Virus record (IMG/VR): IMGVR_UViG_3300043409_000243
Location: 1 to 36,581 of that record
Direction: 5' to 3' (one strand)
Source: a virus
Length of the DNA stretch: 36,581 nt
The notes below the pieces were generated by a model, which saw only the letters and a program-made list of their open reading frames with translations, was not told the origin of the DNA and searched no databases. This document shows, in pieces, positions 1 through 36,581 of this stretch. The translations under genes were made by a program, and so were the position numbers. Numbering within the stretch: the stretch's first letter is position 1; each line of letters opens with the position of its first letter.

Positions 1-47
1 GCGCACCAGGTAGCGCACCAGGTAGCGCACCAGGTAGCGCACCAGGT
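1..47. repeat. 12-bp tandem repeat array, left part
   Basis: Four head-to-tail copies of gcgcaccaggta (the last ends ...ggtg). This is the same array as at 36431-36501, where six copies are present; the left four are the part inside the 127-bp overlap. The unit is 12 bp, slightly more than one helical turn, so bound proteins would sit on nearly the same face. It lies next to DnaA-box-like nonamers. It is not protein-coding. Confidence 0.9.
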
Positions 48-127
48 GGACATTTGTGGACAATGTGGACAATGTGGGCAAGCACTTTTAAGTCGTCGCT
101 AAACTTGCATGTGTGAGGATGTGTGAG
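1..127. repeat. terminal direct repeat (assembly overlap), left copy
   Basis: Bases 1-127 are identical to 36455-36581 at a constant offset of 36454. An exact overlap of 127 bases is what a de Bruijn assembler run with k=127 leaves at the ends of a closed circle, so this most likely means the contig is circular or circularly permuted, not that the virion DNA carries a 127-bp repeat. A true terminal repeat cannot be excluded from sequence alone, but the P22-type portal and terminase genes also suggest headful packaging. Confidence 0.95.
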
Positions 128-226
128 AAAGCATGGGCGCCACAACCTACTGTATAGCTATATAGTATTACAAAAATATCTATCATCTAGCGTATCATTT
201 AAAGTAGTCCACATTGTCCACAAATG
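51..226. repeat. 20-bp perfect inverted repeat, arms 51-70 and 207-226
   Basis: The left arm catttgtggacaatgtggac (51-70) is exactly the reverse complement of 207-226. The arms flank about 136 bp that include the AT-rich segment. Each arm carries one or two DnaA-box-like nonamers, so the region is symmetrical around the likely melting element. This arrangement is typical of origins and of operator pairs bridged by a looping protein. Confidence 0.85.
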
Positions 227-455
227 CTAGTTTTCACTCTTAAACCCGGTCAATCGCACGTTGTCCACAATAGCCCCAAAAGCGCCCACAATCGCGCCCA
301 CGCTATCCACACCCAATGACCCCACACAATTGAAGGTCTAATTTATTGTGGGTTGACAAGCGCTAGGCATTGTCTTACATTAACTGTACCGGCGCAAACC
401 GCACCGGCATAAACTACAGTAAACGAAGGGTTTCCACATGTCTAGTTTGTCCACA
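55..455. promoter_or_regulatory. DnaA-box-like nonamer cluster, candidate replication origin
   Basis: The nonamer TGTGGACAA occurs in tandem at 55-63 and 64-72, with the variant TGTGGGCAA at 73-81. Its reverse complement TTGTCCACA occurs at 214-222, 261-269 and 447-455, the last inside the first gene; CTATCCACA is at 303-311. The E. coli DnaA box is TTATCCACA, one base away. An AT-rich stretch lies at about 143-205. Seen: the repeats and the AT-rich tract. Inferred: binding by host DnaA or a phage initiator. Nothing in 128-437 looks protein-coding. Confidence 0.5.
353..381 (+). promoter_or_regulatory. sigma70-type promoter for the left operon
   Basis: A perfect TTGACA at 353-358 is followed after 17 bp by TACATT at 376-381, a 4/6 match to TATAAT. 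Transcription would start near 388, about 50 nt before the first gene. The leader holds two ACCGGC direct repeats at about 388 and 402 and ends with the ribosome-binding site gaaggg. No activator site is obvious, and the promoter looks readable by unmodified host polymerase, as expected for early genes. Confidence 0.6.
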
Positions 456-1217
456 AAATCGGCCAAAATCTTAGGTTATATCGCGTACGAAGGCCCCAGC
501 ACAATCGATGGCGCGCCCATTGTCGTTATCGTTAATAAGGTCCACACGGCCAGCAAAAACGACAAAACCGGCGCGATTGTGCAAACGTTTATCATCCGCT
601 CAGATATCGCGCCCATGGCCGCGCTTCAATCGGGCGCCGATGTGTCCATATGTGGCGATTGTGCGCACCGGCCATATCTCATTAAAACCGGCCAAAGCGA
701 AGAACCGCCATGTTATGTCCAAGTAGGTAAGAGCGTGCAAAGCGTATTCCACGCGTATAAGCGCGGCCGGTACGTCAAAGCGGACCCGGCCACAATCGCG
801 CGCGTGCTGGCCGGTAAGATTGTGCGCATCGGTACATATGGCGATCCCTTCGCGGCGCCGGTCAAAATGTGGACCCAAATAACCCGGTATGCGGCCGGCC
901 GGCGCGGTTATTCGCACCAATGGGACCGGCCTGATTTTGATGTGCAAGCATGGGCGCCCCTAGTTATGGCCAGTGCGGACAATATCGATCAAGCTGCGAA
1001 GGCTAATTTGCTCGGCATGCGCGTTTTCAGGGTATCGGTGGGCGTTGACGTGCAACCGGGCGAAGCATCATGCCCCGCTAGCGCCGAAGGTGGCCGCCGG
1101 TCCACGTGCGCAAAATGTACCCTTTGCTCCGGTACGTCAATCGCTGCGCGCGATATTGTGATCGCGGACCATGCCGCCGGGCACGCGCGCCGGGTTATCT
1201 CAATCGTTAGTGTGTGA
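438..1217 (+). CDS. cysteine-cluster protein of unknown function
   Basis: This 259-residue protein opens the left operon and starts with ATG behind gaaggg. It resembles a widespread phage and plasmid family of unknown function that I recognise by its motif order: CGDC (C72, C75) with HRP after it, then C92, a central IGTYGDP segment (131-137), GYSHQW (157-162), MASADN (177-182), FRV (197-199), and a C-terminal cluster C212...C224-x2-C227-x2-C230. Seven cysteines in two groups suggest a bound zinc or iron-sulfur cluster. No enzymatic domain is recognised. Being the first gene next to the candidate origin fits an early regulatory or replication role, but this is only inference. Confidence 0.85.
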   Translation: MSSLSTKSAKILGYIAYEGPSTIDGAPIVVIVNKVHTASKNDKTGAIVQTFIIRSDIAPMAALQSGADVSICGDCAHRPYLIKTGQSEEPPCYVQVGKSVQSVFHAYKRGRYVKADPATIARVLAGKIVRIGTYGDPFAAPVKMWTQITRYAAGRRGYSHQWDRPDFDVQAWAPLVMASADNIDQAAKANLLGMRVFRVSVGVDVQPGEASCPASAEGGRRSTCAKCTLCSGTSIAARDIVIADHAAGHARRVISIVSV

Positions 1218-1287
1218 CCTTATGTGGACCCTTCGGGGTCCATATCGGGGCACGCATTGTGCCGATCAACTAAACGAAGGGTATTCT

Positions 1288-1530
1288 ATGAAAACACTAA
1301 AATTTAACGTAGGCGACCGGGTGGCATTCGCGCGCCACGTGGTCAAACGCTTGGGGCACGATAAACCCACGGCCGATGCGCGCGGCCACGTGGTGGCCAT
1401 CGATGGGCCGGTGGTGGCCGTTGATTTTGAAGGCACGTGGGCGCCTAATGAAGATGGGTCAAACGTGCGCCACGTGCCCGGCGCAAACCTTACCAAAATC
1501 ATGCCTAATGGGGTGGTGTATGACTATTAA
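1288..1530 (+). CDS. small hypothetical protein (80 aa), KOW/SH3-like N-terminus
   Basis: The ATG at 1288 follows acgaaggg, the same ribosome-binding context as the first gene; the open frame extends upstream to 1171 but without a comparable signal. The product begins KTLKFNVGDRVAF and continues with alternating beta-like segments (ARGHVVAIDGPVVAVDFEG), a pattern seen in small SH3-barrel or KOW-like proteins. No family is assigned. It overlaps the next gene by 11 bases, so the two are probably translationally coupled. Confidence 0.8.
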   Translation: MKTLKFNVGDRVAFARHVVKRLGHDKPTADARGHVVAIDGPVVAVDFEGTWAPNEDGSNVRHVPGANLTKIMPNGVVYDY

Positions 1531-1747
1531 AACCATGCGTGCCAAGTACAAGGGTAAAGATGCGCGCACCGGCGCGCCCATCTACCCGGGCGATGAAATC
1601 CAATATTGCACGGCCACGCGCCGCGCATGGATTACTGGTGAACCGGGCGAGATAACCTTTATCGGTGAAACCGGCCCGACCACGTTTTATCGAAACCCAC
1701 GCGGGCGCTGCATTGACGCGCCATGTTGCGGGTGCTGCACCATATGA
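1520..1747 (+). CDS. small cysteine-ended hypothetical protein (75 aa)
   Basis: The ATG at 1520 lies inside the end of the preceding gene, and another in-frame ATG is at 1535. The product is basic at its N-terminus, carries YPGDEIQY and GEITFIGETGPTTFYRNPRGRC, and ends CIDAPCCGCCTI. Its five C-terminal cysteines (CxxxxCCxCC) look like a metal site or a surface cluster. Function is unknown. Its stop overlaps the next start as ATGA. Confidence 0.75.
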   Translation: MTIKTMRAKYKGKDARTGAPIYPGDEIQYCTATRRAWITGEPGEITFIGETGPTTFYRNPRGRCIDAPCCGCCTI

Positions 1748-1875
1748 AAACAATCTTTGTTCTTAGGACCGGCCAGCGCGTGGCCGTTGATCGATTTATG
1801 CAGGGTCCAAAGCTCGCCCCGGGTTACTGGTGGTGGCGGACCGGCCACCGGACATGGTCCGAGGTGCCCGCATGA
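1744..1875 (+). CDS. very small hypothetical protein (43 aa)
   Basis: This short frame starts at ATG 1744, overlapping the previous stop (ATGA), and its own stop overlaps the next start in the same way. The product begins MKTIFVLRTGQRVAVDRFM and contains a WWWRTG run. No domain is recognised. The main support is the tight ATGA chain on both sides and the same reading direction. Confidence 0.65.
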   Translation: MKTIFVLRTGQRVAVDRFMQGPKLAPGYWWWRTGHRTWSEVPA

Positions 1876-2027
1876 CCTACTTCACCACCAAAAGCGCCGC
1901 GCAGGCGCTGGCCGATACCCTGGCCGCTCAGGATGCCGATGCCTGGCGCTATGAAGTGCACGCGAGCCCACGCGGGTTTTATGTTGCAGTATTTGATTTT
2001 GATCACTTTTTTCTGGGGAACTTATGA
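1872..2027 (+). CDS. very small hypothetical protein (51 aa)
   Basis: The ATG at 1872 overlaps the previous stop. The product begins with an amphipathic helix-like segment (FTTKSAAQALADTLAAQDAD), then WRYEVHASPRGFYVAVFDFD, a short beta-hairpin-like C-terminus. An upstream extension to 1830 is possible but would overlap the preceding gene. The stop overlaps the next ATG at 2024. Function unknown. Confidence 0.7.
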   Translation: MTYFTTKSAAQALADTLAAQDADAWRYEVHASPRGFYVAVFDFDHFFLGNL

Positions 2028-2107
2028 AAGACATTTTCGCAGCCTTGACTATCGCGGCGGCGCTCACTGTGTGCGCGCTGGCTTATTTTGACGTTTTAAT
2101 AAAGTAA
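2024..2107 (+). CDS. 27-aa single-span membrane peptide
   Basis: The frame MKDIFAALTIAAALTVCALAY... runs from ATG 2024 (ATGA overlap with the gene before) to TAA at 2107. Residues 4-24 form one uninterrupted hydrophobic segment, and the C-terminus ends VLIK, so it would sit in the inner membrane as a single helix. Such micropeptides are common in phage early operons, but this one cannot be tied to a known family. The evidence is overlap, spacing and hydrophobicity only. Confidence 0.5.
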   Translation: MKDIFAALTIAAALTVCALAYFDVLIK

Positions 2108-2116
2108 GGGGAAACC

Positions 2117-2368
2117 ATGCAAACCTATAAATTAAACACGGGAGTACACGTATTGGCCCGTATACGAAAAGACGGTAATTTATACCCGTACACGTACATA
2201 AACCGCACGCAGGCAGAAAACGCAGCCCGTAAACATGGGGGCGAAGTCTACCAAGGGCCAAGTAGCCGGCGGGTGTTCTATGTAACTCAAACCCATGATT
2301 CTCACTGCCCGGCTAATTATGGCTGCGCGTGCTACTGCGACCGCATAACCTTGGAGCAAACAACATGA
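2117..2368 (+). CDS. small hypothetical protein (83 aa) with cysteine-rich C-terminus
   Basis: It starts at ATG 2117 behind aagggg. The product has a beta-like N-terminal half (LNTGVHVLARIRKDGNLYPY) and a helix with AENAARKHGG, then ends HCPANYGCACYC. That His/Cys group (H-C-x6-C-x-C-x-C) could bind metal. It overlaps the next gene as ATGA at 2365-2368. Function unknown. Confidence 0.8.
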   Translation: MQTYKLNTGVHVLARIRKDGNLYPYTYINRTQAENAARKHGGEVYQGPSSRRVFYVTQTHDSHCPANYGCACYCDRITLEQTT

Positions 2369-2646
2369 TCACAATTGGAAAAACCACCTATAAAACCGCG
2401 CGCGATGGCATCATGGCGCATCATGCCAAGTGCACCGGTAAGCATAAGCCGGTCAAGTCTAAGGGCACCGTTAAGCGGTTTTATCCGCCCTTCGGCGCCA
2501 GCATGAGCACCGCCGAATATGTGGCCGCTTATGAGACCTTAAACAAGGGGCTAACCGCCTGGGACTGGCAGCCCTTGAGCGCCACGTTGACAGTGGCCAC
2601 CGGCGAAGATAGCGCATGGGAGGTGGCCGACCATGACGTTAATTGA
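2365..2646 (+). CDS. small hypothetical protein (93 aa)
   Basis: ATG 2365 was chosen over an upstream ATG at 2329 because it gives the ATGA overlap used throughout this operon and has ggagcaa upstream. The product is basic in its first half (AHHAKCTGKHKPVKSKGTVKRFYPP) and contains STAEYVAAYETLNKG, probably a helix. No family is recognised. Its 3' end overlaps the following gene by 14 bases. Confidence 0.75.
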   Translation: MITIGKTTYKTARDGIMAHHAKCTGKHKPVKSKGTVKRFYPPFGASMSTAEYVAAYETLNKGLTAWDWQPLSATLTVATGEDSAWEVADHDVN

Positions 2647-2854
2647 TTTCTGCGAGACGCCGCGCACCATGGTGGAAATTGAAGCGGAAGGGTTTACCCG
2701 CGATCAAGTCTATGGCGCAGTTAAGCGGGGGGAGCTCGTAAACCAAAACAGAAAAGACGCCTGGGGGCGCATCAAGCGGGGCGCGGGGCTTTTCACTGTG
2801 GCCTGCCTAGCCCCTAGGTATGACGCCGCGCCACTGGTGGCAGCATGGCGCTAA
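2633..2854 (+). CDS. small protein with winged-helix-like sequence (73 aa)
   Basis: The product carries RTMVEIEAEGFTRDQVYGAVKRGELVNQ, a helix-turn-helix-like layout with a putative recognition helix at DQVYGAVKRG, followed by a basic wing-like KDAWGRIKRGAGLFT. This resembles small winged-helix proteins that control phage early genes. The fold is inferred, not proven, and the C-terminus PLVAAW is hydrophobic. It overlaps the genes before and after it. Confidence 0.65.
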   Translation: MTLIDFCETPRTMVEIEAEGFTRDQVYGAVKRGELVNQNRKDAWGRIKRGAGLFTVACLAPRYDAAPLVAAWR

Positions 2855-2904
2855 TTTGCGCGGTCATTTTGGCCGCTATACTTGCGCTGCTGCTTGACCT
2901 TTGA
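2845..2904 (+). CDS. 19-aa hydrophobic micropeptide
   Basis: ATG 2845 overlaps the end of the preceding gene, and the frame encodes MALICAVILAAILALLLDL, almost wholly hydrophobic, then stops at 2904 just before the operon terminator. It would be a bare transmembrane helix. Phages often have such peptides, but the length is too short to separate it from chance. Position and composition are the only support. Confidence 0.35.
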   Translation: MALICAVILAAILALLLDL

Positions 2905-2922
2905 GCAGTTGCCAACCCTCAC

Positions 2923-2949
2923 AGGGCCCCTCGCGGGGCCCTTTTTTTT
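2923..2949 (+). terminator. intrinsic terminator of the left operon
   Basis: An 8-bp perfect stem agggcccc/ggggccct (2923-2930 and 2935-2942) with the loop tcgc is followed by an unbroken run of T. It sits 19 bases after the last left-operon stop. On the other strand there is no T run after the stem, so it stops rightward transcription only and protects the convergent replication operon. Confidence 0.92.
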
Positions 2950-5218
2950 ACACCGGCTCGACCATGCGCCGAAGGTCAGAGCGGGAATACTCACTAAGCT
3001 CTGGCGCACAAAAAACGTGCTTTTTGGTGTCATGGTCGCGGGACTTGATGCGCCCCATGTCCACCCACCCGGCCTCTTTAAACGCGTGCAATAGCGCGGC
3101 CTGCACCACCTTAACCCCACCGGGGGCGATACCCTGGAGCCGGTCGCAAAGCCCATAAAAGGGGCCACCACAGACCCCACGGGAGAATTCACCGGCACGC
3201 CTGCGCATAAGGTCAACCAGAAACGATTCAGCGCCGCTCATGCCGTGCTCGACCATGATGGATTTCGCCTCAGTCATGGGGGGCGCTGCGTTCGGGTTCC
3301 ACGCGGACACGTCCCGGGTGTGCAAGTAATGGGCCACGGCCTCAAAACCGCCCCGGTGTTGGTACCAGTTCCACAGGCTAACCGCCTGAGCTTCTGGGAG
3401 CTTGGGGGCATCAGCCCACAGGACAAACCACCGGCGGTCTTCGCTGGGGATCGAGATGGCCACGCGCTCATTGGAAAACGCGATCACAAAAACCCGGTTC
3501 AGCGCCATGTAGGGGTGCAAGCCCTTGCGGTTGACCATGAGGAGCTCAGGGGGCGCGGCGATGATGGGCTTTAACGTGTTCTCAAGCGCCCGGCGGTCTT
3601 TGGCCTCGGCCTGCCTGAGCTCGGCGATCTCCATCACTTCGCACTCAAGCGCATAACCCCATTGGGAGGTCAGTTCTTCATTCTTGACCAATGAACAATT
3701 GTGCTTGGACGGGCCACCAATGGCCCAAAAGAAGGGGGCGAAAAGGGTATCTTTGCCTGACCCGTGGTTGCCACCCAAAAGGATAGCGTGATTGATCTTA
3801 TGGCCTGGAAACTGCACCTTGTGGGCCAACGCATTGAGCAGGTGTTCGCGCTCGAAACGCTCGGGCACCATGCGCTCAACGTGGGCCAGCCACTGGCTGA
3901 CGTCACCGGCCACCGGCTGCGGGCGCGCATCGCGCCAGCGGTTGCCATAAACCTGGCCCTCGCGGGCCACCAGCACAGACGCCCCGGCGGCGTAGGTGAT
4001 GCCCACCAGCGACTTGGCGCCTTTGCCCTGGCGGTTCTCGTCAAAGGATGTGGCGGCCTCGATGCGGCGCTTGGCGTTGTGTATGGACTTGCAGTCGATG
4101 TGGCGAAACAAGGCGTTGAAGGTGTTGCGCGACACCTCTCGGCGGTCGGTCATGTCGAAAAAGGCATCATCGGTCTGGACGTAGGCGAAACGCTCAAACC
4201 ATTCGTTTTTCTCGATGCGGCCCAACTCTTTGCGCTCCACCTCGGCAATGACGCGGGCGGCCTCATCGGGGTAGTCGGCGGTGGGGGCGAGCTTGGAAAG
4301 CGCCGACTCCATGGCTTGGGTGAGCAGTTCTTCGCGCAGGCCCGGGTTGTGGGCGGGGCCACCTTGGTCGGCGACCCACGTCAAAAAGGCGCGGGAATCG
4401 AAGTCAACGCAATGCGAGTGCAGGCAGCAATAGGCCCGGTTGGCGGGCATATAGCGGCCCTCTGGGTTGCCGTCTGTGTGCTCGGCACCATTGGGGCAAA
4501 TGACGCCCGCCCAGCCCTCGCCATTGGGCTTGGACAAGAGCAGACCCTGGCCACTGAGCCACGCCATCACGTCATCGGCGCCGTCATCCGACAGACGGAT
4601 GGGGCGCAGGGTGAGCGAATCGGGCTCGACCGGCGTCACGTCCAAGGCGGTGCATATGTCGGGCAGGCTGTACTCGCGCTCTGGGTGAAACTCCACCAGG
4701 CGCGCGGCGAAGTTGTCGCGGCCCGGTTTGAGGTTGATCGACCCAGGCAGTCGGAAGTTGCGCACTGGGTTGCAGGCGCCGGGGTCGGTGTAGCCCGCCT
4801 CGGCGATGGCTTTGATGGCCGCGCTGAACTCGGCCTTAGTCGGCTGATCTGAGAAGGCATAGCCCCACTGGAATGAGCCGGGGGACGTCTCCATGATCCA
4901 GGTCGGCTCAAGCGGCGGGGTCTTGGACTTGGTGCCGATGTCGTCCAGCATCATCACAAGGATGTACTCGCAATTGGCAGCGGACGCTGACACACGGCCC
5001 TCGGTGAATCGGTCGATGACAAAGCTGGCCGTGTTGCCGTACCAAGCCTGATCTGCTTTGATGCGCTTGGGGTCAGGCAAAAATGCCGGCCATGTGCATT
5101 TGACCGCCCCATCGGCGTGGAGTTGTATCTCGCCGTCTTTCAACTGTGGTTTTTGTCTGACAATCAGCGCTGTCTCGCCGCTTGGGGCCAATTTTGTGAT
5201 AAATTCCAGGAATTCCAA
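2948..5218 (-). CDS. primase-helicase (AEP-like primase plus DUF5906-type SF3 helicase)
   Basis: This 756-residue protein probably primes and unwinds the phage DNA. The N-terminal third looks like an archaeo-eukaryotic-type primase: MMLDDIG (89-95, acidic pair) and RNFRLPGSIN (153-162). A zinc-binding-like segment follows, with C241, H247, C264/C265, H267, H269 and C270. The C-terminal half is an SF3/DUF5906-like ATPase: Walker A GGNHGSGKDT (482-491), a Walker B-like ECEVMEIAEL (525-534), and the motif FSNERVAISIPSEDRRWF (581-598) with a likely arginine finger. It starts with TTG, preceded by AAGGAG at six bases. It is the last gene of the replication operon. Confidence 0.92.
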   Translation of the reverse strand: MEFLEFITKLAPSGETALIVRQKPQLKDGEIQLHADGAVKCTWPAFLPDPKRIKADQAWYGNTASFVIDRFTEGRVSASAANCEYILVMMLDDIGTKSKTPPLEPTWIMETSPGSFQWGYAFSDQPTKAEFSAAIKAIAEAGYTDPGACNPVRNFRLPGSINLKPGRDNFAARLVEFHPEREYSLPDICTALDVTPVEPDSLTLRPIRLSDDGADDVMAWLSGQGLLLSKPNGEGWAGVICPNGAEHTDGNPEGRYMPANRAYCCLHSHCVDFDSRAFLTWVADQGGPAHNPGLREELLTQAMESALSKLAPTADYPDEAARVIAEVERKELGRIEKNEWFERFAYVQTDDAFFDMTDRREVSRNTFNALFRHIDCKSIHNAKRRIEAATSFDENRQGKGAKSLVGITYAAGASVLVAREGQVYGNRWRDARPQPVAGDVSQWLAHVERMVPERFEREHLLNALAHKVQFPGHKINHAILLGGNHGSGKDTLFAPFFWAIGGPSKHNCSLVKNEELTSQWGYALECEVMEIAELRQAEAKDRRALENTLKPIIAAPPELLMVNRKGLHPYMALNRVFVIAFSNERVAISIPSEDRRWFVLWADAPKLPEAQAVSLWNWYQHRGGFEAVAHYLHTRDVSAWNPNAAPPMTEAKSIMVEHGMSGAESFLVDLMRRRAGEFSRGVCGGPFYGLCDRLQGIAPGGVKVVQAALLHAFKEAGWVDMGRIKSRDHDTKKHVFCAPELSEYSRSDLRRMVEPV

Positions 5219-5234
5219 CTTGTTCTCCTTTAAG

Positions 5235-5258
5235 AGCCCGCCTGCCAGCGGGCTTTTT
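5235..5258. terminator. hairpin between polymerase and primase-helicase genes
   Basis: A perfect 7-bp stem agcccgc/gcgggct (5235-5241, 5248-5254) has a T run only in the rightward direction. No rightward gene ends here, so it may stop antisense transcription. In the leftward mRNA it lies just ahead of the ribosome-binding site and TTG start of the primase-helicase, where it could reduce translation or protect the transcript. Confidence 0.55.
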
Positions 5259-7176
5259 ATTTGCCGTATCTCGACATGATCGCCACCTCTGCGTCAAGGG
5301 GCAAGCCCTTGGCCCACTCGGGCGGCGTACACATCACCTCTTTCAATCGCACGGCCATTTCCTCTGGCCGGTCGGTCTCAATGACCACCTCGTCATGCAC
5401 ATGGAGCACCACATCATCAAGCTGGCGCAGGGTATGGCGTAGCAAATCGTTGGCGGTGGCTTGGGTGATATTCTCACACGCTAGACCCTTCCAAAGCCTT
5501 GCACGCGGCCATTCTTTTGCGTCGGCTGCTGGTTTCCAAGCGGCCTTGGCGTAGGTCACACCATCGGCGTCCAGCTTGGCAAACGGGTAGCACAGCACCC
5601 GCGCGGAGGGCAGAGCATACCAAAGGTGTTGGCCATCGAACATATAGGTGACCCGCCCCGCGCTGAACTCATGGCCCTTGTTGCGCATGGCCCTGGTGTA
5701 GGCTTCCTCAAGCTGCTGCCAGTACGGCACAGACCAAGGGTTTGCCCTACGCCAGGCGTCCACCATGCGCTTGGATTCGAATTCAGTGAGTTGCACGCCA
5801 TAGGCGCGGCCCATGGCCGCGAAGGCACCGACGCCGCCGGCAAAGCCGCAGGCCAACTCTTGCACCTTGCCGATCTGGCGCTGATCCTTGGTGACATCGG
5901 CAACGGCCACGCCAAAGGTGGCGGCTGCGTTGACTTTGTACACGTCCTCGCCCTTGGCGAAGATGGCCAGCTTGTCGTCCCCACGGCCTGAGAGCCACGG
6001 GTTAGCGCGAGCCTCGATAGCGGCCCAATCGGCCACGACTAACTGTTTACCGGGCGCTGGGATCAGTGCGGGCCTGAGCATCCCCTTGAGGACATCAGTA
6101 ACGCGCTTTCCAAATCGAGGAACAATTGAATGGCCTCTGACCATTGCAGTTCTAACGTCTTCGGGCGATTCGGCGCACTTGCGAGTGAAATTGTGAACTT
6201 GGGCTCCATAGCTTGAAGCTCGGCCTGTTGCGCTGCCGCCTGCGAACACAAACGCTCCTCGTACCCGGTTGTCCTCGACATCTGCCAGGCTTGCAAGGCG
6301 GCTGAACTTCGCAACCGACGACGCCCAGAGGTCGTCGGCGCATTGAATGACTTCTTGAACATCGGGTGGGACATCCTCACAGTTTAAAAGATTGGCCCGC
6401 ACAGTCTTGTCGATGCTGTACTTCATCTCGCCGTCTTTGTAGGTTTCCATGAGCTTGAGCGCTTGCGGCCCCACACGCTCAATGACCCACTGGCGCATTT
6501 TGGGAGAGCGCACGCTGGTGATGGCTCCTTCGGTCACCTCGGCCACGATCTGCTCGATCTCGATCAGCTCGTCGCTGGCGTACTTGATGGCGGCTTTGCA
6601 CAGGGGCACATCAACCAAGACGCCCCGGTCGTTAATGCGCTCGTTGACGTGGTAGTCGAGCAGTTCGTCCTCTGACAGTGGCCTGAGCGCCTTGCTGATC
6701 GAGCGCATGGAGCGCACGTCTTGCTCGCAATAGGCCACCATCTCGGCCATGAGCGTGGGGTCGTTGTTGAATGTCCCATCAGCGCGGGGGATCGACAGCA
6801 AGCGGATCAGTTGCGAACCGCGATGGTCTTTCTTCATGGACGCGCCGGCGAAGCGGCCCACGTCTTCAAGCGAACCCGGCGCGCAGTTGGCGCGGGCCTG
6901 GGTGGCGGTGCAGTAGAACTGTTCTAATTGGTAATCTACGTGGAGAACATACCAAAAAATCAGGCGCTCAAAGGCGGCGTTGTGGGCGTAGATCAAGCCC
7001 TTGTGGTTGCGCACGCTTTCGGGAAATGGTTGGTCAGGCGTCCATGTCTGGACGTCCTCATCATCAAAAGCCCACGACATGCACAACACGTCGGTCGATG
7101 GGTCTTGAGCGTAGTTGTAAACGCCTGCGGCTTTTAGGTCGCAGGCGCTACGGGTTTCAAAGTCTAAAAAAAGCAT
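5257..7176 (-). CDS. family A DNA polymerase with 3'-5' exonuclease
   Basis: This 639-residue replicative polymerase has both domains. Exonuclease: DFETRSA (5-11, D5 and E7), AHNAAFE (64-70) and YCEQDV (149-154, D153). Polymerase: motif A VVADWAAIEAR (380-390, D383), motif B RQIGKVQELACGFAGG (433-448) and motif C HVHDEVV (592-598, D595). The motif A form DWAAIEAR replaces the DYSQIELR of Pol I, as is common in phages of this type. No 5' nuclease domain is present. The ATG has no clear Shine-Dalgarno, and a short frame continuing from the upstream gene ends 13 bases inside it, so its translation may be coupled. Confidence 0.96.
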   Translation of the reverse strand: MLFLDFETRSACDLKAAGVYNYAQDPSTDVLCMSWAFDDEDVQTWTPDQPFPESVRNHKGLIYAHNAAFERLIFWYVLHVDYQLEQFYCTATQARANCAPGSLEDVGRFAGASMKKDHRGSQLIRLLSIPRADGTFNNDPTLMAEMVAYCEQDVRSMRSISKALRPLSEDELLDYHVNERINDRGVLVDVPLCKAAIKYASDELIEIEQIVAEVTEGAITSVRSPKMRQWVIERVGPQALKLMETYKDGEMKYSIDKTVRANLLNCEDVPPDVQEVIQCADDLWASSVAKFSRLASLADVEDNRVRGAFVFAGGSATGRASSYGAQVHNFTRKCAESPEDVRTAMVRGHSIVPRFGKRVTDVLKGMLRPALIPAPGKQLVVADWAAIEARANPWLSGRGDDKLAIFAKGEDVYKVNAAATFGVAVADVTKDQRQIGKVQELACGFAGGVGAFAAMGRAYGVQLTEFESKRMVDAWRRANPWSVPYWQQLEEAYTRAMRNKGHEFSAGRVTYMFDGQHLWYALPSARVLCYPFAKLDADGVTYAKAAWKPAADAKEWPRARLWKGLACENITQATANDLLRHTLRQLDDVVLHVHDEVVIETDRPEEMAVRLKEVMCTPPEWAKGLPLDAEVAIMSRYGK

Positions 7177-7283
7177 ATAAAAGGTGGGGGTCTCGATTTG
7201 GGCTTCAACAAGGCGCAGAAGAAAGCCAGAAAATCCTGCGCGTCGCCATCCTCGAACGCTGTCTTGACAACCCCCAGGCTTAA
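7164..7283 (-). pseudogene. possible small ORF or remnant between SSB-like and polymerase genes
   Basis: After the stop of the upstream gene the same frame stays open for 39 codons and ends overlapping the polymerase start. It reads GVVKTAFEDGDAQDFLAFF... and then degenerates to a proline-rich tail. One base shift at the run TTTCTTC near 7210-7220 gives a more protein-like continuation, LRLVEAQIETPTFY, in the polymerase frame. No ATG, GTG or TTG with a ribosome-binding site is present. It could be a decayed small gene, a frameshifted gene, or chance. Confidence 0.3.
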
Positions 7284-7922
7284 TTATGCCGACCGACGAC
7301 GACGGCCAGCGGGGGCAGGCGCAGCTTCCTCAACCTTTGCAGGCTCAGGCTCACCGTCCATGCTGACCCACTCTTGCACCTCAAATACCGGGGTGTAGAT
7401 TTTGCCGTAGCTCTTGTGGGCGTAGTGATCCTTTTTGAGTTTCACAATTGCCACTGGCTTTGCTTGGTCTTTTTCGACCTGCTCTGCCAAAGCCACCGCC
7501 AAGGTCTGCACAGAACGCTTACCGCCCACTGACGTGGTGGTGTACCGCGCTTCCATGCCCTTGTCTTCACCGCTGATGCACTTGAGGCTCATGCCCACTT
7601 GTGTCTCCCAGCCTTTTTTGGCGCCGGGGGGCGCTTCATCCAACTCAGGCAACGGTTGGGACACCGACGCCATTTTCTCGGCCAACACTTCACCATCGCC
7701 CCAGGCGATGAAGCCGTGGACAAAGCTGAAAGGGTTGATGGCCCAGGTGGAGTCGTCTTCCACTTCGGTCTGATCGGCACCAAAGACCCAATGGCCAGTC
7801 TTGTCCATTTTGAGGATGACTGTACCGGCTGGGCCAACGTCTGCTTGGATCGCGCGCAAAGCGGTTGAGAGGGTGGAGACTGCGGGCAAGCCCGCTTGAG
7901 AGAACGCTACTAAATTGGACAT
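7284..7922 (-). CDS. probable ssDNA-binding protein
   Basis: The 212-residue product lies between the Fe-S nuclease and polymerase genes, the usual place for a phage single-strand-binding protein. It has an N-terminal segment with VGPAGTVILKMDKTGHWVFG, aromatic residues in INPFSFVHGFIAWGDG, a beta-rich core, and KDHYAHKSYGKIYTPVFEVQEWV before an acidic/proline linker. It ends basic (RRRRSA), unlike the acidic tail of E. coli SSB. The OB-fold is inferred from context and pattern, not from a diagnostic motif. It has the ribosome-binding site AAGGAA. Confidence 0.65.
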   Translation of the reverse strand: MSNLVAFSQAGLPAVSTLSTALRAIQADVGPAGTVILKMDKTGHWVFGADQTEVEDDSTWAINPFSFVHGFIAWGDGEVLAEKMASVSQPLPELDEAPPGAKKGWETQVGMSLKCISGEDKGMEARYTTTSVGGKRSVQTLAVALAEQVEKDQAKPVAIVKLKKDHYAHKSYGKIYTPVFEVQEWVSMDGEPEPAKVEEAAPAPAGRRRRSA

Positions 7923-7931
7923 TTCTGTTCC

Positions 7932-9059
7932 TTATTGAAGTTTAGAAAGGGCAGCAGTGAGTTGCTTCCCGATTTGAATCACCGCCGGCCTGGGATCACT
8001 CTCAGACGCGATGGTGGTACCCGAAGAGACGGCGACGACCAGATCATCGGGCAAGGCTTGCTTGCGCTTTTTGAGCGCCTTCTCAGCCTTGGCCGGTGAA
8101 ATGATAGAAGTCTCCATCACCTCAGATTCTGTAAGACCGAACGCAAACAGGGCGACTTTGGCCTTGTCTTCGTCAGTCCACTGTCTGATGGCACGCTTGG
8201 CCACCAACTTGTAATCGGGCAGTTTAGCACCGCTGTCCAGCATCTGAAGAGCCAGCGCGCGCAGGTCAGTGATCCACTGCTCGAGCATATCGGCGTTCTT
8301 CAGATACGCGCTGATCTGCGGCGCGTCCAAGGACTCGATGCTGGTCTTCAAGGCCCGGTCAACCGCGCCGGTCATCTGTGGGCAGATGGGCTTGGCTGCG
8401 CACCAGCGGCAGTGGTCGCCGGTCTTGAGCTCGGCGTCTGGCTTTTGCGCCAGCTTGACGGCCTGCACCAGTTGCAACTCAAACTCAGCAATTCGCTTTG
8501 GTGTGGTCACCCAGCGCTTGACTTGGGGCGGCTGCACGATCACGCATTCGATTTCATCGACGCCATCAAACGCCCACTTGGCTTGCTCAGTGCGCATGGA
8601 CGCTGCGGCGTAAAACATCAGTTGCGGGTTCTCTTCTACTTCCACAGCAACACCATCGCCAAACTTCCAATCCAGTACCACAGCGCGATTGCCCACCCGA
8701 CCAATAAGGTCAGTACTGCCAAACACGCCGGGAAGTAGATCACCAAAGCCAACGCGAGTTTCAGCTTCAATTTCCATCTCCTTAGTTGGGTCGATCTCAT
8801 CAAGCGCGGCCATTGCGACTTTTAGCTTGTTGTCGATCAACTCTTGCGTGAGGACTTGGTCTTCGTACTTGGTGCCCAAGTAATGCTCGGGCGGGTTGTC
8901 GGTCATCACGATGTCGGCGATGACGTTGTGCAACAGCGTGCCCTCATCGGCGTATTTGTTGCTGGGCTGGGGCGGCATCTTTTGCACCAAGGCCACTGAG
9001 CCTGGGCAGTTGATGACGCGCTTGGCGGTCGAGCCGCCGACGATGTTACTGTGGTTCAT
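7932..9059 (-). CDS. Fe-S PD-(D/E)XK nuclease, DUF2800 family
   Basis: This 375-residue protein has the Cas4/AddB-like exonuclease layout. The nuclease residues are D117 in GVFGSTDLIG, D130-x-K132 in VVLDWKFG, and QLMFY (146-150), matching the QxxxY motif. Cysteines C18, C217, C220 and C226 are spaced as in four-cysteine iron-sulfur nucleases. An ADEGTLLH segment near 37-44 matches the conserved N-terminal helix of this group. It probably processes DNA ends in recombination or replication. Its start overlaps the preceding gene by four bases. Confidence 0.9.
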   Translation of the reverse strand: MNHSNIVGGSTAKRVINCPGSVALVQKMPPQPSNKYADEGTLLHNVIADIVMTDNPPEHYLGTKYEDQVLTQELIDNKLKVAMAALDEIDPTKEMEIEAETRVGFGDLLPGVFGSTDLIGRVGNRAVVLDWKFGDGVAVEVEENPQLMFYAAASMRTEQAKWAFDGVDEIECVIVQPPQVKRWVTTPKRIAEFELQLVQAVKLAQKPDAELKTGDHCRWCAAKPICPQMTGAVDRALKTSIESLDAPQISAYLKNADMLEQWITDLRALALQMLDSGAKLPDYKLVAKRAIRQWTDEDKAKVALFAFGLTESEVMETSIISPAKAEKALKKRKQALPDDLVVAVSSGTTIASESDPRPAVIQIGKQLTAALSKLQ

Positions 9060-9370
9060 ACTTTACCTCCCGCTCTTTTAGCAACTCTTTCCATCGCATC
9101 GCCGTAACTCATACCCAAGGCTTTGTTTATTAAAGCTAAAGATGAATCGATGATTTCGTCAAAAGTACCTGGGTCAACTTCTTTGATGACGTTTAGTGTG
9201 ATCTTTGCGTCTTCCAACGCTTCGATGTCCGCACTGTTGGCGGTGTACAGCAGATCAATGTCTGCTTGGATAAGGGGCTTAAGCGGCTGTATCCGGTCAA
9301 ACATTTGTTTTCCACGGCTGTAAAAATCTTTATTTTTACCAGTGCTGTTGTCTTTAGTTTTGTGCTGCAT
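9056..9370 (-). CDS. hypothetical protein (104 aa)
   Basis: It begins at ATG 9370 with AGAGGAAAC upstream and overlaps the nuclease start by four bases. The first 25 residues are charged and lysine-rich. The rest is helical and acidic in the middle (IQADIDLLYTANSADIEALEDAKITLN), then basic at the end (VAKRAGGKV). No family is recognised. Its place in the replication operon suggests a DNA-metabolism accessory. Confidence 0.75.
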   Translation of the reverse strand: MQHKTKDNSTGKNKDFYSRGKQMFDRIQPLKPLIQADIDLLYTANSADIEALEDAKITLNVIKEVDPGTFDEIIDSSLALINKALGMSYGDAMERVAKRAGGKV

Positions 9371-9515
9371 CTGCTGTTTCCTCTTTAGTGAATTTGATTT
9401 CGCCGCTGTAGCTGTAGGTTTTGATCTCTACTGCATTGAAGGCATCTGGGAATCTGGCTTGCGCCCATTCCAAGAGAATTTTCTCTGCTTCGGTGGTGGT
9501 GATTTTCAGTTCCAT
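9354..9515 (-). CDS. very small hypothetical protein (53 aa), first gene of replication operon
   Basis: The ATG at 9515 has an excellent ribosome-binding site (AAAGGAGA). The product begins MELKITTTEAEKILLEWAQ and continues FPDAFNAVEIKTYSYSGEIKFTKEE, a helix followed by a beta-hairpin-like part with an acidic tail. It overlaps the next gene by 17 bases. Its position next to the divergent promoter makes an early regulatory role possible, but nothing in the sequence shows one. Confidence 0.8.
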   Translation of the reverse strand: MELKITTTEAEKILLEWAQARFPDAFNAVEIKTYSYSGEIKFTKEETADAAQN

Positions 9516-9541
9516 GTGGACTCTCCTTTAGTTGATGAGCC

Positions 9542-9577
9542 TTGACTGTAGCACAAAAAATAAAAGTGTGCTAAACT
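9542..9577. promoter_or_regulatory. divergent extended -10 promoters sharing a palindrome
   Basis: The inverted repeat TAGCACA (9549-9555) / TGTGCTA (9567-9573) has an 11-bp spacer. On the + strand TGC-TAAACT (9570 onward; -10 at 9572-9577) is an extended -10 seven bases before the ATG at 9585. On the - strand TGC-TACAGT (-10 at 9550-9545) is an extended -10 about 30 bases before the ATG at 9515. Each half-site lies within one promoter, so a single dimeric repressor could switch off both operons. There is no good -35 for either. Confidence 0.5.
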
Positions 9578-9584
9578 TTTTGAC

Positions 9585-9872
9585 ATGCTTGAAAAAGAAA
9601 TCGAAAAATATTTTGTCTGGACTGTGGAGCGCATGGGCGGCAAGACGTGGAAGTTCACGTCCCCTGGGCGCAAAGGTGTTGCTGACAGGATTGCTTGTTT
9701 GCCTGATGGCACTACATGGTTCGTGGAGTTGAAGACCAAGGGTGGCAGGTTGTCGCCCTTGCAAAAAATTTTTATGTCGGACATGGCGCTACTGAACCAG
9801 CGCTATGCGTGTTTGTGGACTAAGGAGCAGATTGATGGTTTCGTTACGACCGTATCAAGAGCAGGCCGCTGA
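9585..9872 (+). CDS. VRR-NUC domain nuclease
   Basis: This 95-residue protein is a minimal VRR-NUC (PD-(D/E)XK) nuclease. GVADRIACLPDG gives D34, FVELKTKGG gives E48-x-K50, and LSPLQ gives Q60, the usual order in this family. It is near the normal length for phage single-domain members, which cut Holliday-like or flap structures. The ATG has no Shine-Dalgarno, only TTTTTGAC upstream, so the mRNA may be leaderless. Its 3' end overlaps the helicase gene by 38 bases; the same nuclease-helicase pair occurs in many phages. Confidence 0.92.
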   Translation: MLEKEIEKYFVWTVERMGGKTWKFTSPGRKGVADRIACLPDGTTWFVELKTKGGRLSPLQKIFMSDMALLNQRYACLWTKEQIDGFVTTVSRAGR

Positions 9873-11175
9873 CTTCTTGTACGAGAGCGACCGCGCCATG
9901 GTGCTGGCGCCAGTGGGTGCTGGCAAGACCGCGATCACGCTCACGGCCATGGACGCCATGATCAAAGACGGCCACGTCAAGCGCTGGCTGGTGGTTGCGC
10001 CCAAGCGCGTCTGTACCGACGTGTGGCCCGTCGAAGCGGCCAAGTGGAGCAAGCACTTGAAGCTGGCCATCGCAGTCGGCACGCCCAAGCAGCGCAACGA
10101 TGCGTTTAACAGCGACGCCAACGTGATTGTGATTAACTACGACAACCTGCAATGGTTGGCTGATGTATGCGGCGTCACCGGCGACGGCCTGTTGGTGGAC
10201 GGTTTGGTGTTTGACGAGCTGACCAAGCTCAAGAACCCATCAGGCGCGCGCTTCAAGGCGTTCGACAAGATCGTCAAAGGCGTGCCCATTCGCTGGGGCT
10301 TGACCGGGTCGTTCACCAGCAACGGCTTGGAGGACGTCTTCGGCCAGTGCAAGATCATTGACCTGAGCCTGCTGGGCCGCTCCAAGGGCGCGTTCATGCA
10401 GCAGTACTTTGTGCTAATCAACAAGGAGTTTGGCGAGTGGGCGCCACGGGTTGGCTCGCTGGCCAAGGTCATGGACAAGATCAAACCAGCGACGTATGTG
10501 TTGGAGCCAGGCGAGTACAAAGACAAGCTGCCCCCGCTGCACGTTGTCGAAGTGCGCTGCGACTTGAGCGACCGCAAGCCCTACGAGAAGATGAAGGCCG
10601 ACTTTGTGGCACTAGGTGTTGCCGCGATCAATGCCGGCGTGGTGACCGGCAAGCTGCAACAAATGGCCAGCGGGTTCGTGTACGACACGCGAAAGCAAGC
10701 GTCTGACGTACCCGGCAAGTTCATTGTCACACAGACGCCGGTGTGGTTTAGCCCGCACAAATTTGATCGCTTGGAGGAGTTGCTCGATGAAAACCAGCAC
10801 GCAAATACCATTATTGTTTACCAGTACCAAGAAGAGCTCGCCGAGCTCAAGCGCCGTTTCAACCCCACGACTCTTGACGACGACCGAGCCATTGAGCGAT
10901 GGAATGCTGGACAAGTCAGGTTACTGGCCGTCCATCCAAAGTCAGCCGGGCACGGGCTCAACCTTCAGCACGGCGGGTGTCACATGGTGTTTCTGTCCCT
11001 GCCGTGGAGTCTGGAGTTGTACGAACAGACCATTGGTCGTTTGCACCGCTCAGGCCAAGCACACGCTGTGTGGTGCTACGTGATGCTGACCAACAAAACG
11101 GTCGATGAGAAAATTTTTGCCGCCTTGCATGACAAGCGAGCGGTGTCGGAGATTGCCATGGAGAGTTTGAAATGA
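9835..11175 (+). CDS. SNF2-type DNA helicase
   Basis: This 446-residue superfamily 2 ATPase acts on DNA forks or branched intermediates. Visible motifs are LRPYQEQAADFL (Q-motif-like N-terminus), Walker A APVGAGKT (25-32), VFDELT (125-130) in place of DEAH, and, near the end, SAGHGLNLQHGG and QTIGRLHRSGQ (motifs V and VI). ATG 9835 follows TAAGGAG by seven bases, while an upstream ATG at 9805 lacks one. The family has no nuclease domain of its own, which fits its pairing with the overlapping VRR-NUC gene. Confidence 0.95.
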   Translation: MVSLRPYQEQAADFLYESDRAMVLAPVGAGKTAITLTAMDAMIKDGHVKRWLVVAPKRVCTDVWPVEAAKWSKHLKLAIAVGTPKQRNDAFNSDANVIVINYDNLQWLADVCGVTGDGLLVDGLVFDELTKLKNPSGARFKAFDKIVKGVPIRWGLTGSFTSNGLEDVFGQCKIIDLSLLGRSKGAFMQQYFVLINKEFGEWAPRVGSLAKVMDKIKPATYVLEPGEYKDKLPPLHVVEVRCDLSDRKPYEKMKADFVALGVAAINAGVVTGKLQQMASGFVYDTRKQASDVPGKFIVTQTPVWFSPHKFDRLEELLDENQHANTIIVYQYQEELAELKRRFNPTTLDDDRAIERWNAGQVRLLAVHPKSAGHGLNLQHGGCHMVFLSLPWSLELYEQTIGRLHRSGQAHAVWCYVMLTNKTVDEKIFAALHDKRAVSEIAMESLK

Positions 11176-11339
11176 AACGACTAGACCTGTGGAAGGCGCA
11201 ACTCAAAGCGGCGCGATCCATACTAAAAATTCACCGCAAAGACGCCAACGCCGCCGCGCGGACGTTACAGCACACGATTGACTTGATAGCTAAACTGGAG
11301 ACAAAAATTGGAAATCACTTGGCGAAAACTGAACGCTGA
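11172..11339 (+). CDS. very small basic helical protein (55 aa)
   Basis: The ATG at 11172 overlaps the helicase stop as ATGA. The product (MKRLDLWKAQLKAARSILKI..., ending LETKIGNHLAKTER) is basic and probably a continuous helix with leucine and isoleucine spaced as in a short coiled coil. It overlaps the next gene by 32 bases. Function unknown; gene overlap and charge pattern are the support. Confidence 0.65.
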   Translation: MKRLDLWKAQLKAARSILKIHRKDANAAARTLQHTIDLIAKLETKIGNHLAKTER

Positions 11340-11499
11340 ACTCAAGACCCTGGACGAAGCCAAGGTTCTGGAGATGCTGACCCACGAACGTGAGTCAGGC
11401 AAACGAGTGTCTGTGCTGGAGCGGCTGCACCAGCGCTACACGGCCTTGCGGGCATCCCGCGAGCGTATTGAAATACTACAGGAGGCAAGACGACCATGA
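11308..11499 (+). CDS. small helical hypothetical protein (63 aa)
   Basis: The start is TTG at 11308 with GGAG seven bases upstream. The product contains WRKLNAELKTLDEAKVLEML and LERLHQRYTALRASRERIEIL, two helices rich in charged residues. No family assigned. The stop overlaps the next ATG (ATGA at 11496). Confidence 0.7.
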   Translation: MEITWRKLNAELKTLDEAKVLEMLTHERESGKRVSVLERLHQRYTALRASRERIEILQEARRP

Positions 11500-11690
11500 G
11501 CAATTGGACACCCCCACCAGGCACCAAAATTGTGATGCCAAGCGTGTTAATCACAAACGCCAAGTTTGTGCCCACCCGAGGCTCAGACGTGCAAGCGACC
11601 TGGCGCAAACAGGGTTGGACTGCACCCAGCGCAGGCTTGCCTCCGCCCCCGCCTGAAAAGGTGGTCGAGCCCTTGCGCCGGGTGAGGTGA
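11496..11690 (+). CDS. small proline-rich hypothetical protein (64 aa)
   Basis: It follows a strong aggagg ribosome-binding site and overlaps the previous stop. The product begins MSNWTPPPGTKIVMPSVLI, contains SDVQATWRKQGWTAP, and has a PPPPP run before a basic end (EPLRRVR). The WRKxGWTAP part is shared by many small phage proteins of unknown role. Function unknown. Confidence 0.75.
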   Translation: MSNWTPPPGTKIVMPSVLITNAKFVPTRGSDVQATWRKQGWTAPSAGLPPPPPEKVVEPLRRVR

Positions 11691-11693
11691 GCC

Positions 11694-11843
11694 ATGCCAG
11701 CATTTGACACATGGACTCAAGAGAACTTGGCCAAGTTTGCTGCGGAAGCCTACGCCAAGATGCAAGAGCAAGACGAGCGCATCCAGCAATTGCAAAACGA
11801 TTTGAAAACCGCGATCAACGCATACAGGGAGCTAATTAAATGA
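11694..11843 (+). CDS. very small coiled-coil protein (49 aa)
   Basis: The ATG at 11694 follows aggtgag. The product (FDTWTQENLAKFAAEAYAKM, then QEQDERIQQLQNDLKTAINAYREL) is helical with heptad-like leucine and isoleucine spacing in its second half, so it is probably a short coiled coil. It overlaps the next gene as ATGA at 11840. Confidence 0.7.
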   Translation: MPAFDTWTQENLAKFAAEAYAKMQEQDERIQQLQNDLKTAINAYRELIK

Positions 11844-12082
11844 CTGACAAAGAAGCATTGCTGGAGGCGCTTGAGGCGTTGCATTACTGTGAGGCTTTGA
11901 ACAGAGATGTTGATGAGCGAAAAATGCAAGCCATTACCGTCGTTAGAAAACTATGGGCAGAACACGCCATGCGTGAGACACAGCGCCTTGGGCAAGAGAT
12001 TGAGCCTGATGACATTGCATCCATCCTTGCCTGTCGAGAAATGTTGGATGCACAACCAGTGCCACCAAGGGAGAGCACATGA
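11840..12082 (+). CDS. small helical hypothetical protein (80 aa)
   Basis: It starts at ATG 11840. The product (TDKEALLEALEALHYCEALN, RKMQAITVVRKLWAEHAM, then EIEPDDIASILACREMLDAQ) is almost wholly helical and mildly acidic. No domain is recognised. It is chained by ATGA overlaps to the genes on both sides. Confidence 0.75.
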   Translation: MTDKEALLEALEALHYCEALNRDVDERKMQAITVVRKLWAEHAMRETQRLGQEIEPDDIASILACREMLDAQPVPPREST

Positions 12083-12183
12083 TCGAAACCATATTCACCA
12101 TATTTGCGATTGGGTTCCTTGGCATTGCGCTGGCCATCGGCGGCGTCTGCATCATGGTCTGGTTAGCGCTCAATGAAGACTAA
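12079..12183 (+). CDS. 34-aa single-span membrane peptide
   Basis: The frame begins at ATG 12079, overlapping the previous stop. It encodes MIETIFTIFAIGFLGIALAI followed by GGVCIMVWLALNED, a hydrophobic helix of about 25 residues with short charged ends. It would span the inner membrane once. It overlaps the HTH gene by 11 bases. It could be a small lysis-related or regulatory peptide. Confidence 0.55.
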   Translation: MIETIFTIFAIGFLGIALAIGGVCIMVWLALNED

Positions 12184-12352
12184 AGGCGGCGCCAGGCCAG
12201 GCAGCGGGCGCAAGCCCACACCCATCAGCGAGTCCAGGGCCATAACGCTGTGGAACGAAGGCGTCACCAAGAAGGAAATTGCCAAGCGCTTTGGCGTGGA
12301 CTATGCGGTGATTCGGTACTTCTTCAAGAAGAAGCAAATGTTCAGGACATGA
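12173..12352 (+). CDS. small helix-turn-helix DNA-binding protein (59 aa)
   Basis: The product has a basic arm with ARPGSGRKPTP at 7-17, then ISESRAITLWNEGVTKKEIAKRFGVDYAVIRYFFKKK. The part from about 33 to 54 (TKKEIAKRFGVDYAVIRYFF) is a clear homeodomain/resolvase-like helix-turn-helix with recognition helix DYAVIRYFFKKK. The arm is AT-hook-like. It is a candidate regulator of phage operons, perhaps of the 9516-9584 palindrome. Its end overlaps the convergent lysozyme gene by 11 bases, with no terminator between. Confidence 0.85.
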   Translation: MKTKGGARPGSGRKPTPISESRAITLWNEGVTKKEIAKRFGVDYAVIRYFFKKKQMFRT

Positions 12353-12818
12353 ACAGCGCGGCTTCGTCTTTGCGGCGGTTCTCAAGCCCTCTGAGCACCT
12401 TGCCGCCGGCTTTGCAGTACTGCAACAGCGACGCTATGGCCGCGTCTTTTTCCCCGCGAATAACCTTCTGACGGAAGGTGCTGCGCTGTAGCGTTCCCAG
12501 ACCAACGTTAAAAGCAAAGCTGACGCAAGCATCGAATTGGCCTTGGGTAAGAGCGACAGGAATGAGTTGGGCCACACCGCGCTCAAAGCGCTGGAGATCG
12601 CTTCTGAGAATTCCATCTACTTCGTCTTTTGAAAACGTGCGATTGTCTTCTGGGCGAAGCGGGTAAGCGCCTCTTTGATCCATTGGAATTTTTGCTTGAT
12701 CTGGGTATAAAACATGTCCGACTCCTATTGTCCAAAGCTGTGCTGGGCATCTATACGCCTTGTACCTGATGCCCTCATGGTGCTGGATCATCTTGATCGC
12801 ATCAGCGCTGACGTTCAT
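12342..12818 (-). CDS. endolysin, GH24 (T4/P1-type) lysozyme
   Basis: This 158-residue muramidase degrades host peptidoglycan. The catalytic triad is E15, C24 and T30 with the 8- and 5-residue spacing of this family; cysteine in place of aspartate is known from P1-type endolysins. WTIGVGH (29-35) is the family signature. No N-terminal signal-anchor or signal peptide is present, so it needs the neighbouring holin for release. ATG 12818 overlaps the holin stop as ATGA; the open frame continues to 12860 but that segment lies within the holin gene. It is the last gene of the late operon. Confidence 0.95.
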   Translation of the reverse strand: MNVSADAIKMIQHHEGIRYKAYRCPAQLWTIGVGHVLYPDQAKIPMDQRGAYPLRPEDNRTFSKDEVDGILRSDLQRFERGVAQLIPVALTQGQFDACVSFAFNVGLGTLQRSTFRQKVIRGEKDAAIASLLQYCKAGGKVLRGLENRRKDEAALFMS

Positions 12819-13318
12819 TTTTTGAACGCCTGCCCGCCAAACCAAAAGCTCACGATACACGCCCAGATGATCTGGGTTTCATCGTCCCACAGGTGATTGA
12901 GCGCCACATCAAAGGCCACGTCTGTGTGCCAGGCGTAATAAAAACCAAAAATCTCCACGAACATGAACATGGCAAACATGCCGTAGGTGATGACGCTACG
13001 GGTCGCTGCGCGCATGTTGGTCACCCATTGAGCCGCGCCTTGGCCCAGCGCGATATCGTGCGCATAGAGCGCTTGGCGCTCCTGCATGGCCGTCTGGTTG
13101 TTGGTGACTTCGGCGTTGATCTGAATCTGTTCGGTCTGAATGTGCTCGATGCGCTCTTGGGCTTCCAGGCCGGCTTTCTTGAGCGTCAGTTCACGTTCAG
13201 TTTGCATGGCGGCCAGCGCCAACTCATGCTTCTTATCGGCGCGGTCTTGGAATAGCTCAAGGATTTTGGGCAAGCCGCCCATCAGGAAGCTGATTAGGCT
13301 GGAGAACAGGGTTAGCAT
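12815..13318 (-). CDS. holin with three membrane segments (3TM/GTA holin type)
   Basis: The 167-residue product has a hydrophobic N-terminus (MLTLFSSLISFLMGGLP), a long charged helix from about 25 to 95 with glutamine and glutamate heptads, then two hydrophobic segments, VITYGMFAMFMFVEIFGFYY (about 108-128) and IIWACIVSFWFGGQAF (about 149-164). The ending WFGGQAFKK matches the WFGxR/xAFxK end of the three-segment holins used for gene-transfer-agent release. It lies directly upstream of the lysozyme. Confidence 0.8.
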   Translation of the reverse strand: MLTLFSSLISFLMGGLPKILELFQDRADKKHELALAAMQTERELTLKKAGLEAQERIEHIQTEQIQINAEVTNNQTAMQERQALYAHDIALGQGAAQWVTNMRAATRSVITYGMFAMFMFVEIFGFYYAWHTDVAFDVALNHLWDDETQIIWACIVSFWFGGQAFKK

Positions 13319-13320
13319 GC

Positions 13321-13776
13321 TTAACCTTTCAATTCAAAACTAAGATTGGTGTGGCGCGGGTACTGCACAACGCGCTCGCCCTCGGGGCATTTGTATTTGA
13401 TGGTTGCCAGCAAAGTTGCCTTGCCTTCCGCAATCTTCTCTTTTCTTACCATCGTCAATTGGTATGTAAACGTGTCAATCTCTGGGCCTGCCGGGCCGCT
13501 GAACCTGCTTGCTGTGGTGGTTGCTTCATGCACCATGCCCGCTGCGTCCCGAATGCTTGGGGTGAAGCTCTCAACAGAACAGTCGTCGCGCTTCTTGATC
13601 CGCGCAACGGTGACGTTGATGGGTTGCCCAGCCTCTGCCACGATTTTGAAATGCTCTGGTGACCATTCAAGAATGGCCCTATCAAACCAACCAAACTTGT
13701 CGGCCAGCGTGTAGCTGCCGCCCAGTGCGGCAACGCTTGCGGCAACCGCTCCAATGGCTTTGGTGAGGTCGATCAT
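13321..13776 (-). CDS. N-terminally anchored exported protein near lysis genes
   Basis: This 151-residue product starts at ATG 13776 (ATGA overlap with the gene before). It has a hydrophobic N-terminal segment, AIGAVAASVAALGGSYTLAD, with no lipobox cysteine, so it would be anchored in the inner membrane with the rest in the periplasm. The remainder is beta-like (INVTVARIKKRDDCS, FTYQLTMVRKEK, TIKYKCPEGERVVQYP) with two cysteines that could form a disulfide. It could be a spanin-like lysis factor or a virion protein; neither is shown. Confidence 0.7.
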   Translation of the reverse strand: MIDLTKAIGAVAASVAALGGSYTLADKFGWFDRAILEWSPEHFKIVAEAGQPINVTVARIKKRDDCSVESFTPSIRDAAGMVHEATTTASRFSGPAGPEIDTFTYQLTMVRKEKIAEGKATLLATIKYKCPEGERVVQYPRHTNLSFELKG

Positions 13777-13997
13777 TTGTCGGCTTTGTTGTCGAGCTTG
13801 TCGAAAATCTTGCCCAGCATCTCGCGGATGTCGCGGATGTCGGCCTTGTAGTCGTCCCGGTTCACATAGTTCATGGGCATGTTGCGCACGTCGCCGTCCA
13901 GCCGGTCGATGGCGATGTAGATGCGGTTGAGCGTCCACCCGCCGAAGAACCCGGCGATGGCCACGGCGATGTTGAAGAGCACTTGGTAGTCCATCAT
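13773..13997 (-). CDS. small membrane protein with coiled-coil tail (74 aa)
   Basis: The N-terminus (YQVLFNIAVAIAGFFGGWTL) is one membrane segment and the rest (RLDGDVRNMP, then RDDYKADIRDIREMLGKIFD) is a charged helix with leucine and isoleucine heptads. Similar proteins are common beside phage holins and resemble XhlA-like lysis proteins. It could also act as an inner-membrane spanin. Its start overlaps the stop of the ejection protein gene upstream. Confidence 0.7.
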   Translation of the reverse strand: MMDYQVLFNIAVAIAGFFGGWTLNRIYIAIDRLDGDVRNMPMNYVNRDDYKADIRDIREMLGKIFDKLDNKADK

Positions 13998-16438
13998 TGA
14001 GCTAGAGCGTTACGGTTTTCTGATGCAGGCATTTGCGCGGCAGCGGCAGCAGCGCGGGGCGCAATTTGCGTTGCCAACTGATTTGTTGCTTGCTGTTGAG
14101 CTTGCTTGGACATTGCTTTTTGGATGGCCTCCGCAGTAACCGCCGGGCTTAACATTTCACGCGCCAACTCCATGGCCAACTTATCGTCCACCACGCCAAG
14201 CAATCGTTTGACCACTGCGTTATAGATGGTGATGGGCATGGACAGGATAGACGGCGCGGGCACCACGCCAGTTTCTTTACCGGCTTGAGTTGCTATCTGG
14301 CTTACATCTTTGCCACTCTTTCGGCCTGCGGACGCCAAGCGCTCAAACTCAGCTTCGCGGGCCAAGTCGTCGCGCACAGAATTGATCGCGGTCAATTGAC
14401 GGTTGTCTAACCCTTTTGTCAACTCGCTAATGCGCGCCTCTACCGCCAAGGCGTTAGACCCGGGGGGCAAAGCGGGGGCTAACTTGTTGCCGCTTGATTT
14501 GGCCATGTCTTCAACACGCGCTAAGCGCTGCGCGTCTTTGTTGATGACGTCAAATCGCTGGCGCAGATTCATCCCCGCATCGTCATAGATGTCAATCGTG
14601 CGCCCGTAGTCCCGCATAAAGTTGGCGTGCGACATGCCGCCTTGCGCAACCTTTTTGCGGTAGACGTCTTCAATACCTGCCCGCGCAATTTTTAGTGCGT
14701 CTGGGTTGTTGCCAAACAACTGGGTAAATTGACGCGCTTCCGACTCACCATTAGGCGTGAAGTAACGGTTTATGACATCTTCGGGCCGAATCTTGTCTTC
14801 ACCCAAACTGGTGCGCTTGAACAAGTTGGCGTTGACGCCTTCTTTAAACCGGGGCGCATACTGAGTGCGGTATGTAGCCACGGCGTCGGCGTACAACTTT
14901 TTGGCGTCGTCGGCCAAGGTGGTGCTTTTGCCAATTGCGTCATCAACAGCGGTGTGCAATTCCCGCAAGTTGCGCAGCGTTGTCGGCGCCATTGGCGCGT
15001 TGCTGGTGCTGGCAGCGGCAATGTCGGCGTTAATTGCTTTGCGCACGTCGTCAAGGTCTTGCAACGTGGCCTGCGGCGGCAACGCAGGGGGCGCAGGTGT
15101 TTTCAGCTTGCTAGATATGAGCCCGCCACCAACAGGCTTTGGTGCCGGGGGCGCAGGCACAAAGTTAAGAAGTTTGCGAACCGTATCTGGTGCAGTCTCG
15201 GTAGCAAAAGACGACAGCTTTCGATCCAGAATGCGTTCGGCATCAGCGATGACATTTGAGATGTCAATTTTGGCGTCGCCCGCAGCGTCAAACGCGGCCT
15301 TGTACGCAGGTTGAGTTACCTTGGTTTTGACAGCTTGTCTTTCAACGTTGGCCGCAGTAGTCAATGCATCGCCTATTTCAGACGGGCTGACATCTACCAA
15401 ATTACGGTCGATCTTTGCTTGCAGTTTGCCTGCAACATCTTGGAACCGTTGTTGAGCACGCGCTTCTTGCGCTAATCGGGCTTGGTTTGTTTGCGCAGCC
15501 GCCCCGGCGTATTCAGTCGCCACGCCAGGTAACTCAGACAGCTCTTGTTGCAAAGCAGAAAACTTGGCGCTACCAGCAGGCGCGGCTACTTGACCCGCAG
15601 TCGGCGCGGAGCCGGGAACAATTACGGCCCCCTTGTCGCGCAAGGCGTTGACAATATCTTGACCTTTACCTTCAACGGCGTCCAAGTATGTGGCTGATTT
15701 TAAGTCTGCAATTTTGCGCCCGTAATTTACCACCTTACCGACCAACGGTGCCACTACCGTAGGCACAGCAGCGCCTATGACCGCGCCCATGCCGGTGTCT
15801 TCTGGGTTGACCGCCGCAGCAGACGCGCCGCCGACCACAGCGCCACCTACGCCTTTTGTAGCCACGTTAGCTAAGCCTGGTTTGAGGCCGGTCTGAAACC
15901 CCGCGCTTTCAATAGACGTGGCCAACGGCGTCAAAAATTTGGCCAACGACGGGGCCATCTGAACCGCTTTTTTTATCGGCGCAGCGATTGCGCCGCCCAC
16001 CGGCAACGTGCCTACTATTTGGCCCCCTATGCGCCCGACGTCGCCGCCCATTAGGTTGCCGTAATTCTGTTCGTACTGTTGTTTTTGTTGCGCCGATATA
16101 TCCCGCGCGCCTTTAATGCCCAATGCTTCTGTAGCCGCAATTACCGCAGTGTCAGTGATGTCCTGTAAACCCCTGTAAAAACCAACAAAAGGCGCAACTA
16201 TCGCCCTTTTAGTGGGGCTTGCGGATGCGACTCCATACGCAGATGGGCCTGCACGCGGGGCAGGTATTTCAGAAGGCGGCGCGGCGGCAGGCGCGTCATC
16301 GGTGAGCCATTTGTTGTCTACAAGGTACGCTTTTACGCCTTCCTTGTTGGTGGCAGACTGTGTAACCGGTTTCCACTGGTCGCCAACCAAAACAACACGC
16401 TCGCCGGTAGTGGGGTTGGTTGCGGTTTGCAAGCTCAT
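13994..16438 (-). CDS. internal virion / ejection protein, gp16-like position
   Basis: This 814-residue protein is in the position of P22 gp16 (609 aa), last of three ejection proteins. It is rich in alanine and glycine, with hydrophobic, helix-prone stretches (GGQIVGTLPVGGAIAAPIKK near 140; GGAVVGGASAAA near 200) that could insert in the host membrane, a long charged helical middle (330-560), and an alanine/glutamine-rich C-terminus. No lytic transglycosylase catalytic motif is visible. Role as an ejection protein is inferred from gene order and composition. Confidence 0.75.
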   Translation of the reverse strand: MSLQTATNPTTGERVVLVGDQWKPVTQSATNKEGVKAYLVDNKWLTDDAPAAAPPSEIPAPRAGPSAYGVASASPTKRAIVAPFVGFYRGLQDITDTAVIAATEALGIKGARDISAQQKQQYEQNYGNLMGGDVGRIGGQIVGTLPVGGAIAAPIKKAVQMAPSLAKFLTPLATSIESAGFQTGLKPGLANVATKGVGGAVVGGASAAAVNPEDTGMGAVIGAAVPTVVAPLVGKVVNYGRKIADLKSATYLDAVEGKGQDIVNALRDKGAVIVPGSAPTAGQVAAPAGSAKFSALQQELSELPGVATEYAGAAAQTNQARLAQEARAQQRFQDVAGKLQAKIDRNLVDVSPSEIGDALTTAANVERQAVKTKVTQPAYKAAFDAAGDAKIDISNVIADAERILDRKLSSFATETAPDTVRKLLNFVPAPPAPKPVGGGLISSKLKTPAPPALPPQATLQDLDDVRKAINADIAAASTSNAPMAPTTLRNLRELHTAVDDAIGKSTTLADDAKKLYADAVATYRTQYAPRFKEGVNANLFKRTSLGEDKIRPEDVINRYFTPNGESEARQFTQLFGNNPDALKIARAGIEDVYRKKVAQGGMSHANFMRDYGRTIDIYDDAGMNLRQRFDVINKDAQRLARVEDMAKSSGNKLAPALPPGSNALAVEARISELTKGLDNRQLTAINSVRDDLAREAEFERLASAGRKSGKDVSQIATQAGKETGVVPAPSILSMPITIYNAVVKRLLGVVDDKLAMELAREMLSPAVTAEAIQKAMSKQAQQQATNQLATQIAPRAAAAAAQMPASENRNALAQ

Positions 16439-16441
16439 GTT

Positions 16442-17839
16442 TTACCTTTGATCTGGGACAAATCCAGCCGGCGGTGCAATCTGCGCAGCCCCCGCACCTT
16501 CAGCAGCCATATCGGTAGTTACAAACTGATTTTTACGCTCAGTCATTATGCGAAGAACAGTTTTACCTGCTTGTTTTCTGATCTCTGTTGGCAGCGAAGC
16601 ATCGGCCAATTGACCCGCAGCTTCTTTGTACGATTGAGTGTCTTTGTTTGATTGCGGCCCTTCAAACCGGGGAACCATTTTTAACACTAAGTCTGCAATT
16701 GGCGCGATCTTTCCGATGGCAATCGCGCCGGGCGTTGCTTTACCAAAGAACCCCGCGCCAATATCAGTTAATCGACCTGCGCCGCTACCAGTGGATTGGT
16801 CAATTAAACCGCCGTCTTTTGTGATGTCGCTTAGTTGTGTGATTGCAAAACCAAGGTCTTTACCCATTTGCGTTCGTTGTAACGTAAGTTTTTCGGCAGT
16901 AGCCGACGGTCTTGCCCCGCCAATTACGCCGGGCGACCCTGCGCCGCCGCCTTGATACGTGCGGGCGTCAACTTGCAAGAAACTGCCTGGCTTATTTGGG
17001 TCTTCAACTGTTGTAATTGTTGGCGCGACGGGTTGCAGAGGTGGTCGGCTCTGTTGTGCGATCTGTATTTTTTGCGCTTGAACATTTGCGGGCAGCGGAA
17101 CATCCGCGTATGTGCCAACAGTAGTAGGTGCGCCTCCAAGTCCAGGAATCTGAAGCACTTGGCGTTGGCCACTTTGGTCAACAACTTGAGTGGTTGGTTT
17201 GTTCAACTCCATAAACTTTTCAGTGCCTAATTTGGACTGATTAAGCAATTGAGCAAAGGCTTGCGGGCCTTGAGCAATTGCCGCGTCAATTTGAGCGCGT
17301 GATTGATCTGCTGTTACACCTCGAGCGGCTAACATAGGGCCAATAACGGGGTCTGAATGGTTTGCTTGATGCCATTTCAAATACATTGCAGGCGCGTTAG
17401 GGTCTGCGGGATTAATTGTGTCCAAAAATGCACGCGACTGCTTTAACTTAGTGTCAGCCAAATTAGCTTGCTGAATTTGTAACGCAATTGGTTGCGCGGT
17501 TACTTCACCTTGCAATTTTTGTGTTTGAAGTTTTTGCGTTTGCAATTCTCCAAGCATTTTTTCAAGGCCTGGCAGTTTAGACCCAAAACCGCCCGTAGAC
17601 AAAGTTTTGCGCAAAGTGTTGACGTCGATTTCGCCGGTTTGCGGGTTGTACGCAGATCGGTACGCTTCGTTAAGCGCGTTGGTCGATTCTTGTTCGCGCC
17701 GTGCAGTAGCAAGCTGATATTGCGCTAAAGCATTTTGATTCTGGGCGCTTTGAAGTTGTGAAATTTGAGCGTACTGGGCCAATGGATTGGCTACTTCAAT
17801 GCCTCTAACGCCTAGCGCAATGTTTGGGTTAAGTGCCAT
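16442..17839 (-). CDS. ejection protein, gp20-like position
   Basis: The 465-residue length is close to P22 gp20 (471). The N-terminal half is glutamine- and alanine-rich helix (IAQLQSAQ-like runs, QTQKLQTQKLQGE near 105-120). The middle is proline/glycine-rich. The C-terminal part (DIGAGFFGKATPGAIAIGKI, VLKMVPRFEGPQSNKDTQSY, ADASLPTEIRKQAGKTVLRI) is a conserved-looking region also seen in prophage internal proteins. It probably helps DNA entry across the periplasm. Assignment rests on order, length and composition. Confidence 0.7.
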   Translation of the reverse strand: MALNPNIALGVRGIEVANPLAQYAQISQLQSAQNQNALAQYQLATARREQESTNALNEAYRSAYNPQTGEIDVNTLRKTLSTGGFGSKLPGLEKMLGELQTQKLQTQKLQGEVTAQPIALQIQQANLADTKLKQSRAFLDTINPADPNAPAMYLKWHQANHSDPVIGPMLAARGVTADQSRAQIDAAIAQGPQAFAQLLNQSKLGTEKFMELNKPTTQVVDQSGQRQVLQIPGLGGAPTTVGTYADVPLPANVQAQKIQIAQQSRPPLQPVAPTITTVEDPNKPGSFLQVDARTYQGGGAGSPGVIGGARPSATAEKLTLQRTQMGKDLGFAITQLSDITKDGGLIDQSTGSGAGRLTDIGAGFFGKATPGAIAIGKIAPIADLVLKMVPRFEGPQSNKDTQSYKEAAGQLADASLPTEIRKQAGKTVLRIMTERKNQFVTTDMAAEGAGAAQIAPPAGFVPDQR

Positions 17840-17841
17840 AA

Positions 17842-18630
17842 TTAATATCCTCCACCGGGCTGCATAGGTATGTCGTAATATCCATAACTAGCCGAAGCAG
17901 GCCCACTACCAATTGCGTTGTATTGGTTCATAAAATTACCGCCAGAAACATTGCCGCCGCCGCCACCTCTAAGTGCGTTAACCAAATTTTGGCCTTGGTT
18001 GTAATTCAAATAGGTGCTCAAGCCGCCGGTCAAAGCGTTAGCTTGGCCAACTTGACCAGCAGCGGTTGCGGCGGCGCCTGATGTCATTAGGTTGCCCATG
18101 TTAGCGGCCGCGTTTTGCCCGGCAGCGCCAATTTGACCCGTGGCCGTCTGACCAATGCCTGCAAGAGCCGCCAGACGGTTGTAGCCAGTGGCTTCACGCG
18201 CCACATCGGCGTTGTAGCCCGTCAATGCCCGGTTGTAGGCGTTCTGGTACTCTTGGCTACCCAAGTCTTGACCAAACCGTTGCGCGGCCTTTAGCGCACC
18301 GCCAGAAATCAAACCACCCCTAGCGGCGGCGCTTCGATCCAGCGCCTTTTGGCCTTCCGACAATCGGAACGCATAGCCAGGGTCTTGACCCAAGTTAACT
18401 TGGCCAGTAAACGCTCTCGGCATCATGTTGCGCTGTGCCTCAAGCTGAGGCAATGCACGAACGCCAGCTTGGCGAAACGGTTCTTGCAACGCCGCTTGTT
18501 CTCTGAACATTTGCAATTGCGCGTCAGAAGCCTGCGCTGCGGCGGCGGCTTGAGTGCCCGCCGCGCCACGGGAGGCATTTGCCCCAATTAATGCACTGCC
18601 GACAACGGCACCAGCGACCCAAAATGTCAT
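17842..18630 (-). CDS. DNA transfer protein, gp7-like (p32 type)
   Basis: This 262-residue protein compares with 229 in P22 gp7. It starts with a glycine/alanine membrane-like segment (AGAVVGSALIGANASRGAAG), then a helical part with QMFREQAALQEPFRQAGVRA, and LGQDPGYAFRLSEGQKALDR, a motif I recognise from phage DNA transfer proteins. The end is glycine-, asparagine- and tyrosine-rich. It would be packed inside the capsid and ejected with the DNA. Its start overlaps the cupin gene (ATGA). Confidence 0.82.
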   Translation of the reverse strand: MTFWVAGAVVGSALIGANASRGAAGTQAAAAAQASDAQLQMFREQAALQEPFRQAGVRALPQLEAQRNMMPRAFTGQVNLGQDPGYAFRLSEGQKALDRSAAARGGLISGGALKAAQRFGQDLGSQEYQNAYNRALTGYNADVAREATGYNRLAALAGIGQTATGQIGAAGQNAAANMGNLMTSGAAATAAGQVGQANALTGGLSTYLNYNQGQNLVNALRGGGGGNVSGGNFMNQYNAIGSGPASASYGYYDIPMQPGGGY

Positions 18631-19091
18631 GGCAACACCTCTTGTGTTTGATTTTTAACTAAATTACCGGGACTATACATGTTGTCAAGTTCAGCCTCAA
18701 CCAACTCGGCTTCAGCTTCTTCAACAGATTTTGCTTCAATAGCGTGGAAAGTCATGCAAAGCGCGTCAGTCACCGCATAGACGGCGCGCTTGGTGCCCGG
18801 TTTGCTTGAAAACAAATGCGGCCCCGTAACTTCTTGAACGCCGTCATCAGTAGTGATTGCTACAGTTCCTGACACGATCAAATAGAAATGCTCTTTCTTG
18901 TGAACCGCACCGACAACCAATACGTCGGCATGACGAAACACTTCACGGCAATACATACCACCATGAAAATAGTGCTTTGTTTCGGGTTCGTACTGAGGCA
19001 ACTTTGACACTTCAGTCTGCAAGGATTTCACCCTGTCCAGCATTGAAATGGGTTGCTTAATCTCAAACCCTTTGCCGTACGTTACCCGCAT
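18627..19091 (-). CDS. cupin-fold protein
   Basis: This 154-residue protein has a single cupin-like beta-barrel at about 40-120: YCREVFRHADVLVVGAVHKK, HFYLIVSGTVAITTDDG, GPHLFSSKPGTKRAVYA. Histidines H53, H64 and H68 lie where cupins usually bind metal, although the spacing is not the classical one. Related proteins occur among tail and ejection genes of other podoviruses; their role is unknown (structural or sugar-binding are both possible). It is preceded by GAGGTGA and overlaps the upstream stop by one base (TAATG). Confidence 0.75.
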   Translation of the reverse strand: MRVTYGKGFEIKQPISMLDRVKSLQTEVSKLPQYEPETKHYFHGGMYCREVFRHADVLVVGAVHKKEHFYLIVSGTVAITTDDGVQEVTGPHLFSSKPGTKRAVYAVTDALCMTFHAIEAKSVEEAEAELVEAELDNMYSPGNLVKNQTQEVLP

Positions 19092-19426
19092 TAAGTCACC
19101 TCACGGCCACTGACGCGCATGTTGATAGCTGTGGCAGTGCCTGCAATGGTGCTGATAAAGTCGCCTATACCCAGCACCTGGCCCACCAACTCAGGGAAAG
19201 TATAGACCTCAGACGCTTGGAGCGTCTTGGTCTTGGTGATCAAGTTGGAGTTGCCCGCAGACCCAGACACAGTGACCAAGTTGACGCTGATGGTTGCAGC
19301 GCTGCCGCTGTAGTTGGTCGCGGTGAACTTGTCGATGATGGCCGTGACGCCAGTAGCTGTGTACTGGGTGGTTTGGCTGTTCTCGACGTTCTTGGCGGGT
19401 ACAAGGACTTTGACGGTGACTGTCAT
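19091..19426 (-). CDS. small beta-rich virion protein (111 aa)
   Basis: The product is almost entirely beta-like and threonine/serine-rich (TVTVKVLVPAKNVENSQTTQ, AIIDKFTATNYSGSAATISV, TASEVYTFPEL-like segment), with charge concentrated at the ends. It resembles small structural proteins of phage tails or capsids that repeat a jelly-roll or Ig-like sandwich. No family is named. A good GGAG site precedes ATG 19426. Confidence 0.65.
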   Translation of the reverse strand: MTVTVKVLVPAKNVENSQTTQYTATGVTAIIDKFTATNYSGSAATISVNLVTVSGSAGNSNLITKTKTLQASEVYTFPELVGQVLGIGDFISTIAGTATAINMRVSGREVT

Positions 19427-19429
19427 GGG

Positions 19430-20122
19430 TTACTCCAGTAAAAGGCAATTGTTAGCGGCAGCTTGCATGATGACCCAATTGGTGCCGTCAGACACCATTG
19501 TCGCCCAATTGCCTGCAACTGCCAAGAGGATTGCGGTGCCCGCCGCCCCACCGGCTTGGGGGACGACATTGCTGGACGCTGACACCAGCGTCTGGGCTTG
19601 ATAGTTTTGGAAAGTCAAATACCCGCCAGGAAGTGTGGATGCAGTTGGCAAGGTCACTGTACAGGTCGAGCCTGACTTATTGTTGATGTACCAGTTGCTG
19701 GTGCCCACTGTAAAGTCTGCCGTTACAGTCACTGGCACAGTTGACAGCGCGGCGATTGATGCGTTGACTGCGCCGATGTCAAGAATGGGCTGCGATTGCA
19801 ACCCTTCAATCTGCTTTTGCATCTCCGCCATCTGGGACACCAAAGCCGAACAGCAGTCGGTCAATACGTCAGGAACTGGTAAGGTAACAACCGGCGGTAG
19901 TGTCTGCAACTCTTGATTGACCGCACGAAGCGCGGCGTCATAAGATGCAAGCAGCGACTCAGAGCTAAACGTAAGCCCCGAATCGTCAACAACCGCCGTG
20001 GCAATGTCGTTAAGCGACAGGAAGAACAAATACCACGCCCGGTCAATCAACCCGGTACGCGGGTCGATCAACGGCACCCTGGGGGGTGTAATAGGCGTGG
20101 GCGTTGCGTTTGGGCTAGGCAT
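19430..20122 (-). CDS. candidate tail-needle protein (gp26 analogue)
   Basis: This 230-residue protein sits directly after the gp10-like gene, where P22 has gp26 (tail needle, 233 aa). Residues 15-35 carry PRVPLIDPRTGLIDRAWYLF, a conserved phage motif; 60-110 contain helical segments (YDAALRAVNQELQTL, LVSQMAEMQKQIEGLQSQ) suited to a trimeric coiled coil; 130-225 form a beta-rich C-terminal domain like the knob of some needles. The function is inferred from synteny and layout, with no shared sequence motif with gp26 that I can see. A tail-fibre protein is the alternative. Confidence 0.55.
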   Translation of the reverse strand: MPSPNATPTPITPPRVPLIDPRTGLIDRAWYLFFLSLNDIATAVVDDSGLTFSSESLLASYDAALRAVNQELQTLPPVVTLPVPDVLTDCCSALVSQMAEMQKQIEGLQSQPILDIGAVNASIAALSTVPVTVTADFTVGTSNWYINNKSGSTCTVTLPTASTLPGGYLTFQNYQAQTLVSASSNVVPQAGGAAGTAILLAVAGNWATMVSDGTNWVIMQAAANNCLLLE

Positions 20123-21755
20123 TTGTTGGGCTAATAATCAACTCAGCCCCCATGATGGCCACTTTGACCGGGTCAGTCATGGACAGCTCATAGACGCGGT
20201 CTCGTAGCTTGAGCGTCATGCCCAGCCGCCGCCAAAACGTCCTGTGGCCATACGCGCCGATCCTGCCAAGTGGTGACCAATGCTCGTTTGACCAATTGTG
20301 CCCGCCGTCGTCCGACCAACGCAGCATAGCTTCGGGCTCGTAGCCTGGTGCAGCAGGATATGAATTGGTGACAATTTCATAGCCCGTAATGTCAGTGTCT
20401 GATAATTCGTATTGCCCAAGCGGTTCAAAACCGTCCCCTGCTTCAGTGGTCAATATGTCGCCTGATTGAGTGGCCAAAAATGTTTGCACATACTGAGCCA
20501 CAAGATTTAGCCCTGACTCAGTATCTATGTTTTCGCTGGCGTATGCAGGGTATAGATTTAACCCTACGCCTGTCTCACAGTCTAATTGCAAACTGTGGTG
20601 GGCCGTGCGCTTCAAGTTGTTTTGACCCGTGGGCAGCGCCCGCCAGGTGCGCAGCCACTTCTGAATCTGTCCATTGTCGGCGTACACGTCAAGGTCAAAA
20701 GCGTAGATGTTGCCGTTTTCAAAATCGCCAACAACAATTTTGTTGTTAAACGCCATCTGGCAATTGCTACGGTGCCGGGTAAACACGCCGTCGATAAAGC
20801 CTGCCCGCTCATGCCAGGCTTGGGTGGCCGCGTCGTACACCCAAGTGGTGTTGGCCGTGGGAAAGATCAGCACGTAAAAGCTGTGGCCATCCTGTTGATA
20901 AGTGTACGCAATGGCGTCCGACATGTCACTGTACTGCTGGATTTGCCATTCAACCGCATGAGTTGAGATGCGCTGGCCTTGGTACCCGTTGGCCCGGTAG
21001 ACAATCCCCTGCCCTCGGCGATCCCGGCCTAGCCAAAAGAGGCCGTTGTCCATTTTGGCAATGGAGTAGGGGGCAGCGCAGCCAAGCTCGTTGAACGCGC
21101 CTTGAATGCGTTGCAGGGGAAAGTCTGTGGCGCCTGAGTCGTACCAAACCTCGATGGAGTTTGTGCCAAAAGCCCAGACTTCGCGGAAGTTGGACACCAC
21201 GGCCAGCAGGCCGTCAGGCGAGCCCTCGGTGCTGGCAAACTCAAGCGGGTCAATGGACGTGCCGTCCAAAAGGGTGGTTACCCACATCTTTTGACTATTG
21301 GGCTCGTTGAACACAAAATAGCCGTCCAGATAGCAGACCGTTACCGCCCCGGGGAAATCAGGGTCAGTGATCTGGCCAAAAGCGTTGGTGGTGTTGTTGT
21401 AGATGTAGCTGGGGCCGTTGGCGGCGATGAACAGTTGTGTGCCATTGTCGGCCATGCTGACCGGCCCAGAGCCGGCTACGGTGCCGATCAGCGTGGGCAC
21501 GTAGGCGTTGTTGATTTTGTAAAGTTGGGTGCCTGACACCACAAAGCCCACGCCATCGTTGGGTGAGAACGCCCACAGCCCCCGAACCGGGCCGGTGCCT
21601 ACTGTTGACAAAAGCGCCAAGCCTGGGCAGCGCTGCAAGAACGCAGGCTCTTTGCCGCCTTCGGGTATGACTTCTGGAAACAGATTGACCATGCGGGCAT
21701 CCGCAGCGTTGACACTGCGAGTTACGTAGGTCGAGCCAAGAATGGGCGTTTTCAT
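20115..21755 (-). CDS. packaged DNA stabilisation protein, P22 gp10-like tail hub
   Basis: This 546-residue protein (P22 gp10 is 472) closes the portal after packaging and holds the tailspikes. The family signature is at the N-terminus: GSTYVTRSVNAADARMVNLF, and then PAFLQRCPGLALL and RGLWAF. Further on, repeated blades (FVVSGTQLYKINN, DGYFVFNEPNSQKMWVTTLL, EVWYDSGATDFPLQRIQGAF, ENGNIYAFDLDVYADNGQIQ) fit a beta-propeller. ATG 21755 lies two bases after the upstream stop with no clear Shine-Dalgarno, so translation is probably coupled. Confidence 0.93.
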   Translation of the reverse strand: MKTPILGSTYVTRSVNAADARMVNLFPEVIPEGGKEPAFLQRCPGLALLSTVGTGPVRGLWAFSPNDGVGFVVSGTQLYKINNAYVPTLIGTVAGSGPVSMADNGTQLFIAANGPSYIYNNTTNAFGQITDPDFPGAVTVCYLDGYFVFNEPNSQKMWVTTLLDGTSIDPLEFASTEGSPDGLLAVVSNFREVWAFGTNSIEVWYDSGATDFPLQRIQGAFNELGCAAPYSIAKMDNGLFWLGRDRRGQGIVYRANGYQGQRISTHAVEWQIQQYSDMSDAIAYTYQQDGHSFYVLIFPTANTTWVYDAATQAWHERAGFIDGVFTRHRSNCQMAFNNKIVVGDFENGNIYAFDLDVYADNGQIQKWLRTWRALPTGQNNLKRTAHHSLQLDCETGVGLNLYPAYASENIDTESGLNLVAQYVQTFLATQSGDILTTEAGDGFEPLGQYELSDTDITGYEIVTNSYPAAPGYEPEAMLRWSDDGGHNWSNEHWSPLGRIGAYGHRTFWRRLGMTLKLRDRVYELSMTDPVKVAIMGAELIISPTNA

Positions 21756-21756
21756 G

Positions 21757-22410
21757 TTAAACGTAGCTTGGATACCATTTGGTCGTTGTAGCGTCGTAAG
21801 TCATTGTGAGCGCTCTATTAACAACCGCCGTTCCAAGTACGGCAATATTTCCCGCCGCTGTCCAAGTAAATGCGCCAGTAGGAATCAATGTGATCGTACC
21901 GCCGCCAGTAGAAATTGGTGCTGCTGCCGTGATATTTACAACCGCCGCTGTTCCTGAAACAAAAACAATTGGCGTTGTCGGGGCAATTGTTGTTGCGCTT
22001 GCAATGGTTGGTGCAGCAGCACTTACGGCGCTAAAGCCACTCAATGAAAGGCTTGTGCCAGTAGCCGCACCGATAACGGGAGTTACCAATGTGGGTGTGT
22101 TGGCAAATACATTTGCCCCCGTACCTGTTTCATCAGTTAGGGCTGCCAACAAGTTTGCACTTGATGGGGTTGTCAAAAATGTTGCCACACCTGTACCTAA
22201 ATTAGATACGCCGGTTGCAACAGGTAAGCCCGTGCAATTGGTCAAAGTGCCACTGGCAGGCGTACCAAGGATAGGCCGAACCAAAGTTGAATCGGTAAAC
22301 AGCAGCGCATTGGTGACTTGTTTTGTTGTGCCCCCTTGGACAATTGGCAAGACATCAGTAGTGGCAGCAGCAGTTGCGGCGGGGAGGGAGGTGATTGCAA
22401 TGGTGGCCAT
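21757..22410 (-). CDS. tail-fibre-like repeat protein (217 aa)
   Basis: The protein is made of beta-like, threonine/alanine-rich segments. The N-terminus (ITSLPAATAAATTDVLPIVQ then TTKQVTNALLF) closely parallels the N-terminus of the 350-aa fibre at 28943-29995, so both probably dock to the same particle site. The middle (GTPASGTLTNCTGLPVATGV, LTTPSSANLLAALTDETGTG) is a repeat I have seen in many freshwater phage fibres. It lies between the gp4- and gp10-like genes, so it may be part of the neck or tail. Confidence 0.7.
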   Translation of the reverse strand: MATIAITSLPAATAAATTDVLPIVQGGTTKQVTNALLFTDSTLVRPILGTPASGTLTNCTGLPVATGVSNLGTGVATFLTTPSSANLLAALTDETGTGANVFANTPTLVTPVIGAATGTSLSLSGFSAVSAAAPTIASATTIAPTTPIVFVSGTAAVVNITAAAPISTGGGTITLIPTGAFTWTAAGNIAVLGTAVVNRALTMTYDATTTKWYPSYV

Positions 22411-22411
22411 G

Positions 22412-23143
22412 TTAGTAGTTTCCTGCGTAAATGTTAAAGCGTTGACGGGTGGCGATCAGCGAGTACGGCATAGACATGATGTCATCAGGGTTGTTGATGC
22501 GCTTCAGATTACGCTTGCTAGTCATCGCAATGCGCTGCACTTGGGGGCTGGGCTCAACGCCAAACTCAGGCGCAAACTCCATGGCCAAGTTGTACACAAA
22601 AGCCCGTAGATACCCAGGCGGGAACAAAATGTCGGTTGCCAAATTGGCAGGCTGACTTAGCTCTTGCACGCTGACAAAGTGAAACTCCAGCAGACGTGTA
22701 GGGCGTGGGTAGATGTTGATCGTAACGTCTGGGTAGGTCATGTTGACAAACATGACTTGGGGAAAGGTTGAGGTCACGGTCTTGACCGCGATGCCGTTGT
22801 ACTGCTGCTGATTGATCAGCTTGATGCCATACGATACCCCAGTGCCGGGGTCTTTGAAGTACGTGGCGTCGTCCACCAAAACAGGCCGCACGGCAGTGCC
22901 GTTTAGGCGCACCAAGGAGCCGGTAGGGCCAAGGGTTTCTTCAATTGAGCCAACCGGCCAATTGACAATTTGATCGATGGTACAAAAGACAGACAGGCGC
23001 TCGGTGTTCCAAGAGTCAATCATCTGGTTGAGCGCCATTAGCGCATCTTGAGACACTGACGCAGAAGGGGTTTCGCCTTCGGCCAGCACGCCCAGCAGCC
23101 GCAGCGCCCGGTTGATCTGATCGGCAGCAGAGTAGGTGGCCAT
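22412..23143 (-). CDS. tail adaptor, P22 gp4-like
   Basis: This 243-residue protein (P22 gp4 is 166) should bind under the portal and extend the tail tube. Recognised features are SAADQINRALRLLGVLAEGE with ALMALNQMIDSWNTERLSVF (10-55), typical of the gp4 helical N-terminus, followed by NWPVGSIEETLGPTGSLVRL and INIYPRPTRLLEFHFVS, and AFVYNLAMEFAPEFGVEPSP in the helical C-terminus. A strong AAGGAG site precedes ATG 23143. Confidence 0.9.
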   Translation of the reverse strand: MATYSAADQINRALRLLGVLAEGETPSASVSQDALMALNQMIDSWNTERLSVFCTIDQIVNWPVGSIEETLGPTGSLVRLNGTAVRPVLVDDATYFKDPGTGVSYGIKLINQQQYNGIAVKTVTSTFPQVMFVNMTYPDVTINIYPRPTRLLEFHFVSVQELSQPANLATDILFPPGYLRAFVYNLAMEFAPEFGVEPSPQVQRIAMTSKRNLKRINNPDDIMSMPYSLIATRQRFNIYAGNY

Positions 23144-23145
23144 CT

Positions 23146-23343
23146 TTACGCTCCTTGTTCGACCGCCTCAACAGCCGGGCGGCCACGTCTACGTTTTACT
23201 TCCTGTGGAGCCGCCTCTTCAACAACATCAGGCGTGTCAAGAGTATATCGTGTCCAGCCATTTCTTTCATCGTTCTCGGCTTCAAGTTCCATCGATGCAA
23301 TCTTTGCGCCGTGGACAGGGTGAGACATGTAAATGATAGGCAT
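23146..23343 (-). CDS. small neck-region protein with basic AT-hook-like motif (65 aa)
   Basis: The protein starts MPIIYMSHPVHGAKIASMEL, contains NGWTRYTLDTPDVV, and has a basic stretch VKRRRGRPAVE (49-59) whose RGRP core is an AT-hook. Closely similar short proteins occur beside neck genes in many phages, so it is probably a real structural or DNA-contacting factor. Its start overlaps the preceding stop as TAATG. Confidence 0.8.
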   Translation of the reverse strand: MPIIYMSHPVHGAKIASMELEAENDERNGWTRYTLDTPDVVEEAAPQEVKRRRGRPAVEAVEQGA

Positions 23344-23504
23344 TATTCTTCCGTGGGTGTTGGTTCTGGCTCATCCAATCTGCGAGCAAGCATTTGATAG
23401 GCGTTTAAAACCGCTTGAGCTTGAGTCAGAAAGGCTTGCGCCTTTTCAATCTCTTGCTCAAGCGATTGAATTTCCCCAATGAGAAACTCTTTGGTGATTA
23501 CCAT
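23343..23504 (-). CDS. very small coiled-coil protein (53 aa)
   Basis: The frame runs from ATG 23504 to TAA at 23343. The product (MVITKEFLIGEIQSLEQEIE, then KAQAFLTQAQAVLNAYQMLA) is a continuous helix with heptad hydrophobics and an acidic proline-rich tail. Both ends overlap neighbours by one base (TGATG and TAATG), which supports real translation. It may be a small head or neck assembly factor. Confidence 0.78.
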   Translation of the reverse strand: MVITKEFLIGEIQSLEQEIEKAQAFLTQAQAVLNAYQMLARRLDEPEPTPTEE

Positions 23505-24100
23505 CAGGCAATCGAGCTAACCATGATGTAGTAGGTCGTGCCGCCGCTAACCACGGGGATGGTATGGCTGACCACGGGCGACCCCACCTTAGCGCGGAAC
23601 ACGCCAGTTGCACTGACCGCAGGCATCAGCGCAAAGTTGCCCACTTCGCCCGTGCCTGAGTTGGTCACGCGCAGAAAGGACGCATTGCCCCAAGTGCCGC
23701 CAGAGGCAAAGTCAGAGTCCAGTTGCAAGGCCGCCAAGGTGCCACCGGGGTTGGTAGACGTACCACCAATGGTTGCACGAATGGCGTTGGCCGCGCCGCT
23801 GATGGTGCCGCCAGTGTTGACCGACGTGCTGATGTGCGCGCCGTTGATGGTGCCGGCAGTGGCAGCGTTCGCGCCAGTTACGCGGGTCAAGAAACGAGCA
23901 GTTTCACCAGAGCCAGTCGAAGTAAAGGTCAGCCGGTTAAAGTTTAGGCGAGTGTCGCCCGACGTTGCCGAAGTGGTGGCATACGCGCCGTTAAGGACAC
24001 CAGCAGAAGTGATCGCAATTGGATCGTTAGCTGCGCCAACTTGGAACGAATCCAGTTGGGGATCGGCGTATGCAACGCCAATAGGTTTGTTATTTGCCAT
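23504..24100 (-). CDS. beta-rich capsid-associated protein (198 aa)
   Basis: The product has no strong hydrophobic segments and is threonine/serine/glycine-rich throughout, with ADPQLDSFQVGAANDPIAIT at the start and VSHTIPVVSGGTTYYIMVSS at the end. Such composition and the place after the coat and decoration-like genes suit a surface-exposed capsid or fibre protein. Its ribosome-binding site AAAGGAA is strong and a terminator precedes it, so it may be expressed mainly from readthrough or a promoter I cannot see. Confidence 0.65.
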   Translation of the reverse strand: MANNKPIGVAYADPQLDSFQVGAANDPIAITSAGVLNGAYATTSATSGDTRLNFNRLTFTSTGSGETARFLTRVTGANAATAGTINGAHISTSVNTGGTISGAANAIRATIGGTSTNPGGTLAALQLDSDFASGGTWGNASFLRVTNSGTGEVGNFALMPAVSATGVFRAKVGSPVVSHTIPVVSGGTTYYIMVSSIA

Positions 24101-24130
24101 GATTAAATTCCTTTATCAGTTCCAAAAGGG

Positions 24131-24155
24131 AAAAATGGGGGCAAACGCCCCCATT
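24131..24155 (-). terminator. intrinsic terminator after the 136-aa gene
   Basis: On the - strand a 9-bp perfect stem AATGGGGGC/GCCCCCATT with loop GTTT ends in TTTTT (24135-24131) and lies five bases beyond the stop at 24160. It should reduce expression of the genes further down relative to coat and decoration-like genes. Confidence 0.85.
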
Positions 24156-24159
24156 AGGT

Positions 24160-24570
24160 TTAGGCCATTTTGTACACAGTGTACGCAGCGTCGCCGGTCT
24201 TAAGGAACCGGAACATTGCGCTAGTTGTGATCGCCAGCGCAACGAAAGCGTTGCCGCCGTCGGTGATACCGGTAGCGGTTGCCAGTGCTGCGGTGCCCGA
24301 ACTGGTGCCGATGTTAACCAGCGACAGATCAAACGTGCTGCCAACGGTGGCGTTGGGCACGGCGGCGTCAATCAACGCTGCGGTGGGCAAAGTGTAGACG
24401 GCGGGAGCACCAGAACCGGGGTTTGCAACCAGCATCTGGTTGACCACTTGAGCGGCGGTCAAAGTTGCGGTTGTAGTTGCGGTTTGCGGTGCAGCCATTG
24501 CACTCATAAGGGTTTCTTGACGGTTGCCAGCACCGACTTGATAACCACCTGCGCCATTAGGTAAAGCCAT
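24160..24570 (-). CDS. candidate capsid decoration protein (136 aa)
   Basis: The protein is alanine/threonine/valine-rich and mainly beta. It contains QETLMSAMAAPQTATTTATL, then LPTAALIDAAVPNATVGSTF, FDLSLVNIG and MFRFLKTGDAAYTVYKMA. The YTLPTA...TVGSTF...NIG...T..D pattern recurs in small phage structural proteins. It is flanked by terminators on both sides and has an AAAGGAAA site, consistent with high expression next to the coat gene. The decoration role is inferred. Confidence 0.6.
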   Translation of the reverse strand: MALPNGAGGYQVGAGNRQETLMSAMAAPQTATTTATLTAAQVVNQMLVANPGSGAPAVYTLPTAALIDAAVPNATVGSTFDLSLVNIGTSSGTAALATATGITDGGNAFVALAITTSAMFRFLKTGDAAYTVYKMA

Positions 24571-24594
24571 GATAATTTCCTTTAAAAAAGTTAC

Positions 24595-24615
24595 GAAGAA
24601 AGGGGCCGAAGCCCC
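24595..24615 (-). terminator. intrinsic terminator after the coat gene
   Basis: On the - strand GGGGC-TTCG-GCCCC (24615-24602) is a 5-bp GC stem with a very stable TTCG tetraloop, followed by TTTCTT. It begins nine bases after the coat stop. The stem is short and may only partly terminate; it may also protect the coat mRNA 3' end. Confidence 0.75.
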
Positions 24616-24623
24616 GTTTCAGA

Positions 24624-25823
24624 TCAACCCCAAATGCGGCAGGCCATCTGAGGACGAATGGTGGAGAAGCCATACAACACGTCGATACGGCAGGGCATAC
24701 GGTCGTTGTTGATGTCGTACTGGCGAACCACACGCAAGCTGATGCCATTGTGGACGGCACGCGCAGCCATGTCTACGCCCTGGGGCAGCAACAAGTCAGC
24801 GGTAGCGAACGTGATGGCGTCCTTGTGGTAGACCAAGTTTTGGGGGTACTGAGTTGAAGCAGCGCCCACAAACACTACAGCTTTGTTGTTACCCGGCAAA
24901 GTCAGCATGGTAGCCAAAGCATGGCTGGCCGAGTACATCGGAGCCACGGTCACGGTAGCGGTGGTGGTGGCAGTCGTTGATGCCAAAGCCACGAACTGGA
25001 ACAGCGAGCCGGTGGACTCACGGGTCTGTGGGTTCACAGCAAAGCAGTCAGCAATCGTGAACACGTCACCAACGGCGATGGTTTCACCAGTACCAACAGT
25101 CAACGTCAGCGTTGCAGAACCTTCAGCGGTCACGGCGGCAGCAGTGACGGTGCCGGTAGCGGCGCGGGTGCCAGTGGAGTGCTGCTTGATCGACTGAGAC
25201 ATGTTGATCTCGTCAAAGCCCAACACACCCATGCCCATCATGCCGTTCTTAAATTGGCGGCTGATGGTATCGGTGGGGTTGAACAGACCTTTCATGCCTT
25301 CGACCAAACCAGCGTTAGCGGCGGGGTTGACGGTGGCATAACGGGGGCTCATCACAGCGGCGTTCTCGTTCAGCTTCTGCTGGGCTTGCAACAGCACCAA
25401 AGAGGTCGAAGGAGTGGTGCCAGGCGTGCCCACGGTGTTACCGATGCTCTTGTAAGCATTGGCGACGTCGGCGTCGATGGAACTGGCCAACTGGCTGATA
25501 CGAGGCTTCAACACGCGCTCTGCGAAGTCATCCAATTGCATGGTCAATTCAGCAGAAGTGAAGTTGACACCAATGTGCTTTTGGCTGGCCACGGTCAAGG
25601 TGGTGAACTGCTCGTTGTCGTCTTGAACTTGCAAGGCGGCACCGTCGGTCACCAGAGCGCGGTCAGGCAGACGAATACGCAGGGTCGAACCAATCTTGGC
25701 ACCTTCAACAGCAAAGCTGTCGTCGTACTGACGGTTCACGTTACGGGTCAACACAAGGTTGTTTTCGAGAATCTCAAGCGCTTTGCGCGTGATCATGTCG
25801 ATGGTTAAGATACTGTTAGCCAT
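24624..25823 (-). CDS. major capsid protein, P22 coat-like
   Basis: The 399-residue product (P22 gp5 is 430) has the P22-type coat N-terminus: MANSILTIDMITRKALEILE, NRQYDDSFAVEGAKIGSTLR, LRIRLPDRA, and then VNFTSAELTMQLDDFAERVL. A central beta-rich insertion (about 205-285, ending before APMYSASHALATMLTLPGNN) fits the I-domain of P22-type coats. The C-terminus VVRQYDINNDRMPCRIDVLY matches too. Its strong AAAGGA site and downstream terminator fit very high expression. Confidence 0.95.
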   Translation of the reverse strand: MANSILTIDMITRKALEILENNLVLTRNVNRQYDDSFAVEGAKIGSTLRIRLPDRALVTDGAALQVQDDNEQFTTLTVASQKHIGVNFTSAELTMQLDDFAERVLKPRISQLASSIDADVANAYKSIGNTVGTPGTTPSTSLVLLQAQQKLNENAAVMSPRYATVNPAANAGLVEGMKGLFNPTDTISRQFKNGMMGMGVLGFDEINMSQSIKQHSTGTRAATGTVTAAAVTAEGSATLTLTVGTGETIAVGDVFTIADCFAVNPQTRESTGSLFQFVALASTTATTTATVTVAPMYSASHALATMLTLPGNNKAVVFVGAASTQYPQNLVYHKDAITFATADLLLPQGVDMAARAVHNGISLRVVRQYDINNDRMPCRIDVLYGFSTIRPQMACRIWG

Positions 25824-25843
25824 GGAAAAAGTCCTTTAAAAAT

Positions 25844-26626
25844 TTAGCGGTTTGCCTGCATCTTTTTCAACTGTCGGGCTCGTTCGGCATCAATCCACTC
25901 TGAAGCACTCATGGTCTTGGTAGACCGTGGGTCAGTCGTGTCATAAGCCGGCGCTCCAGAGGAGCGAGCCGTCACGGGCGAAATCGGTGCTGGCGCGGAT
26001 GTCGTTTTCTTCACTGGTGGATCGCTGGCCAATTTGGCCTCAATCCTTCCAATTTCCTTGGCCTGCAAGATAGGTGCAAGACGGGAGATTCGATCAGCTT
26101 CCTTGGGGTTTGCACCGAGGTAGTACGCTACTTCGGGGCCAACGTCCGAGGCTTGAATCGACTGAGCCATCACGGTTGTAATTGGAAGTTTCGGATTGTA
26201 CGCGACCTGTTCAAAGTCATCGTATTTGTTCCGAGCTTCTTCTTCCTTTTCGTGATAAGTCTCAAGAATTTCAGATTGCTGCCGGGCATGTTCACGCTGG
26301 GCAATCAACTCTTCAGCCTTTTTGTAAGCCAATGCATCTGCATAGGCTTCGGGGCTTTCAAACTGATCAACCGGCGGGATGTCTGCTGGCGCTCTCAATG
26401 CCTGCGTTTCCGCTTGCTTTTGAGTCTGCTCTCTTTCCCACTTACGCTGTTCTCTCGCAAGCCGCTTACCGATGGCTGCATCCAGTTCTTCTTGGGTAAA
26501 AACCCTTGAAGGTTCTTTCTGCTCATCAGCGACTACCGGCGCATTTTCTACAGTCTCAGGAGTGGCCGTCACTTCCGTTGCTGGCGCGGAGTCAACTTCC
26601 GCTAGGTTTTGGACTTCTTCAGTCAT
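25844..26626 (-). CDS. scaffolding protein
   Basis: This protein lies directly upstream of the coat gene, as in P22 (gp8, 303 aa). From ATG 26626 it has 260 residues. It starts with an acidic alanine/valine/threonine-rich region, has a long charged helix with KRLAREQRKWEREQTQKQAE and AYADALAYKKAEELIAQREH, and ends with a basic helix, IDAERARQLKKMQANR, like the coat-binding helix-turn-helix of P22 scaffold. An in-frame ATG at 26680 gives 18 more residues and a TAATG overlap with the gene before; 26626 has AGGATT upstream. Both starts are possible. Confidence 0.85.
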   Translation of the reverse strand: MTEEVQNLAEVDSAPATEVTATPETVENAPVVADEQKEPSRVFTQEELDAAIGKRLAREQRKWEREQTQKQAETQALRAPADIPPVDQFESPEAYADALAYKKAEELIAQREHARQQSEILETYHEKEEEARNKYDDFEQVAYNPKLPITTVMAQSIQASDVGPEVAYYLGANPKEADRISRLAPILQAKEIGRIEAKLASDPPVKKTTSAPAPISPVTARSSGAPAYDTTDPRSTKTMSASEWIDAERARQLKKMQANR

Positions 26627-26679
26627 GTCAATGAATCCTAAGATTCCCCGGTGTACCCCGCCGGTAAGGTTTGTCAGCA

Positions 26680-26922
26680 TTATGCTGGAATTTGGGCCGC
26701 TTGGTAAGTGGCAATCACTTCAGCAGTATGCACCGCCGCGCAAATGGCTTGCACTTTTGCATCTTCAGTACTGTAGTCAGCCCCAGGTACTACAACGTGG
26801 CGGTGAAATGCGCCGCTGATCTGCTTGCCATCTTCCATGATGCGAGTGCAAGTGCGAACCTGAACACAACCGTTTTCAATGGTTTCAATCAAGTCAACAA
26901 CAGTTTGTTTTTCAAGTGCCAT
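26680..26922 (-). CDS. small conserved phage protein (80 aa)
   Basis: The product (ALEKQTVVDLIETIENGCVQ, RTCTRIMEDGKQISGAFHRH, DYSTEDAKVQAICAAVHTAE) belongs to a small family common in podovirus tail and head regions: a beta-hairpin with RTxTRIMEDGKQIS and FHRHVVxPGxDYS, then a helix. The role is unknown. An AAGGAAAA site precedes it, and it lies 71 bases after the AT-rich gene upstream. Confidence 0.78.
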   Translation of the reverse strand: MALEKQTVVDLIETIENGCVQVRTCTRIMEDGKQISGAFHRHVVVPGADYSTEDAKVQAICAAVHTAEVIATYQAAQIPA

Positions 26923-26993
26923 GATTTTTCCTTGTTTCCAGCCTGACCATCCAGTCAGACATTAAAGTTTCCAGTTAACCGAACTGGTACGGG

Positions 26994-27263
26994 TTAACAA
27001 TTAAAAGCACCGTCAAATTCAGGCAATGTTTTTAAATGGTTGTAGGCTTGAGCAATAAAGTTAGCCGAATTATTTTCAACTGATGGAAGAAAATCAAAAC
27101 TACGCTTGTCAACTACGTTAACTTTATTTTCTTGTTTAATGAAATACTTGACATTCAAATTTAACTTGCCCCCCGATATTTCATAAATCTGAATGTAAGC
27201 ATTTTTAATAACGCTTTCTTCATTAAAGTTGTTCTTCAATGTCATGTTTTTTTGCAAAGCCAT
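26994..27263 (-). CDS. AT-rich hypothetical protein after the tailspike (89 aa)
   Basis: The product starts MALQKNMTLKNNFNEESVIK and has beta-like AYIQIYEISGGKLNLNVKYF and KVNVVDKRSFDFLP, then a helix and a cysteine at the end. It is visibly more AT-rich than most of the genome, like the spike just upstream (18 bases away). The pair may be a transferred cassette and this gene a spike assembly or immunity partner, but no family is recognised. The ribosome-binding site is AGGAGAA. Confidence 0.7.
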   Translation of the reverse strand: MALQKNMTLKNNFNEESVIKNAYIQIYEISGGKLNLNVKYFIKQENKVNVVDKRSFDFLPSVENNSANFIAQAYNHLKTLPEFDGAFNC

Positions 27264-27281
27264 TTTTAATTCTCCTGTTAA

Positions 27282-28934
27282 TTACAAACGTTTGGTAAGA
27301 CGAACAACAAGCGCTGTCCCTGTTGAACTAACAAAACCATCAACTTTTATTCGTATTTGATAGGTTGTGTCACCTGGGTTAATGCTTGTTACTTCAGATG
27401 AGCCATCCCAAAACACAGACGTTACTGTAAATTCAGCTGTAGCAGTAAAATTTGGTTTGTAAATATCAGAATAAAAGATTTCTGTTTTTGGATTACCGGC
27501 AACAAAACCACCACCAACAATCAAAGCACCTATTAAAGGAACGTTGTAAGTTGATGAACCAGCATTATTGGGATTTCCTGAGATATGAACATCATATATT
27601 GCCTTACCACCAAAACCCATAAAAGTAGTGTTGGTGTAAATTCCAGTGTCAACTATTGCTGTTGTTGTGCTTGTGCTTGTCATTGGGTAATTAAAACCCT
27701 GCACAACGTGAGATTGTATTGTCAGCGTATCAACATACGGCAAATTTAACTGCCTGTTGATGTAACTTGTATCAATAGTTCCATCGGTTTCAAGATACAA
27801 ATATGGGCGCAATCTTTTTGTTAACGCAGCAGACGTTGATAAAGTAGCACTTGCTGTTGAAGTGTTGTTTATCATTATCGACAAAGTGCCTTTGCCAACA
27901 GACGAAATTTCGTATGTGTTTAACCAATCAATTAAAGTTCCCGAGGTCATTTGATCGTTGATAAAAAACGCATCCGATGGCCCCCTGCATCCTTCAATGC
28001 GAACAATGCCTGGAAGTCCAGACTTTGCAATAACAACTCCACGATCAGCCCTACCAGAACTGCCAGCAAACAAATCGCAATCTTTAAAAATTATCTGTTT
28101 TGTAAAAAACGGGGGTGCATATTGTGGTGTTACATAGTTAAACACAATTGCTGCGCCAGCACTTTCACCACCAAAACGGCTGTTGTAACAAATCAGTGAT
28201 TGAGCATCGCCAGTAAAATCAATCCAGCGGCCACCCGTTTGGTTTATTAGACCGTCTGGAACACCAACCATCTCATACATGGAAAGTTGACCGCCAGCCA
28301 CATAAAAAGCAGCAGGTGCTTGCGTGTAGACCCAAGTGTTTTTAATGTCAACACGGTCGCCAGTTACTTGGTAAAGAAAATAACCCGTAGCTTCGTAATT
28401 TACATATTTGCAATGCTGTATAGTAAGTTGCGTAGAATTGCTATTGTTATCAGTTCTAACGGTTGCCGTTGTTTGATCGGCAAAACTACAATTGCTGATA
28501 TTGATTAGCGATGTGTCTGCGTTATTTGTTTTAACGCTGATTGCCACCGATCCATCCCTGATAGCAAGTCCAGATATATTTGTCATGAAGCCCACGCCAC
28601 CAAAACAAATTACCCCATCGCTGACGGCAATAATAGCTTCCTCGCCAACTATACTTAAAAAAGCAATATAGTTTGCAGTATCTGGTGTTAAGGCAGAGGT
28701 AACTTTATAAATTCCAGATGGAAAATACAACGTGGGCGCAGTCCCAACAGATACTTCTAATGGATTTCCACCAAATTTTCCACCGCTGCCAATTTGTCTT
28801 AGAGCTAATGCCGCAGTGATTGCAGCTTTGATAGCATTGGTATCATCAGCAATTCCATCGCCAACAGCACCATAATTAAGGACATCAATTACGCTGCCCA
28901 AAATCATCGAATGTGTGACTTTTGTTAATGACAT
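27282..28934 (-). CDS. tailspike, pectate-lyase-like right-handed beta-helix
   Basis: This 550-residue receptor-binding protein has at 13-40 VIDVLNYGAVGDGIADDTNA, the standard opening of pectate_lyase_3 spikes. After it come many short beta-turn repeats (ISGLAIRDGSVAISVKTNNA, INISNCSFADQ, IQHCKYVNYEA, IIFKDCDLFAGSSG) of a right-handed helix, and from about 400 a different beta-sandwich-like C-terminal domain. It likely binds or depolymerises surface polysaccharide; catalytic acids cannot be assigned. It lacks a P22-type head-binding domain, so it must attach through another protein. It is AT-rich compared with its neighbours. Confidence 0.9.
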   Translation of the reverse strand: MSLTKVTHSMILGSVIDVLNYGAVGDGIADDTNAIKAAITAALALRQIGSGGKFGGNPLEVSVGTAPTLYFPSGIYKVTSALTPDTANYIAFLSIVGEEAIIAVSDGVICFGGVGFMTNISGLAIRDGSVAISVKTNNADTSLINISNCSFADQTTATVRTDNNSNSTQLTIQHCKYVNYEATGYFLYQVTGDRVDIKNTWVYTQAPAAFYVAGGQLSMYEMVGVPDGLINQTGGRWIDFTGDAQSLICYNSRFGGESAGAAIVFNYVTPQYAPPFFTKQIIFKDCDLFAGSSGRADRGVVIAKSGLPGIVRIEGCRGPSDAFFINDQMTSGTLIDWLNTYEISSVGKGTLSIMINNTSTASATLSTSAALTKRLRPYLYLETDGTIDTSYINRQLNLPYVDTLTIQSHVVQGFNYPMTSTSTTTAIVDTGIYTNTTFMGFGGKAIYDVHISGNPNNAGSSTYNVPLIGALIVGGGFVAGNPKTEIFYSDIYKPNFTATAEFTVTSVFWDGSSEVTSINPGDTTYQIRIKVDGFVSSTGTALVVRLTKRL

Positions 28935-28942
28935 TTTATTCC

Positions 28943-29995
28943 TTAAACGGTATAAGTTACTGTACCAAACAAACTGCCAGTTGCCGCAATTGGCAATGTA
29001 GCTGCCGCCGCGCTTGCGCCAACTTCAACAATATCGAGTTCGGTTGCTGGTGTACCAATAAAACCATATCCTGCCATTAAAGTTTTACCGGATGTGTATG
29101 CCACATTACTAGACCCAATTGCTGTGGCAGTAAGCGCAATAGCCGTATTAACATATCCAAAAGGCAATCCACCTAAACGTGTAGAACCTACACCGCCTAC
29201 TTGAGCTGTCCAAGCAGCCCAAAACCAAATCGTAACTTGATTTCCAATTTTTCTGTATGCCCCTTGTTGTTGAGTGTAAGTAGTAACCCCTGCGATGGTA
29301 TACCCAAAAATAGTAGGTGTCCAAGTACCTTCTTCATAGTCACTCAGCAATTCGCTAGTCATGCCAGCCGGATGACTGGTAATGGAAAAGTCAATGCCTT
29401 TGCCTGATGTGCCGATAATTAAATTGCCGTTGTCTACTCGAATATCACCGCCAACAACATCCAATTTTGCTGTTGGGCCAACTGTTCCCACACCTACACG
29501 ACTATTTGTTGCATCTGTGCAGAATAAATTAGCGTCTGTATCGCCTTCAATCCGCACGTTAAAAACAGCCCCTATCTCGTTAATCACAAGATTGGTCGTG
29601 CCAATAATCATCTTTTCAGTTAACGCTCCAGCGGTCGCAGTTTCAAAGTGAATCTGACCTTGTTCAGCAGTTGACGTTGGACTGAGAATAGATGCGTGAA
29701 TCAAACCGTAGGCTTGTTTGTTACCTGCTGAATCTTCGCCATTAAATTCAATTTCACCAAGAGTGTCAGATGCTGCTGGACTTGCTGAATCTCTATATAG
29801 CTCCAGTAATGGGGCGGCTGCTGCACCAGCATCTGTTGAAGTCAGGGTCATGCCCAAAGCATCAAAAGATCGACCAGCAGTCAAATTAGCAACAGATACT
29901 TGTTTTGTAGTGCTAGATTGAACAATAGGCAAAACTTCGGTGCCCGCAAGCGGGACGGTGGATGCGGGTAGTGCAGAAATTTTGGTGTCGGCCAT
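28943..29995 (-). CDS. tail fibre / spike adaptor protein (350 aa)
   Basis: The N-terminus (KISALPASTVPLAGTEVLPI, then TTKQVSVANLTAG) matches that of the 217-aa protein at 21757-22410. The middle is trimeric-fibre-like with GVGTVGPTAKLDVVGGDIRV (about 165-190), a motif found before intramolecular or shaft domains, and from about 212 SELLSDYEEGTWTPTIFG opens a C-terminal domain common at phage fibre tips. It probably joins the P22-headbinding-like protein to a receptor or to the spike. A strong AAGGAAG site precedes ATG 29995. Confidence 0.8.
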   Translation of the reverse strand: MADTKISALPASTVPLAGTEVLPIVQSSTTKQVSVANLTAGRSFDALGMTLTSTDAGAAAAPLLELYRDSASPAASDTLGEIEFNGEDSAGNKQAYGLIHASILSPTSTAEQGQIHFETATAGALTEKMIIGTTNLVINEIGAVFNVRIEGDTDANLFCTDATNSRVGVGTVGPTAKLDVVGGDIRVDNGNLIIGTSGKGIDFSITSHPAGMTSELLSDYEEGTWTPTIFGYTIAGVTTYTQQQGAYRKIGNQVTIWFWAAWTAQVGGVGSTRLGGLPFGYVNTAIALTATAIGSSNVAYTSGKTLMAGYGFIGTPATELDIVEVGASAAAATLPIAATGSLFGTVTYTV

Positions 29996-30004
29996 GATGC
30001 TTCC

Positions 30005-30502
30005 TTAATTAAACATGACTTCAATGGATGAAGTGTACGGCGGTGCGGTTGAAAAAGTTAGTGTTGTGCCAGACACGGTGTAAGTATTTTTTTGTTGGTA
30101 CACACCATTGATATACACAAACGTAAGATTTTCGCCCAATGATGCAGAACTTAAGGTAAATACAGTTTGCGATCCCGTACCCGTAAAGTTTTGAACTTGG
30201 TATTCTGCCGCACCAATACCTGAAATATTGTCGTAAGTTGCAATCAATACATCTGCTGATGTGTACAAAGCAAATTTATATGGGGACGGCGATAACCATA
30301 TTTCGCCGCCAGGCACGCGCCCTGCGGAATCTAAAATAATTGGGTTGGTATGGGCCGTGCTACCACTAGACGACGTGTACGTAACCTTTGGCGTGGTGGT
30401 TCCCGCTGCGTAGGTGTACAGCTTGCCACCAGACAGGATTACGCCGCTGTTGGTGAAGAACTGGGCCGCAGCGCCGCCCACAGGGGAAAGAAAGACGGCC
30501 AT
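30005..30502 (-). CDS. P22-headbinding-like spike adaptor (165 aa)
   Basis: Residues 1-100 resemble the head-binding domain of P22-type tailspikes: FFTNSGVILSGGKLYTYAAG, PIILDSAGRVPGGEIWLSPS, then YKFALYTSADVLIATYDNIS. Residues 105-165 form a second beta domain (TGSQTVFTLSSASLGENLTF, VYINGVYQQKNTYTVSGTTL) frequent in podovirus spike adaptors. Here it is a separate gene, not fused to the beta-helix, and is likely the adaptor that fixes the spike complex to the gp10/gp4 neck. Confidence 0.85.
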   Translation of the reverse strand: MAVFLSPVGGAAAQFFTNSGVILSGGKLYTYAAGTTTPKVTYTSSSGSTAHTNPIILDSAGRVPGGEIWLSPSPYKFALYTSADVLIATYDNISGIGAAEYQVQNFTGTGSQTVFTLSSASLGENLTFVYINGVYQQKNTYTVSGTTLTFSTAPPYTSSIEVMFN

Positions 30503-30507
30503 TTAGG

Positions 30508-30669
30508 TCACTCCAAAAGAATCAAACCATCGTCCTCTTGGACGAGATTGTCATTGTTTTCGCACAGCAAGTTGCCAATAATAATCTCGGCATGCTTTCC
30601 AGAAACCAGCGTGGCAATACCGCCAAGGCCAATGGCCACTGCGTTGCGAAGAGCGACACCAAAGCTCAT
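30508..30669 (-). CDS. very small hypothetical protein (53 aa)
   Basis: The ATG at 30669 overlaps the upstream stop as ATGA. The product begins MSFGVALRNAVAIGLGGIAT, hydrophobic with glycine, then ends acidic (ENNDNLVQEDDGLILLE). Similar short proteins with a glycine-rich N-terminal hydrophobic segment are seen in freshwater phages. It has GGAG before the next gene. Role unknown, possibly structural. Confidence 0.7.
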   Translation of the reverse strand: MSFGVALRNAVAIGLGGIATLVSGKHAEIIIGNLLCENNDNLVQEDDGLILLE

Positions 30670-30968
30670 TGCTTGTTAATCGGTTTGCAGTAGATCGCGC
30701 CGTCATCCGCAATGCGAATGGCACTTACGCGAAAAGGAGCGCCAGTGCCCATAGGCAAATAAAACGGGATCGGGGTGTATGCAGGGATCGGAGTGCTGCC
30801 AGTGGTGGCCACAGCAGCAGGGCCAATCTCTACATAGCAAGGGGTCGTAGACCAAACCATCACGCCTTCAGGGCCAGAACCCCAATCGGCAGTATTGCCC
30901 GCAGAACCGCTGTAAGACGCGGTGCGGCCAGGAAAACCAGTTTGTGATAGCGGATTCAGAAGTTCCAT
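30666..30968 (-). CDS. small virion-region protein (100 aa)
   Basis: The protein (ELLNPLSQTGFPGRTASYSG, then SGPEGVMVWSTTPCYVEIGP, PAYTPIPFYLPMGTGAPFRV, ADDGAIYCKPINKQ) is beta-like and proline/glycine-rich with two cysteines. The PEGVMVWSTTPCYVxIG motif recurs in phage proteins between portal and fibre genes. Function unknown; a minor structural or assembly protein is most likely. Confidence 0.72.
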   Translation of the reverse strand: MELLNPLSQTGFPGRTASYSGSAGNTADWGSGPEGVMVWSTTPCYVEIGPAAVATTGSTPIPAYTPIPFYLPMGTGAPFRVSAIRIADDGAIYCKPINKQ

Positions 30969-30977
30969 GATGCGTCC

Positions 30978-31340
30978 TTATGCCAAAAAGCGAAGTTTGT
31001 ACAGAGTGCGAAGATAAATCTCAATGATGTTGTCAATGAGTTGCTGCAAAGATGAGTCGGATTTGTCAGCCACTTCATACCGGCAGTCTTCAATTTCTTT
31101 TAATGAGTCTTCCAAAAACTCAATGATGTTAGCCGTCTTCTTTGCCGAATGCAAAGTAATTGGCCCCATCAAACCGTGCCGGCCTTGATAGGCTTCCGCA
31201 AAGTCATCAGCCGCACCAATGATTCGGTCGTAGAAGATGTTAAGCGCCACATGTTTGCTGTAGCTGCGGGTGTTCAGATGCACTGAATGCGCTACGTCCC
31301 GCGCCAAAAACAATAGACCTAAAAAATCGCACGCTTTCAT
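30978..31340 (-). CDS. ferritin-like helical protein (DUF5856-like)
   Basis: The 120-residue all-helical product has LGLLFLARDVAHSVHLNTRS with SYSKHVALNIFYDRIIGAAD and DFAEAYQGRHGLMGP, then a long acidic helix. The layout H17/H21 plus H30, with D38 and D45/D46/E49 on the next helix turns, resembles the metal ligands of ferritin/Dps-like four-helix proteins. I recognise it as a phage family of unknown function (DUF5856-like). Its start overlaps the portal stop (ATGA). Confidence 0.72.
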   Translation of the reverse strand: MKACDFLGLLFLARDVAHSVHLNTRSYSKHVALNIFYDRIIGAADDFAEAYQGRHGLMGPITLHSAKKTANIIEFLEDSLKEIEDCRYEVADKSDSSLQQLIDNIIEIYLRTLYKLRFLA

Positions 31341-33529
31341 TGTGGCATCCCTTGTTGTTCGGGCATCATCCCCTGTTGAGGCATCATCTCAGGCATCATT
31401 TCATTCTGATCTCGGCCAGGCATTTCGCTGACCAAGTCTCCTGATGTGATCATGCCATGCACCGTGCCCAAGACTATATCTTGAATTTGCTCTGGCGACA
31501 TGCTGGCCTGCACCTGGGCCAAACGTTTGGTTTCAGCCTCGTATGCCTTGACCTGGGCCTCAAAGTCTTTGCGCTCTTGCTCTTGCACTTCAATGGATTT
31601 GCCCACGTTTCTGATCATCTGGTGCATCTGCTCCATCTCTTGACCCATGGCCTGCATTTGCTGCTGTGCGGCTTGCAATGCTGGGTTGTCCTCACCGTCT
31701 GACAAGAACTTGGGGTCAATGGTCTTGGCAAAGCGCTTGGACATTTCTTGGGCGCCAGGCCAATCCATGTTCTTGACAAACAGGTCACCGGCCACAGCCC
31801 ACAGTTGAGGATTGCCTTGCAACAGTTGTGCCATTGCTTCCAATGCCTCTTGACGTTTGGTCGCATAGCCTGGGCCAGTGATCGCCACCACGTCGTACTT
31901 GCCGACTCCTGGATTGTAGATTTTTTCGATCACAATTCCGCGCTCATCCATGATCTTGTTGACCGGCTGCGGCTGCTCGGGGTTGATCTTGATCATCTTG
32001 GTCTCGCCATCTTCACCGATGATGCGAGCGATGCGCTGGGTGTCGTAAATCTTGGGGATCAAGTCCACCAACTGACGGGCCACATGGCGCACACCACGGG
32101 CTAGGTTGTCGCCGTAGTGATATGTGCCCACATCACCTTCGCGCTGGCGAGCCAATATGGCTTTGCCGCTGCGCTCGTTGGAACCCATGCCCAAAGATGC
32201 GTTGTATTGACCTGTGGTGCTCTTGATGTCTTCAGACGCCCCTGCCTTGGCTTGCAGAAGGCCGCTGGAGGCCATTGGAGGCTGTGCCCGCTGGGGTAGT
32301 GGCAACATGCCGCCTTGGCCGTCTGTAACGTCTGGATTGACCTCCAAATACGGCCAGTTCTGCGTGTTGGCAGTTTTCCATTGTTGTTCGTAGCCTTCAA
32401 ACTGGCCACCGTAGCCGATGAACGGGGCTTTGGGCGCCAAGGCCAGCATCTCAGCCTCTTGGCTGACCCAGTAGTTGTACATGCGCTGGGCGTCCTTGGC
32501 GTTGCGCACCAAGCCCGATACATACAAACGACCGTCAACCTCAAATTCGTTGCCCACGATGCGGATCACGGGAATGTACTTGCCCGCCCACTCGCGTTCT
32601 TCAAGGATTTCGTACCCGTTGATCTTGCAGTATTTGACCTTTGGACGGTCAGACTCGCGTGACTTTTTGGGCTTGCCGTAGATGGCCCGCAGTTGTTTGT
32701 CTTCTGGCGTGCCCTCAAACGCCGTGGCGTTGCCGGGGTACAGGTTCAGCGTCGTGCGGTCAAAGTCAATGTAATAGTAATCCGCAATGCGAATCGTGTC
32801 TTCATTAAGCCAGTTGCTGATCGATTGATCGCCCACACCCAGCGACTGCAAGGTGGTGATGGGCGAGGCGTCTGGGTACATCCGCTCAAACTCGGCCTTG
32901 GTCACATCTTCCGTGACAAAGCACCACTTGGCATCCGCGCCGGTTGGGTCTTGAATTGTTGGATCCATGTAGACCGAAAAGGAGTTGCGCACACGGCCAA
33001 TCTTGATGTCTTGGTCAAACGTGTTGTCTTCGCAATACTCGGTCAGCAGGCGAAGGTAACCTTCGCCGTAAGAAACTTGGTTTTCGCAAGCGGTGTCGTA
33101 GGCCACATCGGCGTCGCTGATGTACTCAATGTGCCGAATCATGCCGTTGAAAATGTCGGCCACTTCCACGTCGGCGTTGTCGTCCACCGGGATGACTTTG
33201 GCGCCGGGCCGGTTCTGGCGCTGGTCGTTGGTGACTTGGCGCACATGCTGGGGCAGCTTGTTGATCGTCAAACACGGGCGGGCGTTGATCGTTTGACCTT
33301 GCACCGCACCACGAGTGGCCAGCACATCGGCGGGCCACTGCCAGTGGTTGTCGGGCGAGCCGGCATAAAAACGCAGATCATCAATCTCATCTTCGCGGCT
33401 CTCGGCAAGCGCGGACACCGCCAGATCAAGCCTGGCACGGGCTGTGGCCAGGATGTCAGACGCGCTCTTCTTGGGTTTACCGCCTTCGGCCACTGCGCCA
33501 GCAGCCGCAATGCCTGTGAAGTCTGCCAT
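31337..33529 (-). CDS. portal protein, P22-like
   Basis: This 730-residue protein (P22 gp1 is 725) forms the dodecameric DNA channel at one capsid vertex. The family signature is clear: REDEIDDLRFYAGSPDNHWQ, CLTINKLPQHVRQVTNDQRQ, NRPGAKVIPVDDNADVEVAD, then MIRHIEYISDADVAYDTACE. The C-terminal part has methionine/glutamine-rich helices (QMQAMGQEMEQMHQMIRNVG) ending EMMPEMMPQQGMMPEQQG, a barrel-like region as in P22. It is one of the best-supported genes here. Confidence 0.96.
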   Translation of the reverse strand: MADFTGIAAAGAVAEGGKPKKSASDILATARARLDLAVSALAESREDEIDDLRFYAGSPDNHWQWPADVLATRGAVQGQTINARPCLTINKLPQHVRQVTNDQRQNRPGAKVIPVDDNADVEVADIFNGMIRHIEYISDADVAYDTACENQVSYGEGYLRLLTEYCEDNTFDQDIKIGRVRNSFSVYMDPTIQDPTGADAKWCFVTEDVTKAEFERMYPDASPITTLQSLGVGDQSISNWLNEDTIRIADYYYIDFDRTTLNLYPGNATAFEGTPEDKQLRAIYGKPKKSRESDRPKVKYCKINGYEILEEREWAGKYIPVIRIVGNEFEVDGRLYVSGLVRNAKDAQRMYNYWVSQEAEMLALAPKAPFIGYGGQFEGYEQQWKTANTQNWPYLEVNPDVTDGQGGMLPLPQRAQPPMASSGLLQAKAGASEDIKSTTGQYNASLGMGSNERSGKAILARQREGDVGTYHYGDNLARGVRHVARQLVDLIPKIYDTQRIARIIGEDGETKMIKINPEQPQPVNKIMDERGIVIEKIYNPGVGKYDVVAITGPGYATKRQEALEAMAQLLQGNPQLWAVAGDLFVKNMDWPGAQEMSKRFAKTIDPKFLSDGEDNPALQAAQQQMQAMGQEMEQMHQMIRNVGKSIEVQEQERKDFEAQVKAYEAETKRLAQVQASMSPEQIQDIVLGTVHGMITSGDLVSEMPGRDQNEMMPEMMPQQGMMPEQQGMPQ

Positions 33530-33705
33530 TATTTGATCTTGCTGAGGACTTTGTTCACCGTTGCCTTAACATTATTGCCCGATGGAATCGTGGCATGACA
33601 ATTGGCAGTAGGTGAATAAGTCTCTTTGTTGCGTGCTGGCATGCCAGCGCCCGACATTTTGGGTTCGCGGCTGTTAAGTTTAGCGATAGGTGCGAGAGTT
33701 TTCAT
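33529..33705 (-). CDS. very small basic protein (58 aa)
   Basis: The ATG at 33705 to TAA at 33529 gives KTLAPIAKLNSREPKMSGAG, MPARNKETYSPTANCHATIP, then NVKATVNKVLSKIK. It is basic and lacks a hydrophobic core, so it is probably partly disordered. The stop overlaps the portal ATG by one base (TAATG). It belongs to the row of tiny basic genes between terminase and portal. Confidence 0.75.
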   Translation of the reverse strand: MKTLAPIAKLNSREPKMSGAGMPARNKETYSPTANCHATIPSGNNVKATVNKVLSKIK

Positions 33706-33839
33706 TTCTTTCCTTTCGGTGCTGCACGTTTGACTGCATACGCAATGGCCACGGCCTGCTTGACGGGCTTGCCCGCCTTGACCTCGGCCTTGACGTTTTT
33801 GCGGAATGCTTCGGGGGATTTGGATTTGACAAGCGGCAT
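33702..33839 (-). CDS. very small basic protein, DUF6496-like (45 aa)
   Basis: The product (MPLVKSKSPEAFRKNVKAEV, KAGKPVKQAVAIAYAVKRAA) matches the pattern MPxxKxxSxxxxxxNxxxxxxxGKPxKQAVAIAxxxxR that I know from small phage proteins of unknown function (DUF6496-like). The GKPVKQAVAIAYAVKR helix is the conserved part. It overlaps the preceding and following small genes. DNA- or portal-binding is possible because of its charge. Confidence 0.82.
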   Translation of the reverse strand: MPLVKSKSPEAFRKNVKAEVKAGKPVKQAVAIAYAVKRAAPKGKK

Positions 33840-33840
33840 G

Positions 33841-33993
33841 TTACTTCTTCTTTGCAGTTTTGGCCGATTCTTTGAACGCTTTGGCCGTAGGCGCGCCGGG
33901 CGAGCCAGGCTTCCTCATCTTTTCTTTGCTGCCGGCGGCGATACGTGCCTGTTTTGCGTGAATGTTGGCGTAAAGCCCAGGTTTGGTGGCCAT
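33841..33993 (-). CDS. very small basic conserved phage protein (50 aa)
   Basis: Starting at ATG 33993, the product is MATKPGLYANIHAKQARIAA, then GSKEKMRKPGSPGAPTAKAF. The KPGLYANIHAKxxRIxxGSxEKMRxPGSxGxPT pattern occurs in many phages just downstream of terminase; its function is unknown. A frame extension to 34050 would overlap the upstream gene and is unlikely. It is strongly basic, without a hydrophobic core. Confidence 0.82.
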   Translation of the reverse strand: MATKPGLYANIHAKQARIAAGSKEKMRKPGSPGAPTAKAFKESAKTAKKK

Positions 33994-33994
33994 A

Positions 33995-34249
33995 TTAACA
34001 CTTCCATCGTTTAAGTGAAGCCTTGGCGCGTTCAGCATCGCCTTTGGCATGCTTGACTACGCCTTCCATGCGCGCGCAAAAGCTGGCTTTGCGGCCAGCA
34101 TCTGCTTTGGTCTTAGGGTTTGGTGCTGGCGCTTTAAGGTTGGAGCCTGTGGCGGCGTTGTACTTAGCGCGGCCCTTCTCAGTCAGACCCGCGCCCTTGG
34201 ACACCGGCAACTTTTCGCCGCGTCCTACACTAAGAGAAACCTTCTTCAT
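33995..34249 (-). CDS. small cysteine-containing phage protein, DUF6321-like (84 aa)
   Basis: ATG 34249 overlaps the large terminase stop as ATGA. The product contains GAGLTEKGRAKYNAATGSNL, GRKASFCARMEGVVKHA and a final KRWKC. The LTxKGRxKYNxxTGSNLKAP...KSFCxRMxGV...RKWKC pattern matches a small phage family of unknown function (DUF6321-like). It is basic and may contact DNA or capsid proteins. Confidence 0.85.
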   Translation of the reverse strand: MKKVSLSVGRGEKLPVSKGAGLTEKGRAKYNAATGSNLKAPAPNPKTKADAGRKASFCARMEGVVKHAKGDAERAKASLKRWKC

Positions 34250-35769
34250 GCGCCCATCCATCCTGTAGATACTGCGCTACCGTAGCTTCTGGCGGTGCGC
34301 TTGGGTTCGGCATACTCACGATGTGCCACTGGAAAGGCAAACGTGACGCAGATAGCGTCAGCAGCGTCGGGTGAGGCAAGACCGCGAGCTTTCATTTCTT
34401 TTTTGCTTTCCAAGAAGATTGTTCCCCGTGAATCAGGCTTCATCATAGGCGAAATCAAGTCCGTCTTCAAGAACCTGTCGCTAGGGATACTAGCAGATTT
34501 CAGCCATTCTCGCATATCTCCCCACATCTGCGCGCGCATATTACCGTACATGATCGGGTTTTTGGCTTTATTTCCAAAGTTTATGCCCTTGACCTTGTAC
34601 CGCTGCTCTTTCAATCGATCGACAATACCCGCCCCCAGCCCACCTTCGTCGATTACGACCAGCGCCGGCTTGAATTCTTCAATCGCTTCGATTACATACC
34701 CCACCACCGTCATGGTGTCGTCGCCCCTGTGGCGCATGATCTTGACAATATCCCGCCCTTGCCTGACCGCGATCACCGTGGCATCCGCTCCAAACCGCGC
34801 CGGGTCTACGCCAATCACGATTGGCGCCGACTGATCCTTGTATTTAGGCCGGGCCATGGCGTCGTCCACTATGTCGGCGCCGATGAACTGGTCATCGCCC
34901 GCGCTTGGGAACATGCCGTAGACCTCGACGTGCGCCTGTGATGAATCAGGCCCATATTCGTCAATGATTCGGTTGTAAACCGCCTTGTCGGTGCCCTCGA
35001 CCGTCCTGGCGTCCACGATTCGGGTGCGCCAAAACGCTCTTTTAGAGTTAAACGCTTCGTAAAAGTACCCGGTGTTGCGTCGCGGGTTGGAAAACGCTAA
35101 CCAAAACCGGTTTGGCGTGTTTTCTGTAAAAAAACCGCCGGTCACCGCCCAGATTGAGTCGTCAATACCAGACGCTTCATCAAAAACCACCAGCACACCG
35201 TCAAAGTTGTGTACGCCAGCGTAAGCGTCGGGGTTCTCGGCTGACCACAGCCGCCCTTCCACGCCCCAGTAGCGGGTGCCCTTTTTCAAATCACGCTCCA
35301 CAAGCTCAGTCAACCACTTGGCCGGCATCACTCGGGTGGCCGACACCTCAAACCAGTGTGAGTTGATGGCCATCGCCAGCCACTTGGTGATCTCGGCCCA
35401 GGTGATTGACCTAAGCTGGGACTCACTGTTGGCCGATATGATGGTCGTCGAGCCAATCCTGGTGGCCAGCATCCAGATCGTGATCCAACTAACCAGCGCC
35501 GACTTGCCAATACCCCGGCCAGATGAGATGGCCTCTTGCAGCACATCAAAGTCAGCCTTGCCCTGGTTCAGTTTGATGTGCTCGGCGATGTCCAGCAGCA
35601 CCTCGCGCTGCCATTTGCGCGGGCCGGTGAAGTGTTCCAATGGCGTGCCCTTGACGCCCCAGGGGAAAGCAAACATTACAAACGCCAGCGGGTTGTCCTT
35701 GATCGCCGGGCTCCACAGCCGGGCCATCAGCTCTTGTTCGTCTTCAGCGCTGTACTTGGTGCTCTGCAT
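34246..35769 (-). CDS. terL: terminase large subunit
   Basis: This 507-residue packaging motor has an ATPase domain with Walker A ISSGRGIGKSA (81-91) and Walker B VLVVFDEASG (192-201; D197, E198), and an RNase H-like nuclease domain with VIGVDPARFGADATVI (318-333, D322), VVIDEGGLGA (371-380, D374) and SPDAADAICV (466-475, D471). Its ATG lies inside the end of the small-subunit gene, with no separate ribosome-binding site, so it is probably coupled. It works with the P22-type portal to package DNA from concatemers. Confidence 0.96.
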   Translation of the reverse strand: MQSTKYSAEDEQELMARLWSPAIKDNPLAFVMFAFPWGVKGTPLEHFTGPRKWQREVLLDIAEHIKLNQGKADFDVLQEAISSGRGIGKSALVSWITIWMLATRIGSTTIISANSESQLRSITWAEITKWLAMAINSHWFEVSATRVMPAKWLTELVERDLKKGTRYWGVEGRLWSAENPDAYAGVHNFDGVLVVFDEASGIDDSIWAVTGGFFTENTPNRFWLAFSNPRRNTGYFYEAFNSKRAFWRTRIVDARTVEGTDKAVYNRIIDEYGPDSSQAHVEVYGMFPSAGDDQFIGADIVDDAMARPKYKDQSAPIVIGVDPARFGADATVIAVRQGRDIVKIMRHRGDDTMTVVGYVIEAIEEFKPALVVIDEGGLGAGIVDRLKEQRYKVKGINFGNKAKNPIMYGNMRAQMWGDMREWLKSASIPSDRFLKTDLISPMMKPDSRGTIFLESKKEMKARGLASPDAADAICVTFAFPVAHREYAEPKRTARSYGSAVSTGWMGA

Positions 35770-36184
35770 GTGTTAGCTTGTTTAGTGATGGCTCATGGGC
35801 AATGACGTCGATGACGCGGGACTCAGCGTCGCGCAGCGCCTGGGTGACTGAGATGCGCTGATCGACATCAATAGTGATAGATTGCTTGGCCACCCAACCG
35901 TGGACGTTCTGGAGGATCGCCAACGCCGCTTTGGAGTCGCCCTCTCGCGCTGCCTTGTGCAAACACTGAGACATTTCCATCTCAGCGTCTGCTTTGCCCT
36001 TAAGCGCTGCCATCTCCGCAATGGGGTCAAGCTGCACCAGTTGCCGGTACTCGGAGGGCAGCATGCCAGAAGCCAACGCCAACGAGTCGCCTTTTAGCCC
36101 CAGCTTGGCAGCTTCGTAGATGCGGGTTAAGCGCGCCTCAGTCGCTTCGACCTTGCGCGGTGCAAAAGGTAGGCTTTCAAACAT
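35744..36184 (-). CDS. terS: terminase small subunit
   Basis: This 146-residue protein lies directly before the large subunit and overlaps it by 26 bases. The N-terminal part (EATEARLTRIYEAAKLGLKG, LASGMLPSEYRQLVQLDP) is helix-turn-helix-like, followed by an oligomerisation helix (DAEMEMSQCLHKAAREGDSK, AALAILQNVHGWVAKQ), the usual small-terminase order. It should recognise the packaging site. No Shine-Dalgarno precedes ATG 36184, and an extended -10 lies six bases upstream, so its mRNA may be leaderless. Confidence 0.88.
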   Translation of the reverse strand: MFESLPFAPRKVEATEARLTRIYEAAKLGLKGDSLALASGMLPSEYRQLVQLDPIAEMAALKGKADAEMEMSQCLHKAAREGDSKAALAILQNVHGWVAKQSITIDVDQRISVTQALRDAESRVIDVIAHEPSLNKLTHAEHQVQR

Positions 36185-36190
36185 GTGCCG

Positions 36191-36199
36191 AATATACCA
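36191..36199 (-). promoter_or_regulatory. extended -10 promoter of the late operon
   Basis: On the - strand TGG-TATATT reads from 36199 to 36191, a TGn extended -10 with a 5/6 match to TATAAT. Six bases separate it from the ATG at 36184, so transcription should begin at or next to the start codon. There is no clear -35; upstream is an A/T-rich UP-like stretch (36200-36218). Confidence 0.55.
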
Positions 36200-36217
36200 A
36201 AAATAAATTTAAAAATT

Positions 36218-36233
36218 TGTGGGCAATGTGGGC
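36218..36233 (+). repeat. two further TGTGGGC nonamer repeats
   Basis: TGTGGGCAA at 36218-36226 is followed by TGTGGGCTA at 36227-36235 with 9-base period. They match the third tandem unit at 73-81, so the nonamer family extends on both sides of the 12-mer array. They lie beside the late promoter, between it and the hairpin region. Confidence 0.7.
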
Positions 36234-36340
36234 TATAAAAAATTTTGTTTGTGGCCCCTCCGCTGCCGTGACCTTTGGCGCTCGGCCCTACCCGGGGGCC
36301 CTCAAGCAAACGGCAATCGGCCACGCGACCTGCAGCCACC

Positions 36341-36359
36341 AACCTTACAAAACCTTACA
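36341..36359 (+). repeat. AACCTTACA direct repeat, 10-bp period
   Basis: Two copies of AACCTTACA at 36341-36349 and 36351-36359. The 10-bp period places them on the same helix face. The surrounding 36236-36377 holds no ORF with a plausible start. Confidence 0.75.
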
Positions 36360-36377
36360 TTGTAGTACTTTAGTGGG

Positions 36378-36406
36378 GGGTCGTGTGGACTATGTCCACA
36401 TGACCC
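36378..36406. repeat. 13-bp stem, 3-base loop hairpin
   Basis: gggtcgtgtggac (36378-36390) pairs with gtccacatgaccc (36394-36406), with one G-T position and the loop tat. The stem contains TGTGGAC and GTCCACA, the core of the nonamer family. No T run follows it, so it is not a simple terminator; an origin, nick or protein-binding hairpin is more likely. Confidence 0.85.
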
Positions 36407-36430
36407 GGTGGCTCGCTGGCCGGGGCCATC

Positions 36431-36501
36431 GCGCACCAGGTAGCGCACCAGGTAGCGCACCAGGTAGCGCACCAGGTAGCGCACCAGGTAGCGCACCAGG
36501 T
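36431..36501. repeat. 12-bp tandem array, six copies
   Basis: Five perfect copies of gcgcaccaggta and a sixth gcgcaccaggt run without spacers from 36431 to 36501 and join the tandem nonamers at 36509-36535. The array is an iteron-like element. The short open frame across it, which would read SAPGSAPG repeats, is a by-product of a 12-base unit and not a gene. Confidence 0.93.
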
Positions 36502-36581
36502 GGACATTTGTGGACAATGTGGACAATGTGGGCAAGCACTTTTAAGTCGTCGCTAAACTTGCATGTGTGAGGATGTGTGAG
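36455..36581. repeat. terminal direct repeat (assembly overlap), right copy
   Basis: Identical to bases 1-127. Dropping one copy closes the circle, making 36185-36581 plus 128-437 a single non-coding region of about 700 bp between the small terminase gene and the first left-operon gene. Confidence 0.95.

Follow-up and report, generated by a model that had tools for sequence, protein, structure and literature searches.

The window, the whole 36,581-nucleotide stretch of DNA analysed here, is a circular virus contig in which positions 36455-36581 are identical to positions 1-127. Because the final 127 bases duplicate the first 127, the circle measures 36454 bp. This exact 127-bp terminal repeat most likely reflects k-mer overlap in the assembly of a circular map, not true terminal redundancy, and end repeats of 80-127 bp are present in about half of 20 relatives examined. 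On the circle, 36185-36454 and 1-437 join into a 707-bp gap, so that the non-coding region of approximately 700 bp noted in the original prediction is real. No close named phage was found for the window, the structural genes of OR003940, which has its own annotated primase/polymerase, being ~76% identical in DNA to those of the window phage. The genes and elements that concern us are as follows.

35744-36184, minus strand: small terminase subunit, assigned by position; left neighbour of the 707-bp gap
36185-36454: left part of the putative origin region; lies upstream of the small terminase gene, and runs on into 1-437 over the circular join
36218-36233, plus strand: two forward TGTGGGC boxes (36218 and 36227), directly upstream of the small terminase gene
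36378-36406: hairpin, in which forward box 36384-36390 and reverse box 36394-36400 face each other with 3 nt between them
36431-36501, plus strand: 12-bp array of GCGCACCAGGTA, 5.9 copies; lineage-specific (5 of 439 loci)
1-437: right part of the putative origin region, holding the core (box groups around an AT-rich stretch) and the gene 1 promoter
51-226: 20-bp perfect inverted repeat (51-70/207-226), formed by facing boxes and enclosing the AT-rich stretch
55-79, plus strand: left arm of the core, made up of three forward boxes that keep a 9-bp register (TGTGGAC at 55 and 64, TGTGGGC at 73)
146-206: AT-rich stretch, presumed unwinding element; 74% AT over 61 bp and 78% over the richest 50 bp
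207-222, minus strand: right arm of the core, made up of two reverse boxes that keep a 9-bp register (207-213 and 216-222)
263-290, minus strand: two more reverse boxes (263-269, TGTGGAC; 284-290, TGTGGGC)
353-381, plus strand: sigma-70-like promoter of gene 1, TTGACA-17-TACATT
438-1217, plus strand: gene 1, phrog_2554, function not assigned; right neighbour of the 707-bp gap
447-455, minus strand: one more reverse box, TTGTCCACA, just within gene 1
2948-5218, minus strand: primase-helicase of 756 aa, candidate initiator (RepB_primase-like AEP plus DUF5906/SF3)
2951-3244, minus strand: C-terminal winged helix (residues 659-756), putative origin-binding domain, from the fold model and covariation
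3017-3058, minus strand: wing (residues 721-734) with the predicted specificity residues K725 (3044-3046), R727 (3038-3040) and D730 (3029-3031)

In the window phage the box reads TGTGG[A/G]CAA and recurs with a 9-bp period. The nonamer TGTGGACAA, present on both strands, occurs five times in the whole circle, and every copy lies at 55-455. With up to one mismatch the number of matches rises to 24, where 10.2 would be expected, and not one of 100 shuffles gave as many as 24 (this count includes the repeated end twice). The 20-bp inverted repeat (100% complementary) and the 13-bp hairpin (36378-36390/36394-36406, 92% complementary) described in the original prediction are both composed of these nonamer boxes, and what had been missed is that the boxes lie in convergent tandem groups, at 55, 64 and 73 in the forward direction and at 207 and 216 in reverse. 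The AT-rich stretch that they enclose contains a palindrome at 148-167. The iteron-like 12-bp repeats are likewise present, and their copies are perfect. Divergent promoters had been proposed at both edges; the right one is found at 353-381, while a consensus scan found none at the left. No Rfam families were found in the window. Gene 1 has a weak DUF7227 match and carries the cysteine motif CPASAEGG..CAKCTLCSG.

The gap in related phages

Approximately 440 loci were gathered by scanning viral contigs, the queries being the large terminase, gene 1 and four diverse primases, and the compared sequences are metagenomic contigs except for two. The position of the gap is conserved in ~65 loci that have gene 1 together with the terminase gene, its length being nearly always 580-1250 bp. 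Most loci contain a box with a 9-bp period whose sequence differs between phages and is nearly uniform within each phage, with TGTGGAC, TGTGGGC, TGTGTGC, TGTAGTC, TGTTGGC, TGTAGGC, TGTCGGC, TTTGGGT, CATGGGT and TATGGAC among the versions seen. This concerted change within each phage extends across 262 related loci. By one version of the caller, which confused strands, the gap has a median 42-fold higher density of the called box than the remainder of the locus. The layout of the core recurs as well: tandem boxes face each other at 60-180 bp in 89 of 185 loci (median gap 112 bp) and stand back to back in 11, and the richest 40-mer between facing boxes has a median of 80% AT in the relatives.

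The 12-bp direct-repeat array is not conserved among the 439 loci and is probably accessory, not part of the core. The original prediction held that relatives keeping the genes and not the repeats would speak against an origin. What the relatives keep is the box array, in place and with its sequence rewritten along with the protein, whereas the 12-bp array is dispensable. Extra arrays unrelated to the box and particular to one lineage, like the 12-bp array of the window, occur in the gaps of L137, L110 and L151 (CAGCAGCC), L103 and L114 (AGGCAGGC), L044 and L036 (TTAGTGAGCACTAA-like) and L128 (ACCTAGCAAA). The gap of L435 holds two box types together, ten copies of the GGAC type and nine of the GGGT type, and is possibly an intermediate of a specificity switch.

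A candidate initiator and its covariation with the box

The original prediction saw no obvious known initiator gene. The primase-helicase at 2948-5218 on the minus strand is a candidate for this role. Its Pfam matches are to DUF5906 (E 5e-11) and to RepB_primase (E 1.6e-4, weak and just under Pfam's cut-off), and it falls in DNA primase families of PHROGs. AlphaFold2 models residues 659-756 as a winged helix with a pLDDT of about 90, in which a wing at residues 725-732, between strands 719-724 and 733-737, holds residues 725, 727 and 730. This C-terminal domain had no match to a Pfam family. Fold comparison returned winged-helix chains with middling Z-scores of 4-6, including the C-terminus of NrS-1 PrimPol (Z 4.7), and the solved origin-binding domain of P4 alpha was not among the matches listed. 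The putative recognition helix (706-715) has several invariant residues (A708, L709, H711, A712 and E715), and specificity therefore appears to sit in the wing.

To follow the box and the protein together, changes in both were placed by parsimony on a tree of primase-helicase residues 1-640, which gave 34 inferred box changes at base 2 and 66 in the core. The p-values are nominal and serve for ranking, as branches were treated as equal and the box pattern was learned from these same loci. For base 2 of the box, R727 is the best of 756 columns (p 1e-13), and 15 of the 23 changes at R727 fall on branches where the box changes. For the box core the best of the 756 columns is K725 (6e-12), and at core position 3 K725 (2e-11) and D730 (2e-10) lead. 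An earlier box call with a different pattern likewise ranked K725 and D730 above all other columns, with eight of the nine columns under 1e-3 located in residues 641-756. These three residues are thus predicted, from sequence covariation, to be the specificity residues.

The pairing of residue and base is close to regular. R727 occurs with G at base 2 in 173 of 182 loci, and seven of the nine apparent exceptions, labelled AAG, are miscalls from AAGTTAGT palindromes. G727 occurs with T (16/16), A727 with A in 18 loci and T in four, and S727 with A (4/5). In the core, H725/N730 accompanies GTG (15/15) and T725/P730 accompanies AGT (8/8). The code is not one-to-one, as GGG cores too are found with K725/D730, and the core can differ between loci whose wings are the same. 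Boxes were called from a pattern, and at some loci they are missed or assigned wrongly. A looser box pattern, which mixed boxes with their reverse-strand twins, was dropped and superseded by the tree test and a label-free test, and weighted mutual information per column proved too noisy because few clusters were left after weighting.

The label-free test, in which 14-residue protein windows were correlated with the 7-mer similarity of the gaps, points to the same domain. Seven windows over primase residues 659-756 rank first to seventh of 54 (0.17-0.23; the next is 0.08). On the same loci, the best window of the other proteins reaches at most 0.16, versus 0.30-0.52 for primase 659-754, and the column test agrees, with the small and large terminase, polymerase, ssb-like protein, exonuclease and gene 1 all far weaker than the primase. 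When loci with N-terminal identity of at least 80% were excluded, the box of the nearest neighbour was predicted correctly in 51% of cases by the wing and in 21% by residues 1-640, with chance at 18%.

These comparisons bear on the proposal that the boxes are a packaging (pac) site for the neighbouring small terminase, which the adjacency of the gap to the small terminase gene and the P22-like portal, coat and head-closure genes of the phage would favour. The small terminase windows have no consistent link to the boxes (one at 0.15, the rest at most 0.02; best column p 2e-3). In addition, L125, L128, L133, L138 and L159 combine the same gene 1, primase module and gap layout with a large terminase that is unrelated (27-31%), and no small terminase is recognisable in them, which indicates that the replication module has passed from one packaging module to another. 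These and other loci with an unrelated large terminase keep boxes upstream of gene 1, and several of them have TGTAGTC boxes, as does L158 with its window-type terminase. Since the boxes persist beside unrelated terminases and the small terminase does not covary with them, we consider a packaging site highly improbable.

Natural swaps show the box and the C-terminus of the primase-helicase changing together. Considering full-length proteins only, as some pairs elsewhere with an N-terminal value of '1.00' involve truncated proteins, L228 and L239 are 99.8% identical over residues 1-640, 98% over 641-700 and 65% over 701-754, with the break just after ...LKEAGW, and their boxes are TTTGGGT/CATGGGT versus TGTGGAC. 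The pairs L217/L149 and L261/L222 follow the same pattern, so that across the three pairs residues 1-640 are 98-99.8% identical and residues 701-754 are 65-67% identical, with different boxes. In L154 and L158 (95.5%), the box changes from TGTGTGC to TGTAGTC along with a change from HSREYN to TSREFP.

A probable origin and its proposed reading by the primase-helicase

Our comparative analysis strengthens the suggestion that this region is an origin, and we conclude that the 707-bp gap is very probably the replication origin of the phage, served by its own primase-helicase. In the mechanism that we propose, the primase-helicase would bind each 9-bp box through its C-terminal winged helix, with the wing reading the box such that residue 727 specifies base 2 and residues 725 and 730 specify the core. 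The facing tandem boxes would seat two opposed helicase hexamers, self-loaded on duplex DNA, and the AT-rich stretch between them would be melted. Both forks would then be primed for the phage family-A polymerase, giving a bidirectional start. Facing boxes across an AT-rich stretch are the arrangement expected for two opposed hexamers, and binding, melting, the bidirectional start and the contacts between residues and bases are all predictions of this model. The features that the window phage has in common with the P4 alpha/SaPI Rep class are an AEP primase fused to an SF3 helicase, a predicted C-terminal winged helix, and intergenic repeats with an AT-rich stretch.

Binding by either DnaA or a phage initiator had been anticipated, and the evidence separates the two. 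If host DnaA were to bind the TTGTCCACA nonamers and open an oriC-like origin, the AT-rich stretch adjoining the nonamers would be well placed, and TTGTCCACA is one base off the classical DnaA box TTATCCACA and is a favoured DnaA box in some high-GC bacteria. Relatives carry TGTGTGC, TGTAGTC, TGTTGGC, TTTGGGT, CATGGGT and other boxes, which are not DnaA boxes, in the same place and layout, and these variants track residues of the phage primase-helicase. Moreover, TTWTNCACA has no match in the window and is found in only 42 of 332 relatives' regions. Because variants that are not DnaA boxes keep the layout and track phage residues, and boxes of the DnaA type are missing from the window and uncommon among relatives, the host DnaA explanation is very unlikely, and the changes in the box argue for the phage initiator.

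A third possibility is that the boxes are operators, bound by the primase-helicase or a small regulator, for the terminase and gene 1 promoters, with replication starting elsewhere. Initiators often autoregulate, the boxes lie close to both gene starts, and there is a promoter-like site at 353-381. Against such a role stand the AT-rich stretch enclosed by facing tandem boxes in many relatives and the absence of gene 1 from many loci that retain the terminase, gap and primase. The probable binder is also a primase-helicase, and known relatives of this protein bind origins (PMC7581432; PMC4234260). An operator-only role is thus less likely than an origin, and we regard it as improbable; the boxes may additionally have a regulatory role.

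GC skew, suggested in the original prediction as a check, was uninformative and did not single out the region. The raw minimum in the window is at 709 and the detrended minimum is near 9 kb, and in 20 relatives the minima are mostly at ~1.1 or 9.4 kb. As the minima follow gene direction, GC skew neither supports nor refutes an origin here. The minimum near 9.1 kb in the window, or 9.4 kb in relatives, lies where the leftward replication genes give way to nuclease/helicase genes that run rightward.

Comparison with known systems and implications

An origin served by the primase-helicase would resemble several known systems. The helicases of SaPI and SCCmec (SaPI Rep and Cch2) bind short repeats in an intergenic origin through their C-terminal domains, and SaPI5 Rep is also a primase-helicase fusion (PMC7581432). 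The SaPI5 protein matches the window protein in structure (E 3e-7) at a low sequence identity of 12%. Unlike those elements, the present phages are a large freshwater podovirus-like group with facing boxes of 9-bp period, wing residues predicted to track bases, and a box that has been rewritten many times. P4 alpha, as far as PMC4234260 describes it, unites in a single polypeptide a primase, a helicase and a winged-helix domain through which the repeats of its origin are bound. Its primase is of the TOPRIM type, whereas that of the window phage is of the AEP type, and no sequence relationship between the two proteins was found.

The closest architectures are found among PrimPol-helicases. ORF904 of pRN1 joins a PrimPol, an SF3 helicase and a C-terminal winged helix in one protein, although its proposed origin is a stem-loop without iterons to which no specific ORF904 binding was detected (PMC4234260), in contrast to the clear boxes of the window phage. 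NrS-1 PrimPol is the best PDB match of the window protein (profile E 2e-13, structure E 3e-16) over the helicase and C-terminal region (PMC7102993, PMC8718748). The 8-nt NrS-1 recognition site, TTTGGTTA, differs in that it is used for making primers on single strands and has two copies in the genome (PMC7102993, PMC8718748), and the basis of its recognition is unclear (PMC7102993). A recognition site or its basis is therefore lacking for some PrimPol-helicase initiators (PMC4234260, PMC7102993), and this phage group offers sites, a putative reading domain and likely reading residues together. No paper describing this system was found in the literature searched, outside of which many subscription papers fell.

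The nearest precedent for a changing origin is the PLE satellites of Vibrio cholerae, in which the repeats of the origin covary with the DNA-binding domain of RepA, the initiator, and the two swap as a module (PMC8263062). The PLE initiator is of the RepA_N type, with two origin types and no residue code, whereas here a primase-helicase is paired with many box types. PLE origin swaps have been ascribed to a phage nuclease directed against one of the two origin types (PMC8263062), and by analogy the frequent rewriting seen here suggests that satellites, competitors or defence systems exert pressure on the origin. We put at about even the chances of a two-part reading. In the first part, origin specificity would be a fast-switching trait, with origin and wing repeatedly exchanged or rewritten together, plausibly because an origin that stays fixed is open to exploitation by satellites, rival phages or origin-directed defences. 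In the second, the recognition code would be nearly readable from one wing, with residue 727 for base 2 and residues 725 and 730 for the core. Because the boxes and three wing residues change together across ~260 relatives, this code is exposed to testing, for which the natural swap pairs are ready-made, and the boxes may be of practical use for annotating origins in many uncultured freshwater phages.

With regard to hosts, the close primase relatives L481 and L485 are on contigs binned with Rhodoferax, which suggests freshwater betaproteobacteria, bearing in mind that bins can be contaminated. In the distant relative MW202483 (L509), whose primase is 52% identical, a separate box-like cluster, ATGTAAAC in eight copies at 10317-10571, lies upstream of the terminase and fits the layout, and its wing, GMCFAPELSTKRH, breaks a simple rule that pairs R727 with TGT. 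The same genome encodes, close to the primase (7083-7379, minus strand), a small protein that carries the annotation DnaA helix-turn-helix, possibly a DnaA mimic or antagonist.
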